From Prevotella amnii DSM 23384 = JCM 14753 (GTDB lineage Bacteria > Bacteroidota > Bacteroidia > Bacteroidales > Bacteroidaceae): DNA of 64,000 bases. This document shows, in pieces, positions 1 through 64,000 of the stretch. The stretch spans positions 1 to 64,000 of the forward strand of contig NZ_KB905272.1 of the NCBI RefSeq assembly GCF_000378745.1. The letters are read 5' to 3'. The position numbers and the translations under genes are program-made. The notes under the pieces are model-generated. The model saw nothing but the letters and a program-made list of their open reading frames with translations, was not told where the DNA came from and made no database searches. How positions within the stretch are numbered: position 1 is the first letter of the stretch; every line of letters begins with the position of its first letter.

Positions 1-159
1 AGCCGGGCGACCATTATTGCTGCAATACAAAGGAGAGAAAGCATTTTCAAAACACTCCCAATTAATCTTATTACTAAGTTGGAAAAGGGGATGTTGATGA
101 CTAAGCATGTCCTCTAAAGAAGAGAACAAAGAGAGCTGTTTGGATGTACGTTTAAGCAT
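1..159 (-). mobile_element. IS transposase, N-terminal part (truncated by window edge)
   Basis: Reading the minus strand from the ATG at 159 gives 53 uninterrupted codons to the window edge. The peptide starts MLKRTSKQLSLF and contains HPLFQLSNKINWECFE and a terminal NNGRPA. This resembles the N-terminal region of IS5/IS1182-type transposases of Bacteroidales, where a segment like LFxLxxKIxWxxFE..GRP precedes the DDE domain. Only the start of the gene is inside the window, so whether the element is intact cannot be judged. A 13-bp inverted repeat lies just upstream. The family call is from memory of such proteins and is moderately sure. Confidence 0.7.
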
Positions 160-209
160 AAATATCTGCAAGAATTATAATGTAAAGGTACAAAAACTTG
201 CAGATATTT
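160..209. repeat. 13-bp perfect inverted repeat next to the transposase start
   Basis: The arms are aaatatctgcaag at 160-172 and its exact complement at 197-209, separated by 24 bases. It sits immediately upstream of the transposase ATG. It could be an IS-end structure, an operator or a transcription barrier; the sequence does not decide. Confidence 0.6.
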
Positions 210-440
210 GCAAATAATTTATAGCATAATATACTATGAATCAGATGAATATTAGGCTTTTAAGGGTGGACTATATAAATTAAAACATAGTAGGTCTTTA
301 TAGGATAATAACCACATTAATCTTAATAATAAGTAATATTTTAGTCCTTAAAAATCACTTATTCTACTGTAAAAAGAAGCTATTTAAACAAAAAAACAAC
401 ATCTATGCGTAGCAAAAATAAATTATTTTTGATTGCTTTT

Positions 441-469
441 TAACCTATTTTTGTTATAAAAATAGGTTA
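441..469. repeat. Dispersed intergenic hairpin, copy 1
   Basis: A perfect 12-bp stem taacctattttt (441-452) pairs with aaaaataggtta (458-469) around a 5-base loop. The flanks (aataaattattttt on the left, tattttta on the right) recur at copy 3 (52465-52493). A degenerate copy is at 18359-18385. Confidence 0.75.
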
Positions 470-628
470 TTTTTAATAGCCGTACTTATCCTTTTTATAG
501 TAAAACAGCCTGCTTTTTCACTATAAAACATAAGCGTATTATGCCCTTTTACTATTTATCTGACTATAAATGCAAGATTATTTGATAGTTTTTTCTTATT
601 TATTTATTTATAATCACAAAAATATTCG

Positions 629-636
629 TAACTTTG
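629..636 (+). promoter_or_regulatory. Bacteroidota -7 box upstream of the DUF177-rpmF-fabH cluster
   Basis: taactttg matches TAnnTTTG and ends 10 bases before the ATG at 647, implying a very short 5' leader. No clear TTTG -33 box is seen. Confidence 0.6.
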
Positions 637-646
637 CAAACCAATT

Positions 647-1165
647 ATGGATTTACGAGACCTCAAAATCAATTTAAAGGCACTGAAAGATGGACTTACT
701 AAGCTCTCTTTCGACCTTGACGATACTTATTTCGCTTCGTTTGAGGCAGATGAGGTAAGAGGTGGTTGCGTGCATGTGGATATTGATATAACCCGTGTAA
801 AAGAGGATTTTTTTTCCATTGAGGTGCATGAGAAAGGTAATGTTGTAATTAGTTGTGATATTTGCTTAGACTCGATGAATCAGTCAATTGAAGTAAAAGA
901 GCATCTAGATATAACCTTTGGAGATAAAACTTCAGAAGAGGATAGTCTTATAGTGGTAAACGATAAGAACGGTATATTTGATTTTACCTGGATCCTTTAC
1001 GAATTGTTAGTACTCGACATTCCTATCAGACATGTACATGCAAAAGGAGAATGTAATCCTGTTATGGTAAAAAAACTTGAAGAGTATTCTTCAGTTTGCA
1101 ATGATAAGAAAACTGATAGATCTATAGACCCACGATGGGAATCTCTATTAAAATTAAAGAAATAA
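647..1165 (+). CDS. DUF177 (YceD-type) protein
   Basis: This 172-aa protein belongs to the DUF177/YceD family, which in most bacteria is encoded directly before rpmF and has been linked to 23S rRNA or ribosome biogenesis. It has the CxxC pair C70/C73 (CDIC) and a later HAKGEC motif with C136, the metal-binding-like cysteine pattern of the Bacteroidota version. It ends 24 bases before rpmF and is followed by fabH, so it most likely leads the operon. The start at 647 fits the promoter box ending at 636. The exact biochemical role is not evident from the sequence. Confidence 0.85.
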   Translation: MDLRDLKINLKALKDGLTKLSFDLDDTYFASFEADEVRGGCVHVDIDITRVKEDFFSIEVHEKGNVVISCDICLDSMNQSIEVKEHLDITFGDKTSEEDSLIVVNDKNGIFDFTWILYELLVLDIPIRHVHAKGECNPVMVKKLEEYSSVCNDKKTDRSIDPRWESLLKLKK

Positions 1166-1189
1166 GAATATATTAAATTAAAAGAAATT

Positions 1190-1375
1190 ATGGCACATCC
1201 TAAAAGAAGACAGTCAAAGACTCGTACACTTAAAAGAAGAACTCATGATAAGGCAGTAGCACCTACATTGGCAGTATGTCCTAATTGCAGTGCTTATTAT
1301 GTATATCACACAGTATGCCCTACGTGTGGTTATTACCGCGGTAAGGTAGCTATTGTGAAGGAAGCAGCTGAATAA
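1190..1375 (+). CDS. rpmF: 50S ribosomal protein L32
   Basis: This 61-aa protein begins MAHPKRRQSKTRT, the classic L32 N-terminus, and then has a zinc-ribbon with C30-x2-C33 and C43-x2-C46. L32 is a small structural protein of the large ribosomal subunit. All four zinc ligands are kept, so this is the C+ form. It lies between the DUF177 gene and fabH, with 3 bases separating its stop from the fabH start. That linkage couples ribosome synthesis and fatty-acid initiation in many bacteria. Confidence 0.97.
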   Translation: MAHPKRRQSKTRTLKRRTHDKAVAPTLAVCPNCSAYYVYHTVCPTCGYYRGKVAIVKEAAE

Positions 1376-1378
1376 AGC

Positions 1379-2398
1379 ATGGAAAATATAAATGCGATCA
1401 TAACGGGTGTTGCTGGCTATGTGCCAGACTATGTCCTCAACAATGAGGAATTGTCTCGTATGGTAGATACCAGCGACGAATGGATAACTACCCGTACAGG
1501 TATCAAAGAACGACGTATCCTTACGGAAGAAGGGCTTGGTACTTCATATATGGCTCGCAAGGCAGCAAAACTTTTGGTAAAGAAAACAGGTGTCGATTTA
1601 GATACTATAGATGCACTTATTGTTGCAACAACAACACCAGATTACATCCACCCTTCTACAGCATCAATAGTACTGGGCAAATTAGGACTAAAGAATGCCT
1701 ATGCTTTTGATTTTTCAGCAGCTTGCTGTGGGTTCATGTATGCTTTAGACGTTGCTTGTAATATGATACAGAGCGGACGTCATAAGCGCATCATTGTAAT
1801 CGGTGCCGATAAGATGTCAGCTATTACCGATTATTCAGATCGGCAGACCTGCGCTTTATTTGGCGATGGTGCTGGTGCTGTTATGGTAGAAGGTACTACA
1901 GAAGAAGGTGTAGGTTTAATCGATTCATATCATCGAACTGATGGCAAAGGACTTCCTTTTCTTCACGTTAAAGGTGGAGGGTCTGTAAGTCCGGCTTCTC
2001 AATTCACCGTAGACCACCGCTTACATTATACTTACCAAGAGGGACGTACTGTTTTCCGCTATGCTGTAACAGCTATGGGAGACGATTGTACTACCTTGTT
2101 AGAACGTAACAATCTTACTAAGGACGATATTGATTATGTTGTTTGTCATCAAGCTAATCTTCGTATTATAGAAGCTGTTGCAAAGCGAATCAATATGCCT
2201 ATGGAAAAGGTTTTGGTTAATATCCAACGCTATGGCAATACCAGTGCAGCTTGTATGCCATTAGTATTATGGGATTTTGAATCGCAGCTAAAAAAGGGGG
2301 ATAATATTCTCTTTACTGCGTTTGGAGCAGGTTTCGTTAATGGAGCTTCACTATATAAGTGGGCATACGACGGCTCAACTAAAGCTGAAAAGAAGTAA
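1379..2398 (+). CDS. fabH: 3-oxoacyl-ACP synthase III (KAS III)
   Basis: FabH condenses acetyl-CoA (or branched acyl-CoA) with malonyl-ACP to start fatty-acid synthesis. The 339-aa protein carries the full catalytic triad: C116 in SAACCGF, H257 in VCHQAN and N287 in YGNTS. It also has the FGDGAGAV segment typical of the thiolase fold. Length and motif spacing are normal. It is the third gene of the DUF177-rpmF-fabH cluster, with near-contiguous spacing after rpmF. Downstream is a long perfect hairpin before era. Confidence 0.96.
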   Translation: MENINAIITGVAGYVPDYVLNNEELSRMVDTSDEWITTRTGIKERRILTEEGLGTSYMARKAAKLLVKKTGVDLDTIDALIVATTTPDYIHPSTASIVLGKLGLKNAYAFDFSAACCGFMYALDVACNMIQSGRHKRIIVIGADKMSAITDYSDRQTCALFGDGAGAVMVEGTTEEGVGLIDSYHRTDGKGLPFLHVKGGGSVSPASQFTVDHRLHYTYQEGRTVFRYAVTAMGDDCTTLLERNNLTKDDIDYVVCHQANLRIIEAVAKRINMPMEKVLVNIQRYGNTSAACMPLVLWDFESQLKKGDNILFTAFGAGFVNGASLYKWAYDGSTKAEKK

Positions 2399-2421
2399 GT
2401 ATATAAATAGTTTGAATATAA

Positions 2422-2478
2422 TTTACTTTTAAACGCATCTTTCTTATTTTTTATAAGTTAGGTGCGTTTAAAAGTAAA
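2422..2478. repeat. Long perfect hairpin between fabH and era
   Basis: A perfect 16-bp stem (2422-2437 with 2463-2478, core aaacgca/tgcgttt) encloses a 25-base AT-rich loop. It lies 24 bases past the fabH stop and about 30 before era. No T-run follows on the plus strand, so it is not a classic intrinsic terminator. It may act as an mRNA-stabilising or processing structure. Confidence 0.6.
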
Positions 2479-2508
2479 AATAAATAGTAGAATTTCATTT
2501 TCTTTATT

Positions 2509-3390
2509 ATGCATAAGGCTGGTTTTGTAAATATCGTTGGCAACCCTAATGTAGGGAAGAGCACTCTTATGAATCAATTGGTTGGCGAAAAGCTTAGCAT
2601 TGCTACTTTTAAGGCTCAAACTACTCGCCATCGCATCATGGGTATTGTAAACACTGATAATGCTCAGATTGTTTTTTCTGACACCCCTGGAGTGCTTAAA
2701 CCTAATTATAAGATGCAGGAAATGATGTTACAATTTTCCGAATCGGCATTAGCTGATGCTGATATTTTACTTTATGTTACCGATGTGGTGGAAGATCCTA
2801 AGAAAAATATAGATTTCTTAGAGAAGGTTTCAAAGATGCAAATACCTGTTATTCTACTTATTAATAAGATAGATGAGAGCGATCAGCAAAGACTGGTTAT
2901 GCTGGTAGATATTTGGCATAGTCTTTTACCAAATGCAGAAATATTACCTATTTCAGCACAAAACAAATTTGGAACAGATATTCTCCTCAAACGTATTTAT
3001 GAACTATTACCTGAAAGTCCTGCTTTTTTTGATAAAGATCAGCTAACAGATAAGCCTGCAAAATTTTTTGTATCAGAGATTATTCGTGAAAAGATACTTC
3101 GTTATTATGATAAAGAAGTACCTTATTCTGTAGAGGTAGTTGTAGATTCTTTTAAAGAAAATGAACAACAGATACATATTGGAGCTGTCATCTATGTAGA
3201 ACGTAATAGTCAGAAAGGTATTATTATAGGACATCAAGGACATGCATTAAAAAAAGTTTCTACAGAGGCTCGTAAGAGCTTAGAGAGATTCTTTAACAAG
3301 AAAATTTTCATGGAAATATTTGTAAAAGTAGATAAAGACTGGCGTAATTCACAAAAGGAGCTAAACAACTTTGGGTATAATCCTGAGTAA
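2509..3390 (+). CDS. era: GTPase Era
   Basis: Era is a GTPase that binds the 3' end of 16S rRNA and assists 30S assembly. The 293-aa protein has G1 GNPNVGKST (residues 11-19), G3 DTPG (58-61) and G4 NKID near 120. It ends in a KH RNA-binding domain with the GHQG-type loop in the last 70 residues (IIIGHQGHALKK). Length is normal. It sits between fabH and der, an arrangement common in Bacteroidales that puts two ribosome-assembly GTPases together. Confidence 0.96.
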   Translation: MHKAGFVNIVGNPNVGKSTLMNQLVGEKLSIATFKAQTTRHRIMGIVNTDNAQIVFSDTPGVLKPNYKMQEMMLQFSESALADADILLYVTDVVEDPKKNIDFLEKVSKMQIPVILLINKIDESDQQRLVMLVDIWHSLLPNAEILPISAQNKFGTDILLKRIYELLPESPAFFDKDQLTDKPAKFFVSEIIREKILRYYDKEVPYSVEVVVDSFKENEQQIHIGAVIYVERNSQKGIIIGHQGHALKKVSTEARKSLERFFNKKIFMEIFVKVDKDWRNSQKELNNFGYNPE

Positions 3391-3488
3391 ATTTATAAAA
3401 CTCTTTTTTATATTCAAAAGAAGTTACAATCATCTAAGACTTATTTTTATAAAATTTTCCAAGTGAAAGCTATAACTAATATTAGATA

Positions 3489-3590
3489 GAGCTTACTTTC
3501 GCAAAGTGCGAGAGCTGAGGAATGGTCATCCTTAGCTATATAATTAAAGGTGAATGACCTCACCTTAGCCTCTTTTAGAAATAAGAGAAG
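3489..3590 (+). ncRNA. Candidate structured RNA leader upstream of der (kissing hairpins)
   Basis: In the 220-bp era-der gap, two hairpins lie in tandem. Hairpin 1 pairs 3514-3521 with 3529-3536 (gctgagga/tccttagc) around loop atggtca. Hairpin 2 pairs 3547-3553 with 3560-3566 (aaggtga/tcacctt) around loop atgacc. The loops contain ggtca and tgacc, which are complementary over 5 bases and could form a kissing interaction. A small hairpin precedes them (acttt/aaagt) and another follows (ctctt/aagag, about 3570-3588). It matches no riboswitch I recognise. This is seen by eye only. Confidence 0.4.
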
Positions 3591-3610
3591 GGATAAGACT
3601 CATTAAGAGA

Positions 3611-4924
3611 ATGGCAAATTTAGTAGCAATAGTTGGTCGCCCTAATGTAGGCAAATCAACGCTTTTTAATAGATTAACAAAGACACGCCATGCCATTGTG
3701 AGCGATGTGGCAGGTACAACTCGTGATCGTCAGTATGGTAAATGCTTATGGAATGGACGTGAGTTTTCAGTAGTCGATACAGGCGGTTGGGTAGTAAAAT
3801 CTGATGATATTTTTGAAGATGCTATTCGGCAGCAGGTTCTTGTGGCAACAGAAGAGGCAGACATAGTACTCTTTTTAGTAGACACCGAAACAGGTATAAC
3901 CGATTGGGACGAGGACGTTGCTCTTATTTTGCGTCGCACAAATTTACCTGTATTATTGGTTGCTAACAAAGTAGATAATATGGGAGAATATTATACTTCT
4001 GCAGAGTTTTACAAGCTTGGTTTGGGAGATCCTATCTGTATTAGTGCACAAACAGGTAGCGGTACAGGCGATTTGTTAGATATTCTTCTTGAGAAGATGA
4101 CTGACGTTCCAGAAGAAGAGGTTGATGATGATATTCCACGCTTTGCCGTAGTAGGGCGACCTAACGCAGGAAAGTCGAGTCTTATAAATTCTTTTATTGG
4201 AGAAGAACGTAATATTGTAACAGAAATAGCAGGTACAACACGCGACAGTATATATACTCGATATAATAAGTTTGGATTCGATTTCTATCTTGTAGATACC
4301 GCAGGCATACGCCGTAAAAACAAGGTAAGTGAAGACTTAGAGTTTTATTCTGTTATGCGTTCTATTCGCAGCATTGAAAATTCTGATGTATGCATACTTA
4401 TGATTGATGCCACTCGTGGTATTGAATCTCAAGATATGAATATCTTTCAACTCATTCAACGCAATAATAAAAGCCTTGTCGTAGTAGTAAATAAATGGGA
4501 TTTAGTGCAAGATAAAAATCAAAAGGTAATAGATACTTTTGTTAATGCCATTCGTTGTCGTATGGCTCCTTTTGTAGATTTCCCCATCATATTTGCATCA
4601 GCATTAACCAAGCAGCGTATTTTTAAAGTATTAGAAACTGCTAAGGAAGTATATAAAAACAGAAAGATACATATTGGAACAAACAAGCTTAACGAGGTTA
4701 TGTTACCTATTATAGAAGGTACACCGCCACAGTCGGTTAAAGGAAAGTTTATAAAAATAAAGTATTGTTCTCAGCTTCCTAACACACAGATACCATCTTT
4801 CGTTTTCTATGCAAACTTACCTCAGTATATAAAAGAGCAGTACCGTCGTTTCTTAGAAAATCAGATTCGTGCTAACTGGAACTTACATGGGTGCCCTATT
4901 AATATTTTTATTCGTCAGAAATAA
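3611..4924 (+). CDS. der: Ribosome-biogenesis GTPase Der (EngA)
   Basis: Der is a double GTPase required for maturation of the 50S subunit. The 437-aa protein shows two successive G domains. The first has GRPNVGKST at residues 9-17, DTGGW and NKVD. The second has GRPNAGKSS near residue 182, DTAGIRRK and NKWD. A C-terminal KH-like domain closes the protein. Length and domain order are standard. The gene follows era after a 220-bp gap holding a possible structured leader, and precedes a small lipoprotein gene by 14 bases. Confidence 0.96.
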
Positions 4925-4938
4925 TTAAAAAGATAAAT

Positions 4939-5355
4939 ATGTATAGGCGTCATAACATAATTTTCTTTATAGCAGCACTATTCCTCACTATGCTTACAAA
5001 TTGTGGAACAAACAACAATAAAGCATCTAAATATGAGCAAGAAGCTGCTCATAAAGCACAATATTATTATGAACAACTGCTTAAAGGACATTATACTTAT
5101 TGTATAAAAGGAGAATTCCGTTCGCAACATTTGCCAGTATCATACCAAAAACAATTAAAACTAAATTTAGAAAAGTTTTCAAAAGCACGTTTTAAAGATC
5201 AAGCAAAAATAGATTCCATTACTATTTCTAATACTTCTGCTTTAACTAAAGATAGCATAGTTAATGTTTATCTTGTTTTACATCGTGCTAATAAAACTAA
5301 AGATCAAATAATTGCTCGTATGATAAAATATAAAAACAGATGGCTAATGTTATAA
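4939..5355 (+). CDS. Small predicted lipoprotein, function unknown
   Basis: This 138-aa protein has a hydrophobic N-terminal signal ending in a lipobox (LTNC, C22), so it is probably lipid-anchored. The mature part is basic and helix-rich, then ends in alternating strands (VNVYLVLHRANKTKD, MIKYKNRWLML). That pattern resembles NTF2-like or DUF4878-type lipoproteins of Bacteroidales. It follows der by 14 bases and probably shares its transcript. I do not recognise a specific family and see no catalytic motif. Confidence 0.75.
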   Translation: MYRRHNIIFFIAALFLTMLTNCGTNNNKASKYEQEAAHKAQYYYEQLLKGHYTYCIKGEFRSQHLPVSYQKQLKLNLEKFSKARFKDQAKIDSITISNTSALTKDSIVNVYLVLHRANKTKDQIIARMIKYKNRWLML

Positions 5356-5500
5356 AAAGAAGTCTTGCTATCCTTTTATAAAGGCTTTAAAGCAATATTA
5401 TTATGTTGCTTTTAACTTTAATAGGCTGTAACGTTTCTATATAGCTTCTTTTATTCATTTTAATACCCAATACATATTATAATATTCCAAAAGAGAATGT

Positions 5501-5539
5501 AAAAAAGGTTGATAGATGCGCAAAGTAACTATCAACCTT
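5501..5539 (-). terminator. Intrinsic terminator of tmRNA
   Basis: An 11-bp stem aaggttgatag (5505-5515) with ctatcaacctt (5529-5539) is followed on the minus strand by a run of U. It lies just past the 3' end of the tmRNA. Confidence 0.85.
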
Positions 5540-5548
5540 CTCTTTTAG

Positions 5549-5944
5549 TGGACTTGCGGAGACTCGAACTCCGGTCCGCACAAGGAAACCATATGCTTTC
5601 TACATGCTTATTCCAGTCTTTGGTTTTCGAGCATTGGCAAGACCTGAACCACCAACCAATGCCTTATCCTCTTAATTTCATCTTTGCAGCGAGGACTTAC
5701 AAAAACTATTTCCGATTACCTGCACCGCTGAACCCTCAGATTCGGAACAACATCCTTGGAGCGATGTCTCGTCCAGCTATCTAATAGCCGGATAAAGCCA
5801 ATAACCTACTATACTTCGATTAGGCAGCGAGAGCGTAATTGTTTTCGCCAATTAATTCTTTGACCACTCTGATTTAGGAGGTAGCCGCCGAGCCTCCGCA
5901 TGCTTACATACCATTCCGTCTTGCCGTCAAATCCATACAAGCCC
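5549..5944 (-). ncRNA. ssrA: tmRNA (trans-translation RNA)
   Basis: On the minus strand the RNA begins gggcttgtatggatttgac and ends ttcgagtctccgcaagtcca. The ends form a 7-bp tRNA-like acceptor stem (gggcttg with caagtcc) with discriminator A; CCA is not encoded (cta follows). The T-arm carries gttcgag. The internal tag reading frame ggc-gaa-aac-aat-tac-gct-ctc-gct-gcc-taa encodes GENNYALAA, a typical Bacteroidales degradation tag. tmRNA rescues stalled ribosomes with SmpB and marks the product for proteolysis. The length of 396 nt is normal. It has its own promoter and terminator. Confidence 0.97.
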
Positions 5945-5957
5945 TTAGTATGTTTTA

Positions 5958-5965
5958 CAAAGGTA
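5958..5965 (-). promoter_or_regulatory. -7 box of tmRNA
   Basis: On the minus strand taccTTTG matches TAnnTTTG and lies 13 bases upstream of the tmRNA 5' end at 5944. Confidence 0.65.
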
Positions 5966-6099
5966 TATATAATATATTAAATCTGCATAATTTATACGAC
6001 ATTTTACAGTTTCTTTACATATACATATAAGTAGCTAAAGGGCATTCATCAAGCATAATTTTACTTAATTTCATCTTATTTAGTTGGTAACAATTCATC

Positions 6100-7047
6100 T
6101 TAAAGAGGATATTCTTCAAAAGCATAGAGGACTGTAGAAAGATAACGCTCGCCCGTATCGGGTAACAAAGTAACAATCGTTTTATCCTTATTTTCAGGGC
6201 GTTTAGCAATTTCACAAGCAGCAAAAGCTGCAGCTCCTGATGATATTCCTACCAAAAGTCCCTCGCGCTTGGCTAACTGACGACTTGTAAGAATGGCATG
6301 ATCATTACTTACTTTAAATATTTCGTCTACAAGATTACCACTATATATCTTAGGTATAAAACCTGCTCCTATACCTTGTATTTTATGTGAACCACTATGC
6401 CCACCGCTTAATACTGGAGAATCTTCTGGTTCTACAGCAACTATTTTCACTTTAGAGTTTTGCTCTTTAAGATATTTTGCTACCCCACTTATTGTGCCAC
6501 CTGTTCCAACACCAGCTACAAAGATGTCTATTTTTCCGTCTACATCATTCCATATTTCTGGTCCTGTTGTAAGATAATGAACCTCAGGGTTTGCCACATT
6601 TTCAAACTGTTGCAGTATAATACTATCAGAAGTAGCTTTATGTAATTCCTCTGCAGCCTTAATAGCCCCTTTCATTCCATCTATTCCACGTGTTAATTTT
6701 ACTACAGCTCCATATGCTTTCAATAGATTACGACGTTCTATACTCATCGTTTCTGGCATAGTAAGAATGAGTTTATAACCTTTCACTGCAGATATTAAAG
6801 CTAATCCCACACCTGTATTGCCACTGGTAGGCTCTATTATAGTTCCTCCTGGTTTCAAAAGACCTTTCCGCTCTGCATCTTCTATCATTGCCAGGGCGAT
6901 ACGATCCTTTACACTACCACCTGGATTAAAATATTCTACCTTTGCTATTATAGGCTTTTTAAGTCCCTCTAATAGAGAATACTTTGACAATTCTACAAGC
7001 GGAGTGTTACCAACAAGGTCTGTTAATCGTTTTGCTATCTTTTCCAT
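6100..7047 (-). CDS. cysK: Cysteine synthase (O-acetylserine sulfhydrylase)
   Basis: This PLP enzyme makes L-cysteine from O-acetylserine and sulfide. The 315-aa protein has the PLP lysine K47 in GGSVKDR, the substrate loop TSGNTG (74-79), and the phosphate-binding GTGGT segment. Motifs and length match CysK/CysM fold-II enzymes. It is transcribed alone from a promoter at 7087-7094, between tmRNA and the divergent ATPase-DUF4435 pair. CysK cannot be separated from CysM with certainty from motifs alone, though CysK is more likely. Confidence 0.93.
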
Positions 7048-7086
7048 AATGTTATATTTATCATATTAAATACTTATTTTGAGATA

Positions 7087-7094
7087 CAAAGGTA
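7087..7094 (-). promoter_or_regulatory. -7 box of cysK
   Basis: Minus-strand taccTTTG, 39 bases upstream of the cysK start. No TTTG at the expected -33 distance was found. Confidence 0.6.
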
Positions 7095-7192
7095 GAATGT
7101 TTTTATTATATATAAAATACCTCATATATGGTATTTTTTATAATACTATTTATATATAAAATACCATTACTTATAAGAAGAATAGTTAAAAA

Positions 7193-7224
7193 TTTGGGAT
7201 AATACAAACTTTTCCTTATTTTTG
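7193..7224 (+). promoter_or_regulatory. Promoter of the ATPase-DUF4435 pair (-33 and -7)
   Basis: TTTG at 7193-7196 and TATTTTTG at 7217-7224 are 20 bp apart, the Bacteroidota sigma-ABfr spacing. The -7 box is 26 bases before the ATG at 7251. Confidence 0.7.
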
Positions 7225-7250
7225 CTCATAGACCTAAAAACAAAATAATT

Positions 7251-8075
7251 ATGCAAATATATGCCGACTACATCAAAGAAATAGATATAGACCACCTTTG
7301 GAGCGGTACACATCATATCCTTTGGAAATTACATCGTAAGGTAAATGTCCTTAGTGGTGTTAATGGCATGGGAAAAAGTACTATTATAAATAAGGTGGTA
7401 AAAGGACTTTCACATAAAGAGCATTTATTAAATCAAATGCCATCTAACGTAAAATTAAAAGTCAGTCCAGACAATGCTACCACTGTGAGATATGATGTTA
7501 TTAGATCCTTTGACCGTCCTTTAATCAACTCTAATGGTATTATACCTAAAGTAGACGTAAATTTAACTACTGAATTAGACTGGCAACTATTTCAGTTACA
7601 ACGCAAATATTTAGACTATCAGGTAAATATTGGGAACAGAATCATTTCTATCTTACAATCTGGGGATACTGACGCTGCACAGAAAGCTCAAAAAGAATCT
7701 ATGCCAAAAAAGCTTTTCCAAGACTTAATAGATGATCTTTTTACTGACACTGGAAAGACTATAGTTAGAACAGAAAACGAGATAAGGTTTATGCTATCTA
7801 ATGAAATATTATATCCATATCAGCTTTCAAGTGGAGAGAAACAAATCCTTGTAATCCTATTAACAGTACTAATAGAAGACAATTTGCCTTATGTCCTTTT
7901 TATGGACGAGCCTGAAGTTAGTCTGCATATAGAGTGGCAGAAACGATTAGTAGATATGATTTTAGAACTTAATCCAAACGTTCAGATAATCCTTGTAACA
8001 CATAGCCCTGCCGTCATAATGAATGGCTGGATGGATAAAGTAACTGAAATGAGTGATATTATTCAAACAGAATAA
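7251..8075 (+). CDS. Compact ABC/SMC-type ATPase, partner of a DUF4435 protein
   Basis: This 274-aa protein is a stand-alone ABC-type ATPase with no membrane segment. It has Walker A GVNGMGKST (36-44), an ABC signature-like LSSGEKQ (192-198), Walker B YVLFMDEPEVSLH (214-226; E220 follows D219) and a switch histidine H251 in LVTHSP. The insert between Walker A and the signature is only about 150 residues, with little coiled coil, so it is smaller than OLD or AriA ATPases. It is followed 16 bases later by a DUF4435/TOPRIM-like gene, and both share one promoter. This pairing is the hallmark of PARIS (AriA-AriB) and related abortive-defence ATPase-effector modules. The defence role is inferred. 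Confidence 0.8.
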   Translation: MQIYADYIKEIDIDHLWSGTHHILWKLHRKVNVLSGVNGMGKSTIINKVVKGLSHKEHLLNQMPSNVKLKVSPDNATTVRYDVIRSFDRPLINSNGIIPKVDVNLTTELDWQLFQLQRKYLDYQVNIGNRIISILQSGDTDAAQKAQKESMPKKLFQDLIDDLFTDTGKTIVRTENEIRFMLSNEILYPYQLSSGEKQILVILLTVLIEDNLPYVLFMDEPEVSLHIEWQKRLVDMILELNPNVQIILVTHSPAVIMNGWMDKVTEMSDIIQTE

Positions 8076-8091
8076 CAATATAATAAAAACT

Positions 8092-9093
8092 ATGGGGAAG
8101 AGATTAAATGAGCAGATTTCTTCGGCATATATTCAAGCTGCTAACAAACTAAATGGGCAAGAAAAAAGAAAAAGGATTGTAGTATATGTAGAATCATATG
8201 ATGATATTTTCTTTTGGCGCATGGTGCTCACAAGATTTGAGAATGATAAACGTTACTTTGAAGTTATGCTACCTTCAAAGGAAATGGTATTAAAAAGAGG
8301 GAAGAAATCTGTACTTATGAATATAGTATCTAAGCAAGCTGGCGAAAATATGATAGCTTGCGTAGATGCTGATTATGATTATCTCTTACAAGGGGCTACA
8401 GAAACATCAGAAGAAGTATGTTATAACCCATATGTACTACACACATATGCTTATGCCATAGAAAACTTACAATGCTATGCAGAAAGCCTGCATGATGTAT
8501 GTGTGGCTGTAACTTTAAACGACCATCATTTATTCGATTTCCCTACATTCTTACATACTTACAGTCAAATCATATTCCCTTTATTTGTATGGAATGTATG
8601 GGCTTACCGTACAGGAAGGTTTAAAGAATTCTCTTTAACTGATTTTGATTTTATTATAGACATAAGCAGATTCTCTATAGAAACTCCTAACAACTGCTTA
8701 AACAAATTAAGACACAAAGTAAAACAAAAAATCAAGACTTTACAAAAACATTATCCTAATGCTAAAGAAAGCTATTTGAGAATAAAACATGATATATTAA
8801 ATCTTGGCGTTAATCAAAATGAAACATATCTATATATACAAGGACATCACTTATTTGATAGAATAATAGTACCTATTATGAAACAATTATGTGATCAACT
8901 TATAAGAGAGCGTGAACGTGAAATTAATCAAACAGCCTTACATGATACACAACGTAGAAATGAGTTATCTAGTTATAACCACAGCCTAAAAGATATTATC
9001 CCAATGCTACGACGTAATATCGGCTATATGATTTCAACACCTTATAAACGCTTAAATGCTGATGTTGAGAAATTATTAACACAGAAATATTAA
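8092..9093 (+). CDS. DUF4435 (TOPRIM-like) protein, putative effector
   Basis: I chose the ATG at 8092 (333 aa), 16 bases after the ATPase stop, over the in-frame upstream ATG at 8053 that lies inside the ATPase gene. The N-terminal part has a TOPRIM-like pattern: E34 at the end of strand VVYVES, with D37/D38 after it, and an acidic DADYD run (D92, D94, D96) after strand MIACV. The rest is helical, with a basic segment (KLRHKVKQKIKTLQKH). In PARIS the DUF4435 protein AriB is a nuclease held by the ATPase AriA until a phage anti-restriction protein is sensed. By analogy this is the toxic effector, which is inference. The stop is 6 bp from the convergent dacB-like gene. Confidence 0.8.
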   Translation: MGKRLNEQISSAYIQAANKLNGQEKRKRIVVYVESYDDIFFWRMVLTRFENDKRYFEVMLPSKEMVLKRGKKSVLMNIVSKQAGENMIACVDADYDYLLQGATETSEEVCYNPYVLHTYAYAIENLQCYAESLHDVCVAVTLNDHHLFDFPTFLHTYSQIIFPLFVWNVWAYRTGRFKEFSLTDFDFIIDISRFSIETPNNCLNKLRHKVKQKIKTLQKHYPNAKESYLRIKHDILNLGVNQNETYLYIQGHHLFDRIIVPIMKQLCDQLIREREREINQTALHDTQRRNELSSYNHSLKDIIPMLRRNIGYMISTPYKRLNADVEKLLTQKY

Positions 9094-9099
9094 TGTATT

Positions 9100-10437
9100 T
9101 TATTGGCACAAAGCTATACATATTTTATTTTGAAAGCTATGCATGGCTATATTTGATAGCCCTCCATTATTAATAATAGAAAAAGCTATAACATGTCCAT
9201 TAGCTGCAGTTAAATAACCTGCTAATGAACTAACACCTATAACAGTTCCTGTTTTAGCCCTAACATTTCGCGCAGCAGGTGTATTTTGCATACGTTTTTT
9301 AAGAGTTCCACTAACTCCTGCAAGAGGAAGAGTATTAAGAAGCGTGTTATAAATATCAGAATGTTGATAAGCATAACGTAATAATTTCACCTCCAACTCA
9401 GCACTCACATAATTATAAAGGGACAACCCGCTACCATCTGCTATCTTATATACTGACGGAACTAATCCTATCTTTCGTATAAGTTGTTTAATATAAAACC
9501 GAGCATTATTTGCAGATGACTGCTTATTAACTCCTTTATTAGATGCCAATTGATAAAACATTGATTCCGCATAAAGATTATCACTTGCCTTCATCATATG
9601 ATCCATTATATCACTAATTTTATGAGTTATATTTATTATTTCTTTTCCTTTTGTAGGGAGATTCCTAATGCCATAACCATTAGCTATAGTGATCCCATTC
9701 AAATTTAACATATGATAAAAACTATATAAAAAATCATCTTTTTTATTATATAATAAAGGTGTCAATATCGGATTTTTATCGTCCCAACACCATCCCTGTC
9801 CAAAAATATTATTATCTTTAAAAGATAAATCAGCATACAATGTACCTGTTATATGACGTATGCCCAAGTTTTTGATAGCAGAAACAAATGAAGTCATATC
9901 TGATTTGCCAAACATAGGATCCATTCCTCCCAAAACATAAACATCACCCTCTAACGATTGTGTACTATCATTTATGCTCCCTGTATAATAAAGTGTAGTT
10001 TGGTAATTATAAGCAGAAGATAGCTTATCAAGAGAAGCAATAGCTGTTATACACTTCATAGTTGATGCTGGACGTAAAAGAAGACGCTCATTATATTTAA
10101 AAAGTATAGAATCCTCTGTTAAATCCCATATCATAATACCTGCTTGAACAGTCTTAAGCATAGGACTTGTTAAAATATTATTCAATCGTTTAATAATATT
10201 TTCTTTCCATGATCCTATATTATTATATTCAAAAGAAATAATAGCACTATCAACATCATCTTCTTCTGTAGTATCTGAGGAAAGCTCTTTAAACAATTGC
10301 TTTTGTGAGATTGTTTCTGAACTGTTTTTAGAAGAATAAGCACATATACTATCTACACTATTAAAATGTTTTTTTGCAGATAATGGAAAAGATATAATTG
10401 CTATAATAAATAATATTACTATATTTTTATTTTTCAT
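9100..10437 (-). CDS. dacB: D-alanyl-D-alanine carboxypeptidase/endopeptidase (PBP4, S13 family)
   Basis: This secreted penicillin-binding protein trims or cleaves peptidoglycan cross-links. The 445-aa protein has a signal sequence (first 21 residues), then the three S13 motifs: SxxK as S125-T-M-K128, SxN as SDN before LYAES, and KTG near the C-terminus (RAKTGTVIG). The large insert between SxxK and SxN is typical of S13. The first 70 residues after the signal are low-complexity and Ser/Asp-rich. Its start overlaps the end of the upstream PH-like gene by 11 bases, and that gene overlaps ruvA, so the three form an operon. Confidence 0.92.
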   Translation of the reverse strand: MKNKNIVILFIIAIISFPLSAKKHFNSVDSICAYSSKNSSETISQKQLFKELSSDTTEEDDVDSAIISFEYNNIGSWKENIIKRLNNILTSPMLKTVQAGIMIWDLTEDSILFKYNERLLLRPASTMKCITAIASLDKLSSAYNYQTTLYYTGSINDSTQSLEGDVYVLGGMDPMFGKSDMTSFVSAIKNLGIRHITGTLYADLSFKDNNIFGQGWCWDDKNPILTPLLYNKKDDFLYSFYHMLNLNGITIANGYGIRNLPTKGKEIINITHKISDIMDHMMKASDNLYAESMFYQLASNKGVNKQSSANNARFYIKQLIRKIGLVPSVYKIADGSGLSLYNYVSAELEVKLLRYAYQHSDIYNTLLNTLPLAGVSGTLKKRMQNTPAARNVRAKTGTVIGVSSLAGYLTAANGHVIAFSIINNGGLSNIAMHSFQNKICIALCQ

Positions 10438-10858
10438 ATCTATTACATATTAATATATTCATTCTGTTCTGCAGAGCTACTATAAATTTAATTCTATTCT
10501 TAGGTTGAAAACTTATATATGTTTCATCTGTTTTTGTTAATACAACAATATGTCCCATTTGAAAAACTAAAGGTCGTGTTGTAATATTTTTTATATTTAC
10601 AAGCGGTAATATTTTCTTTTTACTAAACCAACCCTCTTTAATAATAATTTCTTTGTACGTAAGCGTATATATAGTATGTAAACATCTATCAGCTGCAAAA
10701 AGTATTATAATAAATATCAACAGACCTAATAAGAAAAGAAGCATTCTATCATAATACCAAAAACAATACAAGTCGCTAAAAAATAGAATAAGAAAACTAA
10801 CATAATCTATAAATGTAATTTTATATCCAAATATCTTAGTATCTATTTCTTTCATCAC
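10427..10858 (-). CDS. Small membrane protein with PH-like domain
   Basis: This 143-aa protein has two hydrophobic segments in the first 60 residues (around 18-35 and 40-57). The C-terminal half ([21 protein letters not shown], then NIKNI) has the strand pattern of bacterial PH (bPH/DUF304-like) domains, in which a GxxxxKxxxIP-type segment follows two membrane helices. The role is unknown. The gene overlaps both ruvA (by 4 bases) and the downstream dacB gene, implying translational coupling. The PH assignment is from memory of the pattern and only moderately sure. Confidence 0.7.
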
Positions 10859-11475
10859 TTTATTATTTTAAGTGCTTGTTTTACCACTTGCTCTACAGGT
10901 AAATTTGCATCTTTGGTAAGAACTTCTATCACTACCTTAGATGATGATACTGGAGAAAATCCCAACATCGTAAGCGCAGATATAGCCTCGTCCTTAACTG
11001 CGGTATCAATATTTAAATTGTTAGAAGAAGTATTTACATAAAGCTCATTAGCAATACCTGCTTGAATTATCTTATCTCTAAGATCTACTATAATGCGCTG
11101 AGCTGTCTTTAACCCTATGCCTTTAACCGATTTTAGCATTCTTTCTTCACCATTAGAAATAACATTACACAATTCTGATGGTGTAAATGAAGATAAAATC
11201 ATACGAGCTGTGTTTGCTCCAACACCCGAAACTGTAATTAATAACTTATAAAGAGAGCGTTCCTGCTTTGAAGAAAAGCCATAAAGCGTATAACTATCAT
11301 CTCGTCCTCCAGTTATAATAGCCTCATATATATAAAGTTTTATATCTTTCTTTCCCTGTATGTCACTATAAGTATTTAAAGATATGTTGATAGCATATCC
11401 TATACCATATGCTTCTACTATTGCTATAGCAGGAGTCATCTCTATTAACTCACCTTTAATATATTCTATCATCAC
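10855..11475 (-). CDS. ruvA: Holliday junction branch-migration protein RuvA
   Basis: RuvA binds the four-way Holliday junction and loads the RuvB motor. The 206-aa protein shows the N-terminal OB-fold ([14 protein letters not shown]), the tandem helix-hairpin-helix motifs ([10 protein letters not shown] and [10 protein letters not shown]), an acidic linker, and domain III, which contacts RuvB ([19 protein letters not shown]). Length is typical. No ruvB or ruvC is nearby, as is usual in Bacteroidales. The start could be either of two adjacent Met codons. A promoter box lies at 11572-11579. Confidence 0.96.
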
Positions 11476-11571
11476 TAATCGTATATATGCATATTAACAC
11501 TCTTTGGAAAAACTATAAGTTTAAGAAAACTCGTTTTAGCCATTAAAGAGGGATAACATATTTATCTTTTG

Positions 11572-11579
11572 CAAAGGTA
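11572..11579 (-). promoter_or_regulatory. -7 box upstream of ruvA operon
   Basis: Minus-strand taccTTTG, 96 bases before ruvA and directly beside the ompA terminator. Confidence 0.55.
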
Positions 11580-11580
11580 A

Positions 11581-11613
11581 AAAAAAAGCGCATCGAATAA
11601 CCTCGATGCGCTT
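11581..11613 (-). terminator. Terminator of the OmpA-family gene
   Basis: An 11-bp perfect stem (11586-11596 aagcgcatcga with 11603-11613) is followed on the minus strand by a U-run (plus-strand A-run at 11580-11587). It lies 22 bases after the stop at 11636. Confidence 0.88.
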
Positions 11614-11635
11614 AAATATTTATTATTAAAATATA

Positions 11636-12718
11636 TTACTTAACGTAAATTACAGCCAAACGGTTAGAAGTTACACCTTGAACACCCTTACCAGTAGCGC
11701 TATCAATAACAACACCCTTGTTCTGTAAATACTTAGCTACCTCATCAGCACGAGCCTGAGACAAGCGATCATTAAGCTCCTTAGGACCTTCTGGAGAAGC
11801 TGTACCAACGATCTGTACATGACGACCTTCAGGAACCTTATCTAAAGCTGCTTTAGCATCATTTGTTAGATAATGTTTGCCCTGTGCAAATGTTACAAAA
11901 ATCAAATCTTCTACACAAAGTTCTTTCTGAGCTTCTACAGGAACTTCCTTAACAACCTCTTTAATAACCTCTTTTGGTTTAGCTGCGAGCTGATCGCGTA
12001 AAGAATTGATTTCTTTATTCATTGCTGCTACATCATAAACCTTGAAATTATGAGTACCATTAGAAGTCATGAACTTATAATTAACACCAAGGAATAAGCC
12101 TAACTGTGCTGCGTGCTTATTAAACTGAACAGCATCACCAGGACCATGAGTTAGATTCCAAAGAACTGCTGGCTCAACATAGAACTGGAACTGCTTTTCA
12201 TCACCAAAATTAAAAGCGAACTGCAAACCTGTCTTAGAAGTTAGCTCTGTGTCATCACCAAGGTCATCATTGCTAACAGCTCTATTGTCTCCATAGAAAA
12301 TAGTGTAACCAATACCAGCTTCACCAATTAACTCAAATGCACGGTCTGGATTGTATTCACAAAAGATGTTTGTGAAATTCACATTACCATTCAAACCTAC
12401 ATTTAAACCACGTACAACTGTATGAGAATCCAACATACCAATACCACTACCTGGAGCACCTGTGTAAAAACCATTGTTTCCAAAGAAAGCAAGAGCCTCT
12501 AAGTTTGCACCAAACATTGGATTAAACCACTTACCAAACTTAAGCCCTGCTGCAGGGTTTAAAGGGAAGATAGTCTTGAATGTCATAGGAGTAACAACAC
12601 CACCCTCTACACCAACATAGACATTGTCTAACAACTTTGACTTCTCATAAGCAACTTGTGCACTTGTCGAAACAACGCCCATTGCAAGCATTGAAAGTGC
12701 GATAAATAACTTTTTCAT
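11636..12718 (-). CDS. OmpA-family outer membrane porin
   Basis: This 360-aa protein has a signal peptide (MKKLFIALSMLAMG..SAQ), an N-terminal beta-barrel of about 200 residues rich in alternating aromatic strands, and a proline/lysine linker with repeats of KEV (KEVIKEVVKEVP). The C-terminal OmpA domain binds peptidoglycan (GTASPEGPKELNDRLSQARA). It anchors the outer membrane to the wall. It stands alone with its own promoter (12769-12776) and terminator and is GC-richer than its neighbours, which suggests high expression. Confidence 0.93.
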   Translation of the reverse strand: MKKLFIALSMLAMGVVSTSAQVAYEKSKLLDNVYVGVEGGVVTPMTFKTIFPLNPAAGLKFGKWFNPMFGANLEALAFFGNNGFYTGAPGSGIGMLDSHTVVRGLNVGLNGNVNFTNIFCEYNPDRAFELIGEAGIGYTIFYGDNRAVSNDDLGDDTELTSKTGLQFAFNFGDEKQFQFYVEPAVLWNLTHGPGDAVQFNKHAAQLGLFLGVNYKFMTSNGTHNFKVYDVAAMNKEINSLRDQLAAKPKEVIKEVVKEVPVEAQKELCVEDLIFVTFAQGKHYLTNDAKAALDKVPEGRHVQIVGTASPEGPKELNDRLSQARADEVAKYLQNKGVVIDSATGKGVQGVTSNRLAVIYVK

Positions 12719-12768
12719 AAAACGTTTAATATTAACTTATTATTTTCAGCAAATAATTTTTATAGCTG

Positions 12769-12776
12769 CAAAGGTA
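12769..12776 (-). promoter_or_regulatory. -7 box of the OmpA-family gene
   Basis: Minus-strand taccTTTG, 50 bases upstream of the start at 12718. Confidence 0.65.
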
Positions 12777-12907
12777 ATAGTTTTTTTTGAAAAAAGAGAA
12801 ATTATGTACTAAAAAGATTTTTTCTTAAACAAAAATCTATCCAATATGTAAAATTCTACAACTCCTATTAACCATACTTTTTCTCATTATGCCTTTCCTT
12901 ATACCAT

Positions 12908-12950
12908 TAAAAATAGCGTATATATACCTGTTATAGATATATACACGCTA
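12908..12950 (-). terminator. Terminator of the beta-galactosidase gene
   Basis: The stem tagcg.tatatata (from 12914) pairs with tatatac.cgcta (to 12950), with one bulge. It is followed on the minus strand by UUUUUAAU. It lies 20 bases past the stop. Confidence 0.7.
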
Positions 12951-12970
12951 CCATTTTATATAATCTATTA

Positions 12971-16150
<3,180 letters not shown>

Positions 16151-16186
16151 TTATTTATTTATATTATCAAGTAAAAATTATATGCG

Positions 16187-16194
16187 CAAAGGTA
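16187..16194 (-). promoter_or_regulatory. -7 box of the beta-galactosidase gene
   Basis: Minus-strand taccTTTG, 45 bases upstream of the start. Confidence 0.6.
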
Positions 16195-16561
16195 ATAAAA
16201 ATCAAAGAGATATTAAATATCTCTGTTACTTTTTATATTCAATCTTTGTTGACAAATTAAAAAAATATCAAATTATATAGCTCTATATCTGCCTAAAAAT
16301 ACTATTTCTAATGTTACCTTTCCCTTCTCTGTACTAACATATCCATAAAAACTACAAAACTATAAAAGGTATAATATTCGTTCCTACTAAAAATCAGCAT
16401 ACAGCCATATAGCAATACCATGTAGGGTTATTATCCAATTTCACCCATTAAACCAGCACTCTTTAAATAAAACACAATCTTTATAAAATAACGAAAGCCC
16501 TACTCCACCTAAAAAGGGCAAATTGGAAACAACTTATAACATAACATTTTCTACAACAAAT

Positions 16562-16603
16562 AAAAGGACATTTGGAGCTTTCAATATTACCAAATGTCCT
16601 TTT
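16562..16603 (-). terminator. Terminator of the C1 peptidase gene
   Basis: A perfect 14-bp stem aaaaggacatttgg (16562-16575) with 16590-16603. It lies 27 bases past the peptidase stop and ends in a U-run on the minus strand. Confidence 0.82.
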
Positions 16604-16629
16604 CACATATTATCATCTATTTATTTTTT

Positions 16630-18030
16630 TCATCTATCTTCTCCAAAAAGCGGATCATCAGAGGTTAACATTATAGGTTTTTGGTTAAAAGCTTTTATCA
16701 TACTTTCAGATGCATATCGCTTATCTACAACAAGACGAAACATATAATTCTCAAACCAACGATTAGTCATAATAAGATAACCATTATGCCCATTTTTAGA
16801 TCCCCATGAATTTTCTACTTTCCATTTCTTAGGCTTTCCGTTTTCATCTAAATCTACAGCCGTTAAAGTCATAGCATGAGTAGATCCACTATCAAAAGTA
16901 GATATACGTTCTGCTTTAGTCATTGTAAAGTCTGTATTGTACAATGTAGCATAATCATAATTCTCTGTGTCTAAAAAACCTAAATTACGATCTAACTGTT
17001 TCCCTACATCATAACTCGAATACATTTTTTTCCCATCTTTTAATGAAGCTATTGCAAGTTTTGCTATATCATCTGTTGGCAGATTAAGGTATTTCCAGTT
17101 ATGCCCATCATAGGTATGCCTGTCATACTCCACTTCATACGTCTTATAATATGGCCTTCGTGGATCATTCATAACCATAAGAAATGTACCATTTAGCGTT
17201 GCTCCCACTGTTTCTTTATAAAACTCTTGCGGGGTATAAACCTTAGCTTTAGATACTTGCTTACCATCTTTATTCTTAAAAGCATAAGCAAATTTTTTCA
17301 CAGGCTCTCCTAAAGATAAAGCAAGCATTCTATATATAGTACCTAACATTTCTGTTTTTCGCAATTTAAGCTCTTTCTTCGATTTTTTACTTGCTACCAT
17401 TCTCCTTAATTCTAACCCATATTCGCGTAGCTTAGAAGAAATAAGTTTTGCCATACGAGAGGTGTTTTCCGAAGAATAAGTTTCAGGCATAACCTCCATA
17501 GGTACTACTCCATATTTTTCTGTTAAATCTGCTACACCGCAGAAAGTTCCACCATCGGAAATAGGATTCTTAAGAAAAAATTGAACCTTAGGGTCTTCCA
17601 AAGGCTTGGAAGCATAGTCTATCATGCTTTGAAGCATTAAGTTAGATTTCTCTAATTGGTCATAAAAGCTAAGATAAACATGTGAAAATTCTACCTTCAA
17701 GCTATCTTTATGAGCCAAAGCAAAACGAGAGCGCAATACGTTCAATCCCGAAAATAGCCAACAACGTCCTGAACTTTTCTGATTATGAATATTTTGCTTA
17801 GGAGTTTCTATACTAAAATAATCGTCAAAGAGAGTCTTGTTCTTAGTGTTGCGTGCAAGGTCATCTATAGAATTTGATGCCATTGCTGTAGCTATAGCCT
17901 TAAAACCAGACGATGTTATGTTACTCTCTATCTTTTGTAACATTTGCTGATCTATGCCACCATTACTTGTTTGTGCATTTACTGTAAGCGTTCCAAAAAG
18001 TAAAGTTGAGAGAATTAAAAATTTACTCAT
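16630..18030 (-). CDS. Secreted C1-family (bleomycin hydrolase-like) cysteine aminopeptidase
   Basis: This 466-aa protein has a signal peptide (MSKFLILSTLLFGTLTVNAQ), so it acts outside the cytoplasm, unlike classic PepC. Papain-fold residues are all present: oxyanion Q84 and nucleophile C90 in SSGRCWLFS, H385 in GSTHAM and N407 in VENSWG. The long insert between Cys and His and the final segment match the C1B bleomycin hydrolase group, which are usually hexameric aminopeptidases. It probably processes peptides for this asaccharolytic or peptide-using lifestyle (inferred). It is monocistronic, with a promoter at 18116-18147. Confidence 0.9.
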   Translation of the reverse strand: MSKFLILSTLLFGTLTVNAQTSNGGIDQQMLQKIESNITSSGFKAIATAMASNSIDDLARNTKNKTLFDDYFSIETPKQNIHNQKSSGRCWLFSGLNVLRSRFALAHKDSLKVEFSHVYLSFYDQLEKSNLMLQSMIDYASKPLEDPKVQFFLKNPISDGGTFCGVADLTEKYGVVPMEVMPETYSSENTSRMAKLISSKLREYGLELRRMVASKKSKKELKLRKTEMLGTIYRMLALSLGEPVKKFAYAFKNKDGKQVSKAKVYTPQEFYKETVGATLNGTFLMVMNDPRRPYYKTYEVEYDRHTYDGHNWKYLNLPTDDIAKLAIASLKDGKKMYSSYDVGKQLDRNLGFLDTENYDYATLYNTDFTMTKAERISTFDSGSTHAMTLTAVDLDENGKPKKWKVENSWGSKNGHNGYLIMTNRWFENYMFRLVVDKRYASESMIKAFNQKPIMLTSDDPLFGEDR

Positions 18031-18115
18031 AAGTTTTTTTTTATTTATTCTTTTATTTATAACTATTTGCTTTACCGTAGATTTTATTTTACTCTACCTA
18101 AAACTCTATATAATG

Positions 18116-18147
18116 CAAAGATATACATTTATAATGATATAATCAAA
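18116..18147 (-). promoter_or_regulatory. Promoter of the C1 peptidase gene (-7 and -33)
   Basis: On the minus strand TTTG (18144-18147) is followed after 20 bp by TATCTTTG (18116-18123). Confidence 0.7.
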
Positions 18148-18358
18148 GAGTTAAAAAAAGAAGTAGTCATAATTTTCTTTTTATTCCTCTAAAAGATATT
18201 TAATCTCTTTAAAAAAAGAATTTCAGCTTTATAAACATTCACTCATACATAAAAACATCTATATCTCTTTTTACCTTTATTTAAAATAAAACATAACATA
18301 ACAATAAAAGAAAAACTACTATCTTAAATACAAAAAGATAACTTTAACTTAGAAAAAT

Positions 18359-18385
18359 AACCTATTTTTATATCAAAAATAGATT
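18359..18385. repeat. Dispersed intergenic hairpin, degenerate copy 2
   Basis: aacctattttt (18359-18369) faces aaaaatagatt (18375-18385) with one mismatch. The following aatctatttt and actttatctttttata segments echo the flanks of copies 1 and 3. Confidence 0.5.
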
Positions 18386-18810
18386 AAATTTCCAACAAAA
18401 ATAATCTATTTTCTTCACAAACACTTTATCTTTTTATAATAAACACACTATCATCTTTCTGATAAAAGAACACACCTTTTGCTATAAAAAGCAAAAATAT
18501 CAAATCCATGCTTAAAACCAAGAAGAATATTTATACAAAGACAAGCCACGGATATATTTGCAAAAGATTGACAGCAGACAAATAACAATAATAAAAATCT
18601 TAAGTTTTAACACATATCAAACAGGAAGATACATATAAAACTACCAAGCATAATATAAGATGTTGCTGTGCATTGATGTAAAAAAGGTGAAGAGGTATTC
18701 TTTTATAAGATTGGTGAGAAATTCTAAATACATTATTACACTTTTGTGTAATAATTAAGCCACCTACTCGTTTTTTTTACTTTTAATGTATCGAAATTTA
18801 AAAAAAAAAC

Positions 18811-18818
18811 TAATTTTG
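18811..18818 (+). promoter_or_regulatory. -7 box upstream of the TonB-type receptor
   Basis: TAATTTTG matches TAnnTTTG, about 100 bases before the chosen ATG. Confidence 0.5.
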
Positions 18819-18920
18819 TAACGAAAACAATCAATTAGTAATATTCAACTTCTATGTAACACAATAAAAAAAATGGGCAATAAAATAATAACAGAAAAAT
18901 CTTATATAAAGATTAGTCTT

Positions 18921-21230
18921 ATGAAAAAATATCTTTTAATGCTGTCGCTATATATAAGTTTTGTCACTGCCGTTAGTGCACAAAGCATTTCTGGACAGGT
19001 AATTGGCACCAACGATCAACCTTTAGAGTTTGCTAACATTGTATTATTACAACAATCTGACAGCTCTTTTATTAAAGGAACCACAAGCAACAGCGATGGC
19101 ACTTTCACAATACAACAGCCCAATGTAAAGGTGTTTGTCCGTGTGTCTTATATTGGATATGCAACTAAATACTTAGAATCGCAACCCAATATGGGAAAAA
19201 TCATATTAAAGGCAGATTCAAGTACTTTATCAGAGGTCGTTGTTACTGGCCATAGAAATATGTTCAAAATGGGAAAAGAAGGCATTGTTACAAATGTTTC
19301 TAATACCCCTTTAAGCAAAATAGGAACAGCTGAGGACGTGCTGAAATACGTACCCAGCATTTCTAAAAATAACGATGGCTTTAACGTCTTTGGTAAAGGC
19401 AAACCTACTTTCTACCTTAACGGCAGACAATTGCAAGACTTGTCTGAGCTCTACCGCTTAAGTTCTGATAAAATAAAAAGCATTGAAGTGATACAGAACC
19501 CCGGTTCACAGTATGATGCAACTACTCGTGCCGTTATAAAAATTCGTACTATTCGCCCCAGCGGCGAAGGGTTCGGCGCAAGCATACGTTCATCTTATAG
19601 TCAATCGCAGAACATCGATTTAAACGAGCAAATAGATTTAACATACTTTAAAAACGGATTCTATAGTTTTGCCACTTATAATTTCTCTAAAATTGACAAC
19701 TACCAAAAATCACAAATAGAGCAGACTGTTAAAGCTGATAAGATTTGGAATAAAACCGATAAGCTCGAAGCAAGTGCCAGAAATAAAAATCATAACATAA
19801 CAGCAGGGTTTAATTATGACATTAACAACAGCCACAGCATGGGTATGAAATACACACTCTCATTCAGCCCATTAGATGTTATAGATACACATACAACAAC
19901 ATCAATACTATCTAACAACATACCATCTGACAATATTGATACCCGCACACACATGAGTCATGACACCAGTCCTTCTCATAATATCAACACGTTTTACAAT
20001 GGAATGGTTTGGGGCACGAATGTAGATTTAAATATTAATTATATGCTTAGCAAAAACAGTAGCCAGCAAAACAGCGATGAAATTAGTGAAGCTACAATAA
20101 GCAAAATTAGTTCAAAAAGCTATATTAAAAACCAAATGTTAGCCGCGAAATTGGTGCTTGGCAGGCAGCTATTTGGAGGAAATATGCGTATCGGCATAGA
20201 AACTATCCACACTAATCGTAGTGATAATTACACCATAGACGGCACTGCTATCATACCAAACACTTATAGCACATTAAAAGAAACACAGATTGCTCCTTTT
20301 GCCGAATATGAAAGAAACACACCCATAGGACAGATAAATGTTGGAACCCGTTATGAATATGTGGATTTTAAATATTACAACAATGACATTTTAAAAGCTG
20401 ATCAGAGCCGTTCTTTCAGCAATTTATTTCCCTATTTTTCGCTATCAAACAAAATAGGCAACACAATTCTCAACCTCAGCTATACGGTTAAAACTAAGCG
20501 TCCCACATACAGACAGCTGTCAAACAATACCTTATACCTCAATCGTTTTACGCTTCAAACTGGAACCCCAACCCTAAAACCCGAACATATCCACGATGTA
20601 TCGGCTATGGCTGTATGGAAAATGCTGCAATTCATGGTAAGTTGGCAGCACAATAATAATGCCATAATTCATTGGGACGAAGCTGAACCCAACAATTCTG
20701 CCATTACTCGGCTTGAATACAAGAATCTTCATAGCTTAAACAGACTCTTGGCAAATATTGCCTTAGCACCCGCTTTTGGTTCATGGTACCCACAGCTTTC
20801 TGTAGGTATAATAAAGCAATGGCTACAACTGGAAACAGCTTATGGTATAGTTGCATTGAATAAACCTATTCTGCAAATAGGCTTCAACAACAGCGTGGCA
20901 TTGCCTCATAACATAACTATAAACTTAGCAATGAACTATCAATCAAAGGGAAACTACCAGAATGTATACCTTGCTCGCTCCACTTATGCCCTCGATTTAT
21001 CAGTTACCAAACTATTCTTTAAGGGTGCATTAGAAGTAAACGTTAAAGGGTCTGACCTTTTATATCTGCTCAAGGAAGCCAACTACCTCAACGGCAACCA
21101 CATCTACATTCAGCAAACCAATCGACATGACAGTCGCGAGGTTGGTATCACACTACGTTATAATTTTAATCTGTCAAAGAACAGCTACAAAGGAAGCGGA
21201 GCTGGTAATTCAGAGAAATATAGAATGTAA
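18921..21230 (+). CDS. TonB-dependent receptor-like outer membrane protein with CarboxypepD-reg domain
   Basis: I chose the ATG at 18921 (769 aa) over the upstream one at 18873 because it gives a proper signal peptide (MKKYLLMLSLYISFVTAVSAQ). After it comes a carboxypeptidase-regulatory-like domain (SISGQVIGTNDQPLEFANI), then a plug-like domain (VVVTGHRNMF, KYVPSI, DVLKYVPSISKNNDGFNVFG). A large beta-barrel of the OMP_b-brl_3 type follows. The last residues (LRYNFNLSKNSYKGSGAGNS) extend beyond the expected terminal aromatic strand, as in that subfamily. It probably takes up an unknown substrate or is a surface porin. There is no SusD partner, and the gene is monocistronic. Confidence 0.87.
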   Translation: MKKYLLMLSLYISFVTAVSAQSISGQVIGTNDQPLEFANIVLLQQSDSSFIKGTTSNSDGTFTIQQPNVKVFVRVSYIGYATKYLESQPNMGKIILKADSSTLSEVVVTGHRNMFKMGKEGIVTNVSNTPLSKIGTAEDVLKYVPSISKNNDGFNVFGKGKPTFYLNGRQLQDLSELYRLSSDKIKSIEVIQNPGSQYDATTRAVIKIRTIRPSGEGFGASIRSSYSQSQNIDLNEQIDLTYFKNGFYSFATYNFSKIDNYQKSQIEQTVKADKIWNKTDKLEASARNKNHNITAGFNYDINNSHSMGMKYTLSFSPLDVIDTHTTTSILSNNIPSDNIDTRTHMSHDTSPSHNINTFYNGMVWGTNVDLNINYMLSKNSSQQNSDEISEATISKISSKSYIKNQMLAAKLVLGRQLFGGNMRIGIETIHTNRSDNYTIDGTAIIPNTYSTLKETQIAPFAEYERNTPIGQINVGTRYEYVDFKYYNNDILKADQSRSFSNLFPYFSLSNKIGNTILNLSYTVKTKRPTYRQLSNNTLYLNRFTLQTGTPTLKPEHIHDVSAMAVWKMLQFMVSWQHNNNAIIHWDEAEPNNSAITRLEYKNLHSLNRLLANIALAPAFGSWYPQLSVGIIKQWLQLETAYGIVALNKPILQIGFNNSVALPHNITINLAMNYQSKGNYQNVYLARSTYALDLSVTKLFFKGALEVNVKGSDLLYLLKEANYLNGNHIYIQQTNRHDSREVGITLRYNFNLSKNSYKGSGAGNSEKYRM

Positions 21231-21649
21231 TAAAGTCTTCGCTTTATGTACTGCAAATTTAGAACTATTCTCCATTATGATGGTATTTATATGCTTCCTG
21301 TAGTGTAACACTGTTGCCTACGTACTTAATTAGCTAACAGATAGTACTTTTCTCATTGAGAAAGTTTAGAGTTATGAAGAAACTATTATTGAAACTCCAC
21401 ACTATAGTGAAGATAATATGGTTGTAACAGCATTGCATCTAATTCATTTCATAGTGTTATATTATAAATGCTTTAACGATACTGCAATGTTCTATTTTTT
21501 TTATCATAATCCTATAATAAGATAAGGCTAAATACGTATTAATTTGATTCAACAAACAGATTAAGAAAATATTTTCTTTAAATAAACTTTGGTCATTCCT
21601 AAGTTTTTTCTTAACTTTGCACTCGTTATTCAAAACAACATAAACAAAT
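21231..21649. other. Intergenic gap before tRNA-Met
   Basis: Only the tRNA promoter (21588-21619) and weak hairpins (for example around 21233-21247) are seen. Confidence 0.6.
21588..21619 (+). promoter_or_regulatory. Promoter of tRNA-Met (-33 and -7)
   Basis: TTTG at 21588-21591 and TAACTTTG at 21612-21619 with a 20-bp spacer, 30 bases before the tRNA. Confidence 0.75.
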
Positions 21650-21723
21650 GGCGGGATAGCTCAGTTGGTTAGAGCGTCGGATTCATAATCCGGAGGTCCG
21701 GGGATCGTAGCCCCGTCCCGCTA
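21650..21723 (+). tRNA. tRNA-Met (CAT), elongator type
   Basis: The cloverleaf folds as acceptor ggcggga/tcccgct with a G-U first pair, D arm gctc/gagc, anticodon arm tcgga-ttcataa-tccgg with anticodon CAT at 21684-21686, T arm cgggg-atcgtag-ccccg, and discriminator A. CCA is not encoded. The C11-G24 pair and lack of the GGG/CCC anticodon stem exclude the initiator. The T-loop ATCGTAG is unusual, with A54 and T58 where T54 and A58 are normal. A CAT tRNA could also be the lysidine-modified Ile2 type. Confidence 0.9.
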
Positions 21724-21861
21724 CAAAGGTCATGAAGTTGCTACATAGGCTAATTGAAAAAAAGAGAATAAATATTTATTTCTCATATCGGTTCTGCTTA
21801 TATATAGTTACCTATAAATTAATTAATCAATTCCTTTTTGCAGCTTCCTTTCAGATAATTA

Positions 21862-21936
21862 GGGCGTTTAGCTCAGTTGGTTTAGAGCATCTGCCTTACA
21901 AGCAGAGGGTCGGCGGTTCGAATCCGTCAACGCCCA
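21862..21936 (+). tRNA. tRNA-Val (TAC)
   Basis: Acceptor gggcgtt/aacgccc, D arm gctc/gagc, anticodon arm tctgc-cttacaa-gcaga with TAC, T arm ggcgg-ttcgaat-ccgtc, discriminator A; CCA not encoded. It probably shares the tRNA-Met transcript, with 138 bp between them. Confidence 0.95.
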
Positions 21937-21945
21937 CATTAGATT

Positions 21946-21976
21946 AGCCTTACAATTTTATTGTGAGGCTTTTTTG
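21946..21976 (+). terminator. Terminator after tRNA-Val
   Basis: A 10-bp stem agccttacaa (21946-21955) with ttgtgaggct (21961-21970) is followed by TTTTTT. Confidence 0.88.
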
Positions 21977-22004
21977 TTTTATTAATTAATAATAATATAT
22001 ATAT

Positions 22005-22238
22005 ATGACACATGGACATGAAGTTCTCCACATGATGGAAGGACATAAATATGAAAGCAAAGAACAGTTAATTGAAGCTATTATTAAAACTTTTGGAGCA
22101 GAAGAACGTTTTTATACTTGCTCAAGTACTGATATGAGTGCAAGCGAACTTGTAGATTTTCTTATAAAAAGAAGGAAATTTACACCTTTAGATGATAAAA
22201 CTTTTACAGTAGATACTACGAAAATTTGCAATAATTGA
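22005..22238 (+). CDS. YecH-family (DUF2492) small metal-binding-like protein
   Basis: This 77-aa protein begins MTHGHEVLHMM and contains FGAEERFYTCSSTDMSASEL followed by FLIKRRKF, the conserved layout of the YecH/DUF2492 family. His4, His8 and the Cys in YTCSS are the likely metal ligands. Cellular role unknown. It starts 29 bases after the tRNA-Val terminator and has no partner gene. Length is normal for the family. Confidence 0.82.
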   Translation: MTHGHEVLHMMEGHKYESKEQLIEAIIKTFGAEERFYTCSSTDMSASELVDFLIKRRKFTPLDDKTFTVDTTKICNN

Positions 22239-22633
22239 TGCTAATTTCATAGCTTTTATATATTTTTTCGCTTCCAAAGGTGCTTATAAATATTTCATCT
22301 TTGCATTATATTTTAAAATTATATATTAACGATAAAAATAACTATCTTATCGTTTCTTCATTTTTACAAATAGAGTAATATAAATCAATTCTGATAAAAG
22401 ATAAAATAATTTTATATTACTGACAAGTAACAACTTTTATAAATTTCCAAAATTATGGCTGATACTGCTCACAAAGTACCAGCCTTTTGGATATTCTTTT
22501 TACTACTATGCAATATAGCTTAAATAAATAACATAACATACTTTCTAATAAGCAAGTATCTTAAAAGAAAGTTACTTAAAAATGTTTTGCCTTTTAGCTT
22601 GTAGCAAGTTCTCTATGATTATTTCAAAAGAAG
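22239..22633. other. Intergenic gap between YecH-like gene and tRNA-Arg
   Basis: AT-rich. I see no ORF, RNA or repeat that I can support. Confidence 0.55.
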
Positions 22634-22708
22634 TGATTCCGTTGGGGTTCGAACCCAAGACCCACAGCTTAGAAGGCTGTTGCTCTAATCCAACTGAGCT
22701 ACGGAACC
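22634..22708 (-). tRNA. tRNA-Arg (TCT)
   Basis: On the minus strand: acceptor ggttccg/cggaatc, D arm gctc/gagc, anticodon arm acagc-cttctaa-gctgt with TCT, T arm ttggg-ttcgaac-cccaa, discriminator A; CCA not encoded. Confidence 0.95.
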
Positions 22709-23013
22709 AACACTTTCGCATGCAAAATTAATACTTTTATTATTACTTACCAAATTTATAACATAGTATTTAAACATATAATCGCTGCTCTTTTGTTTTA
22801 AACAGCGTATATTTTACAAATACCTCCCTATTGGTTAAATTTATTAGACAATTTGTCAATGATAAAAGGTGGTACATATCATCATACTTTTAGAATGCAC
22901 CTGTAAACAGAAATTGCAGTTTTTTATAATGTAACCTTATCTCTATTCTTCCTATTATAAGACACACAGAATAACTCTGATACACATTAATTTAATTAAA
23001 CCAATAGGAATAG
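22709..23013. other. Intergenic gap after tRNA-Arg
   Basis: No supported feature; the sequence is low-complexity AT-rich. Confidence 0.55.
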
Positions 23014-23544
23014 TTATACTTTATCTAACATACCTTCCATTGCTCGTTCTTCTTGCTTTATACGTATAAATAATAAACATAAATACACAGGGAAACCAAT
23101 AAAAAAAGTTATACAAGAATTACAAAGCAAAGCTACACCTAATAATTCAGGTATTATATTAAGGAAATAATTTGGATGCCTAACTGTACGAAACAATAAA
23201 CTACGTTCTATTCGCTGATTAGGCAAAACGTATAATTTTACTGTCCATATATCTCTTAACTTATACATAACATAAAACAGCATAATATAAGCAAAAGACA
23301 TAACGATTACACCTAATAAAGAATAATTATTAAAATAAGTCCTATTAGTATATGACTCATAAAGAGCTCCAAAGTAATAAGCTATATGAGCTAATGTAAG
23401 CAAAAGAGAATTAAACTTACCATGTTGTTTTGCCCCTTTTTTTATCAACTGTTTTTCATTGCGTATAGAAAACGATAAAGAGATAAGTCTCAATATAAAG
23501 AAAAAAATAAATATAGAAATAATATTATTCATAATTGTTATCAA
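23014..23544 (-). CDS. Integral membrane methyltransferase of the ICMT/PEMT type
   Basis: This 176-aa protein has about four hydrophobic helices. Near the C-terminus is the isoprenylcysteine methyltransferase signature VRHPNYF followed by a membrane hairpin and IKQEERAM, which together form the SAM and substrate pocket in ICMT-like enzymes. In bacteria such proteins methylate lipids or small molecules; the substrate cannot be told. A spacer of 76 bases separates it from the upstream pseudo-protease/TPR gene, so it may be the last gene of that transcript. Confidence 0.8.
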   Translation of the reverse strand: MITIMNNIISIFIFFFILRLISLSFSIRNEKQLIKKGAKQHGKFNSLLLTLAHIAYYFGALYESYTNRTYFNNYSLLGVIVMSFAYIMLFYVMYKLRDIWTVKLYVLPNQRIERSLLFRTVRHPNYFLNIIPELLGVALLCNSCITFFIGFPVYLCLLFIRIKQEERAMEGMLDKV

Positions 23545-23620
23545 TAAAATAAAATTAAAATATGATACTTTTTATTTGAAATTCGTTATAGTATTTTTGT
23601 TTTATACGTTTGCTAACATG

Positions 23621-25285
23621 CTATTTATATTTCTTAAGAAAGCTATCAGCCTGTTTATTGCCAAGTTCTTTTGCCTTGATAATATTCCCTACCCCCTCGG
23701 TTTTTTCTTTCAATTCACATTGAGAAATACCTAAAATAAGATAAGCTTCAGCAGCTTTAGGATCTATCTTAATTGCTTCTTTTGCAATATTCTTTGCTAC
23801 ATCATACTTTCCTATCCGCAATAATAAATTAGCAGCTTCAATAGGAAAAAGTACCTCCTTAGGGTCGAGACGAGCAGCAATAGCTATATCTTGTATAGCT
23901 TGTTGCCACATCTTTGCTTTTACTTCACATTGTTCACGATTATAATAAAAATCAGAAGATAAACCTCCTTTATTTAAATTCTCATAAACATAATAATCCT
24001 TTACCGCCAAACGGTAACGACCCATCTTCTGTAACTGCTGACCTCTAACAAAAAAATAAGGAGCAGATGTTGCCACATAAGGCGTATCACACAATTCTAC
24101 ACTTTGATCAAGCAACCTTAAAATTTCTTCATCTGAAGCATTAAGATGTTGTTTACTCTGAGCCATTTCAAGATACAGCTCAGGATTTTTTATATCTGTT
24201 TTTGTTAAAGCCTCAAAAGCTGCATAAGCTTTATTATAATCTCCTTCAGAATAAATTATCTGTGCTTGCAAATGCTTATAAATGTTCATAGGCTTTATAC
24301 TATAAGCTATTTCTGCCTCTTGCTTTGCCTTATCTAAGCTCCAACCTATAGACTTTACCTTGGCAAACAAAGAACTATCTACACATGCAAGATACATATT
24401 TCGTGCATAATTAAAATGGGCTTCATCTTTAGCAGACACATTCTTTATAGCTTCTCTCATAGCTTTCTCTGCACCTACTATATCACCCATTACTAACAAC
24501 TTATTTGCATAAATATTATATCCCTCTGCTGCCTTTGGAAATTTATTTATAAAATCTTGTATCGTTGCTTTATAAATTTCTAAAGGTTTCTCACTTGATA
24601 ACACCAAGGCTACTAAAGCCTCTTCCTGAGAGTCTGGCAAACCTATACGAATAGAACTTGTTCGCATAATGTTATCATTTTGAGATAGCCCCGTAAGTTT
24701 AAAATCATTGACATATCTTACATCTGTAGCACACTGTTGAGATGATGATATACTAAATAAGCCTAAAACCTTACCCTTATCATCAACAACAGCCGCACCA
24801 TTCATTTGCTCAGAAGCAGCAGAACTGAGCAAACTATAATTATATTGCCTCTTAAACTTTTCTATTCCTGTTACAGTAGCCTTAATAGATGCTCCTGTTT
24901 TTGGGGTAGGAGTTACCCATACTGTCTGGTCTTTATTTATAACAGATGCTAAAGAAGCTGCAGAGACACTACCTTTTATACGAAACTTAACAAGATTATA
25001 AATCTCGTCAGCCCCAAGTAAACACTCCACATCATGGCTAATACCATTAGCATCAATCACCACAGCTTTATCTGCACCTATAAAAGGAGTCCATAAGCTT
25101 ACCCCTACTCCATCGCTACTTATAAATACTCCATTTGCCCTACCTAACAACGAACCATCAGATTTAAACGTAGTGAGTGTAAAACAACTTCTTGCCGTTT
25201 TCTTAACACTTGATGGCTGAGCTACACTATACTGTAACAAAAAAAACAAAAGATATAATATAGTTTTTACCTTTTTCATAAACAC
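23621..25285 (-). CDS. Secreted protein with degenerate trypsin-like domain and TPR repeats
   Basis: This 554-aa protein has a signal peptide (ILYLLFFLLQYSVAQ). The first 200 residues have the strand layout of a trypsin-like (HtrA-type) protease: GRANGVFISSDGVGVSLWTPF, then DEIYNLVKFRI. But the catalytic His and Ser are not there: the GNSGG position reads MNGAAVVDDKG. From about 230 on, helical repeats with A..Y/F spacing look like TPRs. It is therefore probably a non-enzymatic periplasmic scaffold. It begins 4 bases after recN, so it is in the exonuclease-coaBC-recN transcript. The interpretation of the first domain as a pseudo-protease is inference. Confidence 0.7.
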   Translation of the reverse strand: MFMKKVKTILYLLFFLLQYSVAQPSSVKKTARSCFTLTTFKSDGSLLGRANGVFISSDGVGVSLWTPFIGADKAVVIDANGISHDVECLLGADEIYNLVKFRIKGSVSAASLASVINKDQTVWVTPTPKTGASIKATVTGIEKFKRQYNYSLLSSAASEQMNGAAVVDDKGKVLGLFSISSSQQCATDVRYVNDFKLTGLSQNDNIMRTSSIRIGLPDSQEEALVALVLSSEKPLEIYKATIQDFINKFPKAAEGYNIYANKLLVMGDIVGAEKAMREAIKNVSAKDEAHFNYARNMYLACVDSSLFAKVKSIGWSLDKAKQEAEIAYSIKPMNIYKHLQAQIIYSEGDYNKAYAAFEALTKTDIKNPELYLEMAQSKQHLNASDEEILRLLDQSVELCDTPYVATSAPYFFVRGQQLQKMGRYRLAVKDYYVYENLNKGGLSSDFYYNREQCEVKAKMWQQAIQDIAIAARLDPKEVLFPIEAANLLLRIGKYDVAKNIAKEAIKIDPKAAEAYLILGISQCELKEKTEGVGNIIKAKELGNKQADSFLKKYK

Positions 25286-25289
25286 TTCC

Positions 25290-26951
25290 TTATTTAGATT
25301 GTTTTATTAATTCACGTGCATTCAGAAGAGCAGCATCTGTAACATCTTCACCAGAGAGCATCTGTGCTATCTCTTGCACTCGCTCATCTATAGAAAGTTC
25401 TCTCATTTTACTACGTGTTCCTAATTCTGTATCTTCCTTTTCCACCTTATAGTGAGTACTACCAAAAGCAGCTATCTGCGGAAGATGTGTTATAGAAATA
25501 ACCTGTCTCGCAGTTCCGCCCATATTCTTCATTATCATTGCCATTTTCTCTGCTACTTTACCACTCACTCCTGTATCTATTTCATCAAAAATAATTGTAG
25601 GCAGCTTTACTGCTCCACTCAACATAGCTTTCAATGACAACATCACACGAGCTATTTCGCCACCTGATGCTATTTGAGCTATCGGCTCTAATGCTGTTCC
25701 TATATTGGCAGAAAAAAGGAATTGCACTTTGTCACTTCCATTTAATGATAATGCTTTTTCTCCTATTTCAACTTTAAACTGAACCTTTGGAATACCAAGA
25801 GGAATAAGACGTTTACGCATCTCTTCTTCTATCTGACTTGCTACTTTAGTTCTAACAGAAGTAAGATTTTTAGATAACCGTTCAGCTTCCTTCTTCCAAT
25901 GTTCTACCGCTTTATGCAATGAGGATAGCTCCTCATCACTATTATCTATATTTTGTAACTGTCTATCTATATTATCCCTAAGCTCAATAAGCTGAACATC
26001 ACCTTCTGCATGATATTTACGCTCAAGTGCAAATATCAATTCCATTCTTTGATTAATTTCTTCCAAATGCTTAGGATCATATTCTATTTCCTCTACATCT
26101 GTACTCAATTCGCCTACAATATCTTTCAGTTCAATATACGATTCCTTTATACGCTGTGCTAATGTTTTAATTTTTGGATACATTATCATTATCCTATCTA
26201 TAATTTCAGATACATTATATAAGTTATCCAAAATAGCATTATCATCATTTAATAATCTGACAGCTTGATATAGAGAATTCTTAATATCTTCTGAATGAGA
26301 AAGTATTTTAGACTCTTGTTCCAATGCTTCTTGCTCTCCTGCAACAAGATTAGCTGCGTCTAACTCGTTATACTGAAAACGCAAAAAATCTTCATTCTCT
26401 TTTGCTTTTTCCAGCTTTTCTGTTTGTAATATAAGTTCACTTTCTGCTCTTTTGTACTGCAAAAAAGCTTTCTTATATTCACTCAACTCTTCTTCATCAT
26501 GCGCAATAGTATCAACAACGTTAAGTTGGAAATCTTCCTTTTGTAATAAAAGATTCTGATGTTGAGAATGAATATCAATAAGTTTCTCCCCTAATATGCG
26601 CATTCCTTGTAGGGATATAGGAGTGTCATTAATAAAAGCACGAGACTTACCGTTTACCATCAATTCACGCCTAAGAATAGTATCTTTTGGCTCAAAATCT
26701 ATATTTAGATCCTCAAAATAACTCTTATAATTATATTGTGATATATCAAAATGCGCCTCAACAACACACTTTTTCTCTCCACTTTTTATCATCTTACTAT
26801 CTGCGCGATTGCCTAATAATAAGCCAATTGCGCCCAAAATAATACTCTTACCTGCTCCAGTTTCTCCTGTTATCACAGAAAAGCCTGCATGGAAAGATAT
26901 ATCTAACTGATCAATAAGCGTAAAATTCTTTATATACAAATTCTTTAACAT
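25290..26951 (-). CDS. recN: DNA repair ATPase RecN
   Basis: RecN is an SMC-like ATPase that acts in recombinational repair of double-strand breaks. The 553-aa protein has Walker A GETGAGKS (29-36), two long coiled-coil arms (about 155-230 and 320-365), an ABC signature ASGGEIARVML and Walker B IIFDEIDTGVSG, then a switch THLPQIA. Domain order and length are normal. It follows coaBC by 91 bases and precedes the TPR protein by 4. The coaBC-recN pairing is typical of Bacteroidales. Confidence 0.95.
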   Translation of the reverse strand: MLKNLYIKNFTLIDQLDISFHAGFSVITGETGAGKSIILGAIGLLLGNRADSKMIKSGEKKCVVEAHFDISQYNYKSYFEDLNIDFEPKDTILRRELMVNGKSRAFINDTPISLQGMRILGEKLIDIHSQHQNLLLQKEDFQLNVVDTIAHDEEELSEYKKAFLQYKRAESELILQTEKLEKAKENEDFLRFQYNELDAANLVAGEQEALEQESKILSHSEDIKNSLYQAVRLLNDDNAILDNLYNVSEIIDRIMIMYPKIKTLAQRIKESYIELKDIVGELSTDVEEIEYDPKHLEEINQRMELIFALERKYHAEGDVQLIELRDNIDRQLQNIDNSDEELSSLHKAVEHWKKEAERLSKNLTSVRTKVASQIEEEMRKRLIPLGIPKVQFKVEIGEKALSLNGSDKVQFLFSANIGTALEPIAQIASGGEIARVMLSLKAMLSGAVKLPTIIFDEIDTGVSGKVAEKMAMIMKNMGGTARQVISITHLPQIAAFGSTHYKVEKEDTELGTRSKMRELSIDERVQEIAQMLSGEDVTDAALLNARELIKQSK

Positions 26952-27042
26952 AAATATATCTATATTTCTGTAGGTAACGAAGATTTATTCTTATATCTTA
27001 TAAATATCGCTCTTTCTTACTATCTTAAAAAAATATTCTTTT

Positions 27043-28263
27043 TTAAAGTATTTTTTTTAGTTCATTCACTATATCTTTTGCCACATCTTTCTTTGACTTT
27101 TTCTCAAAATATACCTTTCTATCATGTGAAATAATAGTAATTTGATTATCATCAGAACGAAAAGTTGTGTTTGGTATACGTGTAGAATTTAATACTATAA
27201 AATCGGCATTTTTACGTTCTAATTTTTGCTTTGCATTTGTTTCTTCATTGCTCACTTCCAATGCAAAAGCCACTATACGTTGGTTATGTTTTTTCATTTT
27301 CCCCACAGCTGCCGCAATATCTTGTGTTGATTGAAGTTGTAAAGTTAAGCCTTTACCTTCTCGTTTTATCTTCATATCAGATATAACTTGTGGCTTAAAA
27401 TCTGCCACAGCTGCACTAAGTATAGCAACATCTGCCTCTGGAAAACGTGCAACAACAGCATCATACATCTCTTTTGTCGACTCTACATCTATCCGCTCTA
27501 TACTCTCACTACATTGTAAGTTCACAGGGCCTGATACTAATATTACCTTAGCACCTCTACACGCACATTCTTCTGCCAAGCAAAAACCCATTTTCCCTGA
27601 AGAATAATTACCTATAAAACGTACAGGGTCAATTTTCTCATAAGTAGGTCCCGCAGTAATAAGGATAGTCTTTCCTATAAGATCTTTTTGCTTTGTAAAA
27701 CTAACATTCCAATTACCTTTCTTAGAAAAGAAATCTTCTATATATGATACTATTCTTTCAGGCTCCTCCATACGACCTTTTCCTTCTAAACCACTAGCAA
27801 GAAAGCCACTAACAGGATCAATTATATAATTACCATACCCCTGCAATATTTCTATATTATGTTTAGTAGAGGGATGCTGATACATATCCAAATCCATAGC
27901 TGGCGCAACAAAAACAGGAGCCTTCATAGAAAGATAAGTAGTAATTAGCATATTATCTGCTACACCATTAGCCATCTTAGACAACGTGCTTGCAGTGCAA
28001 GGGGCTATCAACATAGCATCTGCCCATAACCCAAGTTCTACATGTGAATGCCATGTACCATCACGCTGTGCAAAGAAATCACTAATTACAGGCTTGCTTG
28101 TAAGTGCCGATAAAGTAATTGGAGTAATAAACTCCTTTCCATTAGGTGTTATTACCACCTGCACCTCTGCTCCTTTTTTTATAAACTCACGCACTATAAG
28201 GCAGCTCTTATAAGCAGCTATAGAGCCTGTAATACCTAATACTATCTTCTTACCTCTAAGCAT
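27043..28263 (-). CDS. coaBC: Bifunctional phosphopantothenoylcysteine decarboxylase/synthetase
   Basis: CoaBC makes 4'-phosphopantetheine on the way to coenzyme A. The 406-aa protein starts with the flavoprotein CoaC domain (GITGSIAAYKS at 10-20, catalytic H in HVELG, PAMDLDMY). It continues with the CTP-dependent CoaB domain (LITAGPTYEKIDPVRFI, NYSSGKMG). Both halves are complete. It lies 22 bases downstream of the exonuclease gene and upstream of recN. Confidence 0.95.
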   Translation of the reverse strand: MLRGKKIVLGITGSIAAYKSCLIVREFIKKGAEVQVVITPNGKEFITPITLSALTSKPVISDFFAQRDGTWHSHVELGLWADAMLIAPCTASTLSKMANGVADNMLITTYLSMKAPVFVAPAMDLDMYQHPSTKHNIEILQGYGNYIIDPVSGFLASGLEGKGRMEEPERIVSYIEDFFSKKGNWNVSFTKQKDLIGKTILITAGPTYEKIDPVRFIGNYSSGKMGFCLAEECACRGAKVILVSGPVNLQCSESIERIDVESTKEMYDAVVARFPEADVAILSAAVADFKPQVISDMKIKREGKGLTLQLQSTQDIAAAVGKMKKHNQRIVAFALEVSNEETNAKQKLERKNADFIVLNSTRIPNTTFRSDDNQITIISHDRKVYFEKKSKKDVAKDIVNELKKIL

Positions 28264-28285
28264 TCTTAATATAAACTTTTAGAAA

Positions 28286-29149
28286 TTAACCATTCATACG
28301 ATTACTAAATTCACGTAAACGGATTATAGTAAGAACCTGCTTAGTATTATAAGTAAAATCACTACCTAACATCCAACTAAAATATCCAGGATCTCGGTGT
28401 AACACTTCAGCTACATCCCAGCCTTTATATTTCCCAAAATTAAACACTTCATGCCTACGAGGAACTCCATTATCATCTAAAATCACATTACCCTCCTTAT
28501 CAGTTTCATCTTTCCAGATAATTCTACCTGCAAAATCAACAAAATCATTCATCTTTGAAAAATCAGCTAAAGCATCTACACTGTTTTCCAATATACGTTT
28601 CTCATCTGTCTGATTCTTAGAAGAATACATCTCTATTTCACCTTGTAAAACTGCCCAAGTAGCCTCTGTATCTTGATCTGCACGATGCGCTTTAAAATCT
28701 TCTTCCATTTTCCTACCACAATAAAACTCATAAGCTGCAGCAAGATTCCTACGTTCCATCTTATGAAAAATACTTTGTGCATCAACTAACTGACATTTAG
28801 AAAAATCAAACTCTATACCTGCCCTTAAAAATTCTTCTGCAAGCATAGGAATATCAAAGCGATTAGAATTAAAACCTGCAAAATCACATCCTGTAAATCT
28901 CAAAGATAACTCCTTTCCTTTCTCTTTAAAGGTAGGAGCTTTTGCTACATCTTCATTTGTTATACCTGTAAGAGCTATAACCTCTTCGGGAATCTGTTTC
29001 CCAGGATTGATAAAAATATTTTCACGCTCTTCCTTTCCATCTGGATAAACTTTTATATATGATATTTGAATAATACGATCATTAACAAGATCTAATCCTG
29101 TCGTTTCAAGATCGAATACAATTAAAGGACGTTTTAATTTTAACTTCAT
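28286..29149 (-). CDS. DEDDh 3'-5' exonuclease (DNA polymerase III epsilon-like)
   Basis: This 287-aa protein contains Exo I VFDLETTGLD (residues 11-20), Exo II FAGFNSNRFDIPML and Exo III HRADQDTEA with the DEDDh histidine. The C-terminal 100 residues include HEVFNFGKYKGWDVAEVL, a DUF3820-like module seen in Bacteroidales versions. It is a proofreading or repair exonuclease acting on DNA or RNA ends. It leads the exonuclease-coaBC-recN-TPR run. The preceding dnaN has its own terminator, so transcription of this gene probably starts separately. Confidence 0.9.
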   Translation of the reverse strand: MKLKLKRPLIVFDLETTGLDLVNDRIIQISYIKVYPDGKEERENIFINPGKQIPEEVIALTGITNEDVAKAPTFKEKGKELSLRFTGCDFAGFNSNRFDIPMLAEEFLRAGIEFDFSKCQLVDAQSIFHKMERRNLAAAYEFYCGRKMEEDFKAHRADQDTEATWAVLQGEIEMYSSKNQTDEKRILENSVDALADFSKMNDFVDFAGRIIWKDETDKEGNVILDDNGVPRRHEVFNFGKYKGWDVAEVLHRDPGYFSWMLGSDFTYNTKQVLTIIRLREFSNRMNG

Positions 29150-29288
29150 TATTTTCTCCTTAATTTATTAAAAGACTTCTACAAAAACATATCATCTCTA
29201 TTCTTCTATTCTTAATATGTTATTTTATAGAATCTTACTTTACATAACAGAGCGGACTATTATTCTTTTTTATATACTTTATTTTAAA

Positions 29289-29338
29289 AAAAAGAGAAAG
29301 CTCAAAGATACATTTCTTCTCTCTGTGCTTTCTCTTTT
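29289..29338 (-). terminator. Terminator of dnaN
   Basis: A 12-bp perfect stem (29290-29301 with 29327-29338; core agagaaagc/gctttctct) is followed by a U-run on the minus strand, 19 bases past the dnaN stop. Confidence 0.82.
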
Positions 29339-29356
29339 CAATATTATTTTTTTATT

Positions 29357-30484
29357 TTAATCATTCAACAACATTGGCATAATAAGCATTAATACATCTA
29401 CATTCTCTAATTGTTTATTAGGAAGAACTATGCCTGCACGTGAAGGATCAGCAAGCTCTATTGTAACATCATCACCATCAAGATTATTTAATATATCAAG
29501 CATACTAGTTCCTTTAAAACCTATACTCATAGCATTGCCAGCATAATTACATACAACGCTTTCTTTTGCACTTGTAGAAAAATCAATATCTTCAGCATTA
29601 AGAGTAAGCACTCCTTGTTCTATCCGAAAACGTATCAATGGTGAAGCCTCACTAGCAAAAGGCAATACACGACGAATAGCCCCTATAAGAGAACGACGAT
29701 CTATAACTATCTGATTAGGATTTGCGACAGGAATAACGCTATTATAATTAGGGAATCTACCTTCTATAAGTCGACAAGAAAGATTACCTTCTGCATAAGA
29801 AATTTCTGCAGAACGCTGATCATATCTAATAATAACATCTCCACCATCTTTAGACAACACATTTTTCAATAAGTTTGCAGGCTTCTTAGGAAGGATAAAT
29901 GCTGACTCTTTATCACTTTTAATTGTAAAAATCTTATTACGAACAAGTTTTTGACCATCAGTAGCAACTATAGATAAACTATCTGACAAAAGATCAAAGT
30001 AAAGACCATTCATAACAGGACGAAGCTCATCTTGTGCTGTAGCAAACAAAGATCGAGTAATTGCATCTACCAAAATATTAGAATCAATTACAATCGTTGT
30101 CGCATCTGAAGATACAGATTGAACTCTTGGATATTCCTCTGCCGAAAAGATTGGAAAATTATAAGAGCCATTCTGATAAGTTATATATATCTTCTGCTCA
30201 TTCATATTAACATCCAACGAAAGAGGCTGTTCAGGCAATTCTTTTACAGCATCAATAATAGTTTGATTATTAACAGCAAAGCTCGCTTCACCATCAGCAC
30301 TATCAAGTTCTATTATACAATGTATTGTATTTTCACTATCCGAAGCTGTAATAGTCAACTGGTTATTCTTTATTTCAAACAAAAAGCAATCAAGGATAGC
30401 TATAGCATTCTTGTTAGCTATAACCTTAGACAGTGTTTGTAATTTGCTGCTCAATAACGAGCTTGAAAGATTAAATATCATCAA
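29357..30484 (-). CDS. dnaN: DNA polymerase III beta subunit (sliding clamp)
   Basis: The beta clamp encircles DNA and tethers polymerase. The 375-aa protein shows three repeats of the clamp fold: NLSSSLLSSKLQTLSK at the start, TRSLFATAQDELRPVMNG in domain 2, and the terminal VDVLMLIMPMLLND tail with the M-x-P pattern near the hydrophobic partner-binding pocket. Length is typical. The start may be either of two adjacent Met codons. It is monocistronic, with a promoter at 30568-30599 and its own terminator. No dnaA is in the window. Confidence 0.96.
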   Translation of the reverse strand: MMIFNLSSSLLSSKLQTLSKVIANKNAIAILDCFLFEIKNNQLTITASDSENTIHCIIELDSADGEASFAVNNQTIIDAVKELPEQPLSLDVNMNEQKIYITYQNGSYNFPIFSAEEYPRVQSVSSDATTIVIDSNILVDAITRSLFATAQDELRPVMNGLYFDLLSDSLSIVATDGQKLVRNKIFTIKSDKESAFILPKKPANLLKNVLSKDGGDVIIRYDQRSAEISYAEGNLSCRLIEGRFPNYNSVIPVANPNQIVIDRRSLIGAIRRVLPFASEASPLIRFRIEQGVLTLNAEDIDFSTSAKESVVCNYAGNAMSIGFKGTSMLDILNNLDGDDVTIELADPSRAGIVLPNKQLENVDVLMLIMPMLLND

Positions 30485-30567
30485 TATATCTTGTTTAGTT
30501 AATACTCTACATGAAATTATATCATAAAAGAAATAACCTTCTTTTACAACTTTCCACTATTAGAGTA

Positions 30568-30599
30568 CAAAAATACAAAAAACACATATCATTAACAAA
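30568..30599 (-). promoter_or_regulatory. Promoter of dnaN (-7 and -33)
   Basis: On the minus strand TTTG (30596-30599), 20 bp, then TATTTTTG (30568-30575). Confidence 0.7.
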
Positions 30600-30638
30600 A
30601 ATAGATAGTAAAAGTTTCGATTTTTAGAACTATTTTAG

Positions 30639-30646
30639 TAATTTCG
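30639..30646 (+). promoter_or_regulatory. Imperfect -7 box of the DUF3127 gene
   Basis: taatttcg differs from TAnnTTTG at the penultimate position, 34 bases before the ATG. Confidence 0.4.
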
Positions 30647-30680
30647 CAGACAGAATAATAAAATAAAAACGATAAAATAT

Positions 30681-31073
30681 ATGGATTTGACTGGTAAAGT
30701 TATTGCTGTTTTGCCTCCACGTGAAGGAACTTCAGCGCGTGGTGCATGGAAATCGCAAGAATATGTTATTGAAACTCATGACCAATATCCACGTAAGATG
30801 GTCTTTAATATCTTTGGAGCTGACAAAATAGATCAGTTTGCTATAAAAGCCGGAGAAGAACTAACCGTAAGTTTCGACATTGATGCTCATGAATATAATG
30901 GTCGTTGGTTTAACAATATACGTGCATGGAATATTCAGCGTATAGATGCTGCTGCTGCACAAGCTGCTAGTCCTATACCTGCTGCACAACCCCAAGCTGA
31001 AACTCCACAACAAGCTACACCTTTTCCTCCTGCTACTGAAAGTACTGAGTCGACAGACGACCTCCCGTTCTAA
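30681..31073 (+). CDS. DUF3127 protein
   Basis: This 130-aa protein has the DUF3127 core: MDLTGKVIAVLPPREGTSARG, then WKSQEYVIET, NIFGADKID and NGRWFNNIRAWNIQR. The domain looks like a small OB-fold of single-strand-DNA-binding type, and the Ala/Pro/Gln tail ends in DDLPF, which resembles the acidic-hydrophobic C-terminal tip of SSB proteins. That would fit recruitment of repair partners, but the role is not established. It is monocistronic with a strong terminator and is divergent from dnaN. Confidence 0.85.
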   Translation: MDLTGKVIAVLPPREGTSARGAWKSQEYVIETHDQYPRKMVFNIFGADKIDQFAIKAGEELTVSFDIDAHEYNGRWFNNIRAWNIQRIDAAAAQAASPIPAAQPQAETPQQATPFPPATESTESTDDLPF

Positions 31074-31107
31074 GTAATATAATATTATAAATATAACAAA
31101 TATGATT

Positions 31108-31140
31108 AAGGCTCAGCAGGTAATACCTGCTGAGCCTTTT
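31108..31140 (+). terminator. Terminator of the DUF3127 gene (bidirectional)
   Basis: A 14-bp perfect stem (31108-31121 with 31125-31138, core ggctcagcagg) followed by TTTT. It may also serve the convergent nuclease gene ending at 31197. Confidence 0.88.
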
Positions 31141-31196
31141 CTTACTATAGTAAAAAGAAAAATATCTTTATCACCTTACCTTTGGCACTTACTTTC

Positions 31197-32144
31197 TTAT
31201 TTAATATTCCACATAACAGCCATTTGCTCTGAAGTCATATTCTCAAAATAATCTTGATCTTCTTTTGAGAACCGTGCAAAAAAATTAATCCCAGTCAGCT
31301 TTTCTATCTCGCGAATAGGTTTTAAGAAAGTTTTCATCTGCCCCCTAGCATCTGACTTTTTATGCTCTATCCAAAAAGATAACGCCTTATAACTCCACTT
31401 TCCATTAATATCTTTATACTTCAATACCTGTAAAGAATAAAAATACTTCGGAACTATCAATCCTCTAACATTCTCTTTTATCTGATCAGGATTATCAATA
31501 GTACATCCACGAACCACGAACATAGTGTCTATATTACTTACGTTTATAGCCTCTCTAAACTTACTTCTAACTAATTCCTCCATAAGTGCCCAAGCACCAG
31601 GAGAAGCATTAAAACTATTTTGAATCTGAGGAGCCATATTTGTTAGATAAAACGTTTGCTTCTGCGCTTCTTCATCACTTTTTCTATCAGCAGAAGCGAT
31701 AAGATGCCCATGACTATATCCACTTCCTTTAATTAAATCCTTTAAAAACTCAGTAGAAGAAAAACTAGGATCAAACAGATAATTGGTTTTACTTTTACCC
31801 TTCCCTTCAGTTTTCCCATAACGTGGGATATTACCAAAAACATTATGACTATTCATTTGAAAAGCTACCCAACGTGTGGCCTGTTTATCCTTATCAAACT
31901 CTACAGTATAATTTACCTCGCCATTTTTAAGCTTGTGCGTTACTACTTTACTATTGCCACCATGAAAAGAAGGTAACTCGGAAAGCGATTTTATAACCGT
32001 ACCACCATCACTTGGCACTTTAGGCTTACCACCTCTATCTATATTATAAGCCAACACCCTACCCTCATCATCTACTGTGCATGAAAGAAGATTTAGGACC
32101 AAAGCAAACGACAGAGAGAATACAAAGATTGATGATTTTTTCAT
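31197..32144 (-). CDS. Surface/periplasmic NUC1-family DNA/RNA non-specific endonuclease, lipoprotein
   Basis: This 315-aa protein has a lipobox (LLSC, C22), so it is lipid-anchored. The nuclease core shows GYSHGHLIASADR, equivalent to the DRGH motif with H147 as general base, and YLTNMAPQIQNSFNASPGAW with N179 as the metal ligand. Such enzymes cut DNA and RNA without sequence preference. It lies near two OB-fold-like lipoproteins, a TonB receptor and an EEP nuclease, suggesting extracellular nucleic-acid breakdown (inferred). It has its own promoter box at 32203-32210. Confidence 0.9.
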   Translation of the reverse strand: MKKSSIFVFSLSFALVLNLLSCTVDDEGRVLAYNIDRGGKPKVPSDGGTVIKSLSELPSFHGGNSKVVTHKLKNGEVNYTVEFDKDKQATRWVAFQMNSHNVFGNIPRYGKTEGKGKSKTNYLFDPSFSSTEFLKDLIKGSGYSHGHLIASADRKSDEEAQKQTFYLTNMAPQIQNSFNASPGAWALMEELVRSKFREAINVSNIDTMFVVRGCTIDNPDQIKENVRGLIVPKYFYSLQVLKYKDINGKWSYKALSFWIEHKKSDARGQMKTFLKPIREIEKLTGINFFARFSKEDQDYFENMTSEQMAVMWNIK

Positions 32145-32202
32145 TTTCTGTTCCTCTAAATAGTTAATATACTTATTATATACATTATCAATTATATAAA
32201 CA

Positions 32203-32210
32203 CAAAGATA
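32203..32210 (-). promoter_or_regulatory. -7 box of the NUC1 endonuclease gene
   Basis: Minus-strand TATCTTTG, 58 bases upstream of the start. Confidence 0.6.
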
Positions 32211-32216
32211 ACAAAT

Positions 32217-32260
32217 AAAATGCGAATGAACGCATATGCAACTACGTTTATTCGCATTTT
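32217..32260 (-). terminator. Terminator of rpmE
   Basis: An 11-bp stem (32217-32227 aaaatgcgaat with 32250-32260) with an internal gcatatgc palindrome, 26 bases past the rpmE stop, entering a U-rich stretch on the minus strand. Confidence 0.65.
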
Positions 32261-32286
32261 ATTATTATATATAAAAATGTATTAAG

Positions 32287-32538
32287 CTACTTCTTTAACT
32301 TACCATAGCGGTGCATAAAGCGGTCTACACGACCAGCTGTATCAACAAGCTTACTCTTACCTGTATAAAAAGGATGAGAGGTACTTGAGATTTCTACTTT
32401 TACCAAAGGGTAAGTTTCGCCTTCAAAATCTACTGTTTCTGTTGATTTACATGTAGACTGTGAAAGGAACATATCACCGTTAGACATATCCTTAAATACG
32501 ACGGGGCGATAGTTTTCTGGATGAATACCTTTTTTCAT
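32287..32538 (-). CDS. rpmE2: 50S ribosomal protein L31 type B
   Basis: This 83-aa protein has the long type-B form beginning [19 protein letters not shown], with [11 protein letters not shown] near the middle and a [11 protein letters not shown] tail. It has only one Cys, so it is the zinc-independent C- form. L31 bridges the two ribosomal subunits. It has its own promoter and terminator, which separates it from the lipoprotein genes on either side. Confidence 0.96.
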
Positions 32539-32622
32539 TTTATTTTTCTATTTAATTTTATAATAACCTTTTTATTTGTTAAGTATAGCTCATTCTTATA
32601 CCAATAAGCACTTAACAGGGTG

Positions 32623-32654
32623 CAAAGTTACAAATATTTATGCACTTGTCCAAA
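32623..32654 (-). promoter_or_regulatory. Promoter of rpmE2 (-7 and -33)
   Basis: On the minus strand TTTG (32651-32654), 20 bp, then TAACTTTG (32623-32630). Confidence 0.72.
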
Positions 32655-32688
32655 TATTTTAAAAACTAAATATATTATACCCATAAGA

Positions 32689-34065
32689 TTAATTAGCGTA
32701 AACTATCTTAATGGACTTAATTCGTAATTGGATTCCTTTAGAAGTGCTTTCAAAATCATTAACAATCTTTACTTTATTAGAAGACAATCCATTAAACTGC
32801 ACCTCTGACAAACTTACTTTTGTTATCTTAACCTTATTACTGCCACTTTCTGCATAAGCTATATCATTACCATTATAAGGTTCTTTCTTTTTTACATCTA
32901 TTATAATAACGATCTGCTTAATAACCTTTGAGCATTCTATAGCTAAAGAATTCTTAGCATACATTCTCATAGAATGATATTTTGCGAAATATTTAGGATG
33001 ATTAGAACCACCATTCTGAGCAAATGTAAGCTTTGTGCCATCTTTAGCTTCATAAGATACATCTATTTTATCTTCCTTGCCAAAATCTGAACAATCAATG
33101 ATCGTTTCCGCACCAACAGGTGTCGTTGGATTAGTATTAGGATCTTCTTGAAGAGGAGTAGCACCTTCACCAGTTATATTAACTATTACACTACCCTTAT
33201 CCATTTCATAAATAGTCTTTTCTTGATTAGTTTTTTTATCTTTCTTTTGGAAAGGCATAAGGTATCCCTTTACAATAACAGTTTGACCTTTTTTCAAATC
33301 TGTATTAGCAGAAAACTTAACTCCACCTTTATTTAAACCTGCGTAAATCTGAATTTCCTCTGTACTTCCATCTGTCTTAATTTTATAAGATAAAGAACCA
33401 TCAGCATTTAATTTATCCCAGACATCAGTGATAACACCCTTTACATAAGCCTGTGCTGCCAACTTAGAATTAGATTCTTTAATCTTAGCTACTGCTTCAT
33501 CTGTTGTCCATGCTGTAGCTTCTGTATTTAAATCGGGTAAAATAGGAGGAGTAGCTCCCTTTATCAAACTAACAATTTTGCTAGTTTTATCTACTTCCAT
33601 TATAGTTTTACCTGTTTTTTTATTAGTATAACTCTTCAAATTACCTATAAGAACAACTTGATCTCCTACATTAAGATCTGTTTCTGCTTTAAAATCTGCA
33701 CCATTAAGACCTTTACCAGAATATACCTGAATATATTCTGTATTACCTTTTTCGTCAACAATATTATAGGAAATGCTCTTATATGTAGAATTATAAGCTA
33801 TTACCTTACTTATTATACCTTTTATATATGCCAAGCCTTTTACACTACCATTTGCATCTTTTATCTTCTGTATAGCTTGAGCTACTGTCCATGCTGTTTC
33901 CTGAGTATTTAATATATCAGTAGTAGCACTACCACCACCTGTATTAGGATTAGGATTTTTACTTTCATCATAGTTAATACTATAAGGTGCTGGAACATCC
34001 TCACAACTTGTAAAAGCAATAACAATTAACGTTATAGCCAATAATGGAATTAATACCTTCTTCAT
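32689..34065 (-). CDS. Lipoprotein with two tandem OB-fold-like (DUF6359-type) modules
   Basis: This 458-aa protein has a lipobox (FTSC, C21). Residues about 55-170 and 183-298 are two copies of the same module, each starting ETAWT or EATAWT and containing A-x-VKGxI, then EYIQVY or EEIQIY, GLN-GADFKA or GGVKFSA, TDL, and VVLIGNL or VIVKGYL. A C-terminal sandwich (TIIDCSDFGKEDKI onward) is common on Bacteroidota secreted nucleases. OB-folds suggest nucleic-acid or oligosaccharide binding. It follows the DUF5689 lipoprotein by 38 bases, downstream of a TonB receptor. Role inferred as ligand capture at the surface. Confidence 0.8.
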   Translation of the reverse strand: MKKVLIPLLAITLIVIAFTSCEDVPAPYSINYDESKNPNPNTGGGSATTDILNTQETAWTVAQAIQKIKDANGSVKGLAYIKGIISKVIAYNSTYKSISYNIVDEKGNTEYIQVYSGKGLNGADFKAETDLNVGDQVVLIGNLKSYTNKKTGKTIMEVDKTSKIVSLIKGATPPILPDLNTEATAWTTDEAVAKIKESNSKLAAQAYVKGVITDVWDKLNADGSLSYKIKTDGSTEEIQIYAGLNKGGVKFSANTDLKKGQTVIVKGYLMPFQKKDKKTNQEKTIYEMDKGSVIVNITGEGATPLQEDPNTNPTTPVGAETIIDCSDFGKEDKIDVSYEAKDGTKLTFAQNGGSNHPKYFAKYHSMRMYAKNSLAIECSKVIKQIVIIIDVKKKEPYNGNDIAYAESGSNKVKITKVSLSEVQFNGLSSNKVKIVNDFESTSKGIQLRIKSIKIVYAN

Positions 34066-34103
34066 CTTATTTATTTTTCTAATTTGTAAGAATAATCTGT
34101 TTT

Positions 34104-35330
34104 TTATTTTATAGAGATTAGTCTATTATTTTTATCTATCTCCTTTGTACCTTTATAATTTATAAGCATACCACATACTACTACTTGCTTACCTACTACC
34201 AGTGTTTCAGATGAAGAAAACTTAGCTCCATCTAAATTTAACCCCCCAAACACCTTTAGTTCCGTGTTAGACTTACCATCATCTGAAATAAAATAAGTAC
34301 ATGACCCAGCTTTGGCATAAAAACTATTACTTGGGACTGTTGATATTATACCTTTTACATACCATTCTTTGTCCCCAGCATTACCACTCTGGATTAAAGC
34401 TAAAGCACGAGTAACATCAAAAGGTTCAGCCTTTGTTCCCTTACCTTTACCTACTAAACCTACTAAAGGATCTATAACAGTAGCATTCTCAACATCGCTA
34501 AGCGAACGTATTATAATTTCCCACTGATCATTAAAACGCTTAAATATTCCTGTGATATTTACCTTACCTTTAGGAACTTCTACACCTGCGAATTTGGCAA
34601 AATTGCTATTATACATTACCAATTTCTTGTCGTCTATCCCTACTAATGACCAGCTTACGCTACCTGCACCACTATTACGATTAGCATAAGTCTGTATGTT
34701 GCTCTTAGAATTATAATCATAACCAGATTTTAAGATAACATTCTTTATAACTCCAAGTTTTCCCGCATCATCATTTATATTCCATTTATTTATATCAAAT
34801 GCTTCAGCCTCTACCTTATTATTAATACTAATAATCTTATAATGTTTATCCCACGCTAACTTACTTATTCTGCCTATAGAAACAGTCCCTTTAGAGCTTA
34901 CAGATGGCACACCAATCTGTGGTTGTAAACCATAATTACCTATATAAAGGTCTTTTAAGCTTACCAATATTTCTGTTCCTATTGGCAAATATCCATAAAT
35001 AGCACTTTGTCCTAACGAGATAATTATTGCACCTGTTTTATCTTGAATAACTATTTCGTTATACACATTACCCTCCTTATCCGAACTGGTTACAATGCCC
35101 TTTAGCTGTATATCATCAACTATTTTTTCATAACCGTTCCTTGTTGAAATAGGATTTGTATATTTCTGTTTTAACTGAGCTATTGTAAGCACATTGGTTT
35201 CCTTTAACTCATTACTGCCATAATAACGCTCTTTTCCACCTATTGGTGTATCTGCATAATCCTTACCCATACAAGAAGAGAGGATTATTATTACAGTTGC
35301 GGCTATCGTTAAAAAATTAAATTTCCTCAT
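34104..35330 (-). CDS. DUF5689 lipoprotein
   Basis: I chose the ATG at 35330 (408 aa), because it gives a lipoprotein signal (MRKFNFLTIAATVIIILSSC), rather than the upstream ATG at 35369 that overlaps the receptor gene. The N-terminal part matches DUF5689 (TIAQLKQKY, IQLKGIVTSSDKEGN, EIVIQDKTGAIIISL), an OB-fold-like domain. The C-terminal 100 residues (RALALIQSG, WYVKGIISTV, FGGLNLDGAKFSS) are a third copy of the module found twice in the next lipoprotein. DUF5689 genes are often next to TonB receptors and nucleases. It begins 22 bases after the receptor stop. Confidence 0.82.
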   Translation of the reverse strand: MRKFNFLTIAATVIIILSSCMGKDYADTPIGGKERYYGSNELKETNVLTIAQLKQKYTNPISTRNGYEKIVDDIQLKGIVTSSDKEGNVYNEIVIQDKTGAIIISLGQSAIYGYLPIGTEILVSLKDLYIGNYGLQPQIGVPSVSSKGTVSIGRISKLAWDKHYKIISINNKVEAEAFDINKWNINDDAGKLGVIKNVILKSGYDYNSKSNIQTYANRNSGAGSVSWSLVGIDDKKLVMYNSNFAKFAGVEVPKGKVNITGIFKRFNDQWEIIIRSLSDVENATVIDPLVGLVGKGKGTKAEPFDVTRALALIQSGNAGDKEWYVKGIISTVPSNSFYAKAGSCTYFISDDGKSNTELKVFGGLNLDGAKFSSSETLVVGKQVVVCGMLINYKGTKEIDKNNRLISIK

Positions 35331-35352
35331 AAAATAATTGTATAGTATGTAT

Positions 35353-37935
35353 TTAGAATTTATAAGCAATATTCAACATTCCGTTAATGCCATAAGCATA
35401 ATATAACTTAGGATTCTTTCCAAAATCATAAGCCCTAATAGTAGTAGTTCCAGTTCTCTGATTAATAGTATAGCTACTTCTACCATACTCATAACCGCCA
35501 CTTATTATCTTCTGATTATTTAAAATATTTGTTACCATCAAATTAATTGACAAGCTGTGATGCCCTATATATATATTCTTTCCTATAGAAGCATCAAGCA
35601 TAAAGCCTCCTTTTCCTTTTGCTTGAGGAGCAGGATTATAATAGCCCTCTGCATCAATACCACCAAGAGCAGTTCCCATAGTACGCAATGTAGAGCCATA
35701 ACGCATACTTGGAGAATAAGATAAATATATACGATCGTAATAATTACCTACTACATCTATAAACCAGCCACCTTTATGAAAGCTCAATATACCACTATAT
35801 ACTGATAACGGCGTATTAGCTTCACGCATTCCATCATTATAAACAACATCTTTATAGAAAGTACTCTTAGTAGAATTCATGTAAACAACATCTGCATTAT
35901 TTACATTTTTTGCTTCCTGCCATGTAGCAAGAGTCTTGAAATTTAAGAAATTTGTCAATTTAAAATCTAAGCCTAACTCAAAACCATATAAACTTTTCTT
36001 TATATTAGTCATACTGATATAAGTAAAAGAATTAACATCATCATAGAAGAAATTTTGCCATTCTGTAACATGAGTTAAACGATTATAATATGTACTCAAG
36101 TTTGCATGTAACCAGCTTCCGCTATATTGATAACTAAGTTCTGAAGAAAACACATGTTCGTTGCGTAAGTTTTCAACAAAATCATTATTCATCTCAGGAG
36201 ATACGAACGCATCTCTTCCTTCTGGCGCACGATGCTCATAGCCAAGACCTACAGATAGTGCGTTACCTCCGCTCAAAGTTATTGTACCACTACCCTTTAT
36301 GCCACCAGAAATAAAATTAGCTTGACGACTCTTACCAAAAGAATTATTAGCAAACAAGCCATTACGCATATTACCTACACGATACATATTGTCAAATCCT
36401 AATCTTGCTGCTAACACATAAAATACATTACCATAAGTTTGTGCAAAATTAGTCCAAACATTAACCTTTCGCACATTAATATTATAATCATACCCAAAGC
36501 GATCACCCTCATAAACAAGTTTACCTAACCCATTTACGCCCATAGTATTCAAATCATACTGCGTGCGAGGATCACCTGAAGGATATGTTCCCACAGCATA
36601 AGTATTTATATTATGATATTTCTTAGCACCTAACATATCTTCCATAGTCTGATAATGGTGTCCTAAATTTTGAGCTAAGACAACACCTACGTTTAACACT
36701 TTCTCTTTTCCTAAATGATTGGTCAATGTAGAAGCTAAACTTGTTGTCATATTACGGTCTTGCCTTGCCTGCAAGAAATAAAGAGCATCTTGCCCATTAG
36801 CAGCTGCCTGACGGTTAGAATAATAAAGGCGATCCCATTGTATCTGACGATTATTCTTATTCCTCCAATAATCTACTGCATCCTCCCAGTCTTTATATGC
36901 CTGTGCTGTGCGATAACGACTATCATGCTCATTCCAAACATCAAAGAAATTGCTTGGCATATTTTTCCAGTAATCAGGAGCAGGATTTTCTGCATTATTA
37001 TAGTTAAGCTTCGTGCTCTTATAAATTCCATATTTAGCAAACAAAGAAGTTGTCAGCTTTAATTTCTTATTAATATCCCAGTCCCATGTTAAGATACCTG
37101 AAGGAGAATAGTCGTTAATAACACGACTATTACGTTTAACCCCATTCTGATACCCCCAATAAGGATTATACTGAAAATCATTAGCTAACCAATAAGCCTC
37201 TTCTGTGCTTGCTCCTTGTCCTGCACGCTCAGTAGGATTACCCCATGTAGACAAACTCAAAGAATGCCCATTATCCCATTTTTTCTGTACCCCGAAATAA
37301 TAAGATAACGAATTATAAAAAGTACCTTCTACATAACCACGATTAGCCCAACGATAACCTATACTTGCCGCAACAGCCCAACCATTATTATTAAAACCAC
37401 TGGCATAATTATACATTCCTCTAAAAGTATAATTTCTATTAGCAGCAGATAATGTAAGTCGTTGCCCTGCAGGCATAGAACCTGCACGGAAATTATAATT
37501 ATTACTTCCTGCAATACCTGTCATAGAGAAATTATTACTCTCAAAAGGCAAAGCAAAGTCAACATTACGTGTCTGCTGGTTAATGCCACCTACCATAGAA
37601 TAGCGGAATTGCCCACTTTCCAAATCATTAACAGGAGTGCCATTAATATAAATCTCATTATACTTTTGATTTAAAGCACGGTATCTAAAACGCATAGGAG
37701 AATAAAGATAGCCTACCTGCGAAGCATAAACATTACTTCCCGAAGTTAAGATAATAGCATTATCACTCATAGGGTTCTCTTCATTAATCTGAGCTTCAGA
37801 GAAAGTAAACAAAGACTCCTCTATTGGCTTTATAGTTTGTTCCTGCTGAGTAGTAGTCTTTTTTGTAGTATTCTGAGCAAATACTGCCACTGAACTACAT
37901 ACTGCGATAACCGCTAATGTCAGCTTTTTCTGCAT
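35353..37935 (-). CDS. TonB-dependent receptor of the nucleic-acid-associated locus
   Basis: This 860-aa protein has a signal peptide (LTLAVIAVCSSVAVFAQ), a short Thr/Gln-rich linker, a plug region (SNVYASQVGYLYSPMRFR, NDLESGQFRYSMVGG) and a large barrel with many aromatic strands, ending in the terminal aromatic residue (GMLNIAYKF). It lacks the CarboxypepD-reg domain of SusC proteins. It is the first gene of the receptor-DUF5689-OB lipoprotein operon and is divergent from the EEP nuclease gene. Imported ligand unknown; nucleic-acid fragments or nucleotides are suggested by context only. Confidence 0.85.
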   Translation of the reverse strand: MQKKLTLAVIAVCSSVAVFAQNTTKKTTTQQEQTIKPIEESLFTFSEAQINEENPMSDNAIILTSGSNVYASQVGYLYSPMRFRYRALNQKYNEIYINGTPVNDLESGQFRYSMVGGINQQTRNVDFALPFESNNFSMTGIAGSNNYNFRAGSMPAGQRLTLSAANRNYTFRGMYNYASGFNNNGWAVAASIGYRWANRGYVEGTFYNSLSYYFGVQKKWDNGHSLSLSTWGNPTERAGQGASTEEAYWLANDFQYNPYWGYQNGVKRNSRVINDYSPSGILTWDWDINKKLKLTTSLFAKYGIYKSTKLNYNNAENPAPDYWKNMPSNFFDVWNEHDSRYRTAQAYKDWEDAVDYWRNKNNRQIQWDRLYYSNRQAAANGQDALYFLQARQDRNMTTSLASTLTNHLGKEKVLNVGVVLAQNLGHHYQTMEDMLGAKKYHNINTYAVGTYPSGDPRTQYDLNTMGVNGLGKLVYEGDRFGYDYNINVRKVNVWTNFAQTYGNVFYVLAARLGFDNMYRVGNMRNGLFANNSFGKSRQANFISGGIKGSGTITLSGGNALSVGLGYEHRAPEGRDAFVSPEMNNDFVENLRNEHVFSSELSYQYSGSWLHANLSTYYNRLTHVTEWQNFFYDDVNSFTYISMTNIKKSLYGFELGLDFKLTNFLNFKTLATWQEAKNVNNADVVYMNSTKSTFYKDVVYNDGMREANTPLSVYSGILSFHKGGWFIDVVGNYYDRIYLSYSPSMRYGSTLRTMGTALGGIDAEGYYNPAPQAKGKGGFMLDASIGKNIYIGHHSLSINLMVTNILNNQKIISGGYEYGRSSYTINQRTGTTTIRAYDFGKNPKLYYAYGINGMLNIAYKF

Positions 37936-38144
37936 AATATTATTGTATTAAAGTATGTTATATTGTAATTGCAAAGTAATAAAATATATTTTAAATATAA
38001 AAATACTTTGAGTTAAAACTTATCCACAATTACAATTATCTCAAATTAATTAGCGACATTTGCAAAAGAATAATATCCGAACTTGCCTAAGGGCATGTTT
38101 GCATAGATAAGATACGTATAAATGTTAATTAAATTATTATAAGA

Positions 38145-39194
38145 ATGAAAAAACTATCTTTACTTTCAATCTCATTATTGCTTTGTGTTATAAGTACTTT
38201 TGCACAAAGAAAATATTCCGTTTATGCTGTGGGTTTTTACAATCAAGAAAACTTATTTGACTATACACACGATAAAGGGAAAAATGATTACGACTTTACT
38301 CCTAATGGAAGCTATCATTGGAATAAAATGAAATATAGCCATAAGCTCGCTAATATGTCGCGAGTTTTATCAGAAATGGGCACTGATGTCCTACCAAAAG
38401 TAGGATGCGCTTTTATCGGATTAGCTGAATGTGAAAACGATCATGTTGTAAAAGATCTCGTAGCACAACCTGCCCTTGCACAACGTGGATATAAATATAT
38501 ACATATAGAAGGACCTGACCGACGAGGTATTGATTGTGCTTTTATTTACCAACCAAAACTTTTTACAGTTCGTAATACAAAGCTTATACCTTACATATAC
38601 GAATTAGCCAAAGACAGTGCACATGCTACCCGTGGCTTCCTAACTATTAGTGGAACTATGGCTAACGAACATGTTTCTGTTATTGTATGCCACTTGCCAA
38701 GTCGTGGGGCAAGTTCATACTACCGCGAGCTGGGAGCAAAACAAATAAAAGTGATAAAAGACTCTTTGCTACAAGAGGATCCTAACTGCAAAGTTATAGT
38801 AATGGGAGATATGAATGACGACCCTACTAATGCTTCTATGCACAAATATCTTTCTGCGAAAGCCGAAATATCTGAAGTGGGTACAAACGATATGTATAAC
38901 CCATGGTATAACATACTTGTGAAACAAGGCACTGGAACATTACAATATCAAGGGAGATGGAACTTATTTGATCAAATTATCCTATCACCTAACTTTCTAA
39001 ATAAAAATGGATCTAAAGACTTTACTACACTAAAATATTGGAAAAATCAAATATTTAAGCGTGATTATCTTTTCCAGCAAGAGGGTAAATATAAAGGTAA
39101 TACCAAACGTACTACAGCAGGAGGAGTTTGGCTCGACGGATACTCTGACCATCTTCCTACAGTAGTTTATATCGTAAAAGAACAAATAAAATAG
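38145..39194 (+). CDS. Secreted endonuclease/exonuclease/phosphatase (EEP) family protein
   Basis: This 349-aa protein has a signal peptide (LSLLSISLLLCVISTFAQ). EEP motifs are in order: FYNQENLFD with metal-binding E35, GLAECEND, VCHLPSRG, GDMNDDP and the final GYSDHLPTVV with the general-base SDH. The family includes DNase I-like nucleases, sphingomyelinases and inositol phosphatases. The placement beside a TonB receptor and OB-fold lipoproteins argues for a secreted nuclease or nucleotidase. It is divergent from the receptor, 209 bases away. Confidence 0.88.
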   Translation: MKKLSLLSISLLLCVISTFAQRKYSVYAVGFYNQENLFDYTHDKGKNDYDFTPNGSYHWNKMKYSHKLANMSRVLSEMGTDVLPKVGCAFIGLAECENDHVVKDLVAQPALAQRGYKYIHIEGPDRRGIDCAFIYQPKLFTVRNTKLIPYIYELAKDSAHATRGFLTISGTMANEHVSVIVCHLPSRGASSYYRELGAKQIKVIKDSLLQEDPNCKVIVMGDMNDDPTNASMHKYLSAKAEISEVGTNDMYNPWYNILVKQGTGTLQYQGRWNLFDQIILSPNFLNKNGSKDFTTLKYWKNQIFKRDYLFQQEGKYKGNTKRTTAGGVWLDGYSDHLPTVVYIVKEQIK

Positions 39195-39234
39195 GATTAT
39201 ATAATAAAAATATAAAACACATATATTATTTCCT

Positions 39235-39822
39235 ATGTTAGAAACAGAATCGCACCCCTTTAAGCCATGGCTGCCCAAACATGCTAAAATACTGATGCTG
39301 GGCACTTTCCCTCCTGCACCAAAACGTTGGTGTATGCCATGGTATTATCCTAATTTCACAAATGATATGTGGCGTATTTTGGGGCTTATCTTTAAGAGAG
39401 ATAAGTTTGCCTTCGTTGATCAAATAAACAAAACTTACCGTCTTAACAGTATAAAGGAAATGCTTTTAGAGCAAGGAATAGCTATATTTGATACAGCTCA
39501 GCGCATTCGCCGTACAAAAGGAACTGCTTCTGACAAGGATCTTGAAATAGTAGAGCCTACTAACTTTAACAAAATACTACATTCTCTACCACAATGTAAG
39601 GCTATTGTAACAGCAGGACAAGTTGCTACAGATATCATATCTCAGCACTATAATATCAATGCTAAACACCTTAAAATGGGAGAAAATGTTTCTTTTATGT
39701 TTGAAGAACGCACTATACTACTTTACAGAGAACCAAGTAGCAGTAGGGCTTTTCCTATGAAAATAGAAAAGAAAGCTAAATATTACGAAGATATGTTTAG
39801 ACAATTAGGCATAAAAAAGTAG
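39235..39822 (+). CDS. Uracil-DNA glycosylase superfamily protein
   Basis: This 195-aa protein has the UDG-fold signature: ILMLGTFPPAPKRW in motif A with a following FTNDMWRI, and LLYREPSSSRAFP as the C-terminal motif B-like segment where other UDGs have HPSxxS. It probably excises damaged bases such as uracil from DNA or from G-U mismatches. The subfamily is not certain. It starts 40 bases after the EEP gene and is followed by udk after 44 bases, so the three may be co-transcribed. Confidence 0.82.
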   Translation: MLETESHPFKPWLPKHAKILMLGTFPPAPKRWCMPWYYPNFTNDMWRILGLIFKRDKFAFVDQINKTYRLNSIKEMLLEQGIAIFDTAQRIRRTKGTASDKDLEIVEPTNFNKILHSLPQCKAIVTAGQVATDIISQHYNINAKHLKMGENVSFMFEERTILLYREPSSSRAFPMKIEKKAKYYEDMFRQLGIKK

Positions 39823-39866
39823 CTATACTATAAACAAATAAATATCTATCAACAAGTAATAAAACA

Positions 39867-40490
39867 ATGAAAAAGATAACTATAATAGGAATTGCAGGCG
39901 GTACAGGATCAGGAAAAAGTACCGTAGTACGAAAAATAGTAGAAGCCTTGCCACCAGACTATGTTGCTGTAGTACCACTCGACTCTTACTATAATGATAC
40001 CACCTCACTTACAGAGGAAGAGCGTAAAGCTATAAATTTCGATCACCCTGATGCCTTCGACTGGAAACTTCTCATAAAACACGTTAATGAGTTACGCAAC
40101 GGAATAGCTTGTGAACAACCCACTTACAGCTATATTCTAAGTAATCGTTTGCCTGAAACCATACATGTAGAGCCTAAGCCTGTTATAATTATAGAAGGTA
40201 TTATGACTCTTAATAATAAAAAGCTACGCGACATGATGGACCTTAAAATATTTGTCGACGCCGACTCTGATGAGCGTCTTATTCGTAACATACAACGTGA
40301 TACCATAGATCGTGGAAGAACAGTATCGATGGTTGTAGACCGTTATCTTAAAGTATTAAAGCCCATGCACGAACAGTTTATAGAGCCTACCAAACGATAC
40401 GCCGACCTTATTATTCCGCAAGGAGGCGAAAACCATACTGGCATAGGCATTCTTTGCAAGTATATAGAAGGGTTAATACCTACTATGTAA
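39867..40490 (+). CDS. udk: Uridine kinase
   Basis: Udk phosphorylates uridine and cytidine to UMP and CMP in pyrimidine salvage. The 207-aa protein has Walker A GGTGSGKST (11-19), PLDSYYND, NFDHPDAFDW, a lid segment SNRLPETIHV and IFVDADSDERLIRNIQRD. Length and motifs are standard. Its neighbourhood near secreted nucleases is consistent with nucleoside salvage, though co-regulation is not shown. A bidirectional terminator follows at about 40550-40583. Confidence 0.95.
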   Translation: MKKITIIGIAGGTGSGKSTVVRKIVEALPPDYVAVVPLDSYYNDTTSLTEEERKAINFDHPDAFDWKLLIKHVNELRNGIACEQPTYSYILSNRLPETIHVEPKPVIIIEGIMTLNNKKLRDMMDLKIFVDADSDERLIRNIQRDTIDRGRTVSMVVDRYLKVLKPMHEQFIEPTKRYADLIIPQGGENHTGIGILCKYIEGLIPTM

Positions 40491-40549
40491 CATGAGCAAA
40501 GCAACACATACAGCTTTTATAAATATTTAATAGCTTAGAATTATAAAAA

Positions 40550-40584
40550 AGGTTATGTTCCTATTAAAGAAACATAACCTTTAT
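40550..40584. terminator. Bidirectional terminator between udk and fumarase
   Basis: Stem aaggttatgtt (from about 40549) with aacataacctt (to about 40581). U-rich tracts follow on both strands, between convergent genes. Confidence 0.8.
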
Positions 40585-40604
40585 TTTTCTTAACGACTTC
40601 ACTA

Positions 40605-42245
40605 CTAACAGCTACAACCTGTCCATGGTTTCAACTCTTTAAAGAAATCATGACCTTTATCATCTACAAGGATAAAAGCAGGGAAATCTTCTACCTCTAT
40701 TTTCCAAACAGCTTCCATACCTAACTCTGGATATTCTACACACTCTATACTCTTTATGCAACTACGTGAAAGGACTGCAGCCACACCTCCTATAGTACCT
40801 AAATAAAAACCTCCATGCTTCTTACAAGCATCAGTTACTACCTGCGTACGGTTACCCTTTGCTATCATTACTAAAGAGCCACCATGATCCATAAACTCGT
40901 CTACATACGGATCCATACGATTAGCCGTTGTAGGTCCCATTGAGCCACAAGGCAAACCTGATGGCGTTTTTGCAGGACCTGCATACAATACAGGATAATC
41001 CTTAATATACTGTGGCAAGTCTTCACCAGCATCTAAACGAGCTTTGAGCTTAGCATGAGCTATATCTCGCGCAACTATAATTGTACCTTTAAGATTAACA
41101 CGTGTAGAAACTGGATATTTAGTAAGCTCTTTACGCACAGCGTCCATACCTTCGTTTAGATCTATCTCTATACCTTTAGCACCCTCTCCTGGCTTACGAT
41201 ATTCTTCAGGTATCAATTCACCAGGATTAGTATCCATCTTCTCTATCCATATACCTTCCTTGTTAATCTTTGCCTTAATATTACGATCGGCAGAACAACT
41301 TACTCCCATTCCTATAGGGCAACTCGCTCCGTGACGTGGCAAACGTATAATGCGAATATCATGTGCAAGATATTTACCTCCAAACTGTGCGCCTAATCCT
41401 ATCTTATAAGCCTCCTTTAAAATCTTTTTCTCAAGATCTATATCACGAAAAGCACGACCAGTTTCATCGCCTGTTGTCGGTAAATTATCGTAATATTTAA
41501 TACTACCTAGTTTTACGGTCAAAAGATTTTTCTCCGCAGAAGTACCACCTATAACAAAACAAATATGATAAGGAGGACAAGCTGCTGTTCCTAAACTCTT
41601 CATCTTCTCTACCAAGAAAGGTATCAATGTGCCCTCATTCTGAATAGTAGCCTTTGTCATTGGATAGAAATAAGTTTTATTAGCCGAGCCTCCACCTTTA
41701 GCTACCATCACAAATTTATATTCTGCACCCTCTGTAGCTTCTATATCTATCTGGGCAGGAAGATTACACTTTGTGTTTACCTCGTCGTACATGTTTAATG
41801 GAGCGTTTTGCGAATAACGCAGATTTTCTCCTGTAAAAGTATTGAAAACACCACGGGAAAGAGCTTCCTCATCATCGAAACCTGTCCAAACCTGCTGTCC
41901 CTTCTCTCCATGTATAATAGCAGTACCTGTGTCTTGACAGAATGGTAATACGCCCTTTACTGCTGTCTCGGCATTGCGTAGGAACTGAAGTGCCACATAT
42001 TTATCGTTCTCTGAAGCCTCAGGATCGGTAAGCACTTTTGCTACCTGCTTATTGTGAGCGCGACGAAGCATAAACTCACAATCGTGAAAAGCCTGTTGTG
42101 CTAAAAGAGTCAAAGCCTCTTTACTCACCTTTAGAATTTCTTTGCCTTCGAAATTAGATACACTAACTCCTTCCTTCGATAATAGGCGATACTCTGTATC
42201 GTCCTTGCCCAATTGGAACATTGGTGCATACTTAAACTCTGCCAT
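40605..42245 (-). CDS. fumA: Class I (iron-sulfur) fumarate hydratase
   Basis: This 546-aa enzyme interconverts fumarate and malate using an oxygen-sensitive [4Fe-4S] cluster. It contains [12 protein letters not shown] with the first cluster Cys in the alpha domain, [21 protein letters not shown] (quoted in part as [12 protein letters not shown]), [14 protein letters not shown], and in the beta domain [15 protein letters not shown] and KGNR. It fits an anaerobic branched TCA or succinate pathway. It stands downstream of the M16 peptidase gene, 68 bases away. Confidence 0.94.
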
Positions 42246-42313
42246 AATGTTTTTTGTTTTGTAGCCATGCGCACCAATGCATAATATAACATTGATGCGC
42301 TAATATATATATT

Positions 42314-45268
42314 TTAGTTGTTAATAATTTTATTGTTTTCTCCAAAAAGCTGCTCAGTAGAAATATGCTGCACTGGAGCTATTTTCTCTAACGCTTTCAT
42401 ATCAAGCTCTTTTTCATTGCCAAGTATTATATATTTATAAGGCTTATTAGCTATATATTTCTTAGCAAAATCTACTATATCTTTTAATGAAAGTTTTGGC
42501 AACTCTTTATAAACTAACTCAGTAATATCTTTATCTAAACCAAAGCGTTTTGCATTAAGATATGAATTAAGAATATTAAATTTTGTTACCCTATGAGATG
42601 CTATTCTCTTCATTACACTCTGCTTTGCCACATCTACATTAACCTCACGTTCAGGAATATTGTTTAGCAAGTTATTAAACTCATTTATACAATCACTCAT
42701 CTTATCGTTTTGTGTTATTATATATGTATAAAACTTCTCACTATCCTCAGGACGCTCAGGAGATGTATAAGATGCACTTGCCGAATAAGCCAGCCCTCGT
42801 GCTTCACGCAATTCTTGGAAAACAATAGCATTCATACTACCACCAAAATACTCATTAAAAAGAGTAATTATGGGCAAATGTTGTGCTTGCCACTTAACAC
42901 CTTCGTTATGAATCTGCATCATATAAATATTCTTGGCATCATATGGAGCTAAGAGTACTTCGTTTTTTGTTGTAAGCTGCTGTATATAAGGCTTACCTGT
43001 TGGCACCTTTGCAAGATGCTTAACATCGGCAGATTGATAGCTTTTACTAATAACCTTATTAAGCTCTGTTATGGAAGAAGGACCATAATACATAATGGTA
43101 TGCTCATAGCTTTTTAGTTTTTTTATCTCAGAAAGCAACTCTTGAGGATTCATTTTACGTAACTCTTCCACAGAAATGCGGTTAGTAGTGCCATTATAAG
43201 CACCATAGGAAGCATAGGCAAATAGAGCATTAAAATTACTTCTTTGCGATTTCTTCTCATCTAAACGGTTCTTTTCTACTGATGATACATATTTATCGTA
43301 AGCCTGTTTATCTACCTTTGCATTATCCATGAGGTCATTGACAACTTTCAAAACCTCTGGCAAATTCTCGTTTAACCCATATAGCTTAATATAAGTACGA
43401 TCTCTTGTTACATATATACCATATTCACAAGCCAGCTTATATAACTTCTGCTTTATCTGCTCATTTGATAACTTATTTGTACCCAAATAGTCAATATAAT
43501 TGCTTGCATACCATAGCTTATTATTATTTTCGGTACCTATAGGCAACACAAAGGTAAGCTGAAACAAATCGTCTTGCGTATTCTTCTTATATAATAGAGG
43601 TAAACCTCTCTTTGTTTTTGTTATAGTAAGGTCTTTTTTATAATTAACAAAAACAGGTTTTATAGGGTCTACATGTATATTCTTTACCTCCTTTATAAAG
43701 TCGCTCTGCTTATCATTATTAGTAGGAATGGGCGTAATGGCTGGTTTTTCTACCTTTTTAATAGTATTATCCTCGCCTTGCTCCTTAAAGACAGTAACAA
43801 AGTTGCTCGTAAAAAAGCGATTAGCAAAACTAACTATTTCCGACTTAGTCATTTTAGCTATACGTTCTAAAGTGCTTGCTTTCTGCTCCCATGGGATATT
43901 ATTAATAAACGCATCTACGAAATAACTGCATCGGGTATCATTATTTTCTAAACTCTTATAAACATCTCGCTTAATATTATTGATAACAGAAGGTACAAGA
44001 TCGTCAGAGAAATCTCCCTTTTTAAGTTTTTCTATCTCAGAGAGCATTAATCTTCTTACATCTTTCAAAGATTGTCCTTTATTAGGCGATCCAAACACTT
44101 CAAAGCTACTATAATCATTAAGTGTAGATGCAGACGCCTGTGCATATTGCAATTTCATCTTACTATTAAGATTTAAATCGAAAATGCCTGCAGTACCATT
44201 GTTAAGCATCTCCTTAATAACCATTAAGGTATCGTTTTGTAAGCTCTTAGCGGCTTCAGCTCTCCAAGCCATTGCCACATAAGCAGCCTCTTTACCATAT
44301 ATAGTAGTATCTACTGGAGCTATCATCTTAGTAAGAGCAGGATACTGCGGTGCTCTCACCTCGCCATACCCCTTCCATGTGCCAAAATACTTTTCTATAG
44401 ATGCCACTGCCTTATCTGGATCTATATCACCTGCTAAGCAAATAGCTACATTATTAGGAACGTAATATTTCTTAAAATATTTTTTTATATTAGTTATAGA
44501 AGGGTTTTTAAGATGATCGCCTACACCTATTGTAGTCTGTGTTCCATAAGGATGATTAGGGAACAGCTTTGCCATTAGTGCTGTAAACATCTTACGACCA
44601 TCTTTTGCTAAACCAATATTATATTCCTCATATACAGCTTCAAGTTCGGTATGAAAACCACGTATCACCATGTTTTGAAAGCGATCTCCCTCTATCTTTG
44701 CCCATGTATCTAATTCATTAGAAGGAATATCCACATGATAACAAGTTATATCATTAGAGGTATAAGCATTAGTTCCTACACCTCCTATACCTGCCATCAT
44801 CTTGTCATATTCATTAGGAATATTATATTTAGCAGCAAGCTGCGATACAGAGTCTATCTCATGGTATAGCTTTTTACGCAAAATAGGATTGGTTACCTTA
44901 CGATATTCCTCGTACCTCCTCTCTATATCGTCTAATAAAGGTTTCTCTGCAGCATAGTTAGAAGTGCCATAATGAGTAGTGCCTTTAAACATAAGATGCT
45001 CTAAATAGTGAGCTAACCCTGTAGTTTCGGCAGGATCGTTACGACTACCAGTACGCACAGCAATATATGCTTGTACACGTGGTTTTTCCTTGTTTACACT
45101 AACAAACACTTTCAAGCCATTTTTTAAAGTGTAGATACGGCTTTGCATAGGGTCGCCCTTTACACTTTTATAACTATAGCTTTGCGCCTTTACGCTATAT
45201 GCAGTGCAAACAGCAACTACACCAATAGCAATTCCTTTTAAAAAGGATAAGAAATTTTTTTGCTTCAT
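42314..45268 (-). CDS. Periplasmic M16 zinc metallopeptidase, full-length duplicated
   Basis: This 984-aa protein has a signal sequence (ending AYSVKAQS), then the M16 inverted zinc motif H87-Y-L-E90-H91 (HYLEH) with the distal Glu in LEAVYEEYN. It has two M16 halves; the second keeps the ELREARGLAYSASASY segment but not the zinc motif, as expected for the inactive half. It degrades peptides in the periplasm. It is preceded by the DUF4954 gene with 20 bases between them. A second M16 protein is encoded at 55382. Confidence 0.92.
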   Translation of the reverse strand: MKQKNFLSFLKGIAIGVVAVCTAYSVKAQSYSYKSVKGDPMQSRIYTLKNGLKVFVSVNKEKPRVQAYIAVRTGSRNDPAETTGLAHYLEHLMFKGTTHYGTSNYAAEKPLLDDIERRYEEYRKVTNPILRKKLYHEIDSVSQLAAKYNIPNEYDKMMAGIGGVGTNAYTSNDITCYHVDIPSNELDTWAKIEGDRFQNMVIRGFHTELEAVYEEYNIGLAKDGRKMFTALMAKLFPNHPYGTQTTIGVGDHLKNPSITNIKKYFKKYYVPNNVAICLAGDIDPDKAVASIEKYFGTWKGYGEVRAPQYPALTKMIAPVDTTIYGKEAAYVAMAWRAEAAKSLQNDTLMVIKEMLNNGTAGIFDLNLNSKMKLQYAQASASTLNDYSSFEVFGSPNKGQSLKDVRRLMLSEIEKLKKGDFSDDLVPSVINNIKRDVYKSLENNDTRCSYFVDAFINNIPWEQKASTLERIAKMTKSEIVSFANRFFTSNFVTVFKEQGEDNTIKKVEKPAITPIPTNNDKQSDFIKEVKNIHVDPIKPVFVNYKKDLTITKTKRGLPLLYKKNTQDDLFQLTFVLPIGTENNNKLWYASNYIDYLGTNKLSNEQIKQKLYKLACEYGIYVTRDRTYIKLYGLNENLPEVLKVVNDLMDNAKVDKQAYDKYVSSVEKNRLDEKKSQRSNFNALFAYASYGAYNGTTNRISVEELRKMNPQELLSEIKKLKSYEHTIMYYGPSSITELNKVISKSYQSADVKHLAKVPTGKPYIQQLTTKNEVLLAPYDAKNIYMMQIHNEGVKWQAQHLPIITLFNEYFGGSMNAIVFQELREARGLAYSASASYTSPERPEDSEKFYTYIITQNDKMSDCINEFNNLLNNIPEREVNVDVAKQSVMKRIASHRVTKFNILNSYLNAKRFGLDKDITELVYKELPKLSLKDIVDFAKKYIANKPYKYIILGNEKELDMKALEKIAPVQHISTEQLFGENNKIINN

Positions 45269-45288
45269 ATAACTAATAATAAAGTAAA

Positions 45289-47151
45289 TTATTCTTCGTA
45301 ATCTGTCTCATGATCAAGACTTTTAACAAAGTCGTCAAACACCTCTCTATCGACATCTCCCATGTGAAACTCTTTTTCAGCATCTTTTTTTATCTCTGCT
45401 ATCCATGCTCGACGAGCGGTAATATAATCGGCTTTTATCTGTGCATCTACCTCCGCTGTTATCTCTTTTACTCCATAATAGTCTTGTATAAGCTTATAGG
45501 TCCATGCCCATTGATAAATGCGATAATTATTATTAATGTCTTCAAAACGATCTATCACATCTTGTATCGTCTCTAAAACACCTTCCTTTATATCTTCTAC
45601 TAAACGTATCTCCTCACTCTTTGGTAATAGCAATCCTGCAAGATCTCTCCATTCCCCTAATCCTTTGTTAGTAATAGGTTTACCAAAAAAGCCTAATTTA
45701 TGCGCTCTTTTCAAGACTGCTCCCATATATATGCGAAGAGCTATATCGTAATATTTTATACCTTTACGTAAGCTCGAAGCGTTAATAGTATATTCGTGAA
45801 AGTTATAACTCGACACATTATCACCACTTGCCTGCCTCAAATTTTCTAAAATAAACTTACCTCTTAATATCTCACCTACAGAGAAAGGCGACAACCAATC
45901 AAAATTAACAATACTCTTCTTATGAGCATTTTGCGGGCGCATATCTCTCTTAGACCACTTATGTATATCACGATAAAGCCCTACTGTGGTGATATTACGA
46001 CCAGGTACAAGAAACATTTTATCAGCCTCAGCTATAAGATATGAGAAAGGTAATGATGTGGTATTAGGGTGGTGCATCAGCTTTCCAAAACATACGGAGA
46101 ATGTGCCTATAGTGGCTGGCATCAATAGATAGCTACCGCTTGCCGTCTTCGACCCGCGCTCAAGTACTCCCCAGTGCATTGGTCCCATTTTATAAGCATG
46201 GTTAGAAAAGTTAGTCCCCGAGCCTGCATTATAAAAAGAAAACATACCACCTATGAGCAACGAGCTTTTATGATGTGATGCTGAAAAAGGACCACAAAAA
46301 GCAGCACAAGCCTCACCATTCGACATATATGAGTTAGCAAAAAACACGCTTTGTGATGCCGTAAACCCATTAGAAATATGGCAAGCCTCTCCCACAAAAC
46401 AATCTTGCATCTTAACACTATTAACTATGCTACTTCCTTCTGATATAATAGAGTTTTCACATATAACCCCTGTTCCTATATATACATTTGCCTTATCAGA
46501 ACTAAGAATAGTACAATCGCTCAAACGACTCGCTCCTGATATTTCACACTCATTTTGTATAACAGTATTAGTAATCTCACACGTATTAATTACTTTCACA
46601 TTATTACCCAAAGTTCCACGATCAGGATTAGTGCGGGTTATCTCTTCTTTTATTAAACGGCGAATAGCATTTTTAAGATCTTTATCCCCAAAATACTTTA
46701 CCATAAAGGCTGCAAACTGACTGTTAAGATCGTGGAAAAGAATAACATTACCATCGCCTACCTCATTGAGTACAGATATAAGATTACCCTCGCCAAAAGA
46801 AGCACCCTCTGTGGTTTCCATTACAGAAACATTAGATATAAGACAATCATCGCCTATAGTATAATTGTTAATATAATTTCCTACCTTCTCTATAAGACAA
46901 TCATTGCCTACGGTAACATTACATAATGTAGCATCATTAATGCCAGAATGCTTCACAAAGTCCTTCGCTATCTTAACATTCTTTTGAAATTTACCTAAAC
47001 GAATGTCCCCATAAAACATTACACGATGAAAATACTTTGGCAAAAATCCTTCTTCTGCCACAAGTACCCGTTGCCAGTCTTCTGCCCAACAGTTGTTATT
47101 TTCAAAAATTATAATCTCTTCTTGTGTCAGTGGTCTATAGCTCATATACAA
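45289..47151 (-). CDS. DUF4954 protein (left-handed beta-helix)
   Basis: This 620-aa protein matches the DUF4954 family of Bacteroidota. The N-terminal portion (YRPLTQEEIIIFENNNCWAEDW quoted in part as EEIIIFENNNCW) is followed by many hexapeptide-like turns (VTVGNDCLIEKVGN, TIGDDCLISNVS, ISGASRLSDCTILS). These form a left-handed parallel beta-helix like that of acyl- or nucleotidyl-transferases. A helical C-terminus follows. Catalytic role not known; it has been compared with UDP-sugar acyltransferases only by fold. It sits between hflX and the M16 peptidase gene with close spacing, so it is operonic. Confidence 0.82.
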   Translation of the reverse strand: MYMSYRPLTQEEIIIFENNNCWAEDWQRVLVAEEGFLPKYFHRVMFYGDIRLGKFQKNVKIAKDFVKHSGINDATLCNVTVGNDCLIEKVGNYINNYTIGDDCLISNVSVMETTEGASFGEGNLISVLNEVGDGNVILFHDLNSQFAAFMVKYFGDKDLKNAIRRLIKEEITRTNPDRGTLGNNVKVINTCEITNTVIQNECEISGASRLSDCTILSSDKANVYIGTGVICENSIISEGSSIVNSVKMQDCFVGEACHISNGFTASQSVFFANSYMSNGEACAAFCGPFSASHHKSSLLIGGMFSFYNAGSGTNFSNHAYKMGPMHWGVLERGSKTASGSYLLMPATIGTFSVCFGKLMHHPNTTSLPFSYLIAEADKMFLVPGRNITTVGLYRDIHKWSKRDMRPQNAHKKSIVNFDWLSPFSVGEILRGKFILENLRQASGDNVSSYNFHEYTINASSLRKGIKYYDIALRIYMGAVLKRAHKLGFFGKPITNKGLGEWRDLAGLLLPKSEEIRLVEDIKEGVLETIQDVIDRFEDINNNYRIYQWAWTYKLIQDYYGVKEITAEVDAQIKADYITARRAWIAEIKKDAEKEFHMGDVDREVFDDFVKSLDHETDYEE

Positions 47152-47193
47152 AGATTTTGAAATTGATAATCATTTTAAATATACCTATCTTAC

Positions 47194-48450
47194 TTATTCT
47201 AAAGTATCTTCTAAAGTGTAAAGAAAATCATTATAAGGATATTTCTGCACATGCATTTCACGTACCGTCTTATATAACACTTCTCTAAACTCTACTATGT
47301 TCTGTTTCTCTCGAGCTGATACAAACAAACAGTTACCAGATACTTTTGCCATCCAAGTACGCTTTAAGTCATCAAGAGTAAGATTATTTTTAGTTTCTGG
47401 CGTTAGGTCGTCGGCATCTTTGTCCACCCATTTATAATTGTCTATTTTGTTAAAAACCAATATAGACGGTTTGTCAGCACAGCCAAGATCGGCTAATGTT
47501 TTATTAACCACATTTATCTGCTCTTCAAAATCAGAATGGGATATATCTACAACATGAAGTAACAAGTCAGCCTCACGCACCTCATCGAGGGTAGACTTAA
47601 AAGAATCAACAAGATCTGTGGGGAGCTTTCTAATAAAACCTACCGTATCGGCTAATAAAAAAGGTAAATTATCTATCACTACTTTACGCACGGTAGTATC
47701 AAGGGTAGCAAAGAGCTTATTCTCGGCAAACACCTCGCTCTTAGATAAAAGATTCATTATAGTAGACTTCCCTACATTTGTGTACCCTACCAAAGCCACC
47801 CTTATCATACGCCCACGATTCTTACGCTGTGTCTTTTTCTGCTTATCTATCTCTAATAAACGCTCTTTCAACAAAGACATTCTATTAAGAATTATTCGAC
47901 GATCCATCTCAAGCTGTGTTTCACCAGGACCACGAAGACCTACTGAACCTTTACCCCCACCAGATCCAGAACCACCTCCTTGACGCTCCAAATGGGTCCA
48001 CAGACGCTGCAAACGTGGAAGCATATATCGATATTGTGCTAATTCTACCTGAGTCTTAGCATTAGCCGTTTGAGCACGCATAGCAAAAATATCTAAAATA
48101 AGCGATGTCCTATCAAGGATTTTAACTTCTAACATCTGCTCTATATTACGCATCTGCTTTGCCGATAACTCATCATCAAAAATGACCATTCCTACAGGCT
48201 CTTCATCTTCTTCTCTCTGCTTTATGAAGCTGCGTATTTCGTCTAACTTTCCCTTACCAACATAAGTAATAGCACTTGGCCCATTTACTCGCTGCGTAAA
48301 ACGTTTTATAGTAACAGCTCCTGCAGTATCAGCTAAAAACTCCAGCTCGTCAAGATACTCTTTAGTTTTAGCCTCATCTTGCTGCTGAGTTATTAAACCT
48401 ACAAGGATAGCACTCTCAGTTTTTACTTCGGATATAACAAATTCCTTCAT
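47194..48450 (-). CDS. hflX: Ribosome-splitting GTPase HflX
   Basis: HflX is a GTPase that separates stalled or stressed ribosomes. The 418-aa protein has the N-terminal nucleotide-binding-like domain, the HflX motif GLRGPGETQLE (171-181), then the G domain with GYTNVGKST (222-230), DTVGFI and NKID. The linker ERQGGGSGSGGGKGSVG is typical. It is first in the run hflX-DUF4954-M16-fumarase, with a promoter box at 48531-48538. Confidence 0.95.
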   Translation of the reverse strand: MKEFVISEVKTESAILVGLITQQQDEAKTKEYLDELEFLADTAGAVTIKRFTQRVNGPSAITYVGKGKLDEIRSFIKQREEDEEPVGMVIFDDELSAKQMRNIEQMLEVKILDRTSLILDIFAMRAQTANAKTQVELAQYRYMLPRLQRLWTHLERQGGGSGSGGGKGSVGLRGPGETQLEMDRRIILNRMSLLKERLLEIDKQKKTQRKNRGRMIRVALVGYTNVGKSTIMNLLSKSEVFAENKLFATLDTTVRKVVIDNLPFLLADTVGFIRKLPTDLVDSFKSTLDEVREADLLLHVVDISHSDFEEQINVVNKTLADLGCADKPSILVFNKIDNYKWVDKDADDLTPETKNNLTLDDLKRTWMAKVSGNCLFVSAREKQNIVEFREVLYKTVREMHVQKYPYNDFLYTLEDTLE

Positions 48451-48728
48451 TTAGTATAGTTTCTTTTCATATAAGCACGCTCTAATATATATATGCACAC
48501 AGAGCCCACCACCTACTATTTTGCTTACTGCAAAAGTACATTTTGTTTTTGTAAAACCAATACTTAAAAATATAAAAATATATAATAATAATCTTTATAA
48601 CAAACAAAAAATTTTACCCATTATTTGGATAAAGAATAATTTTATCCAACTTTCTGTCCTAACAAAAGAATATATCACAAAAATAAAAACAAAAAAACAA
48701 GGATTTTAATAATTATAAAGACCCATCC
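48451..48728. other. Intergenic gap upstream of hflX
   Basis: The gap holds the hflX -7 box and AT-rich sequence. No gene is seen before the IS30 remnant at 48729. Confidence 0.6.
48531..48538 (-). promoter_or_regulatory. -7 box of hflX
   Basis: Minus-strand TACTTTTG, 80 bases upstream of the start. Confidence 0.55.
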
Positions 48729-48887
48729 GTAGAGTCAACCAGCAAGTGCAAAATTACAAAACGTTTTTGAAGAACTCGCATTTTGGTGTAGAAAAGTTTA
48801 ATTTTTCTCTCGGTCTTTCGTTCAGTTTCTTTTGCATCGACATAATTCTCTTGTCTGTATAATGTTCAAACGATTCCTTTTTCGATA
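48729..48887 (-). mobile_element. IS30-family element remnant (3' end of transposase)
   Basis: These 159 bases align without gaps to 51241-51399, the 3' end of the IS30-family element on the other side of the EcoRI-like genes, with six mismatches by my count. It encodes the last part of the transposase on the minus strand, ending in a C-terminus like CEFFKNVL, and breaks off abruptly at 48887. It is in the same orientation as the larger copy. Confidence 0.88.
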
Positions 48888-48964
48888 TTATTGTTGATAT
48901 ACTCGCCATAATTCGTCCTCGGATACATTACCGCATTAACCCTACGGCTAAAAAAAGTGAGCAA

Positions 48965-49255
48965 GTGTTGGCAATTAAATTTGTACAATGGGACGTTCCC
49001 CCTTTGGAGAGCCTATGCAACAGCAAAGTATATCTCCTGCGTATGAAACTCTATCGTGGCAAGTGTATGAGCCGTGAGGACGAGTTGTTGAGAGCTTTGC
49101 TCGAAAAAAAGAATTGGCTATGTGCATCGGTGAACTCAAACACCTATTTCCGCACAGCCGTTCCCCTACGAGGCTATCGCTTTGACTTTATACGTAAACA
49201 GCAACAGAGCTTCTCCAACAACACCCCCCATTATTTATATAATGACACAGACTGA
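48965..49255 (+). CDS. Probable fragment of a mobile-element hypothetical protein
   Basis: The 96-codon frame starts with GTG, but the reading frame is open without a stop upstream into the IS remnant, so the true 5' end is probably lost. The peptide includes VQWDVPPLESLCNSKVYLLR and VNSNTYFRTAVPLRGYRFDF. I recall similar short proteins in Bacteroidales conjugative elements but know no function. Its 3' end overlaps the end of the convergent methyltransferase gene by 25 bases, which suggests a recombination junction. Base composition is less AT-biased than the flanks. Confidence 0.5.
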   Translation: MLAIKFVQWDVPPLESLCNSKVYLLRMKLYRGKCMSREDELLRALLEKKNWLCASVNSNTYFRTAVPLRGYRFDFIRKQQQSFSNNTPHYLYNDTD

Positions 49256-50259
49256 TATTTTTTTACAGACTCCTTATTTTTAGGCATAAGTGTCTTGCGT
49301 CTTATTATAATCCTAAAATATGGACACTTTCCATTGATTGATAAATCTTTATCATCGTCTCCTTTTCGGAACTTTATAATTTCGAATTGACGAGGATTAA
49401 ACTTATGGAGAAAAGTTATTGGTACTCCCATGTAACCGCTATAATCTTGCGGAATGTCTTGTGTTCTATTAATATTAATACCGTCATAATTGTCATATAT
49501 AGGATACTCTTGCTCATATCCGTAATAACTTTTTGTTAGCTTAATATCTTCATGACGTATGAAATTATCTAAATTCGTAAGCCATAGACAATTATTAGGA
49601 GAGATAATCCTATTACCAAACTCGTCTATCTTCGTTTCTGTCCCATATAACTTATAATACTCTGGTACAATAAATCCCGAAATACCTCTACCAAGATTAA
49701 CTCCGAGCCATGCCTTATTGTCTTGAATAAGTCTGAAGATTTCCTTGTATGTAATTGCATTTATATTTCCAATAATCAGGAATTGCTTATCGTGTCGAAT
49801 TAATTGTGCGACAAATTCACGGAACAACGAAAAAGGAGGATTAGTAACAACTATATCAGATTGTTTCAGCAAAGCTATACTTTCAGGACTACGAAAGTCG
49901 CCATCACCCTTGAAATATACGATATTGGCAGCTTTTGGATTAGCATCGGGAAGTTCTATTCCTGTATATTCAAAGAAATAACCATGCTCATTTTCTTTTG
50001 TGTCAAACAAGTTCATTTTTTGTTCCTTATAAAAAGCTGCAATGACTTTTTTAAGTCCTAACTCTTTAAAATGAGAAACAAAGTACCTAAAAAAGTTACT
50101 ACTACGAGGGTCATCACAATTACAAAATACGACTTTACCCTTGAAATGATTTTTGTAATATTGCAATTCTCTCTCTATATCGACAAGCTGTGTATAGAAT
50201 TCATCGTTCTTCAACTTTTTCGCCTTTTGCAGTAAATCATTACTTGCTTTCCTTACCAT
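49231..50259 (-). CDS. EcoRI-type adenine-specific DNA methyltransferase
   Basis: This 342-aa protein resembles M.EcoRI (326 aa as I recall it), including CNCDDPR (46-52), GDGDFRS, the catalytic IVVTNPPFSLFRE with NPPF at 140-143, then GRGISGFIVPEYYKLYGTE, ISPNNCLWLTNLD and MGVPITFLHKFNP. It should transfer methyl to adenine in GAATTC to protect the host from the companion nuclease. It lies 23 bases downstream of the endonuclease gene on the same strand, the same order as in the EcoRI plasmid. Its C-terminus is about 16 residues longer than M.EcoRI, possibly because the stop codon was changed at the island edge. Confidence 0.94.
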   Translation of the reverse strand: MVRKASNDLLQKAKKLKNDEFYTQLVDIERELQYYKNHFKGKVVFCNCDDPRSSNFFRYFVSHFKELGLKKVIAAFYKEQKMNLFDTKENEHGYFFEYTGIELPDANPKAANIVYFKGDGDFRSPESIALLKQSDIVVTNPPFSLFREFVAQLIRHDKQFLIIGNINAITYKEIFRLIQDNKAWLGVNLGRGISGFIVPEYYKLYGTETKIDEFGNRIISPNNCLWLTNLDNFIRHEDIKLTKSYYGYEQEYPIYDNYDGININRTQDIPQDYSGYMGVPITFLHKFNPRQFEIIKFRKGDDDKDLSINGKCPYFRIIIRRKTLMPKNKESVKKYQSVSLYK

Positions 50260-50282
50260 ACGCCAATATCTATTTCGTTTTT

Positions 50283-51116
50283 TTACTTTTTAGTTAACTG
50301 GGAAAATAAATCGCGCCCCAACATTTGCAGAGATGTCTTTGAGATATCAAGCATAATCTCAAGCATCTTATCGACTTTCCATCTTTCACCATTGCCCTGT
50401 GTATAAATGGAAGCTGCTTGAAGCATGATAGTTTTTTCATTATGTTTGACAAACTTATTCTCACACAGATTCTTATTGATGGGCATACCATAATTTGCAG
50501 CCGTCAGTCTATCCAATCTATTAAGTATACCCGAATTATATTCGAGTACTACAACTCTTCCATCAGGGCGCTTTACGGAAATAGTTTCTGTAAGGAAGTT
50601 AGAGCCTTCCAAGAAAAGCACATAAGGGAAATGTGACTCTGCCAGCATCAGATTTGCTATTTCAGATATATTCTTATGCGACCTCTCTATAGCATTACCC
50701 GCAGCCATAAGATCTTGATCATTTTTTGCTCCAACAAGTTTACCAGCCTTAATGTTTTCAATATCTTTTCCTTGATGTTTTGCCTCTGAAACCAACACAA
50801 TCCTCCACTCTCCATTATCGTCTTTCACTTCAACTATTCCTCCATCAGGGATAATATTTGAATTAGAAACGAAAAGAGTCTTTCCTAATTCTGGGTCAAT
50901 CTTCTTTAAGGCCTTGTTGATTTCTTCCTTCTTAATACTCGTCCTATATTGAAACTCCAATTGTGGATATTTTTTCTGAAGCTGTTTCAGTGCAAGATGT
51001 GAAACTTCCCCGACAGTCATGTCATGTTTCTTCGCTTCTGACCCGAAAATACCAACAACTCCCTTTGAATCTTTTTGTTGAATTGTAAGTCTGTTGGACT
51101 GGTTTTTCTTCGACAT
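50283..51116 (-). CDS. EcoRI-type type II restriction endonuclease
   Basis: This 277-aa protein is the same length as EcoRI. Its key residues fall at the same numbers: catalytic D91 in IPDGG, E111 and K113 in SEAKHQG, the recognition segment MAAGNA (137-142), R145, R200 and R203 in NRLDRLTAANYG. Long blocks are as I remember EcoRI, for example GNAIERSHKNISEIAN and FPYVLFLEGSNFL. It should cut G^AATTC as a homodimer. It is followed by the cognate methyltransferase. A promoter is present at 51164-51195. The unit lies in an island with IS30-family sequences at both sides, which suggests horizontal transfer. Specificity is predicted, not shown. Confidence 0.95.
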   Translation of the reverse strand: MSKKNQSNRLTIQQKDSKGVVGIFGSEAKKHDMTVGEVSHLALKQLQKKYPQLEFQYRTSIKKEEINKALKKIDPELGKTLFVSNSNIIPDGGIVEVKDDNGEWRIVLVSEAKHQGKDIENIKAGKLVGAKNDQDLMAAGNAIERSHKNISEIANLMLAESHFPYVLFLEGSNFLTETISVKRPDGRVVVLEYNSGILNRLDRLTAANYGMPINKNLCENKFVKHNEKTIMLQAASIYTQGNGERWKVDKMLEIMLDISKTSLQMLGRDLFSQLTKK

Positions 51117-51163
51117 AATTATTATTTATTTGTAATCTTCCTTAATGAGGATATTTGTTTTTG

Positions 51164-51195
51164 CAAATATAATCATTTATGACAAGAAATTCAAA
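51164..51195 (-). promoter_or_regulatory. Promoter of the EcoRI-like R-M genes (-7 and -33)
   Basis: On the minus strand TTTG (51192-51195), 20 bp, then TATATTTG (51164-51171), 48 bases before the nuclease start. The promoter is of Bacteroidota type, so the unit is adapted to this host. Confidence 0.7.
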
Positions 51196-51240
51196 TAAGA
51201 TTGGATTAAACTCCTCTCCAAAATTTCCAATTATTAAAGC

Positions 51241-52204
51241 GTAGAATCAATCAGCAAGTGCAAAATTACAAAACGTGTTTGAAGAACTCGCTTTTTGGTG
51301 TAGAAAAGTTTAATTTTTCTCTCGGTCTTTCGTTCAGTTTCTTTTGTATCGACATAATTCTCTTGTCTGTATAATGTTCAAACGATTCCTTTTTCGGTAT
51401 GTATTGTCTTATTAGTTTATTTGTATTCTCAATAGCTCCCTTTTGCCAAGAATAATATGGATTAGCGAAGTACACGGACACGCCTAAGAACTTGGTAATG
51501 TCCTTATGTGCTGCAAATTCAGGTCCGTTGTCTGTTGTAATGGTCTTCAGAATGTCCATGTATGGTAGCAGCAGTTTCCTAACTACCTTTGCCAGAGGCT
51601 TTGACTGCTTTTCAAATGGCAGTTTCTGCATAAGTAGCATATTGGTGGATTTCTCTACCAGTGTGAGTATGGCATGCTGGTCAGGGTCTACGATTAAGTC
51701 CATCTCAAAATCTCCGAATCTCTTCCCGTCAATTTCCTTACTTCTTTCATGGATACTCAATCTGTCTTTAATTGGAAGATGTCTGCCCTTGGGACGATGC
51801 CTGTATTTCATCTTATGCCTTGTGTGTTTGGCAAGTTCCCCTGTTGTATCATTATGGATGATATTATAAATGGATTGGTGGGACACCTTTATCCCCTCAC
51901 TCTTGCACAGATAACCTGATATTTGTCGTGGAGACCATTGATCATTGGTGATATATTCCTTAATCCTCCAGACTAATTCGTCGGAGAGCCAGGCGTTCTT
52001 TACCGTTCTCTTTCTGCGCTGCATAGCCATATAGTGCGCCTTTGCCCAAATATACTTTCCCGATGACGTACTGTTGCGTTTGATTTCACGTGAGAGTGTT
52101 GACTAACTGATGCCGACGATTGCGGCAATCTCTTTTCTCTCTGTTTTCTTTTAGAGTAAGGCAAAAATTTGCGACCTTTGCTCCGAGATTAATTGATGAT
52201 ACAT
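51241..52204 (-). mobile_element. IS30-family insertion element (inactivated)
   Basis: It contains the whole transposase frame. The left part is repeated at 48729-48887. I could not define the terminal inverted repeats with confidence. It borders the EcoRI-like R-M genes. Confidence 0.75.
51266..52204 (-). pseudogene. IS30-family transposase with two in-frame stop codons
   Basis: Read from the ATG at 52204 in one frame of 313 codons, the N-terminal part runs MYHQLISEQRSQIFALL, then TAA, KKTERKEIAAIVGIS, then TAG, STLSREIKRN, and onward. Both stops replace positions expected to be Gln (CAA to TAA, CAG to TAG). They fall in the helix-turn-helix DNA-binding region. The downstream part (from 52030) is intact, with the DDE core FGDFEMDLI, TTDNGPEF and GAIENTNKLIRQYIPK. 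IS30 transposases move by a DDE mechanism. As it stands, no full-length protein can be made without readthrough, so the element is probably immobile. Confidence 0.88.
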
Positions 52205-52285
52205 AAACAATACAAAGTTAGTTAATCTTTGGGAGACAGAGGTCTCCCTTTTTTATTTGTATTGCTGGTTGTTTCTTTTTCATCG

Positions 52286-52339
52286 CCGAGAGATGCAGAC
52301 GTTCTCGAAGCATAGCGAGAGGTTGTCTGCATCTCTCGG
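52286..52339. repeat. Strong 15-bp-stem hairpin
   Basis: Perfect arms ccgagagatgcagac (52286-52300) and 52325-52339, with an inner helper stem (tctcg/cgaga type). GC content is well above the surroundings and no T-run follows. Function unknown. Confidence 0.7.
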
Positions 52340-52464
52340 TGAGGACTACTCTTTTATTGCATTTCGTTTTGTAACTTGCAATCTTTTTCCATAATAAACA
52401 TAACTCTTTTATAATGAAAATATAAATCAACTGCAAGAAAAATAAATTATTTTTAGTGCATTTT

Positions 52465-52493
52465 TAACCTATTTTTGGTGTAAAAATAGGTTA
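52465..52493. repeat. Dispersed intergenic hairpin, copy 3
   Basis: Perfect 12-bp stem taacctattttt (52465-52476) with aaaaataggtta (52482-52493), flanks as in copy 1. Confidence 0.75.
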
Positions 52494-52643
52494 TTTTTAC
52501 ATCAGATAAACGCCTTTTTACCTCTAATAAGATAATCTTTTTCCACCTTCCACCTCATTTTTTATAGCTTTATTACTCACCTTCTTATGCACACAAAACA
52601 AATAACAAGCAAAACCATACCTTAATATTACCTCTGCTTAGAC

Positions 52644-52683
52644 ATAAAAAAGCGAGATTACCTCATTTAAAGGCAATCCCGCT
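52644..52683 (-). terminator. Terminator of the diaminopimelate dehydrogenase gene
   Basis: A stem of 13 positions with three mismatches (52651-52663 with 52671-52683; agcg.gatt.cct pattern), followed on the minus strand by a U-run. It lies 147 bases past the stop. Confidence 0.6.
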
Positions 52684-52829
52684 CTTAATAACTTTATGCT
52701 ATATTAAGTCTTATAAAATAGCAATAGCTCTATATGTTTGTAAAACAAAACTCAAAAGTAATAAAATAATAAAATATGCTTTTAATAAATTATTATAGCA
52801 AGCCTTGCTCAACAAACTCTTATCCCCCT

Positions 52830-53729
52830 TTAGACTAATGTACCTATAACCTCTTCACGACTCTGTGGAAGATAATCTATTACAGGTATCTCTGGCATGG
52901 TGTAACAGCCTGGCTCTAATCTCATAGCAGCACGAGCACAGTTGACAAGAATCTGTGCTGTAAGAGCAGGGTTATTAATACTCATGTTAAACTCAAAACG
53001 CTGGTTTTGTGTCTTACCACTTACACCCTTACGTACCATGTGCACGCCATGCCCCATATCCTTTACATCGTCTACATTAGATACTGCAAAAACATGTGTT
53101 TCATCGCTGGCAAAATAAGGATCTGCCTTAATTAGCTTTGTTACCTCTTCTATAGTAGCACCCTCTTCGAGCTCTACATAAACCATACGGCGATGAATAC
53201 CCTCACCCAAAGGAATAGTTACAGAAAGAGCTTCTTTTACTCCCTTCTTGCTACGGACACATACAGAATGACCCATAGACATACCCGGACCAAAATTAGT
53301 ATAAGATAACCCCTTAGGTGCTAACCCCTCAAGAAGAACACGGACTACAGAGTCAGAACCTGGATCCCAGCCTGCAGCAATAATACTTACCTTACCAGCC
53401 TTTTTACAATGTTCCATTTGCGCTGTACGATAGTCTAATATGCCTGTGTGAATATCGTATGAATCGACAGTATGAATGCCTTGTGCAACAATCTTCTCTG
53501 AATATTCTGGACAACTACGTGTAGGTGTTGCTAAAATAGCTACATCTACGTCCTTAAGCTTAGCAATATCATCTACTACTTCGTATGGAGTAAGCTCTAA
53601 AGGTTTGTCCTTATCGCCCTGACGACGTACTATACCTGCTATCTCAAAATCTTTTGCTTCTTCTAAAGCCTCTACGCTAAAGCGTCCAATGTTGCCATAA
53701 CCAACAACAGCTGCTCTAATTTTTTTCAT
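52830..53729 (-). CDS. ddh: meso-diaminopimelate D-dehydrogenase
   Basis: I chose the ATG at 53729 (299 aa; MKKIRAAVVGYGNIG) over the ORF start at 53825, since the N-terminal extension (MYFLEQKCCYTI onward) would place coding sequence across the promoter box at 53773-53780. The enzyme makes meso-diaminopimelate in one step from tetrahydrodipicolinate, supplying lysine and peptidoglycan. It has the Rossmann GYGNIG (residues 10-15), VDSYDIH, ISIIAAGWDPGSDSV-type central segment and GPGMSMGHS. Length matches Ddh. Confidence 0.94.
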   Translation of the reverse strand: MKKIRAAVVGYGNIGRFSVEALEEAKDFEIAGIVRRQGDKDKPLELTPYEVVDDIAKLKDVDVAILATPTRSCPEYSEKIVAQGIHTVDSYDIHTGILDYRTAQMEHCKKAGKVSIIAAGWDPGSDSVVRVLLEGLAPKGLSYTNFGPGMSMGHSVCVRSKKGVKEALSVTIPLGEGIHRRMVYVELEEGATIEEVTKLIKADPYFASDETHVFAVSNVDDVKDMGHGVHMVRKGVSGKTQNQRFEFNMSINNPALTAQILVNCARAAMRLEPGCYTMPEIPVIDYLPQSREEVIGTLV

Positions 53730-53772
53730 AATACCTATTATTTTATCTATAAAACTTATATATTTTTCGCTG

Positions 53773-53780
53773 CAAAAGTA
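53773..53780 (-). promoter_or_regulatory. -7 box of ddh
   Basis: Minus-strand TACTTTTG, 43 bases upstream of the ATG at 53729; supports the shorter start. Confidence 0.65.
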
Positions 53781-53960
53781 CTTCAAAAAAATAGTATAAC
53801 AACACTTTTGTTCTAAAAAATACACAAAAACAACTCATAAAAAAAATAAAAAACATCAAAAAACTCACTACTACTCCCCCTTTATTATAACAGCTCAAAA
53901 TAAGACAAAACAAACAGAAACAATTGGAATATTTCTTTTTATAAGAATTAACTAAAAAAC

Positions 53961-53992
53961 TTTGGCGTTCACGATGTTTATTTATACCTTTG
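53961..53992 (+). promoter_or_regulatory. Promoter of the superoxide reductase gene (-33 and -7)
   Basis: TTTG (53961-53964), 20 bp, TACCTTTG (53985-53992), 29 bases before the ATG at 54022. It overlaps the longer ORF start at 53962, which argues for the later ATG. Confidence 0.78.
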
Positions 53993-54021
53993 CAAAAAAT
54001 AAATCTAAAAACAAAAACATT

Positions 54022-54390
54022 ATGGTAAAGAAAACAGAAATATATAAATGCGCAGGTAGTAATACTTTTGTAGAGGTGTTATTAGATTCAGAAAAAGATT
54101 TATGTGGCTTAGAGCATGTAGTAGAAAACACTACTGACGCTGCTAAAGAAAAGCACGTTCCTGTTGTAGAAAAAATAGATGGCGGCTATAGAGTAACCGT
54201 TGGCTCTGTAGACCACCCTATGACAGAGGCACATTATATCCAGTGGATCGAATTAATCACAGAAGACAATGAAGTGCTTCGCAAATATCTTACTCCATCA
54301 GATAAGCCTGTTGCAGAGTTTAAAACAGAAGCTAAAAATGTTTATGCTCGTGAATACTGCAACCTACATGGTTTATGGAGATCTAAATAA
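54022..54390 (+). CDS. dfx: Superoxide reductase (desulfoferrodoxin family, centre I lost)
   Basis: I chose the ATG at 54022 (122 aa). The enzyme reduces superoxide to hydrogen peroxide, protecting an anaerobe against oxygen. Centre II ligands are present: E43 and H45 in EKHVP, H65 in DHPM, H71 in EAHYI, and C113 and H116 in YCNLHG. The N-terminal desulforedoxin-like domain keeps only two of the four cysteines (C10, C28), so the rubredoxin-type Fe centre is probably gone. That makes it a class III-type, one-iron enzyme. It is monocistronic with its own strong terminator. Confidence 0.92.
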   Translation: MVKKTEIYKCAGSNTFVEVLLDSEKDLCGLEHVVENTTDAAKEKHVPVVEKIDGGYRVTVGSVDHPMTEAHYIQWIELITEDNEVLRKYLTPSDKPVAEFKTEAKNVYAREYCNLHGLWRSK

Positions 54391-54409
54391 CACATTATAA
54401 TTACTACAT

Positions 54410-54450
54410 AAAAGCCACTTACTTTCTTAAAGATAGTAAGTGGCTTTTAT
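54410..54450 (+). terminator. Terminator of the superoxide reductase gene
   Basis: A 14-bp perfect stem (54410-54423 with 54435-54448; core agccacttact) ending in TTTT. It could also serve the convergent ChaN gene. Confidence 0.88.
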
Positions 54451-54485
54451 CGTTATCCTGCCCAATAACACCTTTACAAACATAT

Positions 54486-55364
54486 TTAATACGATCTGCT
54501 CATGTCTTGAGGTATTACTATATAGCAATCAGCCAAATTTTTATAAGCATCGTCTATTTTAGAAATATCTTCTTGCTTCACAGCCATTATAACAAAAGAT
54601 GTCAGTGATGGCTTATATTCTTTAAGATAAGTAATAATGCCATCATGATTAGAGGTGTGATAGCTTCCATTATAATGCACCATATAATTGTTGCCTATAT
54701 TTTTCGCTATATTCCATGCCATAGTAGCATCTTTCAATGCTTGTGCCATTTGCATTTGCTTAGGATTATCATTACCACCATGCAAAGCAGACATTACTGA
54801 AAAAGCCTCATTATTCTTACCTTCCATAGTAAAGGTTATAGGTAGTGGTGGTAACAACCTCTTAGCTTCTTCAGTTAAGCTATCTAAATAATCAAGCCCA
54901 CGATTCTTAACCACATTAGCATATCTACGTGGCACATTAGTAGCAATAAAAGGGCGTTTATATTCTTTGGCAAACATCACTAAAGGCTCATAATCTGTTT
55001 CATAATTAGGCCATAAACGCATCTCGTTATTAAACTGATCATAACTTATAACCCCCTTCAGGTATTCATTAAAGATAAGTTGGTTATCAGCTTCAAACAT
55101 TTCTGCTCCCAGCAACAAGCTATCCTTATGCTTTGCATATAAGGCTTCAGTTATTTTTAATTCTAACCAGTGCGTAACAGGACAGTTATGCATCTCACCT
55201 ATAAAAACTACCTTATATTTAGATGCCTCTTCTATCATAGCATCAAAAGTAATAGCTTTGCCATTATTATTATAAAGGGCAAAAGCACGTAAGTCTTTTT
55301 TAGCATTTATTGATAACGATGATAGCAAGAGAAATAGTAATAATAATTTTTCTTTCATAATCAT
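54486..55364 (-). CDS. ChaN-family heme-associated protein
   Basis: This 292-aa protein has a signal sequence (LLLLFLLLSSLSINA). The ChaN/DUF399 core is clear: VVFIGEMHNCPVTHWLEL, then ADNQLIFNEYLKGVISYDQF (quoted as FNEYLKGVISYD), RLWPNYETDYEPLVMFA, and a last segment NNYMVHYNGSYHTSNHDGI. ChaN proteins bind heme as stacked dimers and are linked to iron uptake. It is the last gene of the SusC-SusD-lipoprotein-M16-ChaN operon, 17 bases after the M16 stop, which suggests handling of heme released from host proteins (inferred). Confidence 0.87.
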   Translation of the reverse strand: MIMKEKLLLLFLLLSSLSINAKKDLRAFALYNNNGKAITFDAMIEEASKYKVVFIGEMHNCPVTHWLELKITEALYAKHKDSLLLGAEMFEADNQLIFNEYLKGVISYDQFNNEMRLWPNYETDYEPLVMFAKEYKRPFIATNVPRRYANVVKNRGLDYLDSLTEEAKRLLPPLPITFTMEGKNNEAFSVMSALHGGNDNPKQMQMAQALKDATMAWNIAKNIGNNYMVHYNGSYHTSNHDGIITYLKEYKPSLTSFVIMAVKQEDISKIDDAYKNLADCYIVIPQDMSRSY

Positions 55365-55381
55365 ACTCCTTTTTTATAATA

Positions 55382-58192
55382 TCATAATCCTATTATAATA
55401 AATTTATCTGTGTTAAGATATTTCACAAAGCCATCTTGTATGTTTTTTGGTGTTATACTATCTAAAATAGTATCATAACTATTAAAATCGGATAACATCT
55501 CGCAATTTTTTATCTTATTTACCATATCCATACGCCATGCTGCTGTGGCATCGTCTGACAACACTCTTGCTTTTGTTGCCTTAAACGACAATTGCAATTG
55601 TTGAAGTTCTGCTCTGCTTATTGGTTTAGTTTGTAAAGACCGTATTATCTTTATAAGAAGTTTTTGAGCCCTTTCCACGTTACCCCTATCTAATGTAAGC
55701 ATAATATCAAAGTAATAATTATGCCCATCTTGCCCATGATATAACAAATCAGTGAATGGCGAATAAGTTATATTCTCACGTTGTCGCAACACTTCTAACA
55801 AACGATTTTGTATTATATCGCGCATCAGCTTTAATACAAGAGTTGTTTTTAAATTAGGATAAAAATTACCTGCCAACATAAAATGTAAGTCAAGTTGTTG
55901 CTCGTTAGCACTACTTACCTTATACCTATAAGGAGCCTTGGGCATAGTACGCCATACCGTCGGAGGCGTATACTGCTGCTTTTGTTGCCATTTACTAAAA
56001 GAGCCTACCGCGGCTTCTTTCATCTGCTGCAAATCATAATCGCCTGTTAGCACAATAGTAAGGTTATGCGTATTATTATATAATGACTTAAAATAATCTA
56101 CCATCTTATATATATCCAGCTGCTTTATATCCTCTATGGTTCTCTTTCTCCGTAGCATAGAAGGCGCATCTCCCATTATAGAGTCGCGTATATTTATTAT
56201 CTTTCTGTTCTTGTCATGTTCTAATTGTTCTTGTAGAGGGGTGGTAATTCCAAAAGAAGTCAAATCTTCTTTTACAGTTTCATCAAATTCCTTTTTATTA
56301 ATCTCAGGAGCAGTAAGCTTTTCTTTTATTAAATTAAAAAGATTCTGTGCTTTATTCACTGGTGCTACACCTATAAATCCATGCCAATATGAAGAAATAT
56401 TAGTATCTAAAGATATACCATTCTGCACCAAATAATTAAACAAAGTATCCCTATTAACCTTTTCTATACCACCCATTTCAACAAAAGCTGCAGTACTCTC
56501 ATATTGATAATATACAGAGTCGGGTAAATCTGCTGTCCCTCCTCTACCAAGTCCTTCTATAAAGAAGCTCTTAGAATCATCTCGGGTAGGACGCAACAAG
56601 ATGCGGATTCCGTTATTAAGCAATATATCATATACCCCAATATTAGCATAACTCCTTTCTGATTTTATTTCTTTACTGTCAAATGTTGAAACTACACCTA
56701 AACATGGTGGCGTTTGCATCAACGATTCTACTGGCTCCTTACACGACTTATAAGTATAACACAACAGATCATTACTTAAGCCTTTACGCCAAGCTTTTTT
56801 AATATTCTCAAGCGTAAGCCCACTATCCTGTGGAGCTGTATAGCAAGCTAATACTGTTTTTTTAGAAGCTTGCAACCACTCTTTTAACATTCGTTGTGCA
56901 GAACGTATAGTACAAAATGCGAGGTACTTCTTTACAGATTCTATATCTCTAAGTCTTGTCGGATATATATCATGCATAATAATATAATCAACAAAGTCGT
57001 CACACCACTGTTCCGATGTCTTATCCACATCTTCTATCTTTATAGAAGCTAACCTATCTTTTAAAGAAGCTGCAAATTCCCTATGATCAAAACCATTACG
57101 AATAATAGTGTTCCATTCATTAGTAAAACTCGTTATATCATGTAGTAACGCAGCATTATCAGCCTCTTTAAATACTACACTAAAGAAATTCTTATCTCCA
57201 AGATACCATGCATCAGAACAATCTGCTCTTATGTTTCTATCCTTCAGTCTGTTATTAAGCAGATCAACAACTATCTTGCTAAGATGTTTATCTACACTGT
57301 TTTTAATAGTTCTCTCTACAATTCCCTCATGTGGTATGATCAATTCCAGCTTATTACATTTCCCTAAATCAGATAAAGAGAAACGCATATTCCACCCTTT
57401 CTTATAAGAAACAGAATAAGTAGGCAGCTTTATATTATTAGTATTAATAGCACTTACAAAAGTTTCTTTTAATATACGCTCCACCTTTCTTGCATTAATA
57501 TCCCCCACTACCACAACTGTAGCAAAACGTGGTTGATACCATTTTGAGTAAAACTTACGTAACATAGTCTTAGATACCGCCTTTATGTCGTCTATTGTAC
57601 CCAATGGCATTCTTCGACTATAACGATTATCCCCTATCTTTAGCTTATAAAAATCGTCATTAGTATCATATTGCTTTAACTCTTCTAAAATTATACCACG
57701 TTCTTTCTCTACATAAGCAGGATCAAAAGTAAGCCCATCAAGCCACTCTCGCATCATTCCTAACAACTGATGTATATCTTTAGTAGAATCAAACCTAATT
57801 GGAACAGAAAGGCTATATATAGTTTTATCAAATCCGGTATAGGCATTAATATCCCGTCCGAACTTCATTCCTTTCTTTTCAAGCATATGTACCATATTAA
57901 AACCACGATAACTCTTAGATCCAGCAAAAGCCATATGCTCAATAAAATGGGCAGTACCTCCTTGATTCTCTGTTTGCTGTAAAGCTCCTATTTGCATCAC
58001 CAATCTAAGTTCAGTAACATTTTGTGGATGTATGTTACGCTTTATAATATAAGAAAGTCCGTTAGCAAGCCTCCCTTTTATAGTTCCCTTCGGAATTTTA
58101 ATGGCAGTATGAACACCTGCCATAGATAATAACAAACTGGCAAAAAATATAATAACTACACAGAAAAATCTTATTGTCTTAATAAATCTCAT
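55382..58192 (-). CDS. Secreted M16 zinc metallopeptidase of the SusCD operon
   Basis: This 936-aa protein has a signal sequence (FFCVVIIFFASLLLSMAG), a zinc motif H82-F-I-E85-H86 (AHFIEH) and downstream Glu in ERGIILEEL. A second, inactive M16 half includes LLEVLRQRENITYSPF. It is diverged from the other M16 protein at 42314. Its start overlaps the stop of the upstream lipoprotein gene by a few bases, suggesting translational coupling. It probably cleaves proteins whose fragments or cofactors enter through the SusC-type receptor. Confidence 0.9.
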   Translation of the reverse strand: MRFIKTIRFFCVVIIFFASLLLSMAGVHTAIKIPKGTIKGRLANGLSYIIKRNIHPQNVTELRLVMQIGALQQTENQGGTAHFIEHMAFAGSKSYRGFNMVHMLEKKGMKFGRDINAYTGFDKTIYSLSVPIRFDSTKDIHQLLGMMREWLDGLTFDPAYVEKERGIILEELKQYDTNDDFYKLKIGDNRYSRRMPLGTIDDIKAVSKTMLRKFYSKWYQPRFATVVVVGDINARKVERILKETFVSAINTNNIKLPTYSVSYKKGWNMRFSLSDLGKCNKLELIIPHEGIVERTIKNSVDKHLSKIVVDLLNNRLKDRNIRADCSDAWYLGDKNFFSVVFKEADNAALLHDITSFTNEWNTIIRNGFDHREFAASLKDRLASIKIEDVDKTSEQWCDDFVDYIIMHDIYPTRLRDIESVKKYLAFCTIRSAQRMLKEWLQASKKTVLACYTAPQDSGLTLENIKKAWRKGLSNDLLCYTYKSCKEPVESLMQTPPCLGVVSTFDSKEIKSERSYANIGVYDILLNNGIRILLRPTRDDSKSFFIEGLGRGGTADLPDSVYYQYESTAAFVEMGGIEKVNRDTLFNYLVQNGISLDTNISSYWHGFIGVAPVNKAQNLFNLIKEKLTAPEINKKEFDETVKEDLTSFGITTPLQEQLEHDKNRKIINIRDSIMGDAPSMLRRKRTIEDIKQLDIYKMVDYFKSLYNNTHNLTIVLTGDYDLQQMKEAAVGSFSKWQQKQQYTPPTVWRTMPKAPYRYKVSSANEQQLDLHFMLAGNFYPNLKTTLVLKLMRDIIQNRLLEVLRQRENITYSPFTDLLYHGQDGHNYYFDIMLTLDRGNVERAQKLLIKIIRSLQTKPISRAELQQLQLSFKATKARVLSDDATAAWRMDMVNKIKNCEMLSDFNSYDTILDSITPKNIQDGFVKYLNTDKFIIIGL

Positions 58193-59418
58193 TCCTTTTT
58201 AAGTGTATATATTACCGTTACATTGGTATGACCAGAACAATAATCATGATCATATGGGAAATGAAATATCATCTTATTGCCATCTAAATCAAGTTTAGCA
58301 GAAGCTTTAAACCAATCGGAAGGAGTGTTTTGATAACTATCTCTATTCAAAGGACTATAATGAAAGTATATATCTGGATTAAAAGTAACTCCCATTTTTA
58401 TCAAATCAGACATAGTTTCATCTGACCAAGGATAATCTCCATTAGGAACTCTTACAGTTTTACCTTCCTTTGCCATCTTTTTTTGACGCTCCCATGCTGA
58501 ATAATAGAACTTAAAAGGAATATTGAACACTCTCTCATCATATTCATTTATAACATAATCCATAAAACTTATTTCCATCGTCTTAGGATTTATTCTTATA
58601 CTATCAAGTTCCATCTTAAAGACTTCTTTACTGGCATCATAACCTATAGCTTTTGTTGTATAGTAACCATAAGTAGTAGGGTTTGACCATTGATAACCTT
58701 TATCTGTTACCAATCGTAACCTTTCATAACACCATCCTCTTAACCCTAAAGGGTTTTGTACCATTCTTAACATAGGAGTTTTAGGAGTAGAATACTTGCT
58801 TAATGTAATAATTGTCGTTGTTTCAAATGAGCTTGTTTCTGGTCCAGGAAAAGTTTCTTTATAATCTCCTGGAGGGAATATTAAGTCTACACTACATTTT
58901 AATTCTCCAAGAACACGATATAAATTTATATTATAATCCCGCTTATATCCTTCTATTAATTTCTTCTGCGCGTCTGTTAACATTGTATCTACAACATTAG
59001 GAATGACTGTTATCATAAGATCAGAAGATAACTGCATACGCTTATCTGAAGAGCTTTCTACAGTAAGGGCTACACTCTGAGGCTCTTTATAAACATCTTT
59101 ATGGGTAGACTCAATATCTATTATAACGGTCTTTTCTCCCTTCTTCATAGTAAGATATTCATCTTTTAACCTTACAGCTCCCTTCTCATTTTTCTTCAAA
59201 GCAAACTTTATAACAACATCTTTCTTAGCTTTGCAACTAGCTAAAAGCTTCACCTTTAAAGGCTTTTTAGCATTTTCATTAATCTGATTATCACCTATCG
59301 CAGATAACATGATATAATTTTTCCCTTTATATTCGGTACTGTCTTCTTTGCTGCAAGAGGTTATCATACAGCCAATTAACATTGGTAGTAATAATAATAT
59401 TTTATTTATTGATTTCAT
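58189..59418 (-). CDS. Lipoprotein of the SusCD-M16-ChaN operon (DUF4929-like)
   Basis: This 409-aa protein has a lipobox (MITSC, C22). The first 120 mature residues look like an Ig-like or Calx-beta fold (KKPLKVKLLASCKAKKDVVI, VIIDIESTHKDVY). The remainder is rich in aromatic beta strands (KFYYSAWERQKKMAKEGKTV) and resembles DUF4929 lipoproteins found next to SusD genes in Bacteroidales. I am not sure of the DUF name. It presumably is a surface ligand-binding accessory. It lies 28 bases after the SusD gene. Confidence 0.72.
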   Translation of the reverse strand: MKSINKILLLLPMLIGCMITSCSKEDSTEYKGKNYIMLSAIGDNQINENAKKPLKVKLLASCKAKKDVVIKFALKKNEKGAVRLKDEYLTMKKGEKTVIIDIESTHKDVYKEPQSVALTVESSSDKRMQLSSDLMITVIPNVVDTMLTDAQKKLIEGYKRDYNINLYRVLGELKCSVDLIFPPGDYKETFPGPETSSFETTTIITLSKYSTPKTPMLRMVQNPLGLRGWCYERLRLVTDKGYQWSNPTTYGYYTTKAIGYDASKEVFKMELDSIRINPKTMEISFMDYVINEYDERVFNIPFKFYYSAWERQKKMAKEGKTVRVPNGDYPWSDETMSDLIKMGVTFNPDIYFHYSPLNRDSYQNTPSDWFKASAKLDLDGNKMIFHFPYDHDYCSGHTNVTVIYTLKKE

Positions 59419-59446
59419 AGTAACCTACTTTTAATACTTATTTATA

Positions 59447-60853
59447 TTATCTTCTCTTAATCTTTCCCCAACCTTCATTTTGTACAATATTATCATTATA
59501 TCTATACTCTGACTTAGGTATAGGAAAATTCCAACGATAGTCATTCGTCTTTATCCTACTAGATACGCCATCTCCCCATTTGTTTAGTCGTGGTAAAGCT
59601 GATATATGAGTCCGCTTCAAATCGAAAAAGCTAATGCCTTCTCCTACAAACTCTTTTTGCTTTTCTTTTAAAATCTTATCTATAAAATCATCTTTAAGAT
59701 ACCCATCACCAATAGGCTCAGCTTTTACAGCTTTAAGATAAGAATTAATCACCTCAGTAGCTTTTGGCAAATTATTCAATCTTGCATAAGCTTCTGCTAC
59801 AATAAAATATGCTCCTGCATATCTAATCATATCAATATACCTGTTATCCTTGCCTTCTTTAGTGTTAAGATTATATTTCCCCAAATGCATAGTTTGCTTA
59901 TCATCTTGCTTCATTTTCTTAATATATGTTGCTGCGCGAAGATCAGTTTTAGAATATTCTATTTGTGGATTAACACTAAACATATCTCCTTCGCTTATTG
60001 AATATTGTAAACTTTCCATATATTTACCATCATGATTAAAAGCAAATACTCGTACTTTTGATGTTCCTTCACCCCAAAGTTGCTCAATACCATTAGCCGT
60101 AAAATACTCTGGCTTTGCATTAGCTATAATCTTCTCTCCATATTTTATTGCTGCTTCATAATTACATGTATATAATTCTAATTCAGCTAACAAGTAAAAT
60201 ATTGCATCTTGAGATAACCAACCATTTTGTATAGGATGATTATCTGCCTTAACAGCCTCTTGTAATAATTTACGTATAGCCTTTACACATTCTTCCGTTG
60301 TAGACCTCTTAAGGAATTGAAGCTTTAGAATATCTTTTAATATTATACCAGGAGCATTCTTATCTATATCATATGCAGGTGCATATAAACGTAACAAGTT
60401 AAAATAACACATAGCTTTTAAAGCTTTCACTTCACTTGCTATCGCTTGCAACTCTTGCTTCTCTTCTTTTTCATTCGTCTTTACATAATCAAGCCTCTCT
60501 ATTAATGCATTACATGAAGATATTGTTGCATAATAATTTGACCAAACATTTTCAGAAAGATTATTCATCTCTTTATTTTGCCACAGATAGAGATTTGTCT
60601 GACTTACATCTTTAGTTGTCAAATTATTCGGACAGAAATCATTCCCCAATATAGATAGTTCATACTCAAAATGCGGATATTGTGCATACGCAGAAGCTAA
60701 AAGCGACCGTGCAGACTCTATATCAGTAATTGCATCAGGGTCACTATACTGATCGGCTGGTGGTATATTTAAAGAGCAAGATGCACAAAACGCTATCACA
60801 CAATATATAAATATTAATCGATATAAAACTCTTTGTCTCTTCAACTTATTCAT
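59447..60853 (-). CDS. SusD/RagB-family surface lipoprotein
   Basis: This 468-aa protein has a lipobox region (FCASC near residue 26), the typical SusD start with DPDAITDIESARSLLASAYA, TPR-like helices (AIASEVKALKAMCYFNLLRLYA, quoted as AIASEVKALKAMCYFN), and the C-terminal EKQKEFVGEGISFFDLKRTH and WNFPIPKSEYRYNDNI typical of RagB/SusD. It is the surface lid of the SusC-type transporter encoded 14 bases upstream. RagB homologues bind peptides, and the neighbouring M16 peptidase fits that. Confidence 0.93.
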   Translation of the reverse strand: MNKLKRQRVLYRLIFIYCVIAFCASCSLNIPPADQYSDPDAITDIESARSLLASAYAQYPHFEYELSILGNDFCPNNLTTKDVSQTNLYLWQNKEMNNLSENVWSNYYATISSCNALIERLDYVKTNEKEEKQELQAIASEVKALKAMCYFNLLRLYAPAYDIDKNAPGIILKDILKLQFLKRSTTEECVKAIRKLLQEAVKADNHPIQNGWLSQDAIFYLLAELELYTCNYEAAIKYGEKIIANAKPEYFTANGIEQLWGEGTSKVRVFAFNHDGKYMESLQYSISEGDMFSVNPQIEYSKTDLRAATYIKKMKQDDKQTMHLGKYNLNTKEGKDNRYIDMIRYAGAYFIVAEAYARLNNLPKATEVINSYLKAVKAEPIGDGYLKDDFIDKILKEKQKEFVGEGISFFDLKRTHISALPRLNKWGDGVSSRIKTNDYRWNFPIPKSEYRYNDNIVQNEGWGKIKRR

Positions 60854-60867
60854 AAAGCATATAAATA

Positions 60868-63800
60868 CTAAAATGTAAGATTTATATTAAGCGAATAAAT
60901 AGGCTGTAATGTGCCTACTAAAGTTCCACTCTCAGGATCTGATTCTTTGTAATACGTCCAGTTAAATAGATTTGAACCTTGCAAAGCCATCGTAGCATAC
61001 TTCACTACAGGTACATATTTCTTCAGCCATACATGAGGGAAACGATACCGTAATGACAAAACTGATAAGCGAAAATAATCGCTCTTTCCAACTGTATTTG
61101 AGCTAGGATAAAGCACTAAATTATCCTCTGCAGTAGAAGAACTATAATAAGGCGTATGATAAACCTTATCTTCATCACCGGGATTAAACCACATCTTACT
61201 TGCCTGACCAGCTACTGCGTTCCTTGTTATTTTATCCTTATCTCTAACATAACTATAATTAAACCTGTTTATTCCACCCAAAACATAATAAAAGCTCATA
61301 TTAAGCTCTAACGATTTATAGCTTATATTAAGCCCTAAACTACCAGAGTAAGGGGGAGTGTTATGGCCAAGTGCTACTACATCTTCCCTATTCAAAACTT
61401 CACTTGATTGCTTCTCACCTTTAGGAGTACTAAAGACAGGATAACCTGTTAATGGATTTATTCCTAACGACTTTGCACCATATATAACATCATAAGCCTT
61501 ACCAACCTCATAGTCTGGCACCACAGATTTATCATCTGTATATATCGCATTAGTATAATAAAGGCTTATTACCTTATTTTTATTATATGCAATATTACCA
61601 GATATGTCAAAATGACAATTATTTGTTTCTATAATAGTAATGGAACTATTTGCTTCTATTCCATTATTCTCAAGGACACCTATATTACGCTTTAAAATAT
61701 TAAAACCATTTGAAGTAGGTATAGGAACATCAAGTAAAGCTTGCTCTGTACGACGATTATATAGATTAACACCAAATGTAAACCTCTTAAAAAACTGTGC
61801 AGACAAAGACAGATCAAAAGACTTTGTTTTTTCAGCTTTCAACTCCTTATTTACTAATCCCATTAAAAAGAGTTGTCGTTGCTCCTCATAGCTTTCATTA
61901 GCATAAGCAAATGTTGCTACTGTTGTAGAGGTAGACACACCATTTAGATTAGCAATAACACCATAAGATGTCTTTAAATTAAGACTTGTAAGAACCTTAT
62001 TATCTTTTAAAAAAGCATAATTCGTAGGCGTCCACCCTGCTCCAACTGCCCAAGCATCATTCCACCTTTTATCCGAAGGAAGTATAGAAGAAGCATCTCG
62101 CTTATAAGAAGCATAAGCATCATATAAACCATTATAAGTGTAACCCATAACTACTCCCATTCCTAACTGCGCACTAATATCTTTAAATCCTGATACTCGC
62201 TCACGACGCGATCCTTTTATATAATGATTAATAGCAGCAGCCGATTTTATATTACCTACTCCATATCCTGTTATTCCAATATCATCATATATTGTTTTAT
62301 AATAATCCATATTTGCACCTATAGTGAAATCGTGTACATTGGCAAATGTATGTGCATATGTAACACGAAGATTAGAAGAGATATTGGTAGTTGTATTTTT
62401 AGTCTTTCTATAAATACCACGCTGTGTTTTAGATACTCCTTTTTTAGCTTCTGAGTATGCTGTACCCGGCGTAAAGTCTTCTGTTTCACTAATTAAATAA
62501 TCTAATCCTCCCACCCAATCAATGTTCAAACCTTTTAAAGGCTCTAATGTTAGGTTAAAACTTGCACCTCCTGTCTTACAAGTATTATCTCTTTCATATT
62601 GATGAAGCAAGTCGTGAAAGGTTCTATCAGGAAAAGAATATAATTTCCCTTTGCTTTTCTGTTCATAAGGATTAAGATCATATACCAATTGAGTAGGATC
62701 ATAGTCGGAACCAACAGGTGTATTTGTTTTAGAATAATCGCAATTAATACTAAACATGGTATATCCTATCTTTCCTATTGTCTTATCTAAATTAAGACGC
62801 ACACCATAATGACTTTTATCATTACCTTCTATACGTCCACCTTGATGGGCATAGTCGAATGAAATATAATATGAATTATCATAATTACCACCACGCAAAC
62901 TAAGATTATGCTTAGTATAGGTATTATTATGAATAAGCTCATCAAACCAGTCGGTATTAATCATACGAAGCGAGTCTAAAAAATGTTCTCCTTCTTTAAT
63001 AAGCTTCTCTTTAAGCGGATTATGTTTCTCATATTTATTATAATAATCGGCACTATATCTATAACCGGGAGCAATAGGATTTCGCATTAACCGTTCTAAT
63101 TCTAATTTCTCCTTAGTGTCCATTAAGCGCATACCACGCCTTCCTCTACTTGTTATACCCATATTAAAGCTATAAGTAAGCGAAATGCCATCATTACTGC
63201 CACGCTTAGATGCTATTTCTATTACTCCGTTAGCTGCTTTTATTCCATATAAAGCACAAGCTACTGCGTCTTTCAATACCTTTATATCTTTTATATCTAT
63301 AGGATTAAGATTATAGAAAGTTTCAGCACTTATTATCTTTCCATCAAGTACATATAAAGGCTCATTCGTTGCATTTCCTCGACGTAATGATGCATTTCCT
63401 CGAATACGCAAAGTAGGATTTTTACCCAGTTCTCCCATATTCATAACCATCAAGCCTGGCACTGCACCTTGAAGAGCTAAACCTAAATCGATAGAAGGTT
63501 TTTCGTTAAGTAGCTTTACATCTACAACATCTACAACACCAGACTTTGCTCTAATATCAAGCGCGTTAATATTTGTTTTCGCCTTTACTACCACTTCATT
63601 TAGAGCATTATTGTCTTCATGCAAAGTTATAATAAGCACAGATTGTGCACGCAAAACTACCTTCTTACGTTTCATTCCAAGGTAAGAGGCTGATAAAGTT
63701 TCACCGGGAATCAAATCTAAAGTAAACACTCCATTTTTATCTGTATAAGTCCCGGTGCGTTTACCTACCACCTCTACTAACGCACCTGCTAAAGGTGTAC

Positions 63801-63966
63801 CTGAAGTATCAACAACTCGTCCTTGCATCTTAATCTTCTTAGGCTGTTGTAATAACTGATTACTAACAACAGCAGTGCTTGCACAAACACTACCATTGCC
63901 AATAAACATACAAGTACATAATATAGCAAAGAAATATTTATTATAAAAAGAATGAGCCATATACAT
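60868..63966 (-). CDS. SusC/RagA-family TonB-linked outer membrane transporter
   Basis: This 1032-aa protein has a signal sequence (FFAILCTCMFIGNGSVCAS), a CarboxypepD-reg domain (GRVVDTSGTPLAGALVEVVG), a linker and plug (LNEVVVKAKTN, ALQGAVPGLMVMN, LRIRGNAS, PLYVLDGK, IDIKDIKVLKDAVACALYGIKAANG in part), and a barrel ending YSLNINLTF with a terminal Phe. It is the first gene of the SusC-SusD-lipoprotein-M16-ChaN operon. It may begin at the second Met. Its promoter would lie at or past the window edge. Confidence 0.94.
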   Translation of the reverse strand: MYMAHSFYNKYFFAILCTCMFIGNGSVCASTAVVSNQLLQQPKKIKMQGRVVDTSGTPLAGALVEVVGKRTGTYTDKNGVFTLDLIPGETLSASYLGMKRKKVVLRAQSVLIITLHEDNNALNEVVVKAKTNINALDIRAKSGVVDVVDVKLLNEKPSIDLGLALQGAVPGLMVMNMGELGKNPTLRIRGNASLRRGNATNEPLYVLDGKIISAETFYNLNPIDIKDIKVLKDAVACALYGIKAANGVIEIASKRGSNDGISLTYSFNMGITSRGRRGMRLMDTKEKLELERLMRNPIAPGYRYSADYYNKYEKHNPLKEKLIKEGEHFLDSLRMINTDWFDELIHNNTYTKHNLSLRGGNYDNSYYISFDYAHQGGRIEGNDKSHYGVRLNLDKTIGKIGYTMFSINCDYSKTNTPVGSDYDPTQLVYDLNPYEQKSKGKLYSFPDRTFHDLLHQYERDNTCKTGGASFNLTLEPLKGLNIDWVGGLDYLISETEDFTPGTAYSEAKKGVSKTQRGIYRKTKNTTTNISSNLRVTYAHTFANVHDFTIGANMDYYKTIYDDIGITGYGVGNIKSAAAINHYIKGSRRERVSGFKDISAQLGMGVVMGYTYNGLYDAYASYKRDASSILPSDKRWNDAWAVGAGWTPTNYAFLKDNKVLTSLNLKTSYGVIANLNGVSTSTTVATFAYANESYEEQRQLFLMGLVNKELKAEKTKSFDLSLSAQFFKRFTFGVNLYNRRTEQALLDVPIPTSNGFNILKRNIGVLENNGIEANSSITIIETNNCHFDISGNIAYNKNKVISLYYTNAIYTDDKSVVPDYEVGKAYDVIYGAKSLGINPLTGYPVFSTPKGEKQSSEVLNREDVVALGHNTPPYSGSLGLNISYKSLELNMSFYYVLGGINRFNYSYVRDKDKITRNAVAGQASKMWFNPGDEDKVYHTPYYSSSTAEDNLVLYPSSNTVGKSDYFRLSVLSLRYRFPHVWLKKYVPVVKYATMALQGSNLFNWTYYKESDPESGTLVGTLQPIYSLNINLTF

Positions 63967-64000
63967 TTTTTCACTTTCTTTCTAACTTCTGCCAAGAAGT

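What the first reader, a model, noticed from the sequence alone, without database searches (positions are those of the whole stretch)
48729..52204. EcoRI-type restriction-modification island bordered by IS30 sequences in a Bacteroidales chromosome
The 277-aa endonuclease has its catalytic (D91, E111, K113) and recognition residues (MAAGNA 137-142, R145, R200, R203) at the same positions as EcoRI, and the methyltransferase resembles M.EcoRI throughout. The island is flanked on both sides by IS30-family sequence in the same orientation and is preceded by a native-type promoter, which points to acquisition and domestication. A complete EcoRI isoschizomer this close to the enterobacterial plasmid enzyme in a distant phylum is striking.
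Basis: partly seen in the sequence, partly recalled or inferred. Interest (0 to 1): 0.8.

Follow-up and report, generated by a model that had tools for sequence, protein, structure and literature searches.

The report
Ordinary EcoRI-type restriction-modification gene pair
This is an intact-looking pair of genes for a DNA-cutting enzyme of the EcoRI type and its protecting methylase; the pair is real, but close relatives are spread over many bacterial groups, so it is ordinary.

Summary
A Bacteroidota-type promoter match precedes R. The 'IS30 on both sides' picture is weaker than stated: on the left only a 167-bp IS30 3' end, then a ~260-bp fragment of a gene that in a relative precedes a PcfK-like gene; on the right a ~1-kb IS30 copy whose transposase has two in-frame stops. 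No clean empty site was found. 'Striking' is not supported: one scan confirmed 158 related loci in GTDB species genomes; the 80 kept are 73-82% identical and 51 of them are Bacteroidota. A predicted Prevotella EcoRI-type system is already in print. GAATTC is no more depleted than in a relative without the system. Most likely a horizontally acquired type II R-M system acting on GAATTC; specificity and activity are inferred. New member of a known kind; low interest.

The parts
50283..51116 (-). EcoRI-type type II restriction endonuclease, 277 aa
   Evidence: Pfam PF02963 480.8 bits; PDB 1ckq 452.9 bits; 213/277 identical to E. coli EcoRI; catalytic and recognition residues identical
49231..50259 (-). 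M.EcoRI-type adenine methyltransferase, 342 aa, 23 bp after the endonuclease gene
   Evidence: Pfam PF13651 418.2 bits; 215 of 326 aligned residues identical to M.EcoRI, NPPF motif kept
51164..51195 (-). Bacteroidota-type promoter match TTTG-N20-TATATTTG upstream of the endonuclease (consensus recalled)
   Evidence: 11 matches in window, 3.29 expected by chance
51240..52290 (-). IS30-family copy with degenerate transposase (two in-frame stops near the N-terminus); ends approximate
   Evidence: NF033563 218.5 bits; copies in the same genome; stops
48728..48894 (-). 167-bp 3'-terminal fragment of the same IS30 family
   Evidence: 96% identical to the right-hand copy; alignment
48926..49188 (+). 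internal fragment of a conserved ORF of unknown family that in a relative (L171) is followed by a PcfK-like gene; probable conjugative-element debris
   Evidence: genus hits, best 83-84% identity; alignment and ORFs; no Pfam family for the ORF, PcfK 211.2 bits for the next gene in L171

Best explanation
A horizontally acquired type II restriction-modification system of the EcoRI kind. The endonuclease would cut unmethylated GAATTC in incoming DNA, and the downstream methyltransferase would protect host GAATTC sites by N6-adenine methylation. The two genes probably form one transcription unit, read from the promoter match at 51164-51195. The pair sits among worn mobile-element debris (IS30 remnants and a fragment of a probable conjugative-element gene), which suggests arrival with such elements. 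Shown: gene identity, order, intact frames, catalytic and recognition residues, sporadic distribution. Inferred: specificity, activity, operon transcription, route of entry. The confidence given is for identity and acquisition; that the system is active I put at about 0.75.
For: Full-length family matches. The residues named as catalytic or recognition are identical to EcoRI. 79 of 80 related genome loci carry an M.EcoRI homologue directly after R on the same strand, starting within about 60 bp, as here and in the E. coli plasmid. Sporadic in the genus: 6 of 299 genomes over the cut-off, own included. The tree mixes phyla. IS30 and probable conjugative-element fragments flank the pair.
Against: No activity data. 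A published, more distant Prevotella intermedia EcoRI-type system (M 51% identical to M.EcoRI) gave no GAATTC methylation (PMC5608340, passages, section 14 part 1 of 2). GAATTC depletion is not greater than in a relative without the system. The right IS30 transposase is broken, so no working composite transposon is present. No clean empty site was found. In the tree the phylum labels are more clustered than in shuffles (Bacteroidota 12 changes, shuffled mean 18.2, 1 of 500 as low), so part of the spread may follow descent.
Confidence: 0.9

Rival explanations
1. The pair is a silent relic: the frames are intact but the system is not expressed or not active. (This overlaps with the best explanation, whose confidence is for identity and acquisition.)
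For: A more distant Prevotella EcoRI-type system showed no GAATTC methylation (PMC5608340); the surrounding mobile elements are broken; no special GAATTC depletion.
Against: Both frames are complete, the named active-site and recognition residues are kept, and a promoter match is present.
Confidence: 0.2
2. The pair moves as an IS30 composite transposon formed by two same-direction IS30 copies.
For: IS30-family sequence lies on both sides in the same orientation.
Against: The left copy is 167 bp only; the right transposase has two in-frame stops, the C63 copy has a broken frame and the C5 copy is truncated; a non-IS fragment lies between the left piece and M. Target-site duplications were not tested.
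Confidence: 0.08

Closest known systems
EcoRI / M.EcoRI of E. coli plasmids (NZ_CP103650.1, NZ_CP068038.1)
   Same: Same two families, same order (R then M, same strand, short gap), same R length, identical catalytic and recognition residues; R 76.9% identical, M 215 of 326 aligned (66%)
   Different: On an 89.6-kb contig with conserved chromosomal genes rather than a small plasmid; M carries 16 extra C-terminal residues, also covered by the alignment in some relatives (L010, L034, L060)
EcoRI-type pairs in other Bacteroidota (for example L013 Tannerellaceae MAG, L010 Bacteroidetes MAG)
   Same: R 79.7% and 80.1% identical, M 74.1% and 71.6% identical to the window's M, same gene order
   Different: Found in other organisms; their flanks were not compared with this locus in detail
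Pin25611FORF1345P of Prevotella intermedia (PMC5608340)
   Same: Predicted GAATTC type II system with an M.EcoRI-like methylase, absent from another strain of the species
   Different: M only 51% identical to M.EcoRI, REase downstream of M, no GAATTC methylation detected

Membership tests
EcoRI type II restriction endonuclease | full-length sequence match to the family | tested here: met
   PF02963 480.8 bits, 257 of 257 positions; PDB 1ckq, query residues 2-277
EcoRI type II restriction endonuclease | catalytic D91, E111, K113 and recognition residues M137-A142, R145, R200, R203 | tested here: met
EcoRI type II restriction endonuclease | cleaves G^AATTC | not testable with these tools
   needs an assay
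M.EcoRI adenine methyltransferase | full-length family match and NPPF motif, gene adjacent to R | tested here: met
   PF13651 418.2 bits; NPPF in the alignment; adjacency
M.EcoRI adenine methyltransferase | N6-adenine methylation of GAATTC | not testable with these tools
   needs methylation calling or EcoRI digestion of host DNA
IS30 composite transposon | two IS copies flanking the cargo, at least one with a working transposase | tested here: not met
   left piece 167 bp only; right transposase with two in-frame stops
IS30 composite transposon | target-site duplication at the outer ends | not tested
   outer ends are only approximately known

The most novel reading that the evidence does not exclude
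EcoRI systems may be chiefly residents of Bacteroidota that spread on conjugative and insertion elements, with the enterobacterial plasmid enzyme one late offshoot; this locus would then be one snapshot of that traffic. In the quick tree the E. coli enzyme groups with Shimwellia (99) and, more loosely, other Pseudomonadota rows inside a larger set with many Bacteroidota. But 41 of 82 inner branches are weakly supported, the root rests on one very long row, and the sample was chosen by similarity to the window protein, which favours Bacteroidota.
Probability: 0.2. Interest if true: 0.3.

Novelty: new member of a known kind. Interest (0 to 1): 0.12.

Why it matters
It matters little beyond annotation: if active, it predicts that this organism's DNA resists EcoRI and that DNA introduced into it should lack or pre-methylate GAATTC. 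It also corrects the idea that close EcoRI homologues are rare outside enterobacteria.

Tried and rejected
GAATTC avoidance as a sign of long residence: 30 observed, 57.9 expected, ratio 0.52, rank 14 of 64 palindromes in 464 kb of the own genome (window plus 20 stretches); 29 observed, 73.7 expected, 0.39, rank 6 of 64 in 400 kb of G010 (no EcoRI hit over the cut-off); 32 observed, 45.5 expected, 0.70, rank 28 of 64 in 320 kb of G034 (with one). No support, so rejected.

Empty site: in the stretches fetched (17.7-19 kb) from G010, G026, G003 and G016 the hflX operon on the left is conserved, but none of the window's right-hand genes of 100 aa or more matched there. In the stretches around the right-hand ddh gene of G017, G066 and G069 only ddh matched, besides weak hits (27-32% identity) of one large protein in two of them. 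The upstream region shared with G010 ends at about window 48588. So no clean empty site could be read.

Structured RNA at the island: no Rfam match at gathering score in 44000-58000. A first residue table was off by one and was redone. Of 91 R rows, four shorter than 190 aa (L009, L014, L019, L077) were dropped from the tree, leaving 87; of the 80 genome loci, 75 have an R open frame of 270 aa or more. Only the best 80 of the 158 loci confirmed were returned and used. Literature searches: ('EcoRI homolog', 'horizontal', 'restriction-modification') gave 0 papers. Only PMC5608340 was opened (passages, section 14 part 1 of 2); the other papers were seen in search listings only.

Full report
What is there. 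Two adjacent genes on the minus strand, 50283-51116 (277 aa) and 49231-50259 (342 aa), are complete open frames. The first is a full-length EcoRI endonuclease (Pfam PF02963, 480.8 bits; PDB 1ckq, 452.9 bits over residues 2-277). The second is a full-length EcoRI-type adenine methyltransferase (PF13651, 418.2 bits). Pairwise alignment gives 213 of 277 identical residues for R and 215 of 326 aligned for M against the E. coli plasmid pair in NZ_CP103650.1.

Surroundings. Upstream of R a match to the Bacteroidota promoter consensus (consensus recalled) lies at 51164-51195 on the minus strand, ending 47 bp before the start codon. The pattern occurs 11 times in the window against 3.29 expected, so one such match near a gene is suggestive, not proof. 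A looser form of the pattern was found upstream of R in 14 of 91 rows, the window included; four of the 91 had under 60 bases of upstream sequence. To the right is an IS30-family copy (about 51240-52290; NF033563 218.5 bits) whose transposase frame has two in-frame stops. Another copy in the genome (C63) has a broken frame and a third (C5) is truncated. To the left is only the 3'-terminal 167 bp of the same element, and between it and M lies 48926-49188, an internal fragment of an ORF found elsewhere in the genus (19 of 150 genomes have some match to the 346-bp query, own genome included, two of them only short and weak; the best are 83-84% identical). That ORF has no Pfam family; in the relative locus L171 the next gene is PcfK-like (211.2 bits), which I recall as a gene of conjugative elements. 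In one of the seven relatives looked at, L176, a different ORF follows, by eye. So the island lies in mobile-element debris rather than between two working IS copies. GC content does not set it apart (0.32-0.38 over 49250-51250).

Distribution. One scan of GTDB species genomes with R confirmed 158 related loci; the best 80 were returned, at 73-82% identity. By NCBI phylum these 80 are Bacteroidota 51, Pseudomonadota 8, Cyanobacteriota 4, unassigned 4, Bacillota 2, Ignavibacteriota 2 and nine further phyla with one each. In 79 of the 80 an M.EcoRI homologue follows R directly on the same strand; in eight of these the best match covers M only in part, six at the end of the locus (L011, L022, L032, L040, L054, L058) and two not (L012, L077). 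In plasmids 19 records match, in phages 1, in viral contigs 4 loci. In the genus, 6 of 299 genomes, own included, have a match over the family cut-off. A quick tree of 87 rows gives the window protein no close partner (highest identity 82%, L007); the smallest well-supported set that holds it has 26 rows (Bacteroidota 19, Bacillota 1, no group 6; 98), and the E. coli enzyme lies outside that set beside Shimwellia. Of 82 inner branches 14 are well supported and 41 are open. The Bacteroidota label needs 12 changes on the tree (at least 6 forced by well-supported branches) against a shuffled mean of 18.2, with 1 of 500 shuffles as low. So there is both mixing of phyla, which points to horizontal transfer, and some clustering by phylum. 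Many rows are bins, where a contig can be misplaced.

Mechanism. By homology the methyltransferase would methylate GAATTC and the nuclease would cut unmodified GAATTC. This is inference from families and residues; nothing here measures it. A more distant Prevotella intermedia system predicted for GAATTC showed no such methylation (PMC5608340; passages, Type II section part 1 of 2), so silence is a live alternative. GAATTC counts do not help: 0.52 of expectation here, 0.39 in a relative with no EcoRI hit over the cut-off, 0.70 in one with such a hit.

Organism. The neighbours, the size of the genus and the relatives fit a Prevotella-like Bacteroidales, but this is my inference and was not tested against a named record.

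Verdict. It is a new member of a known and widespread kind.

Noticed in passing
L024:61-8275 (Bacteroidales bacterium MAG Tb.RUG.192, JAEEKL010000059.1): Alone among the 80 loci, no M.EcoRI homologue was found in the 10.8 kb held. The EcoRI-type nuclease and two N6_N4 methylases lie between matches to the PADLOC models SngA and SngB on one side and SngC on the other (212.5, 630.2 and 937.3 bits): an EcoRI-type restriction unit inside what looks like a Shango-type defence operon (the link of Sng models to Shango is recalled).
   Followed up: partly
L049, L070, L074 (both methylases), L064 and L181 (first methylase only): The same extra N6_N4 methylase(s) as in L024 lie upstream of the EcoRI-type nuclease (70-83% identity for the first, 74-75% for the second); L049, L064, L070 and L074 also have M.EcoRI downstream, so some clusters hold two or three methylases.
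   Followed up: partly
window 52283-52350: An inverted repeat beside the IS30 copy, seen by eye in the sequence; not analysed.
   Followed up: no
L009, L014, L019: R frames broken by early stops in two Microcystis genomes and one Roseburia MAG (open frame 85, 48 and 63 aa).
   Followed up: no
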